From IMG/VR virus record IMGVR_UViG_3300046476_000409, positions 1 through 51,000 of that record: a stretch of 51,000 nucleotides of DNA; one strand, 5' to 3'. This stretch comes from a virus. The notes below the pieces were generated by a model. It did not search any database. It had not been told where the DNA came from and saw nothing but the letters and a program-made list of their open reading frames with translations. Numbering within the stretch: the first letter of the stretch is position 1; each line of letters opens with the position of its first letter. Positions 1-51,000 of this stretch are shown in pieces. Made by a program: the position numbers and the translations under genes.

Positions 1-16
1 TAGACTTGACGGAAAA

Positions 17-685
17 ATGAACCTCCAACTCTCTAAAACCTGGAAAGATTTGCTATTGGGCCTGGGCCTGCTGGCGCTCTTTTATTTGCTCCTCCTTATG
101 CTCACCAGTTGCGCGAGCCGGCCGCCGCGAGTGGCGCTTGTGGCGTCGCCGGCGCCAATGCCGGAGACCAGGGCGCCGGCCGGGGTTGATCCGCTTTCAC
201 TCCCGCTCGCTCCCAGTAAGCTTGGCGTGTCCCTGCCCGCGCCTTACCTGGGGACCGTTACCCTCGTTTGGGATCCCTCGCCGGATGCAACCGTGACGGG
301 TTATTTCCTGTATTGCGGGCTCGCCAGTGGGGTTTACTCAAACAAGATGGATGCTGGCTTCCAGACCAACGCCACAGTTGCCGGCCTGGTCGCGAGTAAC
401 ACCTACTACTTTGTGGCGACGGCCTACACCGAAAACGCGCAGCTAGAGAGCCCGTTTTCAAATGAGGCGACTTGGACGGCGCCGCCGCTCTACTACCCCA
501 ACGCGATCGCCTTGTCCGTTGAGGCCTCAGACACTTCGGCCGGGCCTTGGGTGGATTTGCCGGCGGCCTGGGTGCTGCCCTCCGCCGGCCATGCCCAAGT
601 TTACCGGGTCAAGATCGAGCCCACTAATCTTCCACCCCTGACAAACGCGGCTTGGCCGCTCAAAGTGAGGATAATTCAACAATGA
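17..685 (+). CDS. Lipoprotein with fibronectin type III-like domain
   Basis: 222 residues. The N-terminus has a hydrophobic segment (residues about 12-30) ending in LTSC, a lipobox, so a lipid-anchored envelope protein is likely. Residues about 75-155 look like a fibronectin III fold: TVTLVWDPSPD, then GYFLYCG, then YYFVATAYT, ending in SPFSNEATW. The C-terminal 70 residues resemble a second beta-domain. Such FN3 lipoproteins are common in phages and chromosomes of Verrucomicrobiota-like bacteria. Role unknown; host-surface or superinfection functions are possible. Followed closely by two tiny genes on the same strand. The lipobox and FN3 pattern are seen; function is inferred. Confidence 0.75.
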   Translation: MNLQLSKTWKDLLLGLGLLALFYLLLLMLTSCASRPPRVALVASPAPMPETRAPAGVDPLSLPLAPSKLGVSLPAPYLGTVTLVWDPSPDATVTGYFLYCGLASGVYSNKMDAGFQTNATVAGLVASNTYYFVATAYTENAQLESPFSNEATWTAPPLYYPNAIALSVEASDTSAGPWVDLPAAWVLPSAGHAQVYRVKIEPTNLPPLTNAAWPLKVRIIQQ

Positions 686-708
686 ACAAACCCCCGGAAA
701 GGAGCGTT

Positions 709-861
709 ATGCGATACATAATCGCTAGGCTAAAATGTGTGATCTCCGGACACCGTTGGTACCTCCCATCATCTACCAAGTACCACTTGCCCGCCGGGCA
801 GGCTTGGGGAGTTTGCCGGAGGTGCGGTTCCGTTGAAGTAAGGAAAACATGCGCAAGCTAA
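709..861 (+). CDS. Small Cys-containing phage protein (50 aa)
   Basis: The start is ATG 709, chosen because GGAAAGGAG ends five bases upstream (696-704); the same frame extends to 652 without such a site. The protein carries one early Cys followed by GHRW (CVISGHRW) and a later CRRCG, a pattern seen in short phage proteins of the DUF1660 type that probably bind one metal. It begins just after the lipoprotein stop and its 3' end overlaps the next small gene. Function unknown. Confidence 0.6.
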   Translation: MRYIIARLKCVISGHRWYLPSSTKYHLPAGQAWGVCRRCGSVEVRKTCAS

Positions 862-962
862 TGCGTTTCCTGCCGGTCGCGCTGGCATTCATCGCGGCCG
901 GGAATTGGTGGTTGCACTACTTCCAGACAATGTACTGGACGACGTTTGCCTCCGCCATCTAA
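849..962 (+). CDS. Tiny membrane protein (37 aa)
   Basis: An ATG inside the end of the preceding gene opens a 37-codon frame: MRKLMRFLPVALAFIAAGNW, then an aromatic-rich tail (WLHYFQTMYWTTFASAI). One basic N-terminus and a single predicted membrane helix. The 13-nt overlap with the upstream gene suggests translational coupling. No family is recognised. Too short for confident calling; the support is the overlap and the clean amphipathic layout. Confidence 0.4.
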   Translation: MRKLMRFLPVALAFIAAGNWWLHYFQTMYWTTFASAI

Positions 963-1247
963 CCGATCAAGCTGGCCCGGGCATTCAAGTTCCCGGGCCG
1001 GCCCTCAATATCCCCCGCAGGAGTAACCTACCCTTTTCGCGTGCGGCCGCGCTCCGCCGCTGGCTCGCGTCACTCCCTTTGAAAGCGTGCTGAACTGGGG
1101 ATCCACTTTCGGCCGTCCGGTGCTGCCGGCCTCGCGTGGTGCATGGAGGGAGGTTCGACCAATGGGCGCCGCCTTGCTGTAGCCGGTGGACTTTCGGGCC
1201 GTTGGTACTGACTTGCTGTATGAAGTGCTCATGAGCCGGAAACTAGG
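963..1247. other. Intergenic, convergent gene ends
   Basis: 285 bases between the end of the left plus-strand genes and the end of the minus-strand head operon. Short ORFs on both strands lack family features and I do not call them. It contains one GC-rich hairpin (listed separately). Otherwise I see nothing. Confidence 0.5.
974..999. terminator. GC-rich hairpin between convergent genes
   Basis: GGCCCGGG (974-981), a 10-nt loop and CCCGGGCC (992-999) form a perfect 8-bp stem 12 bases after a plus-strand stop. No T-run follows, so factor-independent termination is uncertain. Confidence 0.4.
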
Positions 1248-1373
1248 TCAAGGCATACGGCCTTGCAACACCCAATCGGAATCATGGTCGCTCCAAACGC
1301 CGGGCTCCTCCTCGCGCTCCGGGTGATCGTCCTGGGCCTCCGGCTGGATCGGGGTCTCGCTCTCCTCGCTCAT
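1248..1373 (-). CDS. Acidic 41-residue peptide coupled to ATP-grasp gene
   Basis: ATG at 1373 overlaps the stop of the ATP-grasp gene as ATGA, so translation is probably coupled. The product is very acidic (about 13 Asp/Glu in 41), starting MSEESETPIQPEAQDD and ending with a WSDHDSDWVLQGRMP tail. There is no hydrophobic segment. Last gene of the minus-strand head operon. It could be a small accessory of the upstream enzyme, a peptide substrate or a virion component; nothing in the sequence decides. Confidence 0.5.
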   Translation of the reverse strand: MSEESETPIQPEAQDDHPEREEEPGVWSDHDSDWVLQGRMP

Positions 1374-2782
1374 GCGTCCCCCTTCGTCATGGCAACGATC
1401 TCTTTATCGTCCGGCATTTTCTCCCCGGTGAAGTCAATGCCGGCGGCCTGGGCTCGCTCGATCTCAGCAATGGCCTCCGGGATCGCGGCGATCTTCGGTT
1501 CGATAAAGTAACCCTGCACTTGGCCGGCCCGCTCTTTGGCGAGCTCGCAGGCCTCGAGCAATGTCTCGCCCGTGGCGACTACGGCGCCGATCTCCGGCAG
1601 GCCGAACCCCTGGGGGACGGAGTACGTCATGCCCTTAATTTTGCAGACGTTGCGCAGCTTTACATACCGCCGGAGCTCCTCCGGGAAGTGAACGCTTTGC
1701 CAGTTTTTATCCGCCCAAGCGGAATGCAGCATGATTTCAACTCCCCATGGGTTGACGGGCTCAATATCAATGAGCTCACCGCGGGCGGCCGCAACGATGA
1801 ATTCCGGCCAGTTGCTGACCCATTCGATATAGAGCTCACTGGGCGGCGAGGCGGCCCGGCAGCAAGGGTCTGTGAGAAACGCGAGCATGGACGTGCCCGG
1901 GACGGCTTCCAGGTCCGCCCGTGGCGTACAGATAACGTCCTGAGACTCGGAGACCTCCGGCCAGTCCTCCAAAACCGCCGCAAGCTCCTGGAGGCGGAGC
2001 TCACTCGAAAAAAATCCGCAATAGTGGCGCTCTGCCATCCAGCCGGCGATCTGTGCATTCACCCATTGGACGGGCTCCGGAAGCTCCGCGTATGGCTTAA
2101 CGATCCCAATATAGCCAGTGTCCTTGCGCTCAACTCCAAATAGGGCCGTTGGCGCAAACTGGCCATTGATACAGGCGCCGTCATAGCCAACCTCAATAAT
2201 GGCTGGTATGTCGCGCTCCACGATAAACGGGTAGATTTCAGCCTTGCGGCCCAACCGGGCGGCGAGCTCGTCCAGGCGCTCCTTGGCCAGCAAATAGCTT
2301 TCCACGTCGAAGGTCTCAAAGTCCCCCCGGTAGTAGCTGGTCTTGATCCACCACTTTTGCCCATCGTTATTTTCCAGAAAGTTGCGTAGGGCATCCAGGC
2401 CCTGGATCAGGTGACTCTCTGCGACGGGCATCCCCAACCGGCGGAGGATCTTTTTTGTGGCCCACCGATCGAGCTCGAGCACCTCACCCCGGCCGGCGCC
2501 GAATACCAGCTTGCCGGCCCGGCGGAGGCGGTCTTGCTGCCAGCCGTACATAACATCGGGGAAAACAAAAATGTCTGCCTTGTCCTCCCATTGGTCCCCG
2601 CTCCGGAGCCGTGGGAGTTCGGCGAAGCCATCACCAGGCAGGGCGCAATTGCTGGACGGGAAAGCGTTGACCGCCGGCGTCCAGTACAGCACGCGTCCCA
2701 ATTTTTCGGCCAGGCTGAATGCGACGTGAGGGAATAGCCCGTTGTCCACAACTACGGCCGTGAGCTCGTTTAAGTTTTTCAC
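1370..2782 (-). CDS. ATP-grasp superfamily ligase-like protein
   Basis: 470 residues. After a Rossmann-like N-terminal domain, residues about 105-118 read DRWATKKILRRLG, the pre-ATP-grasp signature of PurK/PurD/carbamoyl-phosphate-synthetase-like enzymes. It is followed by WWIKTSYYRGDFETF (about 145), matching the nucleotide-binding Lys strand. The mid-region has FIVERDIPA and the later region has acidic strands expected to bind Mg-ATP. ATP-grasp enzymes join a carboxylate to an amine or other nucleophile through an acyl-phosphate. The acceptor here is unknown. It overlaps the HExxE gene upstream and the acidic peptide downstream by 4 nt each, inside the head operon, so a role in virion maturation or nucleotide metabolism is possible. 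Confidence 0.65.
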   Translation of the reverse strand: MKNLNELTAVVVDNGLFPHVAFSLAEKLGRVLYWTPAVNAFPSSNCALPGDGFAELPRLRSGDQWEDKADIFVFPDVMYGWQQDRLRRAGKLVFGAGRGEVLELDRWATKKILRRLGMPVAESHLIQGLDALRNFLENNDGQKWWIKTSYYRGDFETFDVESYLLAKERLDELAARLGRKAEIYPFIVERDIPAIIEVGYDGACINGQFAPTALFGVERKDTGYIGIVKPYAELPEPVQWVNAQIAGWMAERHYCGFFSSELRLQELAAVLEDWPEVSESQDVICTPRADLEAVPGTSMLAFLTDPCCRAASPPSELYIEWVSNWPEFIVAAARGELIDIEPVNPWGVEIMLHSAWADKNWQSVHFPEELRRYVKLRNVCKIKGMTYSVPQGFGLPEIGAVVATGETLLEACELAKERAGQVQGYFIEPKIAAIPEAIAEIERAQAAGIDFTGEKMPDDKEIVAMTKGDA

Positions 2783-3204
2783 GTAATTTCTGGCCAGTGT
2801 CCGGCCGCAACCAAACGATCCAAGGTTTTACAGACCGCCTCAAACTCCGCCTCGTAGTCACCCCAATGCACCTCCAGATAATCAGCCAGCAGGCGCTCTA
2901 GGTTCTCCGCCCGCCGGTGTTGCCGGCGATACGGCGCCGCCGGATCGTCTCCCGGCTCGTCCGTTTCAGCCGCGCGGCTGGCCTCGAAAGCTTTGTCGAA
3001 TTTGTCAATGCTCTCGAACGTGACTCCATCCGAGAGGCACATAAAGGCCTCCGCCATTTCGTGAATCAGGCAGAGCTGTTGCGCTTTGGGCGAGAGCTCC
3101 TCGCTAATCCTGAATTGCAAGATGCCGGCCGGGTCGATCCAATAATCCCCGATCGTCGGGTAACGATGTTTCGCGGTCGGTATGGCTAAGCAAATCATGT
3201 TCAT
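2779..3204 (-). CDS. Phage protein with HExxE motif (possible metallopeptidase)
   Basis: 141 residues. The helix SPKAQQLCLIHEMAEAFMCL holds H48-E49-M-A-E52, like a zincin HExx(E/H) motif, followed by a conserved-looking block EPGDD..APY..QH..AENLE..LADYLEVHWGDYE. Small phage proteins of this layout are often found beside portal genes; their activity is unproven. The start overlaps the portal stop (ATGA) and the end overlaps the ATP-grasp start. The fold assignment is inference; a scaffold-like or structural role is equally possible. Confidence 0.55.
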   Translation of the reverse strand: MNMICLAIPTAKHRYPTIGDYWIDPAGILQFRISEELSPKAQQLCLIHEMAEAFMCLSDGVTFESIDKFDKAFEASRAAETDEPGDDPAAPYRRQHRRAENLERLLADYLEVHWGDYEAEFEAVCKTLDRLVAAGHWPEIT

Positions 3205-5495
3205 TCTTCTTCGGGTTGGTTGAAGGCCGTGAGGTTATCGCGCTGGATTTGAGCGCCCGTGGCGAGGTTGTCGCGATGGATCTGGGCCCCAGTGCGCAGG
3301 CCCTCGCGATGCTCCTGGCTGATAGCTCCGGCGTGCTTGCGGCGCTGGTCCAGTAGAAAGTCAGCCTCTTTGTGCTTCCGATCCTGGGCGGCTTTGGCCT
3401 CTGAGATCCTCGCGTCCGCCGTGGCCTTTATGGTCGCGCTCTTGACGTGCGCGGCCGCCTGCCCGTTGTCGCCGTTTTGCTGGCCCTGGGCCGCAGCCTT
3501 TTTGGCCGCCTGTTGGGCTCGCTGCATGAACCCCTTAACGATGTTGCTCAATTTGGTCAGGTCGTCGCCAAGCTTCTTGACCACTTGCTGCTGTTGCGGG
3601 TCGCCGGCCAGGACGTTTAATAGCTGGCCAACGTAGGTACCAACGGAGACCAGGCCGGCGAGCTCGTTCGGCGTCGCGAGGTTGGTTTGCTGCGTGATGC
3701 GCGAGATCACCCCGCTCATGAGCCCGATCAGGGTCTCCGCCTGTTCGCGAGGAGATAGCCCCTCTTTCATCCGGACTGGCACCCCCTGCATGAGCGTGCC
3801 AAAGGCAAACTCTGCATCCCGGACAGCATCCGTCACTTGCTGCTTGCCGTTGATCGGCGCCCATCGGTCCGCCCGGCGGGGATCCTTGGTTGAGATTTCG
3901 ATCACCTCATGGAGGATCTCTTGCTGTGCGCTGGCGTCGCACGCCGGCCGGATCGCCATGAGGTCTTGCGCGGTCGCGGCGGCCATTGTCGGGTTGCCGG
4001 CGCCAATGGGCATTTCCGGCTCGAGCGCCCAAAGCTCAGCATTGACCCATAGCCGGGGAATTTTTAGCACCTTTCGGCAGTGCTCCTGGAACCTGCGAGC
4101 GTCAGCATTCTCCGTTTTCCGGAGGCAAAACCGCCGGCAGATTTCTTTGTAGCTGGCGATTTCCTTGCGCGAGGCCCGGCCGAGTAGGCCGCTCATCATC
4201 GCGTTTACGCTTTCCAGCTTGGTCCGGGTCTCGAAGGCCGTTTGCTCGCGCTGAGTGCCTGTATCGGTGGACTGGGTGTAGGTCTGTGCGGCTTCCGCCA
4301 TGAGTTGCTTGAGTTGCCCAAGGGCGGACTCGACTACGGATTTATCTATGTTGTGGCGCTCCGTCTGAGGCACGATCCCAACTCCCTCCGGGATCACGGC
4401 CTTGTCCGCCAGGCGCACCATTTGAGCCCGGGCCTTGCCGGCCGGATCCATCACCCGCAGCCAAATCTGGAATTGCTCAAAGACGTACTGCAGGTACTTG
4501 CAGCGGGCGAGGTTCGTCCAAAAGCAGGGCTCGACCAGGAGCAGGCCAAGCGAGCGGACCGAATGAAACATAAACTTCGGCTTGTTGTTGAGGTCGCCGA
4601 TCTGGCAATGGACCAAGTTAGCCCGATCGATGCCTACCGGATCCGGGCTCTCGTAAACAAACTCATCGGCCGGCATGTGATGGACTCCGGAGTCAACGTC
4701 CGGCACAATGCACATGTGCCATTTCTTGTGGGCCGGATCCTCCTCGTCCACATAGAAGAAGTGCCAGAGCGGGATCGTGGGGACTGCATCGCTCGAGTAG
4801 TAACCGAGATTCTGCTTGTAAAGCTCCGCCATTTTCTCCGGGGAAGTCATCCAGGTATATTCGCTGGCCTCAAAGTTAATATCCTTCAAGTCCTCGAGTA
4901 CCTCAGCAATAACTTTCTTGTTCCAACCCGTCCGGGAGTAAGGCCCCCACACTTTAGAGGAGAGCTCCCCTGGGGTGTACGCGTTGCGAACCGCGAACCA
5001 GGCAAGATTCTTAAGATTGCTTTGGGTGTCAGTTGGTACGCGGAAGTCCTCGATCGCAACAAACTCCGGGCACCAGTCCTCCGGGTCGTACCAGACCTGG
5101 ATCCCGTAACCGTGGGCAATCACGCCGGCCCACTTATTCTCATGCACCCAAGCGTAATCCTCGCTCTCTTTGAGCACGTTGTTAATAAACTCGGTGATCC
5201 CGAGCTCCCAAGCGGTCTTGGTCTCGACTGGGGCGCGGGGGATCCGGATCTTGAAATAGTTCTGGCTCCCCATAAAGGCAGTCTCGTACTGCCGGCGAGC
5301 GTGCGCGGCCAGGACTGGCCCCTCCCCCCAGTTGACGTTGACTTGCAGCCCCCACTTTTTAGCCTCCTCCTCGCTGAGCGGCGGCGCCGAGTTGAAAAGG
5401 TCGTTAATCTTGCGGCGGTTGTCGCCGCGAACGCGCTCTACTTCGTCGCAGGCGCGGATTGTGTCCTGGACGCGTTGAGGAGTTGAGAAGTTCAT
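3201..5495 (-). CDS. Portal protein
   Basis: 764 residues, within the size range of P22-like podoviral portals. The N-terminal half has typical portal features: RRQYETAFMGSQNYFKIRI, ENKWAGVIAHGYGIQVWYD and EDFRVPTDT (a membrane- or DNA-facing wing/stem layout). The last 130 residues are Ala/Gln/Lys-rich helix with near-repeats TGAQIHRDNLA and TGAQIQRDNLT, compatible with a C-terminal barrel. The portal forms the dodecameric DNA-entry ring at one capsid vertex. It lies three genes downstream of the large terminase, as expected, joined by ATGA overlaps on both sides. The assignment rests on size, segments and context. Confidence 0.8.
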   Translation of the reverse strand: MNFSTPQRVQDTIRACDEVERVRGDNRRKINDLFNSAPPLSEEEAKKWGLQVNVNWGEGPVLAAHARRQYETAFMGSQNYFKIRIPRAPVETKTAWELGITEFINNVLKESEDYAWVHENKWAGVIAHGYGIQVWYDPEDWCPEFVAIEDFRVPTDTQSNLKNLAWFAVRNAYTPGELSSKVWGPYSRTGWNKKVIAEVLEDLKDINFEASEYTWMTSPEKMAELYKQNLGYYSSDAVPTIPLWHFFYVDEEDPAHKKWHMCIVPDVDSGVHHMPADEFVYESPDPVGIDRANLVHCQIGDLNNKPKFMFHSVRSLGLLLVEPCFWTNLARCKYLQYVFEQFQIWLRVMDPAGKARAQMVRLADKAVIPEGVGIVPQTERHNIDKSVVESALGQLKQLMAEAAQTYTQSTDTGTQREQTAFETRTKLESVNAMMSGLLGRASRKEIASYKEICRRFCLRKTENADARRFQEHCRKVLKIPRLWVNAELWALEPEMPIGAGNPTMAAATAQDLMAIRPACDASAQQEILHEVIEISTKDPRRADRWAPINGKQQVTDAVRDAEFAFGTLMQGVPVRMKEGLSPREQAETLIGLMSGVISRITQQTNLATPNELAGLVSVGTYVGQLLNVLAGDPQQQQVVKKLGDDLTKLSNIVKGFMQRAQQAAKKAAAQGQQNGDNGQAAAHVKSATIKATADARISEAKAAQDRKHKEADFLLDQRRKHAGAISQEHREGLRTGAQIHRDNLATGAQIQRDNLTAFNQPEEE

Positions 5496-5920
5496 AATTT
5501 AAAGTGTTTCCAGCACCAGCCCGGAAATTTCGCCAATTCTTCTGGCGGGGATTGGTGCAAAATGTGTACTACCGGCACCCAAACGGCCAAAGGTAGATTG
5601 CAGCCGCAGACCTTACACGTCCCAAGCAAGGCCTCGCGCTCCACGGTTAGCCCCAGTTTGTTTTTGACGCCTACATGCCGGCGGATCGCGTTGGCTATGG
5701 GATCCTTTACGTTCCGATCCCACCAGTTGCCCGGCTTGTTCTTCGGGCAGTTGAGACAGATTTTGGCCCGCTTTTCGGCCAGGTGCGCAGTCACGGGCTC
5801 ACCCTTGGCGCCGAGCCATTCCGCGAGGATCGCGGCGCCGGTTACGTCGCGGCCGATCTCGTCCAGGGCTTTAGCCAGAATGCCCGCACGTCGAGCACGG
5901 GGTTGCGGTTGGACTGACAT
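5492..5920 (-). CDS. Cys-rich small phage protein (142 aa)
   Basis: The start ATG at 5920 (MSVQPQPRARRAG) is chosen because residues upstream of it in the same frame read as the shadow of the 103-aa gene. Two Cys pairs, CLNC and CKVCGC, about 53 residues apart, suggest one zinc site. The rest is basic and mixed. It overlaps the upstream gene by 50 nt and the portal start by ATGA. Genes of this kind recur between terminase and portal in environmental phages. Function unknown. Confidence 0.6.
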   Translation of the reverse strand: MSVQPQPRARRAGILAKALDEIGRDVTGAAILAEWLGAKGEPVTAHLAEKRAKICLNCPKNKPGNWWDRNVKDPIANAIRRHVGVKNKLGLTVEREALLGTCKVCGCNLPLAVWVPVVHILHQSPPEELAKFPGWCWKHFKL

Positions 5921-6182
5921 AAGGGTTTGAAACTGCTTTGTCGGAGTCATAGCACCAGTCCCGCATGTTGCCCAATCGCTGGCACGTAAAGGCGTCAATA
6001 TCCTGGACGCACTCCGCCGGACTGCTACGGGCGATCCCGTTGGCGGCTCTAAAATTCGCCAGCTTATGGGCAACCTCATTGAGAAGCGGAGAGGGCCCAA
6101 ACGTTTTGGTATGGCCTTTGAAGCTCTCACGGTACCGGAATTCTCCCGGCGGGCATTTGTCATGGGACAAGAGGCGGAACAT
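5871..6182 (-). CDS. Phage hypothetical protein (103 aa) next to terminase
   Basis: Begins MFRLLSHDKCPPGEFRYRE one base after the terminase stop (TGA-A-ATG). The middle holds ANGIARSSPAECVQDIDAF and then TCQRLGNMRDWC. This FRLL..D..PPGGFRY...FTCQRLGN pattern is common in phage genes placed between terminase and portal, but no function is known. The last 16 codons overlap the next gene in another frame. Probably a structural or packaging accessory. Confidence 0.65.
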   Translation of the reverse strand: MFRLLSHDKCPPGEFRYRESFKGHTKTFGPSPLLNEVAHKLANFRAANGIARSSPAECVQDIDAFTCQRLGNMRDWCYDSDKAVSNPYVSPTATPCSTCGHSG

Positions 6183-6183
6183 T

Positions 6184-8013
6184 TCACGCGTGAGTTAGCA
6201 TTTTGCCTTTGAGCATCGCTTCATATTCTTCTGCTTCGGTGGTTAAAGAGTCCTCTTGCCCGGCCTCTGTCAACACGGAAACAAGCTGGCTGATCTTGAA
6301 CCCTCGCCGGCGAGCGCCTTCCATCATGACCGCGTACACGTCAAAAAGGTCCGGGGATTTGCCCTTTTTCTCGCGCATATCCTTCTTTGACTCAACCTCG
6401 ATCTTATTGCCCTGGACGGTGTAATACTGGCGCCAGCAACCCTCCGCCATGACCTCCTCCGGCAGTTGGCGGGCTTGGCTGGCCTCGATCGCGTAGCGGC
6501 AGGAAAACCACATTTCAGTAACAAATTTCGAGTAATGCTCATCGCAGCGTTTCAGCCGCCACTGGCCGGAGTATTCGTCCTGTACCAAAAGCCCCTCGCG
6601 CACGGGCCGATTAGTACAGCGTTGGCCGGAGTCCACCGGGACCGGGCAGTCAGCCCCAAACTCCTCCGCGAAGGCGAAACCCATTGTTCCCTTGCCGAAT
6701 GAGTCATAGAACGAATTTGAAGGCGGGATCCCGTTTTGCTCGAGCTCCTCTTTCACGGATTGGGCGATCTGTGTCTCCGGCCGGCGAGGATCCAGGAGGT
6801 TGATCCGGATAATCCGGTAATGGACAACCGCAATAATCTCCTTCCCGTCGATCGACTCGCCAAACTCCCCGCGCATGGACGTACAGCGGTCGCCGCCGCC
6901 GTAGGCCGGATCCAGGGCATGGATCTTTGTCCGGGTCGCGCCGGACCAGTAGGCCGGATCGTGCGCTCCGTGCTGCTGGCACAATTGCCGGGTGATCACG
7001 CGATCGCTGGCCAGGCCGAGTTTCATCACTCCCTTGGCCAGGCGGTAGTAGTCCGGAGAATTTTCCCCGCAATCGTGGAGGAGTCGCGCCACGTAACGCC
7101 GGCCGATTAGCCGCGGGTAAATGTCCTCCGGCTGGTCAAAGTTGGGCGAGTCCAGGCCCACCAGGTTTACGCAAACGGCGCCCATTCGTTTAGTTGGCCA
7201 AGTACAAGTTTTGGCCGGCTCTGGCATCGCGGCCCACCCGTCGATCGGTTCGGCCGCCAGGCCAAGCTGATCGTCCGGATCGTGGTTCGGGTTGCCCGAG
7301 CCAATGATCTTCACGTCCGGATTGCTGAACATGTGAGACCAGGAATCCATAAACGTTGGCGCCATGAATTGGAGTTCATCCCCCACAAAGCGGAAGCGTT
7401 CTTGTTTGATGCCGGCGAACACCCCCAAGCCAACGTGACGGCCGCCAACGTAGCACGGCCGGCCCATAATGCCCTTGCGCATATCGCGAGCCCGGGCCTC
7501 GTCAAAGTCGTTATCCCGGATCGCGTCCGTGGTGATCGCGTGCTTGTGATCGAGGAGGTTGCCGGAAAGCTCCGGGTACCGGTCGCGGCCCTCCTGGAAC
7601 AGCATTTTGAGCTCGCCAAAAATGTTGGTCTCGAGCTTGTCCGTATTGACCGTGGAAACCAGGATAAAGGTGTTTTGGGGATGCGCCCAATAGTCCAGGA
7701 GGCACCACTCGCTTATATGACCGGTCTTTTGGGTGCTCGCCGCGCCCATGAAGATCGAAATCTGGTTTTTGATTATTTCGTGGTAGATCAGATCCGTCCA
7801 GCGATGCCGGTAACGCTTGGGCCAGGCCAGGGCCCGGGCCGCAAGAAAGTGATATTCCAGGCCGTGGCCGTAGGTGATCCCGTCCTCCGTCCACTGGCCG
7901 CCGCGCTGGATCATGTGGAGCTCGATTGCGAGCGCAGACCTATCTTGCCAGTCCAGTTCGTACTTGATCACTGGGCGGGAGGGTGCTACTGGCGGACCGT
8001 GATCTAAACACAA
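6184..8013 (-). CDS. terL: Terminase large subunit
   Basis: 609 residues, motor plus nuclease of DNA packaging. A deviant Walker A is visible at residues 90-97 (GAASTQKT) and Walker B at about 208 (FRFVGDELQFM). A coupling-like motif is SGNPN. The RNase H-like nuclease shows HALDPAYGGGD (about 366), SFYDSFGKG and DLFDVYA (about 557), giving the acidic triad. First gene of the minus-strand head operon. The start is uncertain: TTG 8013 is the longest; GTG 7971 (VIKYELDW) is also possible and would leave room for the divergent promoters that must lie between this gene and the plus-strand gene starting at 8019. Confidence 0.9.
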   Translation of the reverse strand: MCLDHGPPVAPSRPVIKYELDWQDRSALAIELHMIQRGGQWTEDGITYGHGLEYHFLAARALAWPKRYRHRWTDLIYHEIIKNQISIFMGAASTQKTGHISEWCLLDYWAHPQNTFILVSTVNTDKLETNIFGELKMLFQEGRDRYPELSGNLLDHKHAITTDAIRDNDFDEARARDMRKGIMGRPCYVGGRHVGLGVFAGIKQERFRFVGDELQFMAPTFMDSWSHMFSNPDVKIIGSGNPNHDPDDQLGLAAEPIDGWAAMPEPAKTCTWPTKRMGAVCVNLVGLDSPNFDQPEDIYPRLIGRRYVARLLHDCGENSPDYYRLAKGVMKLGLASDRVITRQLCQQHGAHDPAYWSGATRTKIHALDPAYGGGDRCTSMRGEFGESIDGKEIIAVVHYRIIRINLLDPRRPETQIAQSVKEELEQNGIPPSNSFYDSFGKGTMGFAFAEEFGADCPVPVDSGQRCTNRPVREGLLVQDEYSGQWRLKRCDEHYSKFVTEMWFSCRYAIEASQARQLPEEVMAEGCWRQYYTVQGNKIEVESKKDMREKKGKSPDLFDVYAVMMEGARRRGFKISQLVSVLTEAGQEDSLTTEAEEYEAMLKGKMLTHA

Positions 8014-8018
8014 ATTTT

Positions 8019-8804
8019 ATGCCAACCCCAAGCCCTTGCGTACCCTGTTGCACGACACCCCAACCCGTAAACGTCCCCGGGATTGAAGGCCAGCCGGGCG
8101 GTAACGGGACAAACGGGCAGAACGCCTTTACTACTTTAACCTCCTCGAGCGCCGTGCCTAATGCGGTTGGGGACCAGATCACGATCGCAGTCCTCAACGC
8201 GCTCTGGATGGTTATTGGTCAAATTGTGGTTATCGCCGGGCCTTCCACCTACGAAGTGATCTCGGTTAATAACTCCAACAGCGTAACGCTCCAATGGTTG
8301 CAGTACTCGAGCGATGTTGCCCCAAACACCGTGATTGCCTCCGGATCGGGTATTTCTCCCGCCGGCGTGGCCGCGCCTGGGCTCAGCACGCTCACGGTTT
8401 ACGGCTCCGGTACCGCCTACTCGCTCACCAATGCGCAGGCGCAAATTGTCATGGGGACCATAAGCCCGGCTCTCGCGATCACGGCCGCCGGCACTTGGTT
8501 ACTCCTCTGCCGGGCCCGGCTCGATTATGCCGGCGCCACTTTCGCGGCCGTGCGGACCGCTACGCTCAAGATCCGCCGGACCAACAACACCGCGGCGGAC
8601 GTGGCAAACTCCTCAGCGGCTTTCCTCACAGAAATAATTACGACGAAAACCTTTACCGCAAAGGCGATGGAATTCCCGGCCTTGGTGTACGTCACCGCCA
8701 ATAACAATGACGCGCTCGAAATGTGGGCCGGCATTGACGTGGTACCATCGGCGGGCAGCCTGGACGTAGTAGAGGCCTCGATCGTGGCGGTAAGGATCGC
8801 CTAA
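8019..8804 (+). CDS. Collagen-like virion fibre or appendage protein
   Basis: 261 residues from ATG 8019; the frame is open further upstream but only from GTG 7983. The N-terminus is Cys/Pro-rich (CVPCCTTPQP), followed by a short Gly-X-Y run (GIEGQPGGNGTNG) and a beta-rich module beginning NAFTTLTSS. The layout (short anchor, collagen-like linker, beta-domain with IVVIAGPSTYEV repeats) is typical of head or tail fibres. It overlaps the next tail gene as TAATG. Divergent from the terminase with almost no intergenic DNA. Role inferred: host contact or virion decoration. Confidence 0.6.
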   Translation: MPTPSPCVPCCTTPQPVNVPGIEGQPGGNGTNGQNAFTTLTSSSAVPNAVGDQITIAVLNALWMVIGQIVVIAGPSTYEVISVNNSNSVTLQWLQYSSDVAPNTVIASGSGISPAGVAAPGLSTLTVYGSGTAYSLTNAQAQIVMGTISPALAITAAGTWLLLCRARLDYAGATFAAVRTATLKIRRTNNTAADVANSSAAFLTEIITTKTFTAKAMEFPALVYVTANNNDALEMWAGIDVVPSAGSLDVVEASIVAVRIA

Positions 8805-10870
8805 TGGCCGCGCAGTCCACAAAGGCGATTGAGGCGACTGAGCTCGTTGACGGTACTTTCGCATTCGAGGCGGGGATGAATTCGGGGATCTCCCCGCTCC
8901 TCCTCGCCAAGGATCAACTCTCCTTTGCCAGCAATGTAACCGTGCGCGGCACCTTTGGCGGACCGCGCCCGCCCTACCGCAAGCTGGCCCTGGACTTTAC
9001 CCTTTCGCCACAAATCCCGGGCACGCCGACCACTCCGCAGGTAGGCTTTGAAAAGGCCCTCTTTCAGGGCGCCTGCTACTACAAGCCGGATACCGGGCCG
9101 GAGTCCCTCATGGTTGCCATAGCCGGCCGCCTGTTCCAAGTCACGCCGGCCGCGACCAGTGCGACCGTGATCGAGCGCACGATCCCAAACGACTTAAATC
9201 CTCCGGCCAAGGTTCAGGCTTGGCTCTGGCAGGCAGAGAAATGGGTGATCTGGAATGACGGGCAGAGCATTCCGGTCTTTTTCGACAATCTCACCACTCG
9301 CCGATCGAACTACGGATCGCCGCAAAGTTTCAACACCGTCACAGCTACAACGGTCTTTATCATTCCCGCCACCGGCGCGACCGTGACGATCACTGTTGCC
9401 AGTGACGCCAATATGGTTGTTGGCGACGTGATCACCGTCCAGGGCGCCGGCAAGTTCCAGATCCAGACGCTCTCCGGCGGCGGGGTGCTGGTCTGTGTCA
9501 ATCAAACGGGCACGCCGGTTGGGACGACAGTACCACTTAACAAGGCCGTTACGTGGAGTCACACCGGGACCGAGCTCCCGCCGGGACGCATGGGGGTTTA
9601 CGGCATGGGCCGCGTTTGGGAGTCCCTCGTTGACGGCAAACAGTTCCTCGCGAGCGACCTCGTAGGGGGAAGCTCCGGGACTGTGGTAAACAATTTCCGG
9701 GATGCGGTCTTGAACATCACCGAAAACCTGTACCTCCTGGGCGGCGGCAATTTCACCGTGCCTGGATCCGCCGGCGACATTCGGGCGATGATCTTCGCAG
9801 CTACGCTGGACGCGAGCCTTGGGCAAGGTCCGCTCCAAGTGTTCACCCCCTCAACGGTCTTTAGCTGCAATGCACCGGTTGACCGGCTGACGTGGCAGAG
9901 CCTCACCAATCCAATTCTAACCGAGTCGCTTATTGCCAACGGCGCCCTTGGTCAAAACTCTACCGTCGCGGCGAATGGGGATACCCTTTTCCGGGCCGTG
10001 GACGGGATCCGATCCCTTGTCCTGGGGCGCCGCGATTTCAATTCCTGGGGCAACGTGCCGATCTCCCTCGAAATGGATCGGGTGCTGGTCAAAGACGATG
10101 CGACCTTGCTCGCCTACGGTTCGGCCGTGGTGTTCAACAATCGGCTTTTGATCACCGCCTCGCCCGTGGGCTCCGAGCAAGGGGTTTACCACCAGGCCCT
10201 GATCGCGCTCAACTTTGACCCAATTTCGAGCCTTCGCGGCAAAGCGGCCTCCGTTTATGACGGGCTCTGGACGGGTATTAACGTACTGCAGGTACTCAAG
10301 GGCCAGTTCGCCGGCGTCGAACGCTGCTTTGCTTTCACCCTGGACACCATTGACGGCAAGATCGAGGTGTACGAGCTCCTGCCTACCGGCTCGCTCGAGC
10401 TCCGCACTTTCCCCTTTGAGGATAACGACTCTGTACCGATCATTTGGAGCTTGGAGGGGCCAGTCCTCCTCCGGGAGCAAAAGCACAAAACCACCTTCGA
10501 CCTGATCCGGCTCATTGACGGGGAAATACAAATCAGCGACTTGCGCGGCCGCGCTCAATTCCAGGTGTTTTACCGGCCGGACGAGTACCCGTGCTGGATC
10601 CCCTGGGTGCAATTCGAGGTTTGCGCCAGGCAGCCAGATGCGGCGGACGCGACCACCGTTAATTTTCAGCCGGGCTTTTCCCCTCGCTCCGGATTTGGCC
10701 AACCGTCCGGAATGGTTTTTGACAGCTACACCAATCGCCCATTTCGGGAAGCTTACTACTTCCAGCTAAAGCTGATCGTGGAAGGCTTTTGCTTGGTCCG
10801 GGCAATCAAGGTCAAAGCCGTAATAATCCCGCAGCCGGAGTTTGCGAAGCCCCCGGGCAAAATTTGCTGA
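8804..10870 (+). CDS. Tail protein, nozzle-like candidate
   Basis: 688 residues, beta-rich with few Cys. The N-terminus FEAGMNSGISPLLLAKDQLSFASN followed by VRGTFGGPRPPYRKL resembles structural proteins coded beside the head-tail adaptor in short-tailed phages. Many repeated short strands suggest a beta-propeller-like body (for example AWLWQAEKWVIWNDG, VDGIRSLVLGRR, VLLREQKHKTTFDL). This layout recalls tail tubular protein B/nozzle proteins, but I see no decisive motif. Its start overlaps the fibre gene stop and the next gene follows after two bases. Confidence 0.6.
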   Translation: MAAQSTKAIEATELVDGTFAFEAGMNSGISPLLLAKDQLSFASNVTVRGTFGGPRPPYRKLALDFTLSPQIPGTPTTPQVGFEKALFQGACYYKPDTGPESLMVAIAGRLFQVTPAATSATVIERTIPNDLNPPAKVQAWLWQAEKWVIWNDGQSIPVFFDNLTTRRSNYGSPQSFNTVTATTVFIIPATGATVTITVASDANMVVGDVITVQGAGKFQIQTLSGGGVLVCVNQTGTPVGTTVPLNKAVTWSHTGTELPPGRMGVYGMGRVWESLVDGKQFLASDLVGGSSGTVVNNFRDAVLNITENLYLLGGGNFTVPGSAGDIRAMIFAATLDASLGQGPLQVFTPSTVFSCNAPVDRLTWQSLTNPILTESLIANGALGQNSTVAANGDTLFRAVDGIRSLVLGRRDFNSWGNVPISLEMDRVLVKDDATLLAYGSAVVFNNRLLITASPVGSEQGVYHQALIALNFDPISSLRGKAASVYDGLWTGINVLQVLKGQFAGVERCFAFTLDTIDGKIEVYELLPTGSLELRTFPFEDNDSVPIIWSLEGPVLLREQKHKTTFDLIRLIDGEIQISDLRGRAQFQVFYRPDEYPCWIPWVQFEVCARQPDAADATTVNFQPGFSPRSGFGQPSGMVFDSYTNRPFREAYYFQLKLIVEGFCLVRAIKVKAVIIPQPEFAKPPGKIC

Positions 10871-10872
10871 CC

Positions 10873-12708
10873 ATGGACACTTGCTCAACATGCAAGCCGA
10901 TCGATTGCATCCCCATAGACGATCTCGGTCTGTACTCGCTCCAAAGCGGCTGGCGCTTTCGAAGCCCGCAATTCTTTTTCGTCTTTGACTGCCCGCCGGG
11001 CTACTTCTGCCAGGGAGGAGGGCCATTCAGGATCGGGCCAGTGACCGGCGGCCACGACATAACGATCCCGCCTGGGGATATTCACGACAACCACACCGGA
11101 TCGGACTTCACCGAAACGCTGGATTGCTGCAATACGGCGGTTGACATTTTCGTCCCCAAGGGCTCTACGCAGGCGCAAGCGGCGGACATTATCTCTACGG
11201 CCTTCTTCCATTGCGCCGAGCTCCGCGCTCAGTGCGAGCTACTCCACCCAACGGACGGCCGGGAGCCCCCAGTGAAGAAGCCCACCATTACCACTCCGCC
11301 CTTGCAGGCAACCAAGATTTGCAAAGGCGTCGCTTATTTCACCCTGATCAATACCAACCTGCCGGTTTCAGATATTACCCTTGTGGCCGGGATACTACCG
11401 CCGGGTCTGTTCTTCCAGGAGAGCATGAATCAGCGGCCGATTATCAGCGGCACGCCTACCACGCCCGGAGACTACCCTTTCACCGTGCGGATCACGCCAG
11501 CGAATGGGACTACCCCGGCCGTAGTTTCTTACACGCTCTCAGTCCTGGGCATCACCAGCGGCGACCCAACCGACGCCACGCAGGGCACGCCCTACAGCTT
11601 TTCATTCACCGCGGCGGGCGGCACTCCGCCATATCGTTTCATCCTCGAGGACGGGCCGCTCCCTGCCGGGATCGACTTGGCGACCAATGGCACCCTCGCC
11701 GGCACGGCCACGGAGGAGGGGGAATTCAACATCACCGTAAGCGTGACCGACCAAGACGGGCTTGGAAAAAAGTGCCAAGAGTTTTTCCTCCTTACCGTCC
11801 AGCCGCCCGCAACTACCGGTTGGAAAATTTGCCATTGGGACACGGTTCTCCCACTTCTCACGATCCCGGCCGGTTGGCCGGCGTCCGTCAAACCGGCCTG
11901 GGATGGAGTATTCAACCTGGGCCGAAACAACCCTTTCAACTCAACTCCGCCCACAAATAACCAGTGGTATTTTATTTCGCAGTCGATCGGCGGAAAAGCC
12001 TCAGCGCCGGACGAGTGCGCGGCTTGGCCCTTCACGGATGCAGATTGGAATACGGCATTTTTCGCGGAGCTTACATGGGATCAGTTTTCTAACGTCTGGG
12101 CGATCCGCCTCTCCGGGTGCGACTTCAACGCGCCGGGATCTCATATCCGTTACGTCCAGGACACCAGCCCGGGCGACCCCAACGACGCGAGCGGGAGCTA
12201 TACCCTCACCGCCGGCAGCGGGCCAACCAACATTCAGATCGCGGCCGCCTCGGCGCAGTGCTGTGCCGACTGGAACGCAGTAGTTTGGGGAGCTCCTACG
12301 ATCCATGAAGTGGGCGACGGAGTAGCCTCCGCCTCCGGGACTGGCGGCCAGGTAACGGCAAGCGCCTTAGCGCCGTCGCCGCTTTTCGGGGACGAAGCGA
12401 GCGCCACGATCGTTGGGACAGTGGACTATAAAGGGCCGGGGTGTAATTGCAGCGTGCATACCGTGATCACGCAGACCGGCGATCCCTCGTTCACCAAATG
12501 CACTTTTCAGATCCTGATTGACGCGAGCCCGATCGTTCAGGTGTTCCAGAACTCGCTTGGCGCCGTTGATACTGCCTTCTCTCTACCCGACACTCTCGGA
12601 GCGACCAAGACGCTACAGATCAGCCTGGACGCTCGAGCAATTCCGTTTTTCAGCTTCCCGCCTGACCCGCAGGAGATCGATGTTTCCGCAACGATCACAA
12701 ATGTATGA
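10873..12708 (+). CDS. Virion surface protein with putative Ig (He_PIG-like) domains
   Basis: 611 residues from ATG 10873, beginning MDTCSTCKPIDCIPIDDLG. Two tandem putative-Ig modules of the He_PIG type are visible at about residues 135-325: the first ends RPIISGTPTTPGDYPFTV and the second has GGTPPYRFILEDGPLPAG then GTLAGTATEEGEFNITV. The C-terminal 250 residues are beta-rich with several Cys (CDFNAPG, CCADWN, CNCS). Ig-like domains on phage virions usually mediate weak binding to surface glycans. Placed between two tail genes, so a virion or tail appendage is likely. Confidence 0.7.
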   Translation: MDTCSTCKPIDCIPIDDLGLYSLQSGWRFRSPQFFFVFDCPPGYFCQGGGPFRIGPVTGGHDITIPPGDIHDNHTGSDFTETLDCCNTAVDIFVPKGSTQAQAADIISTAFFHCAELRAQCELLHPTDGREPPVKKPTITTPPLQATKICKGVAYFTLINTNLPVSDITLVAGILPPGLFFQESMNQRPIISGTPTTPGDYPFTVRITPANGTTPAVVSYTLSVLGITSGDPTDATQGTPYSFSFTAAGGTPPYRFILEDGPLPAGIDLATNGTLAGTATEEGEFNITVSVTDQDGLGKKCQEFFLLTVQPPATTGWKICHWDTVLPLLTIPAGWPASVKPAWDGVFNLGRNNPFNSTPPTNNQWYFISQSIGGKASAPDECAAWPFTDADWNTAFFAELTWDQFSNVWAIRLSGCDFNAPGSHIRYVQDTSPGDPNDASGSYTLTAGSGPTNIQIAAASAQCCADWNAVVWGAPTIHEVGDGVASASGTGGQVTASALAPSPLFGDEASATIVGTVDYKGPGCNCSVHTVITQTGDPSFTKCTFQILIDASPIVQVFQNSLGAVDTAFSLPDTLGATKTLQISLDARAIPFFSFPPDPQEIDVSATITNV

Positions 12709-12746
12709 GGCTTGACCAGGCGCGACAAAAGGACTAAGGAGCGACC

Positions 12747-13772
12747 ATGTTGACCTTTGCTGACTGCAAAACCGCTCCGATCGCGAACGTGGCGGGGGTT
12801 GACCCAAGCTCGCTGCAATTTGCCGATTACGTCAACGAGGCGATCCGCCGACTCCTCAAGCGCGGGGACTTCAACAATACCGTTGTGCCCATTCACGTTT
12901 GCATCAAAAGCGGGTGCGTTGTTTGGCCTCGCTACGTTGACCAGGTGCGCAAGATCAACCTCTGCAACCGGCCGCTCCCCCTCAACAATCTCTGGTACGA
13001 CTGGCTGAACATGGAGGATCGCAGCCTCAGTCACTGGAACGGGCTCCTTGTGGGCGGCTCCAATTGCCGCATGGACGCTTACGGCCGCTCCCCGGTCTTT
13101 AATGACGTGGCCGGCGAGGGCCGCCTGATCCGGGCCTACGCGGAGGCCTTCGCGGACGTTGGGCGCAACATCACCATTTTTGGCGAGGACAACAACGGGC
13201 AGCCGCTCATGACCAAGAATCCGGATGGAACCTGGGCGGAGGGCATCACGCTCACCTTTACCAATCCCTGGGCGAGCACTTCAATTTACGTGCGGCGGAT
13301 CGATCGGGTGATCAAGGACGTGACGCAAAAGCGAGTCCGGCTCTACGCGTACAATCCGGTTAATGACCTCCTCGAGGACATAGCCTATTACGACCCGACC
13401 GAGACAAACCCGGAGTATGCCCGCTACCGGATCCACGCGCCAAGCTGGCCACAGACCACCACGCCCGGGAGCATTAACGGAGGCCCGTCGAATTGCTGCC
13501 CAACCTTTGGCGTTACGGCTCTGGTAAAGCTCAAATTTATCCCCGTAGTGGCGGACACAGATTTAGTGATCGTGGACCAGGACGCCATTAAGGACATGAT
13601 CCAGGCGATCCGGTTCGGCGAGAGTGGCGACTACGCCAAGGCGGCCGCCGGCGAGGCCAAGGCCATTCGCGAAGCAAACCGCGAGCTCGAAAATGCGAAC
13701 CCCGACGCAGTGATCCCCGTCGAAAATAACGTGTTTGGCAGCTTTGGGATCGGGCGCCAGAGCGTTTTCTAA
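12747..13772 (+). CDS. Head-tail adaptor / tail tubular A-like candidate
   Basis: 341 residues; an AAGGAG site eight bases upstream (12736) fixes ATG 12747. The N-terminal helix DYVNEAIRRLLKRGDFNNTVVPIHVC is followed by WPRYVDQVRKINLCNRPLPL, then strands and a C-terminal part with GESGDYAKAAAGEAKAIREAN. Many gatekeeper or tail-tubular A proteins of short-tailed phages begin with such an array of helices and sit beside the nozzle gene. The final call is by context; no diagnostic residue is visible. Confidence 0.5.
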   Translation: MLTFADCKTAPIANVAGVDPSSLQFADYVNEAIRRLLKRGDFNNTVVPIHVCIKSGCVVWPRYVDQVRKINLCNRPLPLNNLWYDWLNMEDRSLSHWNGLLVGGSNCRMDAYGRSPVFNDVAGEGRLIRAYAEAFADVGRNITIFGEDNNGQPLMTKNPDGTWAEGITLTFTNPWASTSIYVRRIDRVIKDVTQKRVRLYAYNPVNDLLEDIAYYDPTETNPEYARYRIHAPSWPQTTTPGSINGGPSNCCPTFGVTALVKLKFIPVVADTDLVIVDQDAIKDMIQAIRFGESGDYAKAAAGEAKAIREANRELENANPDAVIPVENNVFGSFGIGRQSVF

Positions 13773-13773
13773 T

Positions 13774-14679
13774 ATGCCAACGACCTACAATGTCAACCCG
13801 GCGACCCAATCAGGCAGCGGCACTTACGGCGCCGTGGCCGGGGCGACTGATATTCCAGACGTTTATGGTCAACTCAGCGACGTTTACCCGGACTTGGGTG
13901 CAACGAATCAGGCGACGAGCCAAGCACTCCTCGCGAAGTTGCAGGGGCAATTGTCCCCGGCCACAGTCAACGCCATTCAAGATGCCTCCGCCCGTTTTGG
14001 AGTCTCAAGCGGAATGCCCGGCGCCGGCCTCCAAAGAAATTTGAGCCTTCGCGACATTGGCCTCACCAGCGAGCAGCAGCAGCAGCAGGGCTTGCAGGAC
14101 TACGGCAATATCCTCAGCGCCGTGAGTAACACTCAGACCGTGAAGCCGGAGACTCAGATCGCGACCTCGCAGGCCAACGCCGCGCTCGCCGCGCAACCCA
14201 ACCCGGAGGACGCCACTAACTACGCGCTCGACCTCTACAACAAGTACCTCGACAAGATCAACCCGAGCAGCGCGACCAGCACGGCGAACGATCTTTTGAC
14301 GCAATTGGTTTCGCGCCTGCCTGGCAGCCGGGGGACAACCACGATCGGCGGACCAACCGGCGGCAATCGCGGCGGCGGCGGGGGCTCGATCCAGCCAACG
14401 GCCGCGCAACCGTCCAGCCCGTGGGCAAACATCATGAGCGGCGGCGGCGGCAACCAGACTCTAACCGCGAGCGGCGGCGGCGGAGCGGGCACCTCAGATT
14501 ACACCGATCTCTTTGGCAACCTGGGCGGTACCGGAGTTGTAGCGGGCCAGCAGCCGACTTCCCGGGGCTTTATGTACATGGGCGACCAGGCCGGACTGGA
14601 CCAGGCCACCGGCGCCGGCGGAGGCCAAATCAGCGCGGAGGAAGAACAGCAAATGTGGCAAGACCTGGGAGGCGTCTAA
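13774..14679 (+). CDS. Probable internal virion protein (301 aa)
   Basis: ATG 13774 follows the previous stop within three bases. The first 130 residues are helical with a Gln run (SEQQQQQGLQDYG). The second half is a Gly/Ser-rich low-complexity tail with GGGGG stretches and short motifs such as YMGDQAGLDQATGAG. Such proteins in podoviral ejection modules sit just before the large internal proteins. No enzyme motif is seen. The Gly tracts lie at about residues 200-270. Confidence 0.5.
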   Translation: MPTTYNVNPATQSGSGTYGAVAGATDIPDVYGQLSDVYPDLGATNQATSQALLAKLQGQLSPATVNAIQDASARFGVSSGMPGAGLQRNLSLRDIGLTSEQQQQQGLQDYGNILSAVSNTQTVKPETQIATSQANAALAAQPNPEDATNYALDLYNKYLDKINPSSATSTANDLLTQLVSRLPGSRGTTTIGGPTGGNRGGGGGSIQPTAAQPSSPWANIMSGGGGNQTLTASGGGGAGTSDYTDLFGNLGGTGVVAGQQPTSRGFMYMGDQAGLDQATGAGGGQISAEEEQQMWQDLGGV

Positions 14680-15519
14680 ATGGCTGGAATCTGGAATGAC
14701 TTTATCAACGCGGCGAGCGCGGGCGCCAGTGCAGGGGCGCAACTTGCCAACGCGATTTCACGCCGGGACGAGCTCGCACAGAACGAGCGGCTCACCATGG
14801 CGAAGCTCAACCAATCGGCCCAATCGCAGGCGGCGGAGGAGGATATTGCGCAACAGAAACTGGCGCAGAGCGCACAGCAGAGCGCGGCCCAACTGGCGGC
14901 CGATCAACAGACCGCGGCGGCCAAACTTCAAGCGGCCACGCAGCAGCAAGACGCGCTTAACCAATATCGGCAACAGCGCGAGGGCGATATTCAGCAGTAC
15001 CGTGGAACGCGGCTCGAGCAGCTACAGCAGGCCCTGGACGAGCGCCAGAAGCAGCAACAGATCAACGAGTCCAACGCGGCGGCCAATGCGGATTTGCGCC
15101 AGAAGGTGATCGACATTTCGCAGGGCAACCTGGACGAAAGAAACCGGCACAATCTTGCCTTGGAGGCGCTCAAGACCGGCAAGGGTGACTCCCTCGCCGC
15201 GCTCCTGGACCAGCCGACAACGACCACTTCCCCGACCTTTGGCGAGCGAGTCAAAGACTTTTTCAACACGGCCGGATCCATTTTCGGCGGCGGAGGCGGA
15301 GGCAGCACTCCGACCGCCACCGGCACAACGCCGGCGGAACCTGGAACCCCGGCCTCGCCATGGCCGGAGGGGACCAAGTTGCGGAGCAAGACCAACCCCG
15401 ACGAAGTTTACGAAGTGCGAAACGGAGTGCCCGTCCTGATTGAGGGCGCCAACGCCACTCCTCCTAAAGACGAAGAATCGAACGCAACTCCGCCAACGGA
15501 TAGCGGTTGGGAGGACTAA
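14680..15519 (+). CDS. Coiled-coil internal virion protein (279 aa)
   Basis: ATG 14680 directly follows the previous stop. Residues about 30-150 are an uninterrupted Ala/Gln-rich helix (SAQSQAAEEDIAQQKLAQ, then QYRQQREGDIQQYRG), expected to form a long coiled coil. A Gly/Thr/Pro-rich linker and a short C-terminal module (PDEVYEVRNGVPVLI) follow. Position immediately before the giant gene suggests an ejected core protein, like T7 gp14/gp15 in role, though sequence similarity cannot be judged here. Confidence 0.5.
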   Translation: MAGIWNDFINAASAGASAGAQLANAISRRDELAQNERLTMAKLNQSAQSQAAEEDIAQQKLAQSAQQSAAQLAADQQTAAAKLQAATQQQDALNQYRQQREGDIQQYRGTRLEQLQQALDERQKQQQINESNAAANADLRQKVIDISQGNLDERNRHNLALEALKTGKGDSLAALLDQPTTTTSPTFGERVKDFFNTAGSIFGGGGGGSTPTATGTTPAEPGTPASPWPEGTKLRSKTNPDEVYEVRNGVPVLIEGANATPPKDEESNATPPTDSGWED

Positions 15520-18500
15520 ATGCCCACCAATTGGACGGATCTCGAGCCGATAGTTGAGGACCAGCCCAAAACGGAGACAAACTGGGCGGACTTCGAACCG
15601 ATTTACCAGCCTCGCGAGGAGATCGCGGCGGCCGTGCCTGCCTGGATGAAGCCGGCACCGGCGGCGAGCGCACTCGAAGGCGTTTCCGCTACTCCCTCCG
15701 GCCTGCCTGCCCTGCCTGACTCTGATTTGAGCGCGGCGGCCCTCCAAACGATCCCGCGACCCGAGGCCACGATCGGAGCGCCTACGCCGGTTGACGTTGA
15801 GGGCATTGTGCGCGGCACCGCAGCACCTGGGGCCGGAGAGCGGCTCGATAAACGCCGGCAATTCGAAACGATCAAGGCGGATCTCGGATACAAGAACGTA
15901 CCGGACCAAGAATTTTTCACCGAAAATCCGGAGCTCAAAGCGAGATGGGGCGGACTTAGCTCAACGGATATGCCCGTGGGCCGATTGACGGCCGCAGACG
16001 TTCAAAACGTACTGCAGGACGCTCGCAACGGAGTGCCAGACTTCCTAAAGCCCCTGGCGGATAAAGTCACCAAGCAGCTTTCCGGGCTCACGGCCGGGAC
16101 ACAAAACGCAGTGGCCGACTTCGCCGATTTCATGACCAGTGCGCCTGGCATCATGACGGCATTGACCGGAGGCGTCGCCGCCGGCGCCGGCGGAGCGGGG
16201 TTGACTGGGATTGAGTCCGCCATACACCGCACGCTTGCCATGGGCTTTGGCGCAGATATGGCCCGCACCTCGCCCGAACAGCTTTCCGCGATTGTGGATG
16301 CAGCCAAGCGCGGGGACACGGCGGAGGCCACGCGGGCGACCCTGGGCGCACTAATGACCCTGGGAGTTGTGGCCGGAGGAGTAAAGGCGGCTCGAGGGGG
16401 CGCTTTCGAGCTCACGCAATATCCCGACCTACGGCCGCCAGCGGAGGATTTCCAAGGGCCGCAAAGAGGGATCCTTGGCCGCGATATGCCGCAACAGCCT
16501 TTCGGCCGTGGCGTGGTTACGTCCGCAGGAGCGGACCTGGAAGGGGAGCCGCGCACGCCGGACCAGATCGCGGCGGACGCTACAGCGGCCATGCTCGAGG
16601 CCAGAGGCCCGGAAGATGCCCTAGCGAAACAGACGGCGGCCGCCTCGCTCCTGGCGGAGCAGTCCAGGCGCGAACGAATTACCAGGGACCAGGAAGCCGC
16701 GAGGGCAGCCGCGAAGGCAGCCCGGCCGGTTGTCCCGGAGGGCGGCGAAACTCCGCCGGCGACGATTGCGGACCAGGCCCTACCAACCGATCTCAAAACC
16801 TTTGAAGATTTTGCGGCCGAACTGTCACGCCGCGGCACCGGTAATGAAACGATCAACGGGATCCGCGCCCTGTTCCCCGAACAGCGTTTGAGCCGCGAGG
16901 CGGCCCGGTCTTTGGGCAAGGCCGCATTCGGCGACGATTGGAACCCTCCGGGTGCTGGTGAGGCACCGGAAGGGCCCACCGCTCCACCGTCCGGACCGGC
17001 ACAGCCCGGCGGCGGAGCGGCACCAGCCGCGCCAGAGGAGGCCGGGACGCTCCTGGGGATGCCCCTGGAGTACTGGAAGAAGCTGAAACAGATGCCCGCC
17101 GGCCCAAGCCGCGCACGCCTGGCCAAGAGCCTTGGAGTGGAGGACACCCCGAGCGCGATCCGGGCGATGCTGGACAAGCGGATCGCGGAGATTGAGGCGA
17201 AAGCCGCCAAACCCGCAACGGAACCGGCCAAAGCTGAAACGAAACCAGGCGAACCTGCAACACCGGCCGAGCCCACCATTGAGAGCGTAAGCGGTACCAG
17301 CCCGGCGGAATTCTTCGACCTCTCCGCCGAATGGACTAAGGGCGGAATGGCCGGCACCGGCAAGGGCCCGCAGCTTAGAGCGGAGGCGGCAGCCAGAGCC
17401 AACCCGGACCTCGCCGCCTGGCAGAAGGCCTATGACGATGCGGCCGCAGAGGCGAAGCGGATCCGGGATGAGATCAAGGCCGACCCGAGCAAGCTTGCAG
17501 AGCGCCAGAAAGAAATGATGGGTGCGGCGCAAAAAGCGCAGTTTTTCAGCGAGGGGATCAAGGACATTAAGAAGGCGCAGGAAGCCAGCGCAGCCCTGGC
17601 GGCCAAGTCCGATACGGACATAAACGCCGAGCTCAAGAAAAAGCTGGCCGCGACCCTGGGCAAGAAACCAGGCCAGAAACTACCGCAGGCCGGCGAGCCG
17701 CTCTTGGACGTGCCGGCGACCCCGCTTTCCCCAATCGCGGAGCGCACGCGGATCCAGCGAGCCCTGGCTGAGCTAGAAGTCGTTGACCGGCGGGGAGAGC
17801 CGCAGCCCAAAGACAAGGAAGAAAATACCACCACCGAAATTGGAGGGCTCCGCCTCCGGCTCAAAGTTGTTGAGCGGGCCATGACCAAGGGGACCAGCGT
17901 TGAGAAGGAATGGGCGGAGGAAATGAGCGGCGTGCTGCATGACGGGCTCGACCCGCTCACGCAGACGATAATCAATATCAAGCACCTCGCGGACAAGGCC
18001 AAGACCCCGATCCCGCAGTCAAAGCTGGATGAGTGGCAATCTGAGGCGGATTTTATCATGCAGCGGTTGGAGTTTGACGGGGACAAAACGGACGCAACTC
18101 AGAAACTCCGTGACCTCAGCAGTTCAATAAGGGAGGAGGCCGGCGACTGGGAGGAGGGAGAACCGATCAGACCGCAAACGCCCGCCGTAGTGCGCGACCA
18201 GGGCCGGATCGATTGGGACAACCCGCAAGAGATTTCGGACGCGCTACAGAAATTGCACACCGAATACGACCAGAAGATCGCAGCCTGGAAGGCCGCCGGC
18301 AGCAAACTTTTCCTGGACCAGGTAGAGCCGGACGTTGAGCGGGCAATGAAGCTCATGCAGGGCCGGATCGATGAGTTGGGCGACAAGGGCAAGAGCGAGG
18401 ACGATCTCGCCAGCGAAGAAGCGGACCGCAGGGCAGCGGACGAGGAGCAGATCACGCGCTGGAAGTCCGCGCAAATAGTACTTGAGGCCAGACTCCAAGC

Positions 18501-21500
18501 ATCAAAAGAGGCGCTCAAAAAATTAAGGGACCAGGGCCGGCCGTACAGCGATCCTATGGTTCAACAGTTCTCAAAGAGTATTGAGAAGAAGGAGCAGGGG
18601 ATCGCCCGACTCAAAGCCAATATTGAGAAAGGACCAAATGCCTTACGTAAGCCGGGCTCAACGGACGTTCCTCCGGAAGAACCACCCGGAGATAGCGGCG
18701 AGGTGGGAGGCGGAGCACCCAAACCAAAACCTCAGCCGCCTACCCCTCCACAAGGGGGACAAGCGAAGCCGCCGGACGTTCCGCCGAAAAAGCAGCCATG
18801 GGAAATGACCCAAAAGGAATTTTCCTCAGATCCTCGAACAAAGGCGGCTCATAAGGCTTACCCGGATAAGTCACTCGCGGCCGTCCATCGCACGTATGTT
18901 GAAAAAGCGATCGCGGCAGGCAAGACCGTGCCTCCGGAAGTCCTCGAGGATTACCCGGACTTGAAGCCCAAAGCGCCGACCGAATTCCCCAAGCATCCCG
19001 ACTTGCCGGACAAGGCCAAGGGCGAGGGCGGAAACATTTTTAAAATCTACGGGGATGCCGTCGCCAAATGGGAAAAGGCCGTCGCTGAATGGCTCAAGAC
19101 CAAGCCCGAAAATAAGCCGATCGTTTGGGAGCAGGCCAACGGAAACGTCTTTGCCCTGACCAAAAACATTGGCGGGGATAACCCCTGGCGCGTGACCTCC
19201 TTTGTGCCCAACAAGGACGGCACCGCGCTCATGCCCTGGGGGCACCGGGAGTACAAGACCCGCGAGGCCGCCATGATCGAGGAGGCCCAAAACCCGACGA
19301 AGTTTCATGACTCCATGCCCAAGCGGGTAATGGATGAGAAGGAGATCCAGGGTTACAAGACCATGGATGAAGTCCCCGACAAGTCCGCGCTCACTTGGTA
19401 CACCGTCAAGGGCGGGAAAGAGGGGATCCGACGGCTCACCGAGCGGCTCCGGGGGATCACCTACATGCAGGACTTTGTTAAGGACTCCGTAACGGAGGAG
19501 GGCAAAGTCGCTTTCATCAAACCGGTCGCGGAGAAAGACCTCGAATACTTGGGCCTGGAAAAGGAGAAGGAGAAGGGCAAGGCGCAGGTTGGGGACACGA
19601 TCACCTTTACGCCGGAGGACAAAAAGCAGACCCCGACCACGGGCCAAGTCTCGGAAGTTATCCACAACACGGAGGGGCAGGTTGGCTACCAGATAATTTC
19701 GCCTCTGCCTGGGCAGCCCGGCCGGACGGTCCGGGTATGGGACCGCGACGGCACGATCAGCAAGGCGGCCGAAAAGTCCGTTGAGGAAATGCTCACGGCG
19801 CCCGTGGTGAACACCGTAGAGGCCCGCGACCGGCTCAAGGCGATCGATCGCCGGCAAGCCGAGCTCCGGGACGAAAAGAAAAAGCTCGAGGACCAGATCA
19901 AGGAGGTTGAGAAAGTCATAATGACGACTCGCGGCCGCCGGTACATGCGCGGCGGCAGCAGCAGGATTAAGGCGAGCGCACCCAAATCCCAAGTAGCCAA
20001 GTACCGCGACCTACAGAAGGAATCCTACGAGATCGAAAAGCAGTTGCGGGCCTTGGACGATGCCGCGAAGTCCGATCGCCAACTCCTGGACGATAACGCG
20101 GACGCGGCGATCATTAACGACCCCAAGCAACCGCTCCTCCGCCGGATCGATCGGAAGATCCGGAGTATGCCCAAGGATCCTCCGCCGGGATTGGTTGCGG
20201 CCCGGGATGCTGAACGCGCCCGCCTCATTCGCGAGAAGTATCCGGACGTTACAGAGGATGAAATAAAACGCATGGGCCCCAACGTGGATCTCGCCATGTA
20301 CCACGCCCGGGATCTCAAAGACCTTTGGAACCAGTACGAAATGGGAGGCAACCCGACTCCTCACAGCCTGCGACGTGACGCACTCCATGCCGCCTTGAAC
20401 GCGCCGGACGTGCCAAAGCATCTATTCCCGGAGGAGCTCACCAATGAGCTCATGAAATACGGCGCCGGCGATCGGGTTTACGGCCGGCAATATCCGGAGA
20501 CTGAGAAGCTCACGCCTCAAGGCTTGTTCAACCTCACCAAGAAGATCCGGGACACCAGCAAGCGCATTCACGCTGAGGAGGCCGCCAAAGTCGAAGCGGC
20601 GAAAAAGGAGACCGCAGAGCGCGAGGCCGCAGAGGAGAAGCTACTTGGCGAGGCGCAAGACGTTGCGGACTCGCTTCCCAAAACCGGCCGGCCGGGAGCT
20701 CCATCGGCCGAGACCGTAAATGCGGATTTGGTAAGCCGGATCAAGGGCTCGATTGACGACTTGCTTAAGAGCAACCCCGTGAAGCTCACCAATCGCGGCA
20801 CCACGGACGGCATTACGGACTACATAGCGGAAGGCGACGAATCGGCCGCCGCCATGGGCACAATTGAGCGAAAGCAATTGAAGAAGGGGGAATCATTCGA
20901 AGTCAACGCCTGGCCGCTCAACAACAAAGACCTAAAGATCAAGGCAACCGTCCCGACGCTCGAGGAGGCCGAATGGCTCATTAAGGCAATGGCCGCCAGC
21001 GGTAAGGGCAAGGCCGTTATTGGCGTGCCTGGCGATGGGGTGTTTCGATTGCTCCGCTACGGTCCGACCTTGCTCAAAGTTTGGCACGGAGCTCGCGGGC
21101 TCGAGACCAGCGGCGGCGACAAAACGACGCCATACAAAACGCAGGGCGGCGCGGAGGCGCCCGTAGAGAAGATCACGACGATCGCGGACTGGAACAAGGC
21201 CAAGGAGTACCACGGCCTGGAACCAGGCGACAAAATTTCCACTTGGTCTCCGGCATTGCTCGACCTGGCCAAACGGGTTAATCCCAAAAACCCGGAGGCC
21301 GTTGACGTGCGGGACGTTGAGCTCAAAATCAAAAATAAAGAGAAGATCCCGCCGGCTCCGGATATTTCCGTAGGACCAGGCGCCGCGAGCCCGAGCGACT
21401 TCCCGAAAGACTCTTTCGTCGCCCAAATGACCAAGTACCTCAAGGCCGGCCGCAAAGACTTTGGGCCGGTCTCTCCCAAGGTGACTCTCGCGCAGCGGAT

Positions 21501-23967
21501 CCGAAACGCGCTAGGCTTCGCGGACCGTATCTCGAAAGGGAAGTCCGCCGTCTGGAATGGGCTCGCTCGAACCCGGGCCGCCTCCGCGACCATGCTCGAC
21601 AATTATCTCCACCAGGCGCCCTGGCGCGACTTTGACGCCTCGCTTGGCCGTTGGGACGGAGCGGACCAGCAATCCTCATTCGAGATCCGCGAGTGGGTCA
21701 AAGAGATTAACAAGAATTTCCCCAAGGACCGGCAGGAGGCCCTTACCAACTGGATCCAGGCGGACGGCGATCCCGCGCTACTCCAACACCGGGCGGACGA
21801 GCTCCGCCGGCGAGGCTTCAATAAGCTGGCTGACGGTTATGAGCGGGCGCTCGATCTGAATGATGAGGAGAAAACCTGGGCACGGCAGATCCAGATTTAC
21901 CTGGATGAGCGGCTCGAGGAGGGAATGAATGCCGGCCTAATAAAGCAAGGGGTAGAGGACTACATAACGCAGATTTGGAACCGCGATAACCCGACCGCAA
22001 CCAAGCTAAGATCGGAGTTTGGAAATGTGCTCAACCCGGATTTCCGCTTTGCGCGGCAACGCGTTTTCAGCAGCTACTTTGAGGGCGAAATGGCGGGCTT
22101 CGAACCGAAAAACAAATCAGTTGGCTACCTGATCAGCACCTACGACCAGGCTTTCAACCGGTCGCTTTCCGCACGGGCCTTTATCAAAGAGCTTCACGAA
22201 GGCCGGGCCGCGGACGGCAAGCCGCTTGTCATGACCACCGGCAAGACGATCCCGATCATCACGGGCCAGCAGCCGCCGGAGGCCTACTTGATCAAGCCGC
22301 ACGTCGCACCGGAGGGCGCCGTAGCGGCGGACGGCCGGCCGTATCGCGTGATTGACCATTGGGCGCTCCGGGATTGGAAATGGGCCCTGGAAGTGCCGCC
22401 GGAAGTCAATCCGCCACAACACCAATTGGCGCGACTGGGCGACCTCACCACGGATATTACTGAGGGCATTCCCGGCGCTCCCGTCTTTGTCCAGGGAGAC
22501 ATGGTTGTCCATCCGGACATTTACAACCACCTCCGCAACGTGCTCACCAAGTCACGCTTGCAGGAATACGGGATCACTAAGGCCGCGCTCAAGCTCTCCG
22601 CCTTTGCCAAACAGACCAAGCTTTCGCTCTCGGTATTCCACCTGGACCAGGAGGGGTTGCATGGCTTCTTTCACCGGATCAATCCGGCGAACACCACCAA
22701 GATCGACTTTGCTGATCCCAAACAATGGGGACTGGTCCGTCACGGGCTCATGGTTTCCGATCCTCGTTTCCAGGAGCTTTTCAGCGAAGGGCTCTCCGGC
22801 GGCGGTTTGGTTGGGAAGATCCCCGGCCTGGGACATACACAAGTCTGGTTCAACGATTTCCTTTTCCGGGACTACATTCCGCGCCTCAAAATGTCGATGG
22901 CCCTCGACGCGCTCGAACGCAATCGCAAGACCTATGCGAAGGAGATCGCGGACGGCCGGATCAGCGACGACCAGATCCAGGCCTTGACCGCTCGCGAGGC
23001 CAACGCGGCTTTTGGTGAGCTCAATTACCGCCAGATGGGCCGCAACCCAACGCTCCAAGATTTCCTCCGGCTCTCGCTCCTGGCTCCTGACTTTCTCGAG
23101 GCCCGCTCCCGATTTGTGGGGCAGGCCCTCAAGCCCTACGGCCGCGAGCAACAGGTTGCCCTGGCGCTCATGGGCGCGACTCTCTACGTAGGCGCACGGA
23201 TAGCCAACCAGATGCTCGACGGAGACCCGCACTGGAATAAGCCGTTCAGTGTTATCTACAAGGATCGCGAGTACCGGCTCCGGACCGTCCTGGGCGACGT
23301 GGCGCACCTTTGGACTGACCCGCGCACATTCTTTTACAACCGCCTTTCCCCCATCACCCGCGCGGCCACAGAGGTTATCACCAGGCGCGACGATCGCGGA
23401 ATCAAGCGCACTTCCATACAGCAGTTAGAGGATCTCACGCAATGGCTTGTGCCGATCCCCTTCCAGCGATGGAAAGAGGGCGCCGTGCAATCCGTCCTGG
23501 GGTCCGCCGGCGCCGGCTCCGCGCCCTTCACGCCGCGCAAGCAGGTCCAGGATATGGCCCGCAACTTCATGGCCAAATCTGCCAACCCGCAGATCCAGAA
23601 AGAGTACCAGCGGCGGGAAACGCAGATTTTTGGCGAGTCCATTTACAAGCCGCTCCGGGCCGCGATTGAGCGCAACGATATGCAGAGCGCGGCGAACGAG
23701 GTTCGCAATTTGGTCCAGAACGAGCCCAACCGGGAGGCTAAGCTCAAGCGGCTCCATGAGATTTTGAACGCGTTTAACCCGACCAGCGTTAGCGGGATCA
23801 AACCACTGGCAACCCATAACCGAGTGATCGAGAAGCTCTTTATTCAGTCCCTGGACGACCGGGGCCGCCAGACCTACAAGAACGCACTCCGCCAGCAGGC
23901 GATCGAATACAGGCGCGTCCGGCAGGCCATGGGGTTAGACAGGACGGCGGCGACGCCTAGCCCGTAG
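15520..23967 (+). CDS. Giant internal (ejected) virion protein, 2815 aa
   Basis: 2815 residues, by far the largest gene. The N-terminus has two near-repeats, NWTDLEPI (4-11) and NWADFEPI (21-28), as in many phage ejection proteins. Hydrophobic Gly/Ala helices near residues 207-230 and 272-292 (GALMTLGVVAGGV), and near 2545 (ALMGATLYVGARI), suggest membrane insertion. The middle is charged, helical and Pro/Gly-rich; the last 700 residues are a well-folded helical region (DQEGLHGFFHRINPAN, NAAFGELNYRQMGRNP). Such proteins are packed in the capsid and form or pass a channel into the host. I see no polymerase or lytic-transglycosylase motif. A separate small gene is nested at 18638-18808. Confidence 0.75.
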   Translation: MPTNWTDLEPIVEDQPKTETNWADFEPIYQPREEIAAAVPAWMKPAPAASALEGVSATPSGLPALPDSDLSAAALQTIPRPEATIGAPTPVDVEGIVRGTAAPGAGERLDKRRQFETIKADLGYKNVPDQEFFTENPELKARWGGLSSTDMPVGRLTAADVQNVLQDARNGVPDFLKPLADKVTKQLSGLTAGTQNAVADFADFMTSAPGIMTALTGGVAAGAGGAGLTGIESAIHRTLAMGFGADMARTSPEQLSAIVDAAKRGDTAEATRATLGALMTLGVVAGGVKAARGGAFELTQYPDLRPPAEDFQGPQRGILGRDMPQQPFGRGVVTSAGADLEGEPRTPDQIAADATAAMLEARGPEDALAKQTAAASLLAEQSRRERITRDQEAARAAAKAARPVVPEGGETPPATIADQALPTDLKTFEDFAAELSRRGTGNETINGIRALFPEQRLSREAARSLGKAAFGDDWNPPGAGEAPEGPTAPPSGPAQPGGGAAPAAPEEAGTLLGMPLEYWKKLKQMPAGPSRARLAKSLGVEDTPSAIRAMLDKRIAEIEAKAAKPATEPAKAETKPGEPATPAEPTIESVSGTSPAEFFDLSAEWTKGGMAGTGKGPQLRAEAAARANPDLAAWQKAYDDAAAEAKRIRDEIKADPSKLAERQKEMMGAAQKAQFFSEGIKDIKKAQEASAALAAKSDTDINAELKKKLAATLGKKPGQKLPQAGEPLLDVPATPLSPIAERTRIQRALAELEVVDRRGEPQPKDKEENTTTEIGGLRLRLKVVERAMTKGTSVEKEWAEEMSGVLHDGLDPLTQTIINIKHLADKAKTPIPQSKLDEWQSEADFIMQRLEFDGDKTDATQKLRDLSSSIREEAGDWEEGEPIRPQTPAVVRDQGRIDWDNPQEISDALQKLHTEYDQKIAAWKAAGSKLFLDQVEPDVERAMKLMQGRIDELGDKGKSEDDLASEEADRRAADEEQITRWKSAQIVLEARLQASKEALKKLRDQGRPYSDPMVQQFSKSIEKKEQGIARLKANIEKGPNALRKPGSTDVPPEEPPGDSGEVGGGAPKPKPQPPTPPQGGQAKPPDVPPKKQPWEMTQKEFSSDPRTKAAHKAYPDKSLAAVHRTYVEKAIAAGKTVPPEVLEDYPDLKPKAPTEFPKHPDLPDKAKGEGGNIFKIYGDAVAKWEKAVAEWLKTKPENKPIVWEQANGNVFALTKNIGGDNPWRVTSFVPNKDGTALMPWGHREYKTREAAMIEEAQNPTKFHDSMPKRVMDEKEIQGYKTMDEVPDKSALTWYTVKGGKEGIRRLTERLRGITYMQDFVKDSVTEEGKVAFIKPVAEKDLEYLGLEKEKEKGKAQVGDTITFTPEDKKQTPTTGQVSEVIHNTEGQVGYQIISPLPGQPGRTVRVWDRDGTISKAAEKSVEEMLTAPVVNTVEARDRLKAIDRRQAELRDEKKKLEDQIKEVEKVIMTTRGRRYMRGGSSRIKASAPKSQVAKYRDLQKESYEIEKQLRALDDAAKSDRQLLDDNADAAIINDPKQPLLRRIDRKIRSMPKDPPPGLVAARDAERARLIREKYPDVTEDEIKRMGPNVDLAMYHARDLKDLWNQYEMGGNPTPHSLRRDALHAALNAPDVPKHLFPEELTNELMKYGAGDRVYGRQYPETEKLTPQGLFNLTKKIRDTSKRIHAEEAAKVEAAKKETAEREAAEEKLLGEAQDVADSLPKTGRPGAPSAETVNADLVSRIKGSIDDLLKSNPVKLTNRGTTDGITDYIAEGDESAAAMGTIERKQLKKGESFEVNAWPLNNKDLKIKATVPTLEEAEWLIKAMAASGKGKAVIGVPGDGVFRLLRYGPTLLKVWHGARGLETSGGDKTTPYKTQGGAEAPVEKITTIADWNKAKEYHGLEPGDKISTWSPALLDLAKRVNPKNPEAVDVRDVELKIKNKEKIPPAPDISVGPGAASPSDFPKDSFVAQMTKYLKAGRKDFGPVSPKVTLAQRIRNALGFADRISKGKSAVWNGLARTRAASATMLDNYLHQAPWRDFDASLGRWDGADQQSSFEIREWVKEINKNFPKDRQEALTNWIQADGDPALLQHRADELRRRGFNKLADGYERALDLNDEEKTWARQIQIYLDERLEEGMNAGLIKQGVEDYITQIWNRDNPTATKLRSEFGNVLNPDFRFARQRVFSSYFEGEMAGFEPKNKSVGYLISTYDQAFNRSLSARAFIKELHEGRAADGKPLVMTTGKTIPIITGQQPPEAYLIKPHVAPEGAVAADGRPYRVIDHWALRDWKWALEVPPEVNPPQHQLARLGDLTTDITEGIPGAPVFVQGDMVVHPDIYNHLRNVLTKSRLQEYGITKAALKLSAFAKQTKLSLSVFHLDQEGLHGFFHRINPANTTKIDFADPKQWGLVRHGLMVSDPRFQELFSEGLSGGGLVGKIPGLGHTQVWFNDFLFRDYIPRLKMSMALDALERNRKTYAKEIADGRISDDQIQALTAREANAAFGELNYRQMGRNPTLQDFLRLSLLAPDFLEARSRFVGQALKPYGREQQVALALMGATLYVGARIANQMLDGDPHWNKPFSVIYKDREYRLRTVLGDVAHLWTDPRTFFYNRLSPITRAATEVITRRDDRGIKRTSIQQLEDLTQWLVPIPFQRWKEGAVQSVLGSAGAGSAPFTPRKQVQDMARNFMAKSANPQIQKEYQRRETQIFGESIYKPLRAAIERNDMQSAANEVRNLVQNEPNREAKLKRLHEILNAFNPTSVSGIKPLATHNRVIEKLFIQSLDDRGRQTYKNALRQQAIEYRRVRQAMGLDRTAATPSP
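18638..18808 (+). CDS. Nested 56-aa phage protein in another frame of the giant gene
   Basis: Frame +1 relative to the giant gene. ATG 18638 has GAAAGGA five bases upstream. The product starts MPYVSRAQRTFLRKNHPEIA and continues ARWEAEHPNQN, then a basic tail. This MPxxSxAQRxFLxxxHPEIAxRW opening is a widespread short phage-protein pattern whose members are usually stand-alone genes. The host frame here is a Pro/Gly/Lys linker (EEPPGDSGEVGGG), the kind of sequence expected where one frame is constrained by another. Translation is unproven, but a family-like N-terminus arising by chance with a correct ribosome site is unlikely. Confidence 0.55.
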   Translation: MPYVSRAQRTFLRKNHPEIAARWEAEHPNQNLSRLPLHKGDKRSRRTFRRKSSHGK

Positions 23968-24102
23968 CCTTCGCATCCTCGCGGCCGCCTGGGCATTGGT
24001 GCGCTTCTGATTGTGCCGGCGGTAGTCCCGGTTCGACCGGCGAACCTTGTCCGGGTTTGCCTGGGCCCATTGAAAACGGCGCTCTCTCTCCAACCAGGTC
24101 AT
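23935..24102 (-). CDS. Small basic protein (55 aa), convergent with giant gene
   Basis: A frame not usually called: MTWLERERRFQWAQANPDKV, then RRSNRDYRRHNQKRTNAQ and an Arg-rich end. The ANPDKVRRSNRDYRRHN pattern resembles the basic repeats of phage HNH-linked and DNA-binding small proteins. It ends inside the last 33 bases of the giant gene on the opposite strand. No ribosome site is visible, and two copies of a 16-bp direct repeat lie directly upstream. Moderate to low confidence. Confidence 0.35.
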   Translation of the reverse strand: MTWLERERRFQWAQANPDKVRRSNRDYRRHNQKRTNAQAAARMRRLRARRRRRPV

Positions 24103-24104
24103 TT

Positions 24105-24162
24105 GTTACGTTATGTCGTCACTGGTACCCATCACCAGGCAGCCGCGTTACGTTATGTCGTC
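24105..24162. repeat. Two perfect 16-bp direct repeats, 42 bp apart
   Basis: GTTACGTTATGTCGTC occurs at 24105-24120 and 24147-24162. The centre-to-centre distance of 42 bp equals four helical turns, the spacing expected if two protein dimers bind the same face. They sit just upstream (on the minus strand) of the small basic gene at 24102. Operator or origin function is inferred. Confidence 0.6.
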
Positions 24163-24186
24163 GCGTGGAGCTGCTCTGGAAAAACA

Positions 24187-24219
24187 CCCCGGAAGCGCGA
24201 TAACACCTCGCCTCCGGGG
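24187..24219. terminator. Imperfect hairpin, probable terminator
   Basis: A 10-bp stem with one A-C mismatch: 24187-24196 (CCCCGGAAGC) pairs with 24210-24219 (GCCTCCGGGG), loop 13 nt. It lies between the convergent giant and scaffold genes. No T-run. Confidence 0.35.
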
Positions 24220-24313
24220 GTCCGCTAGGGGCATTCGGCCGGCGGATCGACCGCTATGCTAGTGCTCCGGATCCCAGTTTCACGAGCCAGCCAAAGCACG
24301 CAACTTGCCCCCT

Positions 24314-24334
24314 GAGCCGATTCGAAGAAGGCTC
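24314..24334. terminator. Short hairpin after the scaffold stop
   Basis: GAGCC (24314-24318) and GGCTC (24330-24334) flank an 11-nt loop, directly after the minus-strand scaffold gene. A weak candidate terminator without a T-run. Confidence 0.25.
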
Positions 24335-24340
24335 GCGAAA

Positions 24341-25579
24341 TCAAGTTAGCTCTTTTCGGAGCTCTTGCCTCCACCCTTGTTCTGGCGCTCCATCCGAACC
24401 GGTTTGCCGGCGGCCTGGTCCCGGGCCGTTACCCTTCAACGCAGCAACGGCCGATTCCAATTCCTTGATCCGCGCCTGGGCCTTGCCGAGTCGATGCTGG
24501 GCGAGGTAGTAGCCACGCAGCTTGGCCCTGACGTGAGCGTCTTTCACAATTCGCTGTTGCAGCGTGGTTGGCTTCGCGTCGAAAAGAGTATCGGCCTCCG
24601 TGGCGATCGATTGCTCCTCTTGGTCTTTGGGGTCCGGAGCGTAGCTGTCTCCTCCGGCCTCGATCACTTCTTGCCTTACCTTGTGGACGGTGGATTTGAT
24701 AACCTCGATCTCCCCGGTCCGCCGGGCGGCCTCTTGCTCCTCGCGCTGCTTGAAGTTCGCTCGCTCATCCTGGAGGGCGCGGTCCTTGTTCCTTTTCAGG
24801 CTCTGGAGCGTGACGTATTGCTGCATCACGATCCCGGCCTGCTCGCCGAAAAGCTTTTTGGCTTGGCCGTAGGCGGCGCCGTAAGGGAGGGTGAAGATCG
24901 AAACGAAATCATCCCACGTCGCCGGACGGGCGGTAACGATTTCCCCATTATCCCCCATGGCCTCAACAGTGGTTAGCTGTGTGATCAGGTCGCGGGTTTC
25001 CTCAGCCGCGTCATTGAAAGGCTTCTCGTACTGCTTCTTAAACTCCGGCGAAGATTCGTGCTTGAGGGCGCGGAGCTCTGCCTGTAGCGCCTCGCGCTCC
25101 TTGTCCCGGGCCGCGAGTTGCTCCGAAAGCTTGGTAATGTCCTTCCCCGTGGCCTCGTACTCTTTGATCTTGGCCTCGAGAGTGGACATTTTTGTCTTTG
25201 TCTCGGTGAGCTCAGCGGTTGTCTTTTCCAGTTGGCCGCGCAGGTTCTTTACTCCTTTATCGGCCGGCGGGGGTGTCCCGTCCCCGCCTCCCTCCGGAGG
25301 CTTGTCTCCTGGGGGTGCATCCCCGGGAGGTTTGTCACCAGGCGGAGTGCCCTCCTCGCGGGCGGCCTTCCGCCGGTCCGCGATCCGCTTGTCGATCGCG
25401 TCAAAGGGGTTTGGTTCTCCGCCGGCGGCTGGAGTACCTGCAGGTACCCCGGAGGGAGGTTGGGCGGGCGCGGCACTTGGGGCGGCCGGAGCGGCGGCAG
25501 GGGCAGCAGGAGCGGCCGGGGCGGCCGGGGCGGCGGCGCCTCCTCCGCCGGCACTTGGGGCGGGATCGTGTAGAATCAT
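24341..25579 (-). CDS. Probable scaffolding protein
   Basis: 412 residues. An Ala/Pro/Gly-rich disordered N-terminus (1-110) leads into a long charged coiled coil (about 120-180, with QLAARDKEREALQAELRALK), then helical segments, and an Ala/Gln-rich C-terminus. No catalytic motif. Low-complexity plus coiled-coil layout and position next to a small head gene fit an internal scaffolding protein, which guides capsid assembly and then leaves. The major capsid gene is about 6.7 kb away on the other strand, which is unusual. It could instead be a minor structural protein. Confidence 0.55.
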   Translation of the reverse strand: MILHDPAPSAGGGGAAAPAAPAAPAAPAAAPAAPSAAPAQPPSGVPAGTPAAGGEPNPFDAIDKRIADRRKAAREEGTPPGDKPPGDAPPGDKPPEGGGDGTPPPADKGVKNLRGQLEKTTAELTETKTKMSTLEAKIKEYEATGKDITKLSEQLAARDKEREALQAELRALKHESSPEFKKQYEKPFNDAAEETRDLITQLTTVEAMGDNGEIVTARPATWDDFVSIFTLPYGAAYGQAKKLFGEQAGIVMQQYVTLQSLKRNKDRALQDERANFKQREEQEAARRTGEIEVIKSTVHKVRQEVIEAGGDSYAPDPKDQEEQSIATEADTLFDAKPTTLQQRIVKDAHVRAKLRGYYLAQHRLGKAQARIKELESAVAALKGNGPGPGRRQTGSDGAPEQGWRQELRKELT

Positions 25580-25863
25580 GGGCTTTTACTGGTTGTCGTT
25601 TTACCGTAGCGCGGCTTTACGTCCAAATCGTGTTTAATCCCAGTGCTTGGGAATTGGCCGGGGTCCGGCTCCTCATCGGTGAATTCCAAGAGGGCTTGCT
25701 CGAACATTTGCGCACCGCGGAGCATTTCGGTGCTGATGCCTCCTTGCTCCATGAGCTCTCCCTTGACGAATACCAGGCATTGCTTGAACCAGTCAGTATG
25801 CACCACGGCGGAGAGTTGCTCGCAGAGCTCTTTTTGTTTCAGGAAAAGGGTTTTTGAAGTCAT
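25576..25863 (-). CDS. Small phage protein next to scaffold (95 aa)
   Basis: Starts MTSKTLFLKQKELCEQL, helical; ATGA overlap with the GT2 gene above and with the scaffold start below. The central part MFEQALLEFTDEEPDP matches small phage proteins encoded beside scaffold or capsid genes. Function unknown; a scaffold-linked role is inferred from coupling. Confidence 0.55.
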   Translation of the reverse strand: MTSKTLFLKQKELCEQLSAVVHTDWFKQCLVFVKGELMEQGGISTEMLRGAQMFEQALLEFTDEEPDPGQFPSTGIKHDLDVKPRYGKTTTSKSP

Positions 25864-26423
25864 ACGTGAGGCTCGTTGAAATGGTGGTAAGTGAGGCCCT
25901 CAAACCAATTATATTTCCAGCCGTTGCCCAAGAGGGCCATCCGGATCCCGGTGTCTGGCGGCAGCGGAACCGGAAGCCCAACGTAAGGCTCCCAACAGCG
26001 GACCGGCGCCGCGAACACTCCGCACGCTGCATCGTGAGCGTAACAAGAGCCGCCGTTTTCGTGGATGCCTGGAATGACGAAGGTTTTTGCCGGCGTGCCG
26101 GCCAACTGGGCAACCCAATCGCACGGGCCAAGGATCACGGAATCATCCGGGAGGCCAAAGGTCCACTGCCCGGAAGATTTGGCAACGGCCTCGTCAATGG
26201 CCTGATTGTGCAAGTCGTAGCGGTCCAGGACTTGGCCGACAATGACCAGGCAGCCAAGCTCTGTGAGTTTGGGAATAACCTTTTGGCTCGCCTCATCGTC
26301 ACGGCTCATCCGGACAATTATTTCCACCTGGGCGCGGTCCTTTACTGTTTTCCAGACTGACTCCACGCACGCCAGCAGGCGCGAGGGCCGCTTCCGAGTG
26401 GGGATGATAACGGAGCAAATCAT
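25860..26423 (-). CDS. Glycosyltransferase family 2-like protein (187 aa)
   Basis: Short GT-A-like enzyme: MICSVIIPTRKRPSRLLACV is a typical GT2 start, and D93-D94 in GLPDDSVIL resemble the metal-binding DxD. Shorter than most GT2 enzymes, so it may be only the catalytic core. It is coupled by ATGA overlaps to a Cys-rich gene upstream and a scaffold-linked gene downstream. It probably transfers a sugar from an NDP-sugar onto an unknown acceptor (virion protein, phage DNA or host surface). Confidence 0.7.
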   Translation of the reverse strand: MICSVIIPTRKRPSRLLACVESVWKTVKDRAQVEIIVRMSRDDEASQKVIPKLTELGCLVIVGQVLDRYDLHNQAIDEAVAKSSGQWTFGLPDDSVILGPCDWVAQLAGTPAKTFVIPGIHENGGSCYAHDAACGVFAAPVRCWEPYVGLPVPLPPDTGIRMALLGNGWKYNWFEGLTYHHFNEPHV

Positions 26424-26668
26424 ACGAGCGGGAATGGATGCTGAGAGCGATAAAACTCGCTGAGAATTCGGTCTTGTTCCTCCGGACTTTGAAGGCTCGC
26501 CAGCCCCGGCCCTTCTTCATGCAGAATGCAGCCAAAATCCTGGGCAGTAATCAAAGGGATCCCGGTGTTGGGATTAACTCTCAAAAGTGCGTACTGGTTG
26601 ACGCAAGCCCCCATCCCTACGAAGTGGGCATTGCGCGACCAGAATTTACAGCTTCTGCAAAGGTTCAT
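26420..26668 (-). CDS. Cys-rich small protein in glycan cluster (82 aa)
   Basis: Start ATG 26668 (MNLCRSCKFW) overlaps the stop of the 301-aa gene as ATGA. Cysteines at CRSC, GACVN and FGCIL could bind a metal. No family is recognised. Its placement inside the glycosyltransferase run suggests a partner role, but that is inference. Confidence 0.55.
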   Translation of the reverse strand: MNLCRSCKFWSRNAHFVGMGACVNQYALLRVNPNTGIPLITAQDFGCILHEEGPGLASLQSPEEQDRILSEFYRSQHPFPLV

Positions 26669-27570
26669 AGCTCGCTCAACTTCTGGCCGTCGAACCAATC
26701 CGCAGCGGGCGTCTGCAAGACTGGGAAGTCTCCGCCCTTGAGGACGTGCTTGCGCAACGCGGCGAGGTCCGGGAATTCTCCAAAATCGTTATGGAACCAT
26801 TTGCAACCGTTGAGCGTGCGCACCAGAGCATGAGACTTTGAGTTTGGCGTCCCGATCTCCCCCTTGTCCAGCCGGAGCATGGGCTTTTCTTTGTGGTGCC
26901 CCTCCTCGCTCTCGAGCGTCAACATGGTCTGATCGTAATAGAGCTTATGCCCGGTCCGGGACAAGGCCTCGCCCGTAAGGCAGTCCTCGCAGCCAACGCC
27001 GGTGGAGTCGCAAATCTCCGGCCAGCCGTTGATTTTGAGCCAGGCGTCAACCGGGCCAGCGACCGAGCACCCAAAAAGCCAATTGGAGGGGCAATCCCTG
27101 GGCCCGGCAACTCCCTTCTCCCAACGGCTATCATGGCCGGCGGGGTGATCGTCAAAGACCGGCACGGCGCCGGGCATCTTCACTTTTAAGTTAAGCACCT
27201 TGCGGAAGGCGCCACACACAATGTAATTGCCGCGCATTGCCCGCCGGACGGCCGTAAGCCAGCCAGGCATGAGCACGCTCAGATCGTCCACAAAAGCGAT
27301 CCAACCGTCCTTTGCGAAGCAAATACCGGTGTTCCTCGCGTTACTCGCGGCGAAGTAGTTATTTTTGGTCAACCGGTAAGGGCCTTGCCAGACTGTGGGC
27401 TTGGGAGGAGTGGTGATCCAGGTCCGCCGCATGGGAACCGTAGCATGAAAGTCCACTCGCACCACGCGGATCTTGTCGAGCATGGTGCCGGCCTCGCGGT
27501 TCAGGCTCTGGACAAACCAATTCCAACACCCCTCGCGCCGCGCCGTGAGCCAAACAATGGTTAGGTGCAT
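26665..27570 (-). CDS. GT-A-type glycosyltransferase (301 aa)
   Basis: A GT-A-like layout: an N-terminal strand-helix (LTIVWLTARREGCWNWFVQSL), NNYFAASNARNTG, and D95-D96 in WIAFVDDLSVL as the DxD-like metal site, then NWLFGCSVAGPVDAWLKING and VGCEDCLTGEAL. The C-terminus carries an HNDFGEFPDL region. It is presumably a metal-dependent sugar transferase. Overlaps its neighbours on both sides by a few bases within the minus-strand glycan cluster. Confidence 0.7.
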   Translation of the reverse strand: MHLTIVWLTARREGCWNWFVQSLNREAGTMLDKIRVVRVDFHATVPMRRTWITTPPKPTVWQGPYRLTKNNYFAASNARNTGICFAKDGWIAFVDDLSVLMPGWLTAVRRAMRGNYIVCGAFRKVLNLKVKMPGAVPVFDDHPAGHDSRWEKGVAGPRDCPSNWLFGCSVAGPVDAWLKINGWPEICDSTGVGCEDCLTGEALSRTGHKLYYDQTMLTLESEEGHHKEKPMLRLDKGEIGTPNSKSHALVRTLNGCKWFHNDFGEFPDLAALRKHVLKGGDFPVLQTPAADWFDGQKLSEL

Positions 27571-27809
27571 GGGTCTAAGAGCATGACGAAGCCCTTTAAT
27601 AGATCGTTGAGCAGTCGGCGGTTATTGTAGCAGCGAAAGCGAGCGCAAGCCGAACAGCGGCAGGAATGGTAGCCACTTCCCCATGATGGATCCTTAAGCG
27701 TGTTCATTTTCTCGGCCCAAGTTGCTGCCGGGTGATGCTGTCGGCGTCCCTTTCGATCGTACTCCTTGTGCAGCCTTGCCGTTCTTCGAATAGATTTTCG
27801 CAATCTCAT
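27561..27809 (-). CDS. Small basic Cys protein (82 aa)
   Basis: Strongly basic N-terminus (MRLRKSIRRTARLHKEYDRK) and a Cys cluster HSCRCSACARFRC near residue 50. The last codons overlap the 301-aa gene start. Possible zinc or nucleic-acid binding; no family recognised. Confidence 0.45.
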   Translation of the reverse strand: MRLRKSIRRTARLHKEYDRKGRRQHHPAATWAEKMNTLKDPSWGSGYHSCRCSACARFRCYNNRRLLNDLLKGFVMLLDPCT

Positions 27810-28408
27810 GAGACCCGTTGGAACATTGCCCCAGTGTCGAGGCGGTAGAGCTCGATAAAGCCCATTGTTTTTAATTTGGCCACGGCCCGCAGCACTCCGC
27901 CGCCGGTCCAGTTCAAATCGTCCGCGAACAGCAGCCCCCCAACCCTCACGGCCGGCCCGAACCGTTGCACGTCTTTGACGGCCTGGTCGCTGTGGTTGCC
28001 GTCGAGGTGCAGGAGATCGATCGTGGGCGGAACCTGGGCCCCGTCAGACGTGAGCCGGACAATCCGCGTCACGGAGCCAAGCCCCAAATTCGAAATGCGA
28101 CTCTGTAGCTCAACATAGGTGGAGTCATGGATCGATTGCTGTTTCCAGAAGTCCAGATCCTTTCCGGTCTGGCCCTGGATCGAGGCGTGAGCGTCCCAAG
28201 GGTCAATTCCAATCACGCAGCCGCACCCGAGCTCGCGCAAGGCCAGCGCGACCGGGATTAGCGACCGACCGGCCAGGACTCCGATCTCCACGCAAACCCG
28301 TGGCCGGAGCGCAAAGACGGCCGCCGCCAGGGCGGTAGCCTTCTCCACCGAACACCAGCCGTTGAGCGTGGGGACAATTTCCTCAATTTGGGCAAAGACT
28401 TTACTCAT
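27806..28408 (-). CDS. Class I SAM-dependent methyltransferase (200 aa)
   Basis: ATG 28408 is chosen because it overlaps the neighbouring stop (ATGA). The Rossmann motif I is VCVEIGVLAGRSL (about 38-50), motif II is near VIGIDPWDAH and a later acidic motif is IDLLHLDGNH. This resembles cephalosporin-hydroxylase / Methyltransf_24-like enzymes. It probably adds methyl groups to a sugar or protein made by the neighbouring glycosyltransferases. Substrate not shown by the sequence. Confidence 0.75.
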   Translation of the reverse strand: MSKVFAQIEEIVPTLNGWCSVEKATALAAAVFALRPRVCVEIGVLAGRSLIPVALALRELGCGCVIGIDPWDAHASIQGQTGKDLDFWKQQSIHDSTYVELQSRISNLGLGSVTRIVRLTSDGAQVPPTIDLLHLDGNHSDQAVKDVQRFGPAVRVGGLLFADDLNWTGGGVLRAVAKLKTMGFIELYRLDTGAMFQRVS

Positions 28409-30774
28409 AGAAAATCGGGCAGTGTCGAGGGGATTTTGACCAGGGCGCAGCAACAATCATTGATCCCGACCGACAGGATCCAGCCGCCCTCGCAGGCAAT
28501 GGCGCCGCCGGGGAAAACCACATTCGGCTTGCGATGGGTGCAGGAGGTCCGGTCAATCCCGCTCGTGTTGTCCTCCTCGCTCCCAATGAGTAGCGGCTTG
28601 CTGATCCGCATCGTCTCCTCGTCCTGGATGATGCGAGCCCCAACGTAGTAGCGCCAGCGCACGGGCAGCGGCTCATTCACCAGCTTTGAATGAAAGAAGG
28701 AAATTGACTGGCCACTGTTGCCCAACGGGATCGGCACGGTGCCGCCATGGATGGGGCCCCAACGCCAAGGCCTCTGCCCTTTCCTGGGCGTGAGCTCCGA
28801 CCAGTTTTTATCGACCAGAACCCAACGGCGCAAAGTCGGGGCCACTTCATAAACGCAATTGAGCCGGCCGGCCGTCTCGTAAAAGATCCAGTTTTTCTCC
28901 ATCGCGGAGCCGTCATTTTTACCGATCGCTGGCTGAGTAGCGCCCTCGATGGTCCAGGCCGAACCCTCCGCCAGGCGACCGAACCGAACCGCGCACCGCG
29001 GCGGAGTCTCCGGCCACGTGCTGACAACGTAGGAAATCCAAAGCTGGCCGTTGTGTTCGAACAGGCGGGGATCCTCCACGCTCCGGAAGCCGGCATGTTC
29101 AGCGCGGATCGTCTGGTTGCTGGTGACATTAAACTTTTCGTCAAGCTCAGCAATGGCGAGCGCGGTCGCCGGAGTTTCTTCCGGGTGGTACCGGTACGCC
29201 ATGAGCACGCGGCCCTTGTGCCGGATGATCGAGGGGTTATAGCCAAACGAATAAAGCGCCAGCCGGTTAAGCGGGACGCGCTCCGCCTGCTCTGTCACCT
29301 TGGGATAAAGGGACGAGATTTGACGGAAGCTCAGCCAGTCTTTGGCGAGCTTCTCATTGTGCCCAACATATTTGGGGGCGTCTTTGGCCTTTGTCTCTTT
29401 GGGGTGATCGCGCCAGACGGCCTCCCGGAGCTCGCGGCCGCCACGGAGCCTCATGATCTCCAATAGAATCCGGTACCAGTGGTGATCCAGGCCAAGCACC
29501 ATGCCGGCCGGATACTCGCCTTGGTTCTCGATCCACCAGGCTTTAGAAAAACAGAACAGGTCAACGGCCGGGTGAAAAGTGTGCCCATTATCGTCCTCGC
29601 CGGTCGCTCTCAAAATCCGGTGAGACCAGCAGGGCGCGTCACTCAACAGGCGCGGGGTGAGGCTATGGACGAAAGCAGTATCGCAGCGGGTGAGGCAGAT
29701 CAGATCGTCCGCGTCCGCCCGCTCGCAGGCCAGGCGGATCACGTCGCGGACAAACGGGTAACGCTGAGTGTCCCCAAGGTCGCTATAGCGGGAATCCTTC
29801 CCAAGGGCGCCAACCTCAATACACGTACTCCACCAGCGGCCGTCACGGTAAAGCGGCTCCCAAGTAGCAACCGCCTGGGCTCTCCGGTCTTTGTTGGCCT
29901 CGCTCTCCTCGTAGCCGCTCCAAGCGTGAATTATTTTCCGGCCTACCGGCTTCACAAATCCGGGATCCCCAATGCCCTCAATGGCCGCGAGCATTTCAAT
30001 TGCTCGCCGGGGGAAGTCCCGGTAACGGATATGGCAAACGTGATTGGGCCGCCAGTCGCTGCCATTCCAGAGCAGCGGCCGATCGTTCACCAGGGCCACA
30101 ACTGGAACCTCGCAGGCCCGGGCCAATTGGAGCGGAGCGGAGTCCGTTGCAACCAGGCAATGAGCTTTCTCGAACAGGCCAAGCAGATCGTAAATTTTCT
30201 CAGCTTCCACCTTGCCCAAGTCGATCACGGGCCGGCGCCGGAGGAAACGCAGGCGGAGGAGTTCCAGGAGGAGATCCAGGTAAGGGAAGGGGGAAGTCTG
30301 GCCGCCGGTGGCGACAAGGATCGGCTCGCGACCCCTCGCGATCACGGAATCCACAAGCGCGGCCTCGCGCTCCGGGTTGCGCCGGTCAAAGACCAGCGGC
30401 GGCTGTGCGGCCCAATCCGCGAGGCGTCCGGCAATGTTCCAACTCTCTTTGAGAAATGAGCCCGTGCGGGCCTTGTCATAGCCGGCGGGCTCATAGGAAA
30501 ACTTTTTGACCAGTTCAGGCGGCCCGTTGATCTGGCAGCACTTAACATCATCGGAGCGGGACTTGGCGAGGAGGACCGCTCGATCCAGTTCGTAGGGATG
30601 CCCGTCAAAAATGATGGGATCCAGGTAAGAGCAGCCCTCGAGGATCGAGCCGTAGTCCTTCGCGACCATGAACGCGGCCCGCTTGCCCTCCTGGGCGTCC
30701 AGGTAGAGCAAGGGGAGTAAATTTATTACATCGCCTGCTTTTCCAAGCTGGATATAAATGCGCTGATTAGACAT
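28405..30774 (-). CDS. Three-domain glycan enzyme: GT9-like + GT-A-like + GH130-like
   Basis: 789 residues from ATG 30774 (MSNQRIYIQLGKAGDVINLL). Residues 1-290 resemble GT9 heptosyltransferases: QLGKAGDVINLLPLL, and ATDSAPLQLARACEVPVVAL near 240. About 300-510 is a second transferase-like module (ADADDLICLTRCD, FCFSKAWWIENQ). From about 520, a five-bladed propeller pattern of the GH130 mannoside-phosphorylase type: NPSIIRHKGRVLMAYR, VEDPRLFEHNG (about 563), MEKNWIFYE and IHGGTVPIP. Transferases and a phosphorylase-like domain in one chain suggest coupled sugar transfer and trimming. GH130 usually acts on mannosides; the real sugar here is unknown. It begins inside the HNH gene end. Confidence 0.65.
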   Translation of the reverse strand: MSNQRIYIQLGKAGDVINLLPLLYLDAQEGKRAAFMVAKDYGSILEGCSYLDPIIFDGHPYELDRAVLLAKSRSDDVKCCQINGPPELVKKFSYEPAGYDKARTGSFLKESWNIAGRLADWAAQPPLVFDRRNPEREAALVDSVIARGREPILVATGGQTSPFPYLDLLLELLRLRFLRRRPVIDLGKVEAEKIYDLLGLFEKAHCLVATDSAPLQLARACEVPVVALVNDRPLLWNGSDWRPNHVCHIRYRDFPRRAIEMLAAIEGIGDPGFVKPVGRKIIHAWSGYEESEANKDRRAQAVATWEPLYRDGRWWSTCIEVGALGKDSRYSDLGDTQRYPFVRDVIRLACERADADDLICLTRCDTAFVHSLTPRLLSDAPCWSHRILRATGEDDNGHTFHPAVDLFCFSKAWWIENQGEYPAGMVLGLDHHWYRILLEIMRLRGGRELREAVWRDHPKETKAKDAPKYVGHNEKLAKDWLSFRQISSLYPKVTEQAERVPLNRLALYSFGYNPSIIRHKGRVLMAYRYHPEETPATALAIAELDEKFNVTSNQTIRAEHAGFRSVEDPRLFEHNGQLWISYVVSTWPETPPRCAVRFGRLAEGSAWTIEGATQPAIGKNDGSAMEKNWIFYETAGRLNCVYEVAPTLRRWVLVDKNWSELTPRKGQRPWRWGPIHGGTVPIPLGNSGQSISFFHSKLVNEPLPVRWRYYVGARIIQDEETMRISKPLLIGSEEDNTSGIDRTSCTHRKPNVVFPGGAIACEGGWILSVGINDCCCALVKIPSTLPDFL

Positions 30775-31276
30775 GCTTCCAGGTCTCCCCTTTGAGGATC
30801 GCTTGGATTGTGGGTTTCGACACTCCGTATTCGGAGGCAAGTTGCCGCTGGCTCAGTTCAGAGGCTCGAATTTCGGCAACCTGAGTTGCTGTCAATTTAT
30901 GGTTTGGGTGTTCCTCGCCGTTACCTCGCTGGTTCGGCCCTCGGTGGTCGGGGCGGCGATGCCTTTCCAGCATATCGGCAGTGTTACGCTTCGGAGTTCC
31001 AACGTAAATGTGAAACAGTGAAACGCACTTCGGATTGTCGCACTTGTGCAAAACCCAAAGACCTTTAGGGATCGGCCCGAACACGATTTCCCAACAAACC
31101 CGGTGAGCCTTTTTCTCTTTCCCGGAATGCTTGAATCTTCCGTAAGGATAAACCGGAGGGCGGCAAAACGGACCATCCCACTCCCAACAGCCGGAGTCCT
31201 TTCTGGTGACTTTGCTCCAGAAATACCGCTCGGCTTGGCCCGCCTTCCCGAGTTGAATGTAAACGCGTTGGCTCAT
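30767..31276 (-). CDS. HNH endonuclease fused to duplicated N-terminus of its neighbour
   Basis: 169 residues. After 13 residues MSQRVYIQLGKAG, nearly identical to the neighbouring glycosyltransferase start (MSNQRIYIQLGKAG), the chain switches to QAERYFWSK, a typical HNH start. The core has GCWEWDG, KAHRVCWEIVFGPIP, LHKCDNPKCV and HIYVGTPKRN; the C-terminus has an HTH-like LTATQVAEIRASELSQRQL. Such HNH proteins cut DNA during homing. ATG 31276 has AAGGAG three bases upstream (31280-31285). It ends within the neighbour's start. The duplicated codons are almost all different synonymous ones. Confidence 0.85.
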   Translation of the reverse strand: MSQRVYIQLGKAGQAERYFWSKVTRKDSGCWEWDGPFCRPPVYPYGRFKHSGKEKKAHRVCWEIVFGPIPKGLWVLHKCDNPKCVSLFHIYVGTPKRNTADMLERHRRPDHRGPNQRGNGEEHPNHKLTATQVAEIRASELSQRQLASEYGVSKPTIQAILKGETWKHV

Positions 31277-31461
31277 TGCTCCTTAATCCACTTCGCTCTT
31301 TCTACTTCAAGCGCGGCCTCTAACTGATCTACTTCATGCTCCCAAAAATCCCCGCGCATAGTCAGCGGAACCCTGTCGTACTCCACTTGGGGGATCTGCC
31401 TCACGACCCGAAAAAATCTATTCTCCTCCTCCAGCTTGATCGTGAGCTCTAAGATTTTCAT
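31273..31461 (-). CDS. Small phage protein (62 aa) in anti-defence operon
   Basis: Begins MKILELTIKLEEENRFFRVV and ends as one long acidic helix (EHEVDQLEAALEVERAKWIKEQ). It overlaps the HTH stop upstream and the HNH start downstream by ATGA. No family recognised. Being coupled to an HTH and Tad1-like gene, it is a candidate anti-defence or operon gene; this is inference only. Confidence 0.55.
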   Translation of the reverse strand: MKILELTIKLEEENRFFRVVRQIPQVEYDRVPLTMRGDFWEHEVDQLEAALEVERAKWIKEQ

Positions 31462-31640
31462 GGTGAGGTTTCGATCCGCTTTTCAACGCAGGCCAGGCAG
31501 ATCGCCGCGGGCGAGTGCCGGCCGCTCTCCCAACCCTGATAAGTCCGCACGGAAACATTGAGCGCGGAAGCCGCCTCTTTCTGAGTGCGACTCCCGCGCC
31601 AAGCTTTAAGCCTTCCGGCTAATGTGTCCGAAAACTTCAC
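31458..31640 (-). CDS. HTH (XRE-like) regulator, 60 aa
   Basis: A minimal helix-turn-helix: LAGRLKAWRGSRTQKEAASALNVSVRTYQGWE holds the QKEAASALNVSVRTYQGWE recognition-helix layout of XRE family repressors. Start ATG 31640 overlaps the Tad1-like stop (ATGA). Very short proteins like this next to anti-defence genes act as autoregulators (the Aca proteins of anti-CRISPR loci do so). Here it probably represses the operon promoter at 32059-32088. Confidence 0.75.
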   Translation of the reverse strand: MKFSDTLAGRLKAWRGSRTQKEAASALNVSVRTYQGWESGRHSPAAICLACVEKRIETSP

Positions 31641-32050
31641 TTCGCGTTAGTGCCTTCGACTCCTCGAGCAATCCGGTCTCGCGTCCGCTTTTGGAGCCAC
31701 ATAAGGCCTTCTTCGATGTTGGTCAGCGCGATCGCGTTTTCGCGGCAGCTAAACGGCCCGGCCTGGAAGGAGCGCAGGCGATGCAGGACGATCGCGAGGA
31801 GCGCCTCGTTGCTGACTCCGTTTACGCCGGCCTCCTGGATTGGGCCGTTTTGGAAGTCGATCGCCCAACGGCCGGTAACTTCCGGGCGGCCAGGTTGGCC
31901 AGTGAGTTGCAACGGTCCGCCGGGCGGGACCATCACGTCTATTGCGTATTGGTGACACGCGCCGCCTTGGCCCGGTTCATCCAATACGCTGATTTGCAGG
32001 ACTTCATTTAGTCCGTTGACTTTGTGATCTGTGAGTTCAGTTTTTGCCAT
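31637..32050 (-). CDS. Tad1/Acb2-like anti-defence nucleotide sponge (probable)
   Basis: 137 residues. N-terminal beta-part (QISVLDEPGQGGACHQYAIDV), then IDFQNGPIQEAGVNGVSNEALLAIVLHRL and the C-terminal helical hairpin SCRENAIALTNIEEGLMWLQ ending RGVEGTNAK. This closely follows phage proteins annotated as Acb2/Tad1-type hairpin proteins, which bind cyclic nucleotides or gcADPR made by CBASS or Thoeris. I recognise the family by pattern, not by alignment. First gene of the minus-strand block; a TATAAC box sits 8 bases before its ATG. Confidence 0.6.
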   Translation of the reverse strand: MAKTELTDHKVNGLNEVLQISVLDEPGQGGACHQYAIDVMVPPGGPLQLTGQPGRPEVTGRWAIDFQNGPIQEAGVNGVSNEALLAIVLHRLRSFQAGPFSCRENAIALTNIEEGLMWLQKRTRDRIARGVEGTNAK

Positions 32051-32058
32051 AGGCGGCC

Positions 32059-32088
32059 GTTATACGCGCCTTTGCGTCCGCAACTCAA
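32059..32088 (-). promoter_or_regulatory. Promoter of the anti-defence/glycan/scaffold block (leaderless)
   Basis: On the minus strand: TTGAGT (32083-32088), 18-nt spacer, TATAAC (32059-32064), then 8 nt to ATG 32050. A -10 this close predicts transcription starting at or near the ATG. Confidence 0.55.
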
Positions 32089-32276
32089 GTACTTTTTTAT
32101 CTTGGTGATTTCTGGCGCCGGGCGTACAGCTCCGCCAGCGTGACAAGCGGACTCGCGAACCGCAACGGGTGTAAGCCGATCCCCTCGGCGAGTGCTGGCC
32201 AGTAAGAGATTCGGCCCCTCAGTAGCACTAAAACCATAAACCCGGCCGCATTTGGCGGCAAAGAAAGACCCGTACT

Positions 32277-33611
32277 GTGGCGATCGACTGTAACAAATTT
32301 TCGGCGTATCTGGCGCGGCGAACCCCTAATTTCATGCGTGATTTCGTCGAGGACATGTTTCCTCGCGATGTGCCTTACCTCTCGCTCTACCAGAATAAAA
32401 CCTGGGACAGCTTTACGGGCACGCAACACACATGGGATCGCATTCACGTAGCGATGCCCAATGACGCCGGCGACTGGGATCAGATGAACGCCGACGCTTG
32501 CGCGATGAATATTTGCGACCCTCAGACCAGGCAAATTGACTGGGGCAGCACCCGGGCCAGCTTCGGGAAATTCCGCCGCCGCTGGAAAACGCGAATTCTC
32601 TGCCTGGACCAGATCCGCCACGTCGAAGAAGCGGAGGCACAGATCGAGGCCATTTGGAAAGGCCTGATGAAAGTGCCGGAGTACGTCCAGAGCGATTGGC
32701 TGAAGTACCAGCAAGTCCTGGGAGCGCAAGTGATCTTCATTTGCGGCGCCAATGACACGCAGGTAACGGTTACGGCCGGCATGTTCACCGGCGGCCTTAA
32801 CCAGGTCGCCCTGGGCAGCGCGGCGGCCCTCCCGACCTCCAAGCTCCAAATGCCCTACCTCATGCGGCGGATCCCTCCGCTCATGTATAACGGCTATTTT
32901 GATGGGCAGTGGGTGCCCGCCGGCAAGTATAAGCTGTTCACCGATTTGCAGACGGCCTACGAGCTCGCCAACGGCAACCCGGCCCTCGCGGCGATGTACG
33001 ACGCGGCCGACTTCGAAAAGGGCGGGAAATTTTTCCAGTACGGCGCCATGATGGGCGTTGGGAATTTCCTCCTCACGATCAACCCTTACCCTCCCCGGTT
33101 CTACCACACCGGCAGCGGGAATTTGCAGCGCGTCTGGCCCTTCCAGAACAAGCCGGCCACGATCGGGCTTACTCCCGTGGTGGATCCGCAGTACGAAAAC
33201 GCGCCCTACCAAATCTCGGTTATGCCTCACCGGCTGGCCCGCGAGATTTACGTTGGCGAGATCCCCTCCATCCACCCGCAGCTAAAGTTTGGCTCTCGCG
33301 ACTTGTGGGGAAAATGGACCTGGATCAACGATGCCTTTTTGCAGGCCTTCGACCCGAACACCGGCGCGGCTTGCTCCATGGAAAACCCCGTCCGCAACAA
33401 GGGGTACTTCCTCGCCGACTTCGAGGCCGGTATCCGCAACACCCGGCCGGAGCTCGAGTGCGTCATTCTCCACGCTCGCGAACCGCAGGGCGTTACTGAC
33501 GTGCCGGTCGCCGTGCCGCAGGGAACCTGGAATCCGAATGTCAGCTACCAGAGCCTGTTGCCTTATAACGCGTTCTGTGATCCCAACAGCACGCTCGAGG
33601 ACTTGGGCTAA
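32277..33611 (+). CDS. Probable major capsid protein
   Basis: 444 residues. Start GTG 32277 (VAIDCNKFSAYL). The chain has long amphipathic segments (YVQSDWLKYQQVLGAQVIFI, PNAGDWDQMNADACAMNICD-like) and dense aromatic beta regions, with a Trp-rich body. No enzyme or surface-repeat motif. Size and placement just before small virion genes, with portal, scaffold and terminase elsewhere in the genome, make the major capsid protein the best call, but I see no diagnostic HK97 feature. It is divergent from the Tad1-like operon with 226 bases between. Confidence 0.6.
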   Translation: MAIDCNKFSAYLARRTPNFMRDFVEDMFPRDVPYLSLYQNKTWDSFTGTQHTWDRIHVAMPNDAGDWDQMNADACAMNICDPQTRQIDWGSTRASFGKFRRRWKTRILCLDQIRHVEEAEAQIEAIWKGLMKVPEYVQSDWLKYQQVLGAQVIFICGANDTQVTVTAGMFTGGLNQVALGSAAALPTSKLQMPYLMRRIPPLMYNGYFDGQWVPAGKYKLFTDLQTAYELANGNPALAAMYDAADFEKGGKFFQYGAMMGVGNFLLTINPYPPRFYHTGSGNLQRVWPFQNKPATIGLTPVVDPQYENAPYQISVMPHRLAREIYVGEIPSIHPQLKFGSRDLWGKWTWINDAFLQAFDPNTGAACSMENPVRNKGYFLADFEAGIRNTRPELECVILHAREPQGVTDVPVAVPQGTWNPNVSYQSLLPYNAFCDPNSTLEDLG

Positions 33612-33626
33612 AACTACGGTTCAGGG

Positions 33627-33646
33627 CCGGCCTGGATGCAGGCCGG
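33627..33646 (+). terminator. Perfect hairpin after capsid gene
   Basis: CCGGCCTG (33627-33634), loop GATG, CAGGCCGG (33639-33646): an 8-bp stem with a 4-nt loop, 16 bases after the capsid stop. No T-run; could be a terminator or RNase stop that sets the capsid/decoration ratio. Confidence 0.45.
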
Positions 33647-33674
33647 GCTGGCCCGGACCGAACTAAAGAACCTT

Positions 33675-34037
33675 ATGCCCGACTATAGCGGAGGCGGCGG
33701 CGCCGGAGCCGGAGCGGACCTGGAAGCAGGCGCCGGCGGCGGCAAGCCCACCGGCGAAACCATGAGCGAGGGCGGCCACGAAGATGCCGGCGGCCGTGAA
33801 GATACCTTTTTCCTGCCTCCGGACTTCCCGGGCTCTGAGGCCTTGAAGCCGGGCGATATGTTGAACCTCCGAGTTGTGGGCAAGGACGCTCAAGGGGGAA
33901 TCGAAGTTGAACACGTCGCCGGAGCGGAAGGCGATATGCCCGACTGGAAAAAAGACCTTCGCAACTCCGTCCAGAGCACGCCTGGTATGGGCATGGGCGG
34001 CGGCGAGCCTCCGGGCCAGCCGGAAGAAATGGCTTAA
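33675..34037 (+). CDS. Gly-rich small virion protein (120 aa)
   Basis: Start ATG 33675 is chosen over 33636 because a hairpin lies across the latter. Gly/Ala/Glu-rich low-complexity N-terminus (SGGGGAGAGADLEAGAGGG), then a short folded part (GDMLNLRVVGKDAQGGIEVEHV). Typical of head decoration or fibre proteins following the capsid gene. Function inferred from position. Confidence 0.45.
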   Translation: MPDYSGGGGAGAGADLEAGAGGGKPTGETMSEGGHEDAGGREDTFFLPPDFPGSEALKPGDMLNLRVVGKDAQGGIEVEHVAGAEGDMPDWKKDLRNSVQSTPGMGMGGGEPPGQPEEMA

Positions 34038-34041
34038 TTTT

Positions 34042-34437
34042 ATGGCAGCTAAAGTCACTTTGCCCACCGCGGCCCAATTGACCCCGCTCAGTGCGGGATA
34101 CAAACTGGGGACGATCGATCCGAAAATGCAGCGATGCCTTTTCCTCCTCGCCAAGATTTGGCAGCTAAAGGGCCAGGCCAACCAGACGGACTACACGGCC
34201 AACTTTAATCAACTTGTCCAGGACGCGACGGTCGCGGCCGGCTGGATCGATGATCCGGACTTGGTAGCGGTCCGCCTGGGGCTCGAATGGAACACGGCCA
34301 GGAACACGGCGGGAGCGCCAGCGACGTTGAGCGCACAGATCAGCGCGGTAACGACCCTGATCAATGTGACGGATCCCGTCCTCGCCCGCATGGAGTTTCT
34401 AGTCGAGTACCTCCTCCAAAAAGCGGCCGGAGCATAA
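34042..34437 (+). CDS. Small virion protein (131 aa)
   Basis: Starts MAAKVTLPTAAQLTPLSAGY, five bases after the preceding stop. Ala/Leu-rich helix-strand mix (YTANFNQLVQDATVAAGWID, LSAQISAVTTLINV). No family recognised. Followed by two MACDA paralogues. Probably a minor head or tail component. Confidence 0.5.
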   Translation: MAAKVTLPTAAQLTPLSAGYKLGTIDPKMQRCLFLLAKIWQLKGQANQTDYTANFNQLVQDATVAAGWIDDPDLVAVRLGLEWNTARNTAGAPATLSAQISAVTTLINVTDPVLARMEFLVEYLLQKAAGA

Positions 34438-34445
34438 TCCACCCT

Positions 34446-34667
34446 ATGGCCTGCGACGCTGAAACGCTGATGGCTGAGGCGGCAGCTAACGGCCTAACCA
34501 ATCTGGACGATCGCAGCATCGTGCTCGCGATCTGTGGTTTCCTCAGCAACTCACTGGGGGGCAAGACGGCTGGCCAGGTCATGGCGGAAGGGGTAGCTTT
34601 CCAGTCGTACAGCAATGAGCAACTTGATGACGCAATAGACGCGCACCTTTGCGCCCAACTCCCTTGA
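34446..34667 (+). CDS. Short anchor-type virion protein, paralogue A (73 aa)
   Basis: Begins MACDAETLMAEAAANGLTNL and then DDRSIVLAICGFLSNSL. The N-terminal 30 residues match the next gene closely (MACDAKTLLAQAAANGYYNL). Such MACDA-type starts occur on small phage virion proteins and may be capsid- or tail-binding anchors. Stands alone here without a distal domain. It may be an ancestral anchor or decoy. Confidence 0.55.
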   Translation: MACDAETLMAEAAANGLTNLDDRSIVLAICGFLSNSLGGKTAGQVMAEGVAFQSYSNEQLDDAIDAHLCAQLP

Positions 34668-34671
34668 TCAA

Positions 34672-35049
34672 ATGGCCTGCGACGCAAAAACCCTTTTGGC
34701 CCAAGCGGCCGCCAACGGTTACTACAACCTGGACTCGCGCAACCTCAAGATCGCGCTTCTCCAACTTCTGTGCGACGGGGGGGGCGGAGGAGGAGGAGGA
34801 GGCGTCACGAGCCTTAACGGGTTGACGGCGGCTGTTCTGCTGGCGGCGGGCGCTAACATCACAATCACACCCGCTGGCAACACATTGACCATTGCGGCTA
34901 GTAGTGGGTCCGGACTTTCCGGGGCGGGATCTCCCGAGGGTGTTCAAGTGGGATCGCCGGGACAGACGTATTTTGACACCACTGCCAAAGGCTTTTGGGT
35001 CAAAGATACGGGCGTAGGAAACACGGGTTGGCTCCAACTGATTGCTTAA
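34672..35049 (+). CDS. Anchor plus distal domain virion protein, paralogue B (125 aa)
   Basis: The N-terminal anchor resembles its neighbour (MACDAKTLLAQAAANGYYNL), followed by a poly-Gly hinge (residues 36-44) coded by a G8/GGA tract, then a beta-rich distal part (GQTYFDTTAKGFWVKDTG). This modular anchor-hinge-head layout is that of receptor-binding or fibre proteins. The hinge repeat is prone to length change; see findings. Confidence 0.55.
   Translation: MACDAKTLLAQAAANGYYNLDSRNLKIALLQLLCDGGGGGGGGGVTSLNGLTAAVLLAAGANITITPAGNTLTIAASSGSGLSGAGSPEGVQVGSPGQTYFDTTAKGFWVKDTGVGNTGWLQLIA
34777..34803 (+). repeat. G8 and (GGA)n tract coding a Gly hinge
   Basis: Eight consecutive G (34777-34784), then a C, then GGA repeats up to 34803. 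It is in frame and codes Gly. Slippage would change hinge length or frame between the anchor and distal domains. Confidence 0.7.
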
Positions 35050-35050
35050 A

Positions 35051-35776
35051 ATGAAACTCACAAAAATTCTCTCACTGGCCTGCCTGCTGCTGGCCGAAGT
35101 CTGCAACGGTCAATCTCCCGTGATCCGCAGCCCGTGGACGACCAACGTAGTCCCCTCCAACGCGACGGCAAGCAACGTCACGATCATCAAGTCGTTTTAC
35201 GCTGGTCCGGGAGTTGTGGGAACCAGCAACGTGTTTCAGGTGGATGGGACCAACGGTATGATGGCGTTTTCGGTGAACAGGACAAATAACGGAGTTGTCG
35301 TAGGCGGCAATGTTCTTGATAGTGCTCCGTTGAATGTTGGGGCACTGGATATTTTTACAGCCAATGGTCAAGTCCAGCTAACGACTAGCTACGCAAAGTC
35401 TCATTTCGGCTGGAGCCGACCGGGATTGTCGAGCATCACACTGGACGCCGGAAACGTGTACATCAGTCAGCGCCAAGCAGGTCTAATTTACTGGGCCGCC
35501 TCCTCAGACGGCGATGGGGCTAAAGACCTCAATCTAAGCCGGGCGGCAGTGGGTGTGCTAGAGATAGGCAATAGCTCCTCAGCGACTTACAACGGCTCTT
35601 TGCTGGCGAGCAATGCGTGGCTGTCAGGCACACTTGCGGTCACTAACTCAATATCCAACCTGCCCACCAACCAAGCCCCAACCAGCGTAACCATTGGAGT
35701 AACTGTTCCCGATGCTTGGGTTTGGTTCACCAATAGCGGCACGGCTTTCTCAATTCCAGCTTGGAAAAACCACTAA
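35051..35776 (+). CDS. Secreted or fibre protein with signal peptide (241 aa)
   Basis: ATG 35051 follows the preceding stop. MKLTKILSLACLLLAEVCNGQ is a plausible Sec signal (cleavage after the CNG region). The mature part is Ser/Thr/Asn-rich with beta-strands (VFQVDGTNGMMAF, VVGGNVLDSAPLN), like fibre or surface proteins of Verrucomicrobiota phages. A phage protein with a signal peptide suggests export to the envelope rather than assembly in the virion. Function unknown. Confidence 0.5.
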   Translation: MKLTKILSLACLLLAEVCNGQSPVIRSPWTTNVVPSNATASNVTIIKSFYAGPGVVGTSNVFQVDGTNGMMAFSVNRTNNGVVVGGNVLDSAPLNVGALDIFTANGQVQLTTSYAKSHFGWSRPGLSSITLDAGNVYISQRQAGLIYWAASSDGDGAKDLNLSRAAVGVLEIGNSSSATYNGSLLASNAWLSGTLAVTNSISNLPTNQAPTSVTIGVTVPDAWVWFTNSGTAFSIPAWKNH

Positions 35777-36279
35777 TGAAAAGACTCCTCTCCCTCATCG
35801 GCCTGACCTTGGCGCTGTGCGCTTCGGCTCAGCAATGTACCTTCGACACTGACACCGTGCCCGCGTGGTTGACGCTGCATCCCGGCATTTTCAGCGACGG
35901 CTGGTTTGATGGCGTGATGAACACCCAAGGCTTTTGGGATCTGGCCGACGCTGGCTCCGCGACCGTCACGCTCTCCTCGCCCGCGACCGCGATCACCGTG
36001 AGCGTCAGCTATTACGTGGACGATATGAGCGGCCTTTACGTGGCTCCAACGGTCTCGATCCCCGGCGCAACCCTGACCGCCTCCGCGATCGTGCCTTATG
36101 CCAGATGGGTATTCGGCCACTGGGAGACCGTCACGCAGACTTGGATTTGTCCAGCAGGAGCGACGACAATAACGGCTGGTGTTGGTAGCACCAGAACCGG
36201 GTTTCTGCTGGACGCGATCACCGTGCTGGCGACTACCCCTCCTCGCGCAATGCCAATGCCCGAACCCCTGTTCGACTGA
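35776..36279 (+). CDS. Secreted beta-sandwich protein (167 aa)
   Basis: ATG 35776 overlaps the preceding TAA (TAATG). MKRLLSLIGLTLALCASAQ is a signal peptide ending ASA. The mature chain is beta-rich (ATVTLSSPATAITVSVSYYV, WICPAGATTITAGVG) like carbohydrate-binding or jelly-roll domains. Second consecutive exported protein; the two may form a surface pair. Function unknown. Confidence 0.5.
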   Translation: MKRLLSLIGLTLALCASAQQCTFDTDTVPAWLTLHPGIFSDGWFDGVMNTQGFWDLADAGSATVTLSSPATAITVSVSYYVDDMSGLYVAPTVSIPGATLTASAIVPYARWVFGHWETVTQTWICPAGATTITAGVGSTRTGFLLDAITVLATTPPRAMPMPEPLFD

Positions 36280-36465
36280 ATGAACGCCAAACTTAAAGGC
36301 TGGTTACTGGACGGCGGCACTTGGAAGGGAATCGTCTTTCTGGCGACGGCTTGGGGAGTAAAGCAATACCCTGATATTCTTCCCGATCACCGCGGCAACG
36401 TGCTGGCCATGGGCCTTATGTTGGCGGGTCTGATCGAGTTGATCTGGAAAAAGGCCAAGGCGTGA
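36280..36465 (+). CDS. Small membrane protein, holin candidate (61 aa)
   Basis: Starts directly at the previous stop. Two hydrophobic segments (GIVFLATAWGVKQYP region and MGLMLAGLIELIW) flanking a short loop, and a basic C-terminus (WKKAKA). Small size, two TM helices and place before an i-spanin-like gene, a lipoprotein and a lysin fit a class II holin. Inference from order. Confidence 0.5.
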   Translation: MNAKLKGWLLDGGTWKGIVFLATAWGVKQYPDILPDHRGNVLAMGLMLAGLIELIWKKAKA

Positions 36466-36477
36466 AAATCAAATCCC

Positions 36478-36792
36478 ATGATGCACCTTCGCCCACGATC
36501 AAAACTGGTTGTCTTTGCGTTCAGCCCGATCGCAGTTGTCGCCGCGAGCCATGCCCTGGGCGCGATCACTTCGCAGACCCTTGACGCCGCGACGCACGTT
36601 TCGATCGGCACGGGAGTTGCCGTCATGGCGCCGCTCATTTCCGGGATCTGGTGGTTGCGCGGGGAGCTCACGGAGTTGCGCGGCAGTTTGAAGCGGATCG
36701 AGGAAGTGATCGGCCGGCTTCCCTGTCAGCCGCTCACCGGCCAAAGCGAGCCTTGCTCCGAACGTAAGATCGTCACAAGATTGACCGAATGA
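36478..36792 (+). CDS. Membrane protein, possible inner-membrane spanin or holin (104 aa)
   Basis: Two hydrophobic segments (LVVFAFSPIAVVAASHALGA and IGTGVAVMAPLISGIWW) then an amphipathic helix (RGELTELRGSLKRIEEVIG). The C-terminal coil and coupling (ATGA at 36789) to a lipoprotein suggest an i-spanin/holin role. Uncertain. Confidence 0.45.
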   Translation: MMHLRPRSKLVVFAFSPIAVVAASHALGAITSQTLDAATHVSIGTGVAVMAPLISGIWWLRGELTELRGSLKRIEEVIGRLPCQPLTGQSEPCSERKIVTRLTE

Positions 36793-37010
36793 AAAAACTA
36801 TCGCTAATTGCCCTTTTGGGCCTTTGCGGTTGCTCCTCAACCAACATGGCCAAAATCATTGAAGCCGCGGCGAAGGATCCCGCGATTATCAACATTCAGG
36901 CAACCCACCCTTACGGCAACGTGAAGTACACCCGCGTTGGCGTCCAGGCACAGACCAATTGCACGATCACCGTTGGCACAGATGGTACCGTGACAATTAA
37001 AAGCCCGTGA
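36789..37010 (+). CDS. Small lipoprotein, possible o-spanin (73 aa)
   Basis: MKKLSLIALLGLCGCSSTNM contains the lipobox LCGC (Cys at residue 15) after a hydrophobic signal. The mature 58 residues are short and polar with beta-strands. Start and stop overlap the neighbours by 4 nt. A lysis-cassette lipoprotein between a TM gene and a lysin is typical of an outer-membrane spanin, and this implies a Gram-negative host. Confidence 0.55.
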   Translation: MKKLSLIALLGLCGCSSTNMAKIIEAAAKDPAIINIQATHPYGNVKYTRVGVQAQTNCTITVGTDGTVTIKSP

Positions 37011-37486
37011 TCGACCCGGCCATACTTCAACCTGGGGACGCGCTCCTTTACCGGCCGTCCAGCCTCGCCGGGATCCTGATCGGCCTGTTCACCGGTCCGC
37101 TCTCTCATATAGAGGTTTACATTGGCAACGGGGAATCCATCGGCGCGAGGCAGGAGGGAGTAAACCTCTGGCTCTTGAGAAACGACAAGTACCTCAAATA
37201 CGTCCGCCGGCCAAAGCAGGCGCTCAACGTCGCCGCCGGCATGACCTGGTTCAACGCGGAGGCGAAGGGGGACCAGTACGATTTCAAAGGCCTGTTCGAG
37301 TTCAAGTTTCCGAAAAAAGGCAAGATGCCCTCCAATCCAGCGCGAGAGTTTTGCTCCGCCCTCGCCGATATGTTTTACACCAAATCCGGCCTGGACGTGT
37401 TCAACACCGCGATTCGGCCGGACAAAATCAGCCCCTGGAATTTCTTCGAAACGGGGTCCATGGCTACGATTTATCCGCCCACTTGA
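37007..37486 (+). CDS. NlpC/P60-like (YiiX-type) cell-wall hydrolase, likely lysin
   Basis: 159 residues from GTG 37007, overlapping the lipoprotein stop (GTGA). PGDALLYRPSSLAGI and LSHIEVYIGNGESIGA (H34) with C116 in REFCSALADMFY give the circularly permuted NlpC/P60 order (His first, Cys later) of YiiX/YaeF-type peptidases. These cut peptide cross-links of peptidoglycan. Last gene of a holin/spanin/lysin set; the 3' end overlaps a convergent minus-strand gene. Good support from motif order and context. Confidence 0.65.
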   Translation: MIDPAILQPGDALLYRPSSLAGILIGLFTGPLSHIEVYIGNGESIGARQEGVNLWLLRNDKYLKYVRRPKQALNVAAGMTWFNAEAKGDQYDFKGLFEFKFPKKGKMPSNPAREFCSALADMFYTKSGLDVFNTAIRPDKISPWNFFETGSMATIYPPT

Positions 37487-37940
37487 GCGCCTGCCAAATG
37501 GCGAGAGCGGTTTCCTTTGTAAGCAGATCGGCCGGCTGACAGAACAGCACGCGCCATCCAAGGCCGGCAGCCGCATTCAGCTTCTCCCATTCCTTGAGGA
37601 GCGCGGCGCCGCGAGTGTGCCGGCCCTGTTCCCATATTCCGCCTTGGACTTCGAGCGCAATCCTTTGCTCCGGCCAAGCCACGTCAAAGCGCCATTGCCG
37701 GGTAGGGTGAAAGTACCATTCGAACAAGGGCGGGGGCAGATCGTGAGAAAGGAAGAAGGCCACGATCACCTTTTCGCGACCAGTGATCGCGTTGTCCGAC
37801 TCCCTTACCTTGGGATGCGCCGGCCCGCCGTGGATGGAGCGGAGCCGGCTAGTTTCGGCGTCGTCTGGTCCGCCGGCGGCTTTGGGTTGCCTCTTTAGCT
37901 GCTTCACCAGATCGCTTGCTGTCCAATTTCGCGTTGCCAT
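37464..37940 (-). CDS. PD-(D/E)XK-type nuclease (158 aa)
   Basis: Visible core WRFDVAWPEQRIALEVQGG with D86, E97 and Q99 (E-x-Q replacing E-x-K), followed by GRHTRGAALLKEWEKLNAA and WRVLFC. This is the layout of Vsr-like and phage Holliday-junction/PD-(D/E)XK nucleases. Start ATG 37940; the upstream 85-aa gene overlaps by 92 bases, and its 3' end crosses the lysin gene. Role likely DNA cleavage in recombination or packaging. Confidence 0.6.
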   Translation of the reverse strand: MATRNWTASDLVKQLKRQPKAAGGPDDAETSRLRSIHGGPAHPKVRESDNAITGREKVIVAFFLSHDLPPPLFEWYFHPTRQWRFDVAWPEQRIALEVQGGIWEQGRHTRGAALLKEWEKLNAAAGLGWRVLFCQPADLLTKETALAIWQALKWADKS

Positions 37941-38106
37941 AGTCGTAGCCGGGGATCGGTTTGCCGCCGTCCGAGTAAGGATCCACCTCGCGCCAGTCCT
38001 CGATCGGCGGGCACGGGCAGTCGTGCGCGTGCATTTGGTGGATTGAGCAATAGAAATTCCCGCAGGCGGCGCACGGGATCCAGGCGGGATAGATTCTTTC
38101 TCTCAT
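37849..38106 (-). CDS. Cys/His small protein (85 aa)
   Basis: Cys12-x2-Cys15, H23/H26/H28 and Cys30/Cys32 (CAACGNFYCSIHQMHAHDCPC) could bind zinc; the C-terminus is very basic (RRRTRRRRN). The long overlap with the nuclease gene is unusual but both frames look protein-like. Possible DNA-binding. Confidence 0.5.
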   Translation of the reverse strand: MRERIYPAWIPCAACGNFYCSIHQMHAHDCPCPPIEDWREVDPYSDGGKPIPGYDYGNAKLDSKRSGEAAKEATQSRRRTRRRRN

Positions 38107-38110
38107 AGGT

Positions 38111-38818
38111 TCAGCCGTAGAGGAGGGATTGAGGGATTGCGAACACCTTTTCGCGGCCGTTATTAAGATCCTCCCAACAGTCTTGGTGAGTCATGGCCTC
38201 GCCGGCCAGCATCCACCCCCCAAAGGTGAGGAGGGTATCGCTCAGCGAAATCATTAAGGCGAACTTGTGAGCGGAGTTGTCGTCGCGGCGGACTATCAGC
38301 TTTCCGGAGCGCCGGTCTGTGGTTTTTACCTGCCAGTCTGGTAACACGTCCGGCGCGTGCTTTGGAGCATTGACGGAGGCGGGCCATTCCAGGCCGGCGC
38401 CCTTCGCAAAGGCGAGCTCGCCCAAGGCGCCTATAATGTCCAGGCGCAAACAATTGGCTTCGTTACTGCCGTCAATGCCTCGCCGTTGGGTGAAGCCCTG
38501 GGCGCGAGACTGGTCGCGGCGGGAGCGGCCGACCTGTTCAGCGCGGGCGCACTCCTCGAGCGTGACCTCGATCGGCGTGCCCTTGGTGAGGAGGAGCGGA
38601 CCGGCCGGGGCACAAAGTTTGCCTTCGGCCGGCGCGATCCAGTGATCTCCTTCCGGCGTGCCGGGATGCTGGAAAATCTCGAGCGAGCCGTAACGCTCCG
38701 GGCGGAGTGTCCAGAGCACGGCCCTGCACGCACAGCGGAAAACTTCGTAATGTTGCAGCCGCATAGACAGGCGGGCATAGCACTTGGGGCAGTTGCCTAT
38801 GACACTTTCGGCGATCAT
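38111..38818 (-). CDS. Zn-ribbon plus PD-(D/E)XK-like nuclease (235 aa)
   Basis: N-terminal ribbon: C10, C13, C29, C31 in CPKC...CAC. The C-terminal half shows GALGELAFAKGAG, then PDVLPDWQVKTTDRRSGKL with the spaced E/D/Q-x-K pattern of PD-(D/E)XK nucleases. Coupled by ATGA to a tiny gene. It may trim ends in the recombination module. Motif-based; active-site identity not certain. Confidence 0.5.
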   Translation of the reverse strand: MIAESVIGNCPKCYARLSMRLQHYEVFRCACRAVLWTLRPERYGSLEIFQHPGTPEGDHWIAPAEGKLCAPAGPLLLTKGTPIEVTLEECARAEQVGRSRRDQSRAQGFTQRRGIDGSNEANCLRLDIIGALGELAFAKGAGLEWPASVNAPKHAPDVLPDWQVKTTDRRSGKLIVRRDDNSAHKFALMISLSDTLLTFGGWMLAGEAMTHQDCWEDLNNGREKVFAIPQSLLYG

Positions 38819-39027
38819 CCCCGGAGCGTGGCGAGCGTGACGTTAATTTCCATGTCCAGTTTTCGCATAATGCACCGTTGGAGCGCGATTTTTGGATTGA
38901 GCTTGCGCGGCTTGGGCCCTCGCGGCCCGGGTTTTGGCCCGAAAATTCGCGGCCGGCCGTCCAGGCCGATCCGCATGGCCTTTCGCAAGGCTTGCCCTTC
39001 CCGCCGCTTAAGCACACTGGGGCTCAC
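38815..39027 (-). CDS. Small basic protein (70 aa)
   Basis: Basic Pro/Gly-rich (RPRIFGPKPGPRGPKPRKLNP) then a helix. It overlaps both neighbours (ATGA at 39024 and 38815). Possible DNA-binding accessory of the nuclease/ATPase; no family recognised. Confidence 0.5.
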   Translation of the reverse strand: MSPSVLKRREGQALRKAMRIGLDGRPRIFGPKPGPRGPKPRKLNPKIALQRCIMRKLDMEINVTLATLRG

Positions 39028-40439
39028 GCTTCACCGGGCATTGTTTGGGTTTCGATTTCCGGGATTGTGGCCCGGCCGTCCTCCATAATGACGCTGGCCG
39101 GCGCGTCTGTGCGCGAGGTCTCGAGCCAAACTTGCGCTTTGGCGTCCGCCGCCATCTTCGCGACCTGGGCAAGGCTCTCCGGATCGAGATCCGAGCCCTG
39201 CCGGATCAAAAGGATCGGCAATTTCTTGTTGAGCGCGAGCCCGATCGCGACCGATACCCGCAATTGCTGCGAAGTGGAGGCCTGTTCGAAGGGAAGGCCC
39301 TCCCAAGTGACGTTGCGGTCCTCGTCCAGCCCCAAACCAGGCACGGGATAAGCCGCATTGTCCAGTTTCTTGCGCTTTTCACGCTCAAAGGCGTCAATCT
39401 GCTTAGTCATGGCCTCCGAGCTCGCCTGGAGCTCTTTAAACGTTTTGCGAGCCTCCGCCTTGGCCGCGTTTTCGCGAATTTTCGCGTTGTTGCGTTCCAA
39501 TTCGCTTAGCTTCGTCCGGAATTGAGAGAGATCGGTGTCCTTCAACTCGCCGAGCTTGGCCTCGTCCAACGTCATTTGTTTGTAAAGGGCCTGGATCAGT
39601 GCCTCGCGGTCCTTTACGTGCCTCTTTGCCTTCTCAAGTTCGCCCTCTAGCCGCTGTACCTCGTCGTCCCACTCCCTTTTTGCGGTCTGGACGTTGGCGA
39701 TCTTGTCTTTGAGCTCTACCAACTCAATTCGAGCTCGCTGGTTTTTGGCGTTTTGGGTGCTGGCCTTCTCCTGCTCCTCGAGGATCGAGGCCGTTGACTG
39801 CTCCTCACCGGTTACGCCGGTATGTTCGGGCATCGTGACCAGGCGGGCCTGGGCGCGTTCAACCTTGCGATTGTTCTCCGTGCGCTCATCGAACACCTTT
39901 TTCTGACCGGCATCGATCGCCGTGAAGTCCAGGCCGCAAAGCTCCCGCAAAGTCTTGCTCTGTTCGGGCGCCTTAGCCTTAGCGAAGCTCAAAGGGTCAA
40001 AGGAGAGCCGGCCGATCAGTTTGTCCAGGAGGGTCTGAGGCTTGTCGAAGGGCACTCCGTCCTTATTGGTGACAACCAGGTTGGTACCGCCGCCCTTGGT
40101 GAAGGTGCGCTTGACGATAATGTCACCGAGATCCACCACGATCCGGCCTTTCTCCTCGCCCTTGCGGATTGGCTTCTTGCTGATCGAGTCCGCGCCACCG
40201 AGCGCCATTTCAATACAGTTGAGCACCGAGCTCTTGCCCTGCCCATTCTTGCCGCCGATCACTACCATTGGATCCTCGCCTGGCTGGATCTCCACGGCTT
40301 GAAGCCGCATGACGTTTTCAGCCGCGAACGCTACGATCCGGCCGTGCTGTTGCTGTTCTTCGAATTGAGGTTGAGTTTGCATAATGTAGTCAATGACACC
40401 TTTGGGCCTACCGATCCCCATGGGATCCCAATTCCTCAC
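39024..40439 (-). CDS. RecF/Rad50-like ATPase (471 aa)
   Basis: Start GTG 40439, with AGGAG eight bases upstream and overlapping the exonuclease stop (GTGA); an ATG at 40382 is possible but lacks a site. Walker A is GGKNGQGKSS (about 62-71). A coiled-coil region (about 220-330) follows, and the C-terminus has LPILLIRQGSDLDPESL, a Walker B-like strand. This is the SMC/RecF/Rad50 layout: DNA-end handling or recombination mediator with the adjacent YqaJ exonuclease. Good support from motifs and context. Confidence 0.75.
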   Translation of the reverse strand: MRNWDPMGIGRPKGVIDYIMQTQPQFEEQQQHGRIVAFAAENVMRLQAVEIQPGEDPMVVIGGKNGQGKSSVLNCIEMALGGADSISKKPIRKGEEKGRIVVDLGDIIVKRTFTKGGGTNLVVTNKDGVPFDKPQTLLDKLIGRLSFDPLSFAKAKAPEQSKTLRELCGLDFTAIDAGQKKVFDERTENNRKVERAQARLVTMPEHTGVTGEEQSTASILEEQEKASTQNAKNQRARIELVELKDKIANVQTAKREWDDEVQRLEGELEKAKRHVKDREALIQALYKQMTLDEAKLGELKDTDLSQFRTKLSELERNNAKIRENAAKAEARKTFKELQASSEAMTKQIDAFEREKRKKLDNAAYPVPGLGLDEDRNVTWEGLPFEQASTSQQLRVSVAIGLALNKKLPILLIRQGSDLDPESLAQVAKMAADAKAQVWLETSRTDAPASVIMEDGRATIPEIETQTMPGEA

Positions 40440-41188
40440 GGGGTAACTCCTGCGTTAGCGTCCGCCTGGCGCTCGAGCCCCTTTTGCCAGTCCGCATAGC
40501 TCTGCTTCGTCGTGTCCACCCGCACCCGCGGCGGCGGCGGGCCTCCGTTAAGATCGCAGAGCCGCACCCATCCGGCCTCAAACTTTTCTCGGAATAACTC
40601 AGTCGCCACCTCGATCGCTTCGATTACGGACGGGTCGCGCTGAACCTCCACGAAAAGATCCGGCAAGTCTTTGCAGAAAGAGAAAAAGTGCCACTTGGCC
40701 GCGCCAGTGACGAACATCGAAAACTGTACCTGCAGTACGTATTCTTCCGGCAGGACTCCGGCCAGCAAGTAGCCAATATGTGTACTCGCCATCGGACATT
40801 TGAGCTCGAGCCCGGCATCGCCCTCAGCGTCCGGCGGCACGTCCAGGCGCAACCAGCCATCAGGGGAGCACCAAAGACCGGTTTCAGAATCAATGCCAGC
40901 GATCCGCTCGACCGGCCGATCTTGAAGGGCAGAGTACACGGAGAACGCCTGGGGCTCTGCAAACACTCCCTGATCGGTTTGGCGATTTCCTCCAAACTGC
41001 TCCTCGGGGATACCGCGCCACTTTTCAGCGAGCTTCAAGTGGAGATAGGAGTTGGGCATTTCGGTGCTCCATTTCCGGAGCGCGAATTTGTCCGTTATGA
41101 GCTTCCCGATCCCGCTGGCCGTGACCTTGCCGGCCCGCATCTGGAACCAGTCCCAAGACCGCTGTTCAATGTCCCTAATGATCCTCAT
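40436..41188 (-). CDS. YqaJ-like (lambda exonuclease family) recombinase nuclease
   Basis: 250 residues. RSWDWFQMRAGKVTASGIGKL is the YqaJ-domain opening; D110 in CSPDGWL and E128/K130 in GLELKCPM form the PD-(D/E)XK catalytic core. These exonucleases resect double strand ends to leave 3' tails for an annealing protein; an ERF-like gene two genes upstream is the expected partner. Both ends overlap neighbours (GTGA, ATGA). Strong call. Confidence 0.85.
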   Translation of the reverse strand: MRIIRDIEQRSWDWFQMRAGKVTASGIGKLITDKFALRKWSTEMPNSYLHLKLAEKWRGIPEEQFGGNRQTDQGVFAEPQAFSVYSALQDRPVERIAGIDSETGLWCSPDGWLRLDVPPDAEGDAGLELKCPMASTHIGYLLAGVLPEEYVLQVQFSMFVTGAAKWHFFSFCKDLPDLFVEVQRDPSVIEAIEVATELFREKFEAGWVRLCDLNGGPPPPRVRVDTTKQSYADWQKGLERQADANAGVTP

Positions 41189-41466
41189 ACTTCGATAGAA
41201 TATGGATGATGCTTTTGGGTTAAAAGGTCAGGGGTCCAGTCGAAAACAAAAAGGAACTGGAAGCAAGGCTCTCCAACTGTCTGCCACGGCAAACGGTGGG
41301 CACGAACTTGCCAGAATGGGGCCGGTTCGATTTTTTCCTCAATCCACTCACTGAGCGACATCGGAGATTTGAACCATCCCAAAAGCTCCCAGTCTGTTAC
41401 GTCCCAATCATGCCGAACTCTCCGGGAAAATACCGGCACTGGGTCAGAGTTATCGTCCGCTCTCAT
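41185..41466 (-). CDS. Hypothetical phage protein (93 aa)
   Basis: Trp/Phe-rich small protein (DWDVTDWELLGWFK, PCFQFLFVFDWTPDLL). Overlaps neighbours by ATGA inside the recombination operon. No family recognised; perhaps an accessory of the nuclease pair. Confidence 0.5.
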   Translation of the reverse strand: MRADDNSDPVPVFSRRVRHDWDVTDWELLGWFKSPMSLSEWIEEKIEPAPFWQVRAHRLPWQTVGEPCFQFLFVFDWTPDLLTQKHHPYSIEV

Positions 41467-42260
41467 GCGCCCTTTCGCTTAACGCTCCGCTCCTTGGCCG
41501 CGATCACGCGGTCCAGCACGGGCAGATCGATCACGCGGATTTTCGCGAAGCTGTCAACGCCGGCAATGTCCAGAAATGCCTTTTGATTGTCGCTGAGGTT
41601 CGCCCATCGCCGGAAAAGCTCCTCCGCTTTATCGGCTGTGACCGTCTCGCCCGTCCCGACCTGGGCCGCGTCCTGCGTGCTATCAACGACGATGTTCAGC
41701 ACGTCCAGGAGGAGGCGGCGCTTGGCCCGGCTGTCCGCCTGTTCATCCAGTACGGGAGCCTGGGCCCCGGCCGGGGTGCCTGGCGCATTGGTGCCAACCC
41801 GGATCGTCCACTGGAATTGGCGCTTGTGCCCGTTGAGGTGTTGCAGCGTGGCGATCTTCGTTACCATGCCCTCCGCGTTGCGCTGGTCCCATTGCAGCGT
41901 AAAATGATTGCGACGGAGCGGCCCCTCGACTTCCTTCCAAATGTCCAGGAAAGGCGCGTACTTAAACTTTCCGTCAACGTCTTTGAGCGCCACGACTCGC
42001 CGGCATTCGTCCTGCAACTTGAAAAGCGCGTCTGCATAGTCGCGTTCAGCGTCGCGGTCCTGCTGGCGCTCGACCATGGCAACCATCTTCTCGATCGACT
42101 CCGCCGGAATGTTGCGCTCGACTCCCGACCGGATGATCGCCATGAGGCTAGGGACGGTCAACTCCTCGGAGCGAGGCCCGAGCTCTCGCGGCCTGAATGG
42201 TTCTAGCGCCCCGGTTTGGGGCAGGTTGATTTGTTCGGCCGTTTTTGGTTCTTCGTTCAT
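41463..42260 (-). CDS. ERF-family single-strand annealing protein
   Basis: ATG 42260 (MNEEPKTAEQ) overlaps the upstream stop; residues before it in frame are not protein-like. Residues about 75-120 include YADALFKLQDECRRV, GKFKYAPFLDIW and KEVEGPLRRNHFTLQWD, matching ERF recombinase structure; the C-terminus is helical. It anneals complementary strands after YqaJ resection. Size 265, normal for the family. Confidence 0.8.
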   Translation of the reverse strand: MNEEPKTAEQINLPQTGALEPFRPRELGPRSEELTVPSLMAIIRSGVERNIPAESIEKMVAMVERQQDRDAERDYADALFKLQDECRRVVALKDVDGKFKYAPFLDIWKEVEGPLRRNHFTLQWDQRNAEGMVTKIATLQHLNGHKRQFQWTIRVGTNAPGTPAGAQAPVLDEQADSRAKRRLLLDVLNIVVDSTQDAAQVGTGETVTADKAEELFRRWANLSDNQKAFLDIAGVDSFAKIRVIDLPVLDRVIAAKERSVKRKGA

Positions 42261-42487
42261 GATAACAACAAAATTTCTTCGTACTCGAAAACTCCAATCG
42301 TGGAGCTCCCGAGACAGGTTTGCCCGTCCTCGCCGCGCACCTGGAAAACGATTTCCGGACTTTCCGAGTCCGGCCGGAGCTTGATCACTTTGCAGCGGCC
42401 GCCCGGCCATGCCCCGAAGGGGTGAGTCAGAACCGAGCGGCCGATCAATTTCTCGCCGTATTCCTCAAGCGCCTTCCGTGCGTTCAT
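42257..42487 (-). CDS. Hypothetical phage protein (76 aa)
   Basis: ATG 42487 is chosen over longer starts because upstream residues are non-protein-like. Beta-rich (RCKVIKLRPDSESPEIVFQV). Coupled to neighbours. No family recognised. Confidence 0.5.
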   Translation of the reverse strand: MNARKALEEYGEKLIGRSVLTHPFGAWPGGRCKVIKLRPDSESPEIVFQVRGEDGQTCLGSSTIGVFEYEEILLLS

Positions 42488-42717
42488 TTGCCTCCCGTGA
42501 TACTGGAAAGCGCCCCGGCGGACCGGAGCGAGTCCCACTGTTGAAACGTCAAATTGGTGATCCCGGTCTGTTCGCACCAGGCGCCGTAAGCGGTCTGATG
42601 CTCTCTGATGGTCACTTGAGCGAAGCAATAAGCCAACCCAAAGATCGCGCCGCCTATCGCGAGCACGATCCCAATAGGCCAAAGCCAGCCCCAATCGTGG
42701 ATCCGGTAACGGCTCAA
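42484..42717 (-). CDS. Small membrane protein (77 aa)
   Basis: One TM helix (WLWPIGIVLAIGGAIFGLAYC) then a polar tail. Early operon, coupled by ATGA. Function unknown; early phage membrane proteins often block superinfection or alter host physiology. Confidence 0.5.
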   Translation of the reverse strand: MSRYRIHDWGWLWPIGIVLAIGGAIFGLAYCFAQVTIREHQTAYGAWCEQTGITNLTFQQWDSLRSAGALSSITGGK

Positions 42718-43049
42718 GATTGTTCTTGTTTGGGAAAGGTTAGTTCGGGGTGTTCCTGGCGGATCTCGTTCAGCCGCGACTGGGCTTGCGCGAGTTGCTT
42801 TTGGAGACCCTGCATTTCCGCTTGTCGCTCGCTGAGCTCGTAAAGCTCATTGAGAGAGCGGAGGAGTCCTTGCTTGTGATCTTCGACCAGGCCTTCAGCA
42901 ACTTGCTGTAAGTCGCGAGTAGCCGATTTGGGATCTTCACCTTCTGCAAGCGTCGCCTCAATGGTGACTGACGGCCGGAGGTTCGAGTATTGCTCATGGG
43001 GATGATTGAACGTGCGGCCGGCTACAACAACAATTCGAGTTACATTCAT
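42714..43049 (-). CDS. Hypothetical phage protein (111 aa)
   Basis: Beta part (MNVTRIVVVAGRTFNHPHEQYSN) then a long coiled coil (DHKQGLLRSLNELYELSERQ). The pattern RTFNHPxEQYSNLRPxVTxxATL is recurrent in phage early genes. Function unknown. Confidence 0.55.
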   Translation of the reverse strand: MNVTRIVVVAGRTFNHPHEQYSNLRPSVTIEATLAEGEDPKSATRDLQQVAEGLVEDHKQGLLRSLNELYELSERQAEMQGLQKQLAQAQSRLNEIRQEHPELTFPKQEQS

Positions 43050-43333
43050 GCGTTTGCGGGTTCGGGTTTCGGGGTTGCGGGTTTCTTGAGCGCCTTCCGG
43101 CCGCCGGGCCGGCTGGTCTCCGTGAGGGTGAGGAGCGCCACCACGGCCTTTGCCTGGGTGACGATCTCGGAGGCCACGGCCGCCGAAAGTTCGAGCTTGG
43201 CGCTTACCGTCACGTCACTTGGGCCACGGTCAAAGGTCTCTTTGAGCAGGATCTCGAGCTCATGAGACTGATACGCGCTGCGTTCCTTGTGGAGGGTGCC
43301 GTCGCTGGCTTCCCATGCTGCAATTTTGGGCAT
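43046..43333 (-). CDS. Hypothetical phage protein (95 aa)
   Basis: Starts MPKIAAWEASDGTLHKERSA, helical middle, Pro/Lys-rich tail (PATPKPEPANA). Coupled by ATGA to the next gene. Function unknown. Confidence 0.5.
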   Translation of the reverse strand: MPKIAAWEASDGTLHKERSAYQSHELEILLKETFDRGPSDVTVSAKLELSAAVASEIVTQAKAVVALLTLTETSRPGGRKALKKPATPKPEPANA

Positions 43334-43335
43334 AG

Positions 43336-43509
43336 TTAAACTTTCGCTTTCTCGAACCGCTCAAGACCTATCTGGATCAGTTGCCGGATCAGTGACGCCT
43401 TGCTTGGCGGGCACGGATAAGACAGCCGCAACCGCTCAATGCGAGCCTCGAGATCCCGCAGATAAATGCTTTGGGGTTTTTGTTTTGGTTTGTTCGCTTT
43501 TGCTGCCAT
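43336..43509 (-). CDS. Ribbon-helix-helix-like regulator (57 aa)
   Basis: ATG 43509 is chosen because promoter elements occupy the longer frame. SIYLRDLEARIERLR then PSKASLIRQLIQIGLERFEK fits a beta-helix-helix repressor. First gene of the minus-strand early block, with three CACTTA-type repeats over the promoter, so autoregulation of this divergent switch is plausible. Confidence 0.55.
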   Translation of the reverse strand: MAAKANKPKQKPQSIYLRDLEARIERLRLSYPCPPSKASLIRQLIQIGLERFEKAKV

Positions 43510-43516
43510 GCGCCCA

Positions 43517-43545
43517 ATAAAATCAAAGCACTTACTTGCAGTCAA
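43517..43545 (-). promoter_or_regulatory. Sigma70-like early promoter, leaderless (minus)
   Basis: TTGACT (43540-43545), 17-nt spacer, TTTTAT (43517-43522), then 7 nt to ATG 43509. Matches consensus 5/6 and 4/6. Confidence 0.5.
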
Positions 43546-43565
43546 TCACTTATTTACACTTTTTT
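43529..43565. repeat. Tandem CACTTA-type operator repeats
   Basis: CACTTACTT (43529-43537), CACTTATTT (43547-43555) and CACTTTTTT (43557-43565) lie between the two divergent promoters. Probable binding sites for the RHH-like protein; binding not shown. Confidence 0.4.
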
Positions 43566-43566
43566 G

Positions 43567-43595
43567 TTGCCAACCCTGGGGCAAGGGAATAAAAA
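43567..43595 (+). promoter_or_regulatory. Sigma70-like early promoter, leaderless (plus)
   Basis: TTGCCA (43567-43572), 17-nt spacer, TAAAAA (43590-43595), then 7 nt to ATG 43603. Same layout as the minus-strand promoter. Confidence 0.5.
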
Positions 43596-43602
43596 TCGGA
43601 CC

Positions 43603-44202
43603 ATGGCTATTTTCGAACGCTGCCCCCTGGACGTTGAGCGCCTCGCGCTCTCCTTAATCCACCGCTACGGAGTGCATGAGCCCTTGCACCAATTCTCCGT
43701 AAGGCTCGACCTGGCTTTCGCCCGCGCTGAAACGGACGAAAAAGGCGAGCCGATCGGCTTCGCCCTCAAAAAGAATGGCATTCGCGCCCTGGGCATCGCC
43801 CGTAAGACTTCCCTCAAAGAACGCGCTTTCGGCCGGGCGGAGGTTGAAATCGTTCTGGATGGCGACTGGTGGAAAGACGCCACCGCGGAGGAGCAAGCCG
43901 CGCTCCTGGATCATGAGCTCCAACATGTGAGCGTGAAAATGGACAAGACCGGCCACGCGCTGTACGACGACCTGGGCAAGGTGCAAATCAAAATGCGCCA
44001 GCACGACTACGATCTGACTCTCTTTACCTCCGTCGCGCACCGGCACGGCGCCGCGAGTCAAGAACAGCAGCAAGTACGCGCCATGTTGAACCGCTCCGCA
44101 AAAGAACTGGCGCCGGCCCTGATCCCGCTCATGGAGCATCGCGACCAGGCCGCGCTGGCGGCCGTGGAGCTCTTTGCCAAGAGCGAGGCCAAACCAATTT
44201 AA
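43603..44202 (+). CDS. Putative phage metallopeptidase
   Basis: 199 residues. H104-E105-L-Q-H108 (LLDHELQHVSVK) is a zincin HExxH. The sequence before it, GRAEVEIVLDGDWWKDATAEEQAALL, matches the PhageMetallopep pattern, with a later acidic/His helix (GKVQIKMRQHDYDL). First plus-strand early gene; no ribosome site before ATG 43603. Role unproven, perhaps host-protein cleavage. Confidence 0.7.
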   Translation: MAIFERCPLDVERLALSLIHRYGVHEPLHQFSVRLDLAFARAETDEKGEPIGFALKKNGIRALGIARKTSLKERAFGRAEVEIVLDGDWWKDATAEEQAALLDHELQHVSVKMDKTGHALYDDLGKVQIKMRQHDYDLTLFTSVAHRHGAASQEQQQVRAMLNRSAKELAPALIPLMEHRDQAALAAVELFAKSEAKPI

Positions 44203-44286
44203 TGCCAGCCTCTAAGGGCGGGGGAGTTCCCTGAGTTGTTTCTCCTCCCCGCGTGCCGGCCGGATGGCTGGCCCTGGCGCCAATTT

Positions 44287-44847
44287 ATGGAAGAACAAGT
44301 TTACCCGTTTAAGCAAGCGGCCGCCGTCGCGCAAGAGCTCCTCGATCGGCTCCGGCCGTACTGCGAACAGATGCAAGTGGCGGGCTCGATCCGCCGGCTC
44401 TGCAAAGAAGTGGGGGACGTGGAGATCCTTTTTGTCCCCAAATTCGAGGAGCAAAAGGTAAACCTCCTGGACGTTGAAAACGTGAGTATGGCCGATCGGG
44501 CGCTCAGCAAAATGCTGGAGGACGGCACGATCACCAAGCGGCTCAACGCCAAAGGCCAAAGCATGTGGGGCCCGCAAAACAAGTTTGCGGTTCACGCCGC
44601 GACGGGAATTCCCGTTGACTTCTTCGCCACCACGCCGGCCAACTGGTGGGTTGCGCTTGTCGTGCGCACCGGCTCTAAAGAGACCAATTTACTCCTCACC
44701 ACCGGCGCCAATAAACAAAACAAAACCCTCCAATCCTACGGGTGCGGGGTGCTCGACCGGCGGACCGGCGCCGTCGAAGTGTGCAACAGCGAGGAGGACG
44801 TTTTCAGATTATGCCAAGTCCCATTCCGAAAACCGCAAGACAGATAA
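44287..44847 (+). CDS. Pol X-like nucleotidyltransferase (186 aa)
   Basis: ATG 44287 (MEEQVYPFKQAA). GS at 33-34 and RR at 36-37 (VAGSIRRLCKEVGDVEILF) with D44 and E46 and a later PVDFFA give the DNA polymerase beta-type nucleotidyltransferase active-site layout; RTGSKETN follows as in Pol X. Much shorter than a full Pol X, so it is only the palm and may act in end joining or repair. An imperfect hairpin lies at 44218-44252 just upstream. Confidence 0.65.
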   Translation: MEEQVYPFKQAAAVAQELLDRLRPYCEQMQVAGSIRRLCKEVGDVEILFVPKFEEQKVNLLDVENVSMADRALSKMLEDGTITKRLNAKGQSMWGPQNKFAVHAATGIPVDFFATTPANWWVALVVRTGSKETNLLLTTGANKQNKTLQSYGCGVLDRRTGAVEVCNSEEDVFRLCQVPFRKPQDR

Positions 44848-45050
44848 TCGAAGGCACGCAACCGCACCAGGTAGAGCCCTGCCCCAAGTGCAAGGCCCTA
44901 GCCGGCTGGTACGAACACCGGCGGCAGTCCGGCCGGGCTTACTTTTACACAACCGGCGAAATCACTCATTACGTCGAAGGCCACACCTGGCACGGCCCGC
45001 GCAAGTACTGCGTGGAATGCGACCGGGACATAACCCACTTGATCCGATGA
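44811..45050 (+). CDS. Zinc-ribbon small protein (79 aa)
   Basis: ATG 44811 lies inside the Pol X gene's end. CPKC (EPCPKCKALAGW) and CVEC (RKYCVECDRD) are 43 residues apart. Coupled by ATGA to the next gene. Function unknown. Confidence 0.55.
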   Translation: MPSPIPKTARQIIEGTQPHQVEPCPKCKALAGWYEHRRQSGRAYFYTTGEITHYVEGHTWHGPRKYCVECDRDITHLIR

Positions 45051-45217
45051 AAGACAAATATTCCTACCAGTCTTACGCCCTCGAATCCCTGGGCTTCTGC
45101 GAGCGAGCCATTAAGCGCAAACATTGGTCCGCCGTGATCGCGCACGCCGGCGCCTTGCAGTCCTGGGCCCAACTCGCCAAGGAGCAAGCCGAGAAACACA
45201 AACCCCGCAAGCAATGA
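45047..45217 (+). CDS. Hypothetical phage protein (56 aa)
   Basis: MKDKYSYQSYALESLGFCER then a helix with AVIAHAGALQSWAQLA. ATG overlaps the previous stop (ATGA at 45047), and it overlaps the next gene likewise. Function unknown. Confidence 0.55.
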   Translation: MKDKYSYQSYALESLGFCERAIKRKHWSAVIAHAGALQSWAQLAKEQAEKHKPRKQ

Positions 45218-45582
45218 AATGCCGCACGCCCTATTGTCGCAAGTCGCCGGCTCCGGGCGCTCATTCGCCCTACTGCTCTGCGTGCAACAGCCGGCGCTGG
45301 AAGGCCGCACACCCCGTCAACTACGCTTACAACAAGCTCAAATTCCGCGCCAAGGAGCGCGGGCACGCGTTTAACCTGACGCTCGAGACCTTTACCCGGC
45401 TCTGGAATGAGGGCCTGGGGGAGAACCGCGGCCGATTCGCGAATAACGTTTCGATCAACCGGATCCGGCCCTGGGAAGGGTACCACGATCAGAACGTGGA
45501 GATCCTGACTATCTCGGTCAACTCGCGCCTGCGTTGGGTGCAGCAGAGGCAGGCAGAAAACTACTACGGAGCAATCGCATGA
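45214..45582 (+). CDS. Zinc-finger / degenerate HNH-like protein (122 aa)
   Basis: ATG 45214 opens with CRTPYC..CSAC. The middle NVSINRIRPWEGYHDQNVEIL is the SIxRIxxxxGYHxxN pattern seen in phage HNH-like genes, but the usual catalytic HNH Cys pairs are missing. Possibly a structural relative that binds DNA. Function uncertain. Confidence 0.55.
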   Translation: MKCRTPYCRKSPAPGAHSPYCSACNSRRWKAAHPVNYAYNKLKFRAKERGHAFNLTLETFTRLWNEGLGENRGRFANNVSINRIRPWEGYHDQNVEILTISVNSRLRWVQQRQAENYYGAIA

Positions 45583-45809
45583 ATGAGCCCATTGACGACC
45601 GCTGGCCCACCGAGGACCGGATCCAAAAGACCTATGCGCCCGGCCTGGTGCTGGCCAAGGACGGCGGCCTGCACTTTGACCCGCTCCAATACCTGCCTTT
45701 CCTGGGCCTGCCCGTGACGCTGGAAACGTGCATGTGGGCCGAGGGTCTCGTTAAGGAGATCATGCGCCAGCAAGGGCCGCAGATCCCGATCGTTGACGTG
45801 TTCCCATGA
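45579..45809 (+). CDS. Small phage protein ending PIVDVFP (76 aa)
   Basis: ATG 45579 overlaps the previous stop. The C-terminal PIVDVFP is shared with the next gene. No family recognised. Confidence 0.5.
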   Translation: MNEPIDDRWPTEDRIQKTYAPGLVLAKDGGLHFDPLQYLPFLGLPVTLETCMWAEGLVKEIMRQQGPQIPIVDVFP

Positions 45810-45988
45810 GAAACATAATTCAGATCGCGATCGCGAGCGTTCAAGAGCCGCGCGGCTTTGTCCAGATGGCGCTGTGCGACGACGGGAGCACCTGGCATCG
45901 CTACGAGGGCCGGGAGTGGGAGATCGATCCAGTCGTTCCCCGGGACGATTGCAATGACAAGTCTCCGATCGTGGACGTATTCCCATGA
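45806..45988 (+). CDS. Small phage protein ending PIVDVFP (60 aa)
   Basis: Starts MRNIIQIAIASVQEPRGFVQ. It ends with the same PIVDVFP, coded by CCGATCGTGGACGTATTCCC here and a nearly identical stretch 179 bp before. The ATGA overlap also recurs. Function unknown. Confidence 0.5.
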   Translation: MRNIIQIAIASVQEPRGFVQMALCDDGSTWHRYEGREWEIDPVVPRDDCNDKSPIVDVFP

Positions 45989-46038
45989 GGATTAAGGCTT
46001 GCCCGGCGGCGCCCAACGATCCACAACCAATAGCGTGA
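45985..46038 (+). CDS. Possible 17-residue leader peptide
   Basis: ATGA overlap with the previous gene; MRIKACPAAPNDPQPIA then TGA at 46036-46038. The stop falls inside the first strand of the stem 46035-46045. A leader-peptide role is inferred; it could also be a remnant of a duplicated gene start. Confidence 0.3.
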   Translation: MRIKACPAAPNDPQPIA

Positions 46039-46113
46039 AACCAGAAACGAGATTTTGGCCGCGCTCCTGGCTCTCCGCAGGGGGATCTGGTTTCACAAAC
46101 TGCCGGGAGCGCG
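46035..46113 (+). promoter_or_regulatory. Interleaved inverted repeats: pseudoknot or switching hairpins
   Basis: Stem 1: GTGAAACCAGA (46035-46045) with TCTGGTTTCAC (46086-46096), 11 perfect bp. Stem 2: CGCGCTCCTGGC (46060-46071) with GCCGGGAGCGCG (46102-46113), 12 bp with one G-U. Strands are interleaved 1-2-1'-2'. It ends 17 bases before the replication gene ATG. Confidence 0.65.
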
Positions 46114-46130
46114 ACCAAGCTCTCTAGTTT

Positions 46131-46901
46131 ATGCCTTACGTGAAGCTCGATTGCGGGATCCTTGACTCCTCCATCTGGCCGGACAAGCCCGCCCGCGACC
46201 TGTTCATAACCGCCCTGCTCATGGCCCGCCCTTACCGCCTGGCCCAACCCCGCAAAGAGCTCGAAACTGACTCCCTGAAAGAGACCGGTTTTGAGGTGCC
46301 GGCCGGGAGCTACGGACTCATCGAAGCGGCCGGACCAGCCATCGTCAGCCGAGCCAAGATGGACGAAAAAGAGGGGCTCGAAGCCCTAAAACGCCTCGCC
46401 GCACCCGACATTTACTCCCGAACCCCGAAATTTGACGGCAAAAGAATGATTCGCGTTCAAGGAGGCTTCATCGTCCTAAATTATTTTGACTATCGCGACA
46501 AGGACCACACAAACGCCGAGAGACAAAGGACTTACCGCAGTAAGAAGTCCGTAACGCCGTTACGTAACGATGTAACGCGTTATGTAACACATGCAGATGC
46601 AGATGCAGATGCAGATAAGACCCCCCCTCCCCCCTTGGCGGATATCAATTGCGTTTCGCCGGAAAAAAATTTCGCCGCACGTTTAGCCGGCGGAAGATCC
46701 CGCGCCTCAAACTCCGTCGCCACCGAAATCCGCAACCGCGAAATCCTCAAACGCGTTGAAGCTCGCCTCTCCTTCATCGCCCCCTTGCTCTCGCCAGATT
46801 CCAACCTCTCACCAGACCGCCTGGACGCCCTCAAATCTGAACGCGCCAAACTCCTCGATCACAAAAAATCCCTCCTCGCCTCCCTTGACTACCCCTGCTG
46901 A
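46131..46901 (+). CDS. Replication initiator / helicase-loader-like protein
   Basis: 256 residues. Starts MPYVKLDCGILDSSIWPDKP, a common phage replication-protein N-terminus. Residues 1-130 look winged-helix-like (VQGGFIVLNYFDYRDKDHTN). Then a basic linker with ADADADAD, and a helical tail. In lambda-like phages the replication O protein also has an origin inside its gene; repeated GTAACG near 46551-46588 may be the same here. No helicase or polymerase motif. Function inferred from family-like opening and position. Confidence 0.6.
   Translation: MPYVKLDCGILDSSIWPDKPARDLFITALLMARPYRLAQPRKELETDSLKETGFEVPAGSYGLIEAAGPAIVSRAKMDEKEGLEALKRLAAPDIYSRTPKFDGKRMIRVQGGFIVLNYFDYRDKDHTNAERQRTYRSKKSVTPLRNDVTRYVTHADADADADKTPPPPLADINCVSPEKNFAARLAGGRSRASNSVATEIRNREILKRVEARLSFIAPLLSPDSNLSPDRLDALKSERAKLLDHKKSLLASLDYPC
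46551..46588. repeat. GTAAC iteron-like cluster inside replication gene
   Basis: GTAAC units at 46551, 46564, 46572 and 46584, and the inverse CGTTAC at 46558, including the perfect 12-bp palindrome CGTTACGTAACG (46558-46569). Candidate origin binding sites. Confidence 0.45.
46591..46616 (+). repeat. ATGCAG hexanucleotide repeat
   Basis: ATGCAG repeated four times then AT, coding HADADADAD in the linker of the replication protein. Confidence 0.7.
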
Positions 46902-47295
46902 TCAACCCGAGCTCCCGCTCGCCGGCCCTTCTCCCCGCCCCAACTTCGTCCCCGTCCACTTCCCCGGCGCCGATGCCCAACCCTGGATCGATCGCGGCGC
47001 CATCGTCCGCGGCTTCATCAGCAACTCCCCCGACCGCGACCACCGCGACCCTACACGCAACGACTACGCCGCCCCCTGGCTCCCCTGGCTCCTTCACCTC
47101 GACTGGCCCTCTCCCCTCAATCAGTCCACCCCGCCACCCACACCAGCCGAACCAGAACACCCGCACTGGACCAGTTGGAAAGACCGTATCGAAAATTGTT
47201 CCACAACGCACAAAACCGATGAAGACATGCTCCCGCTGCCACTCAAACCCTCCTCGCTCACCCCGCCAACGCTACTGCAAACATTGCCACGCTGA
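46885..47295 (+). CDS. Pro-rich hypothetical protein (136 aa), uncertain
   Basis: Opens at TTG 46885 (MTTPADQPELPLAG), overlapping the replication gene end; HFPGADAQPWIDRGAIVRGF is the most protein-like part. The last codons run out of frame through the Zn gene. Probably real at its N-terminal half. Confidence 0.4.
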   Translation: MTTPADQPELPLAGPSPRPNFVPVHFPGADAQPWIDRGAIVRGFISNSPDRDHRDPTRNDYAAPWLPWLLHLDWPSPLNQSTPPPTPAEPEHPHWTSWKDRIENCSTTHKTDEDMLPLPLKPSSLTPPTLLQTLPR

Positions 47296-47398
47296 ACTCC
47301 AACGCCTCGATCGCGCCACCCGTAAAGACCAACGCGATACCCTCGCCAAAGACCTCGCCGCCATCCTCAAACGCCTCCGCAACCTCCGCCTCGACTGA
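47219..47398 (+). CDS. Small zinc-ribbon protein (59 aa)
   Basis: ATG 47219 starts MKTCSRCHSNPPRSPRQRYC, with a second CKHC, then a basic helix. Two Cys pairs 14 residues apart form a plausible zinc ribbon. Its frame overlaps the Pro-rich gene. Function unknown. Confidence 0.5.
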   Translation: MKTCSRCHSNPPRSPRQRYCKHCHAELQRLDRATRKDQRDTLAKDLAAILKRLRNLRLD

Positions 47399-47473
47399 GC
47401 CAGATCCTGGGCCAAACCCGTCGCGGAAAAACGAGGGTGTCAGACTGACCGGCCCCGGCCGCGTTCGCGGGGT

Positions 47474-47542
47474 GGCCCCCCCGGACCCCGCCCCCACCCC
47501 CGCCGCCGCCGTCCATCCACTGACCCCCCACCCCCCACCCCC
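47474..47542. other. C-run tract, G-quadruplex prone on minus strand
   Basis: C runs at 47476-47501 and 47524-47542 (for example CCCCCACCCCC, CCCCCCACCCCCCACCCCC). On the minus strand these are G-runs of three to seven separated by one to a few bases, a strong G4 candidate. Confidence 0.6.
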
Positions 47543-47566
47543 GGCCGGGTGCCGTCGCTCTCACCC

Positions 47567-47664
47567 GTCCAGGCGTCCAGGCGCCGGCCTCGCTGGCATC
47601 GTCCAGGCGGCCGGCCGGCCCTGGACTGCCGGCGGGCGGTTTCCAGAGTGAGAGCGTCCAGGCG
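47567..47664. repeat. GTCCAGGCG motif cluster
   Basis: GTCCAGGCG at 47567, 47575, 47601 and 47656, plus CCTGGAC at 47620, in non-coding DNA. The same motif is dense at the right end. Confidence 0.5.
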
Positions 47665-47842
47665 GAGGCCAGCCGGCGGCCCGGGCTGGCCAGTAGGCGC
47701 CACGGGAAGCCCCGCCGGACGTGGCATCCATGCCGGCGATCCGGAAAAATCGTTCCTGGGGGCAGCTAGGCGTCAAGTCTCTAAGCGGGATCCGGCCGAA
47801 ATCGGCCCCAATTGAATATAACTGATATTGTCCGATCAGCGT

Positions 47843-47858
47843 GCGCAAGTCCTTGCGC
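47843..47858 (-). terminator. Hairpin after small-terminase-like gene
   Basis: GCGCAA (47843-47848), loop, TTGCGC (47853-47858), three bases after the minus-strand stop. No T-run. Confidence 0.4.
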
Positions 47859-47861
47859 CCG

Positions 47862-48332
47862 TTAGTCCTGCACCGGTCGCTTGACTGGCACGGGCGCCGG
47901 CGGGCTCGCATTGGCCGGCCTGGACGCTTCCGGCCGTCGCTGGACTTGGCCCGGATCCGGGCGGTTGGCAAGCTTCCGCTCGATCTCGCTGACCCTGGAA
48001 AGCGCCGACGCTAACTTGTCCAGGCGGGCCGGGTCTGACTCCTCGCGTATCATGCGGTTTAGTTTTCTTACGTGCATACGTGCGGAGGCCAGAGCTTGGC
48101 GGACGAAAGGATCGCTTGGTGCCAGTGCCTGGATGGTTGCCCTGGCGACGGCGGCCTTAACGGCGGTTGCGATGCCACCGAGGCGGCCGATTTCGCGGCC
48201 TCGTTCGCTGGACGTTATGCCCGGGCCACGCTGGACGGTTGGCGGCGGAAGGACTGTGGGCGCCTGGACGGCGGCGGCCTGGACGAGGGGATCGAGGGCG
48301 GCCGCGTCCAGGGCGGCGGCGGTTGCGTTCAT
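47862..48332 (-). CDS. Possible terminase small subunit / DNA-binding protein (156 aa)
   Basis: ATG 48332 chosen; a TTG start at 48368 is possible. Ala/Pro-rich N-terminus, then GREIGRLGGIATAVKAAVARATIQ and SARMHVRKLNRMIREESDPARLDKLASALSRVSE, a charged helical layout common in phage small-terminase-like proteins. It ends Pro-rich. Encoded far from the large subunit. Call by pattern only. Confidence 0.4.
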   Translation of the reverse strand: MNATAAALDAAALDPLVQAAAVQAPTVLPPPTVQRGPGITSSERGREIGRLGGIATAVKAAVARATIQALAPSDPFVRQALASARMHVRKLNRMIREESDPARLDKLASALSRVSEIERKLANRPDPGQVQRRPEASRPANASPPAPVPVKRPVQD

Positions 48333-48423
48333 GGCCTGGACTGTGCCGGGGTTAGCTGCAGTACGCAAGCGCGGCCGGCGATCCAGTGCCTGGACGGCCG
48401 GCCGGGGTGAGGTGTGCGGGGTT

Positions 48424-48636
48424 CTACTCGTTTTCGATCCATGCCTGGATCTTGCTGGCTTCCGTTGCGTCCGGGAAGTAGTCCGGCCAATTCTGCCCGG
48501 AGCTTTTGAGCAAGTAAGCGCGGCGTCGCATTGGGTGCAGCGGCCGGCCGTGGTGATGGGAGAGCAAGCGCCGGCACTGTTCCGGGGTGAGGTCTCGCAC
48601 CTTGCTTGCGCGGAGCGCGGCGAAGCCCTTGATCAC
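48424..48636 (-). CDS. Hypothetical phage protein (70 aa)
   Basis: GTG 48636 overlaps the stop of the 269-aa gene (GTGA). VIKGFAALRASKVRDLTPEQC then HHHGRPLHPMRRRAYLLK. Basic; maybe DNA-binding. No family recognised. Confidence 0.5.
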   Translation of the reverse strand: MIKGFAALRASKVRDLTPEQCRRLLSHHHGRPLHPMRRRAYLLKSSGQNWPDYFPDATEASKIQAWIENE

Positions 48637-49442
48637 TTGGCGCCTCCATTCCGGCCGGCGGGCCGGCCCTTGACGATCAAGTCCATCGCTGAGCCGGCGG
48701 GATCCATGACGCGGCGGACGTGAGCGCGGAGGCGGGCGGCGGCCTCCTCCGGGATCGGCTGGTCGCTGGACGCGTGGCCGCGGAGCGTGCCGGCCGCGTC
48801 CCGGATTAGTTCCCGGATCAAGCCTACGGCGCCGGCCAAGCCCCGGGCCTCCGTAGTAACGCCGGCGGCCGCGTGGCGTTGGCATTCGGTGCAGAGCGCG
48901 GCGGCGCGGTCAAGGAGCGGGATCGCGGTGTCAATCGCGTGCGTTCCGGCGATGAGCGCGAGGAGCGCGGCTTGGCCAGCGTCCACGATGCCGGCCGGGA
49001 TCGTGTGTTGGGCGTGATCGGCCCGGGCGATCTGTGCCGTCCAGGCGGCCACGCGAGCCCGGACATGATCGCGGCGGGCGTTTACGTCCGTGGGGTGCTT
49101 GTCCTTAGCGGCGATTAGGATCGCCTGCATGACATCATCCGGGACGGCGGACAAGTGCGGGAGGATCCCGGGCGGCGGGCCGGCCCGGTTGGCTTCAATC
49201 GTCGCATGAGCCTGATCGATCACGTCGCAAGTAAAGAACACCTCGCGGACATAATCCGGGCGCTTGATACTGGCCAGCGTGGCGGCCAAGTCTTTGATCG
49301 CGACGATGGGCCGGGGTGAGCATCCGGTTTTGATCACAACCTGGACTTCGGGATCCAGGGCGATGATTTCCGCGAGGTTCTCTTGCGCGGTAAGGTAGCC
49401 GCCTACATGGCGGGCGATAAATTCAGCGGTCTTTATGTTCAT
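48633..49442 (-). CDS. Hypothetical protein (269 aa)
   Basis: Ala-rich helical protein: MNIKTAEFIARHVGGYLTAQ, then a middle with AIKDLAATLASIKRPDYVREVFFTCD and a helical C-terminus. No motif recognised. Encoded between a DUF932 gene and a coupled 70-aa gene, so perhaps part of a DNA-metabolism set. Confidence 0.55.
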   Translation of the reverse strand: MNIKTAEFIARHVGGYLTAQENLAEIIALDPEVQVVIKTGCSPRPIVAIKDLAATLASIKRPDYVREVFFTCDVIDQAHATIEANRAGPPPGILPHLSAVPDDVMQAILIAAKDKHPTDVNARRDHVRARVAAWTAQIARADHAQHTIPAGIVDAGQAALLALIAGTHAIDTAIPLLDRAAALCTECQRHAAAGVTTEARGLAGAVGLIRELIRDAAGTLRGHASSDQPIPEEAAARLRAHVRRVMDPAGSAMDLIVKGRPAGRNGGAK

Positions 49443-49459
49443 AAGCTTAAGTGAAAGTT

Positions 49460-49487
49460 GCCGGCCGGGAATTAACCCCCGGCCGGC
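49460..49487 (-). terminator. Strong hairpin between DUF932 and 269-aa genes
   Basis: GCCGGCCGGG (49460-49469), loop AATTAACC, CCCGGCCGGC (49478-49487): a perfect 10-bp stem. Likely an mRNA stop or processing site between two minus-strand genes. Confidence 0.5.
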
Positions 49488-49498
49488 GGTTGCGGTTG

Positions 49499-50599
49499 TC
49501 AGTTAAGGGCGGCCAAGTCCAGCAATTTACCGGCCCGGGTCTCTAGATCGATCCGGGTGTCAATGAAATCGAACCCCCTCGCGTAGGCGGTCGCTCCCTG
49601 GACGAGTTGCCAAATCGTACGGGCGTCCCCTTCTTCCGCTTTTGCGAAGTCAACCGCGCTTTGCGCTTCCTTCCGGGTGAAACCATTCTTGAACAGCCAA
49701 GCCCGGGCGCCGGCTTCATCGGGGGCAACGATCTTTGACTGAGCCCGTTTAATCGTTTCGATCATGGGTGCCGCGCTGGCTTGGGTGTAAGCGAGGAGCG
49801 CGGGCGCGGCCTCGGTGTCAAACCGTGACGGCCCCCCGGCGGAGTGCCGGATCACTAGCTTGTTGATCTCCGTGGCCCCCCAAATGATGTGATTTCCGCA
49901 CACTCCATTATGTAGAAAAGTCATAAGGCCGAAAGTGCGGGCGCCGGTCTCGCTGTTCCAGACGATGAACCCCCGGTTTAACTGCGCACGCGGGCCGGCT
50001 TCCAGGAAGGATCCGCCGTCGATCATGAATATAAAGCAATCATGATCGCTGGCATAGAGGCCGGCATTGTTCGAACCGTGGCGGGCCAGTGCCGGCGGAT
50101 TGTGGAAAGCGGGGTTGCGCTCTTGAATACGTTCAACGGCCGCGATTACATCAGCATCCCAGATCCGGCCATACGTGGCGGAGGTGACGGCTTGCAAGGT
50201 GTTAGGCCGGGTCTCGTTCTCGCTCTCAATCGTCATGAATTTAAGCGTATCGCGAGCGGCGCCTAATGAGCGGATCCCGTGATTGATATTGTCAGCGGCC
50301 AACGGCGCCGGGAGGCGGCGGAGGTATTCAGCCGGTGCCCCAATCCAGGACGACAACTGGCTGAAAGACCAATGCGACGGCTCTACGGACTGGATCCGCC
50401 CATTGATCCGCAATCCGCCCTCGTCCAGGGCCTTAGCCTGGACGGTGGAAAGATCCACGTCCACGGACCGCGAGCGTTGCCGGCGGGCATTCACGGCGGC
50501 CGCGAGGGCGGCCATATTGGGGAAGCGTTGATCGGCCGGGCGCGTCGCCCATTGATTACTAGCCTCCATGAGGTTCTGACCCTTAGTTACATTTTGCAT
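49499..50599 (-). CDS. DUF932 family phage/plasmid protein
   Basis: 366 residues from ATG 50599 (MQNVTKGQNLMEASNQWATR); a longer frame from ATG 50668 is also possible but would put an operator-like repeat in the coding region. Features of the DUF932 / phage-plasmid-like family: QWATRPADQRFPNMAAL, GIRSLGAARDTLKF-like, GLYASDHDCFIFM, NSETGARTFGLMTFL and CGNHIIWGATE. Function unknown in the family. It lies at the right end beside a repeat-rich region. Confidence 0.7.
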   Translation of the reverse strand: MQNVTKGQNLMEASNQWATRPADQRFPNMAALAAAVNARRQRSRSVDVDLSTVQAKALDEGGLRINGRIQSVEPSHWSFSQLSSWIGAPAEYLRRLPAPLAADNINHGIRSLGAARDTLKFMTIESENETRPNTLQAVTSATYGRIWDADVIAAVERIQERNPAFHNPPALARHGSNNAGLYASDHDCFIFMIDGGSFLEAGPRAQLNRGFIVWNSETGARTFGLMTFLHNGVCGNHIIWGATEINKLVIRHSAGGPSRFDTEAAPALLAYTQASAAPMIETIKRAQSKIVAPDEAGARAWLFKNGFTRKEAQSAVDFAKAEEGDARTIWQLVQGATAYARGFDFIDTRIDLETRAGKLLDLAALN

Positions 50600-50653
50600 A
50601 CTTTGTTTCTCTGTTTTTGTTTTCGTTGCCGGCTCAACGGCCGGAGCTTCCCT

Positions 50654-50715
50654 GTATGCAATTAACATGCCAGAAAATAAGTATGCAATTGCTGGCCTTT
50701 TCTACTGCTAGAAAA
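50654..50715. promoter_or_regulatory. Operator-like repeats upstream of DUF932 gene
   Basis: GTATGCAATT occurs at 50654-50663 and 50681-50690 (27 bp apart). An inverted repeat TTTTCTA (50698-50704)/TAGAAAA (50709-50715) follows. AT-rich relative to its surroundings. Probable repressor sites and promoter. Confidence 0.5.
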
Positions 50716-51000
50716 TAAAAGAGCAAACCAGCTTTGCTAATCGGCCTAGCTGCTTTGCTTGTTATTTTCCGGCCGGTAAGTGTCCAGGCGAGCCCCGGCG
50801 GCCGCGTCCAGGCGGGCGCCTGGACAAGGGCCAAGCCCGGGAAGCCCCGCCGCCATCGCCTGGACGGGCGAACCGTGCGGAGGCGGCCCCCGGGCCGGCC
50901 GGCCGGCGTCCAGGCCGGCGGCCGTTTATGGCTTGTGGCTTGTGGCGCCTATTGTGGCGCGTCCAGGCCGGCGGCGGCTCGCATGGAGCGCCAGCGGATC
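50716..51000. other. Right-end non-coding region
   Basis: No gene. Contains an AGCAAA/TTTGCT inverted repeat near 50732 and the six GTCCAGGC copies (50782-50969). Sequence continues beyond the window. Confidence 0.5.
50782..50969. repeat. Dense GTCCAGGC motif at right end
   Basis: GTCCAGGC at 50782, 50806, 50908 and 50961, and the inverse GCCTGGAC at 50818 and 50858: six copies within 190 bases of non-coding DNA. Confidence 0.6.

Follow-up and report, generated by a model that had tools for sequence, protein, structure and literature searches.

The question raised by this locus is what two long, interleaved inverted repeats do immediately ahead of a viral gene. In the window, by which we mean the whole 51,000-nt stretch that was analysed (positions 1 to 51,000 of IMG/VR record IMGVR_UViG_3300046476_000409), these repeats were originally predicted to form either a pseudoknot or two mutually exclusive hairpins in a structured RNA leader, with a short upstream ORF acting as a leader-peptide switch and DNA-level use as an origin or recombination site as a further option. 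Direct reading bears out the predicted coordinates, pair counts and spacing. Stem 1 pairs GTGAAACCAGA (46035-46045) with TCTGGTTTCAC (46086-46096) in 11 perfect pairs, and the inner helix of stem 2 pairs CGCGCTCCTGGC (46060-46071) with GCCGGGAGCGCG (46102-46113) in 12 pairs, one of them G-U; the strand order is 1-2-1'-2', so the stems are interleaved. Stem 2 runs further than the predicted 12 bp: past a C/A mismatch (46059/46114), TTGG (46055-46058) pairs with CCAA (46115-46118), and the outermost pairs join GAGA to TCTC. A small hairpin, P3, lies between strands 2 and 1' and pairs TCTCC (46072-46076) with GGGGA (46081-46085). P1' and P2' (the 3' strands of stems 1 and 2) are 5 nt apart, and 46114-46130, which reads ACCAAGCTCTCTAGTTT, covers the 17 nt from 46113 to the ATG at 46131, or 12 nt when counted from the full 3' end of P2 (46118). 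The features are collected in Table 1.

Table 1. Coordinates of the element and adjoining reading frames in the window.
Feature	Coordinates	Strand	Remark
P1 5' strand, family core GTGAAACC	46035..46042	+	window extends to 46045; 8-mer common to all pattern-found members
P1 3' strand GGTTTCAC	46089..46096	+	window extension to 46086
P2 5' strand: TTGG, mismatched C 46059, CGCGCTCCTGGC	46055..46071	+	
P2 3' strand: GCCGGGAGCGCG, mismatched A 46114, CCAA	46102..46118	+	
P2 outer extension, 5' side, GAGA	46049..46052	+	
P2 outer extension, 3' side, TCTC	46121..46124	+	
P3 hairpin TCTCC-GCAG-GGGGA, between P2 5' strand and P1'	46072..46085	+	short hairpin here in most members
17-codon ORF MRIKACPAAPNDPQPIA, probably fortuitous	45985..46038	+	
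Downstream gene, 256 aa, initiator-like by appearance only	46131..46901	+	

Both interleaved stems are genuine and far exceed what chance would produce. Among 100 dinucleotide shuffles of 1-kb blocks, none contained an 11-bp stem together with an interleaved stem 2 scoring at least 40, against a score of 45 in the window; the shuffles held 2.76 eleven-bp stems each, and 0.02 each with an interleaved score of at least 30. The folded strand has a z score of -3.0.

Using a gapped pattern of the P1 strands to search 2.9 million viral contigs, we recovered about a dozen further independent elements. Their common order is P1 (GUGAAACC), P2, the small hairpin P3, P1' (GGUUUCAC), P2' and the start codon, and neither the strand order nor the orientation towards the following gene varies between members. 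P1 is a fixed 8-bp helix, which in most members sits in the 10-nt loop of an additional hairpin, P0, and is closed by a 2-nt bridge within that loop. A short hairpin occupies the P3 place in most members (partly from folding by hand), many have P1' directly adjoining P2' (0-2 nt), and P2' ends 10-19 nt from the start codon in those with a clear downstream gene. Set A, in which the loop is AAGTGAAACC and the P0 hairpin is clear, comprises L024, L031, L045, L027, L046, L044 (identical to L048), L032, L025, L026 and L028, the last with two copies. Set B, with the loop GCGTGAAACC, comprises L083, with a P0 of 5-6 bp and an additional hairpin separating P1' from P2'; eight similar contigs (L062, L065, L071, L072, L073, L081, L089 and L090) with a P0 of only 3 bp; and, lacking P0, the window and possibly L008. 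In a control scan of about 130 GTGAAACC/GGTTTCAC pairs, which include reverse-strand readings and chance matches, clear members have P2 scores of 23.5-45 and nearly all other pairs score 25 or less, the main exceptions being L077, where a repetitive GTGAAACC array scores 28.5, and a single reverse-strand reading in L085 (25.0). The window has the highest score of all (45); L008, at only 18.5, is thus a weak candidate, and matches in L007 and L029 were dropped because their P2 or P0 was unconvincing.

Covariation argues that these helices are maintained as pairs. The sequences of P0 and P2 vary between elements while pairing is kept: 226 of 228 P2 positions pair with their own strand, compared with about 52% when strands are mixed among members (0 of 5000 permutations), and the corresponding figures for P0 are 61 of 65 and 46%. 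As the helices were delimited by hand, the own-strand figures are upper estimates, and the contrast with the permutations is the informative part. Compensatory changes are also found within a single phage, between the two L028 copies. Covariance-model searches in other phages recovered further members: a model built on seven members (R1) finds L025 at 2e-8, L028 at 7e-6 and 3e-4 and L026 at 4e-4, and a second (R2) finds L062, L089, L071 and L081 at 4e-4 to 1e-3, with the conserved P1 contributing part of these scores. The invariance of P1, which was the search key, is built into the searches apart from one paralogue. This paralogue came from a scan of the fetched phage records that required no P1 sequence and returned the known elements, a few chance structures and a second element in phage G011 (contig L103, plus-strand coordinates 18531-18700, on the minus strand). 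Its P1 reads GTAAAGTA/TACTTTAC, it has a 9-bp P0, and its inner P2 pairs, CCTTGG/CCAAGG, are shared with the first element of the same phage (the L025 element). By this one sequence example, P1 pairing is retained despite a changed P1 sequence. A search for further copies of the paralogue P1 gave at least 120 matches, and a generic scan showed P0 and P2 in none of the matches listed. The gene that follows this element is, by appearance, a Rha/KilAC-type phage regulator. Together, the arrangement in unrelated phages, the covarying P0 and P2 and the swapped P1 in one paralogue support the structured RNA leader of the original prediction; conserved architecture, covariation, orientation and position are established by sequence comparison.

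How, then, does the window copy relate to this group? Its P1 begins with the group 8-mer in an unshifted register, a GC precedes it as it does in set B, and the P1 partner falls within the group range, 28-72 nt downstream. P2 is interleaved with P1 and scores 45 against a group threshold of about 23, the order including P3 is the same, the gene starts at the group distance, and the C/A mismatch of P2 recurs in L024, L031, L045 and L027. We found no stem flanking P1 in either the window or L008, R1 finds no match in the window, and R2, as a model of the P0-bearing members, barely scores it at 9.8 bits, with an E value of 0.016 that refers to 211 bases only. Lacking P0, the window copy is therefore filed as a divergent variant rather than a strict group member, and its link to the group rests on P1 sequence, topology, spacing and position. 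Were its stem unrelated, an accidental match of the 8-mer to an RNA group of the same topology would be expected roughly once in thousands. On these grounds the window fold appears to belong to, or closely resemble, a previously uncatalogued RNA group of many unrelated phages.

Relatives outside these contigs were also sought. One contig, L002, is near-identical to the window (99.98%), and BLAST of the element or its region against phages and plasmids gave no match. R1, run with strict filters on a sample of 684 bacterial genomes (395 Bacteroidota and 289 Verrucomicrobiota) that held no positive control genome, gave none either. An ATTTTG motif common to the window and L008, when scanned in bacterial genomes, led to GTAGGGCGGGTGAAACCCGCC repeats of Proteobacteria and to chance matches, which were judged unrelated. 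The repeats in question, GTAGGGCGGGTGAAACCCGCC...GGCGGGTTTCACCCGCCCTAC inverted repeats in L013, L014, L015, L019 and L020, occur more than once per genome and resemble miniature mobile elements.

The group is absent from Rfam 15, in which the element matches no family (L083 gives only matches far below gathering scores, mostly to microRNA models), and a full-text literature search, mostly of papers outside subscription, returned no related description. HDV-like ribozymes share the strand order P1-P2-P3-P1'-P2', and L083 even adds a hairpin where P4 would be; this assignment was rejected, as there is no Rfam match, a hairpin loop encloses P1 in the group, and most members lack a joining strand before P2' that could hold the catalytic C. 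The pistol ribozyme likewise pairs a hairpin loop to a strand within another helix. In pistol, the loop partner precedes P3. It follows P3 in the present group, whose P2 is far longer, and pistol also gives no Rfam match. The nearest parallels in mode of action would be leader pseudoknots of phages, the T4 gene 32 operator among them, although by its anatomy the element has the defining features of neither that operator nor put. The gene 32 operator of T4 and RB69 is a simple pseudoknot of about 28 nt that binds gp32 and has UUAAA/UAAA repeats behind it (PMC535899). It too forms part of a phage replication gene leader and stands upstream of the ribosome-binding region, but the present group has a P2 of 12-17 bp plus P0 and P3, and no UUAAA/UAAA repeats, the hallmark of the T4 operator, occur between P2 and the ATG in the window. 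The put RNA of HK022 consists of two stem-loops that bind RNA polymerase (PMC9378689). It is likewise a structured phage RNA of about 70-110 nt at the start of an early transcript, up to twice per genome; the present stems, in contrast, interleave and P2 abuts the start codon, and the put hallmark, a pair of successive stem-loops immediately behind an early promoter, is absent at the window element.

Many copies of the element lie inside replication modules, several directly behind promoter-like sequence. The next or flanking genes include D5/DUF3987-like primase-helicases (by appearance), a Lin1244-type initiation protein, HNH followed by VapE/primase, a primosomal-like protein, DUF2786, a Dda/PIF1-like helicase followed by Prim-Pol, a DNA polymerase upstream of HNH and a helicase upstream of an EndoVII-like gene; the downstream genes thus do not share a single function. 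The L062-type phages have the element behind the large terminase gene, and the gene after the element varies by contig. In L062, L065, L071, L073, L081 and L089 the elements are near-identical and the genes up to the conserved structural genes differ, so that, judged by gene content, this slot looks like an exchangeable cargo slot. For the 256-aa gene of the window we found no match in Pfam or PDB and no significant one in PHROG, and IMG/VR offers just three distant homologues; these (L003-L005) align from residue 1, supporting the start at 46131, and have unrelated DNA with no element upstream. Elsewhere in the window, a 2815-aa open reading frame (15520-23967) has no significant Pfam match, and a recombination cluster on the minus strand (39024-42410; AAA_23/SbcC-like, YqaJ-like nuclease and Erf-like annealing protein) is on the strand opposite to that of the gene cluster of the element.

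We consider it probable that the element is a cis-acting mRNA leader pseudoknot of a phage early or replication gene, most likely acting at translation initiation. The mRNA would fold with P1 pairing across the loop that P2 closes; as P1' runs nearly straight into P2', P1 and P2 could stack as one rod, along which an A-rich linker may lie and which in most relatives would be capped on P1 by the 5' hairpin P0. In many members P1' and P2' almost touch, P1 has a constant length of 8 bp and a 2-nt bridge lies in the P0 loop, all of which fits such a coaxial rod, and for the same reasons a true pseudoknot is favoured over the two exclusive hairpins that had been put forward alongside it, although alternation between the stems would also be compatible with their co-conservation. 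The end of P2, 10-19 nt from the start codon, would lie at the edge of the ribosome footprint, and either the fold itself or the binding of a phage or host factor could then set the translation level of the next gene. We infer the action at translation initiation, the repression by folding and any ligand or binding protein.

The originally predicted leader-peptide switch, in which a ribosome finishing the 17-codon ORF would mask stem 1 and so leave stem 2 free to form, fared less well than the structured leader itself. The ORF has the predicted length and its TGA (46036-46038) does fall inside strand 1; indeed the P1 5' strand starts GTGA or, in the paralogue, GTAA, which places a stop codon there in every case. 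A stop (TGA or TAA) at P1 positions 2-4 is thus kept even in the P1-swapped paralogue, and the start codon is unconserved group-wide. A minimal ATG-AAG-TGA frame ends in P1 in L024, L031, L045 and L046 (with a GTG start in L027). No ORF comparable to that of the window runs into P1 in L032, L025, L083, L089, L071 or L081, several members have no upstream ORF at all, and there is no room for one where the promoter adjoins P0; the common TTG candidate start of L026 and L028 falls within or close to the -35 region of the promoter presumed there. Furthermore, the window ATG lies within a 25-bp duplication of the end of the preceding gene. This direct repeat (45786-45810 and 45965-45989; 92%) closes two small genes in a row, at whose ends it encodes PIVDVFP-stop overlapped by an ATGA. 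An unconserved ORF whose ATG belongs to a duplicated gene end makes the switch very unlikely. Read-through of the ORF stop was also considered, as the frame continues without a stop for 34 codons and closes at a TGA (46141-46143) that overlaps the next gene, and was dismissed as unremarkable in GC-rich DNA.

Control of transcription stays alive through the U-run and promoter position of set A, and as an alternative to translational control we regard it as rather unlikely. Here RNA polymerase, as it enters an early operon, would read the element as a put-like antiterminator or an attenuator, with P2 and a U-run as terminator and P1/P0 deciding its formation. In set A members of the Bacteroidota type, a label we take from the apparent promoter type, a promoter-like TAnnTTTG (read by eye) stands just before P0, and a U-run directly follows P2 in seven (L024, L031, L045, L027, L046, L044 and L032), so that P2 could double as a terminator hairpin. 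L026 and L028 have a sigma-70-like promoter with a 17-nt spacer before the element and a GGAG ribosome site after it (read by eye), and L028 carries its two copies behind the same promoter-like sequence, recalling the two put elements near the early promoters of HK022 (PMC9378689). However, the U-run is absent in the window, L026, L028, the L062-type phages and L025, put has two stem-loops and no pseudoknot, and no sigma-70-like promoter is recognisable in the window between 44500 and 47000. Translation-initiation control is favoured since P2 lies at the ribosome-footprint edge in nearly all members, with or without a U-run. That P0 starts a few nt from the predicted transcript start in the L024-type phages and in L026/L028 would suit a capped rod at the mRNA 5' end that blocks ribonucleases and stabilises the transcript; such protection would not require the start codon to lie at a set, short distance, and the window copy lies within a gene cluster, which makes it improbable. 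Least probable is a DNA-level site (an origin, recombination site or cassette boundary) with the inverted repeats as DNA hairpins. The association with replication modules and the different genes behind the L062-type element would suit it, but the P2 helices contain 20 G-U pairs (a biased count, as G-U was allowed and A-C disallowed when helices were chosen, and one that excludes the recurrent junction C/A mismatch), the orientation and spacing to the start codon are fixed, and several copies start at promoter-like sequence.

A broader form of the leader-pseudoknot reading, which we offer tentatively, is that the P0-P1-P2 double pseudoknot rod defines a new phage RNA class, a portable expression switch placed before replication or accessory genes in phages of several host kinds, which might sense a metabolite or bind the ribosome or RNA polymerase, and of which one phage may carry orthogonal P1 versions. 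Few structured phage leader RNAs are known, and the present element occurs in many unrelated viruses, often beside replication genes. The covarying P0 and P2 and the P1-swapped paralogue lend themselves to simple mutational tests, and if the element is a switch, it would provide a testable handle on the timing of replication in such phages.
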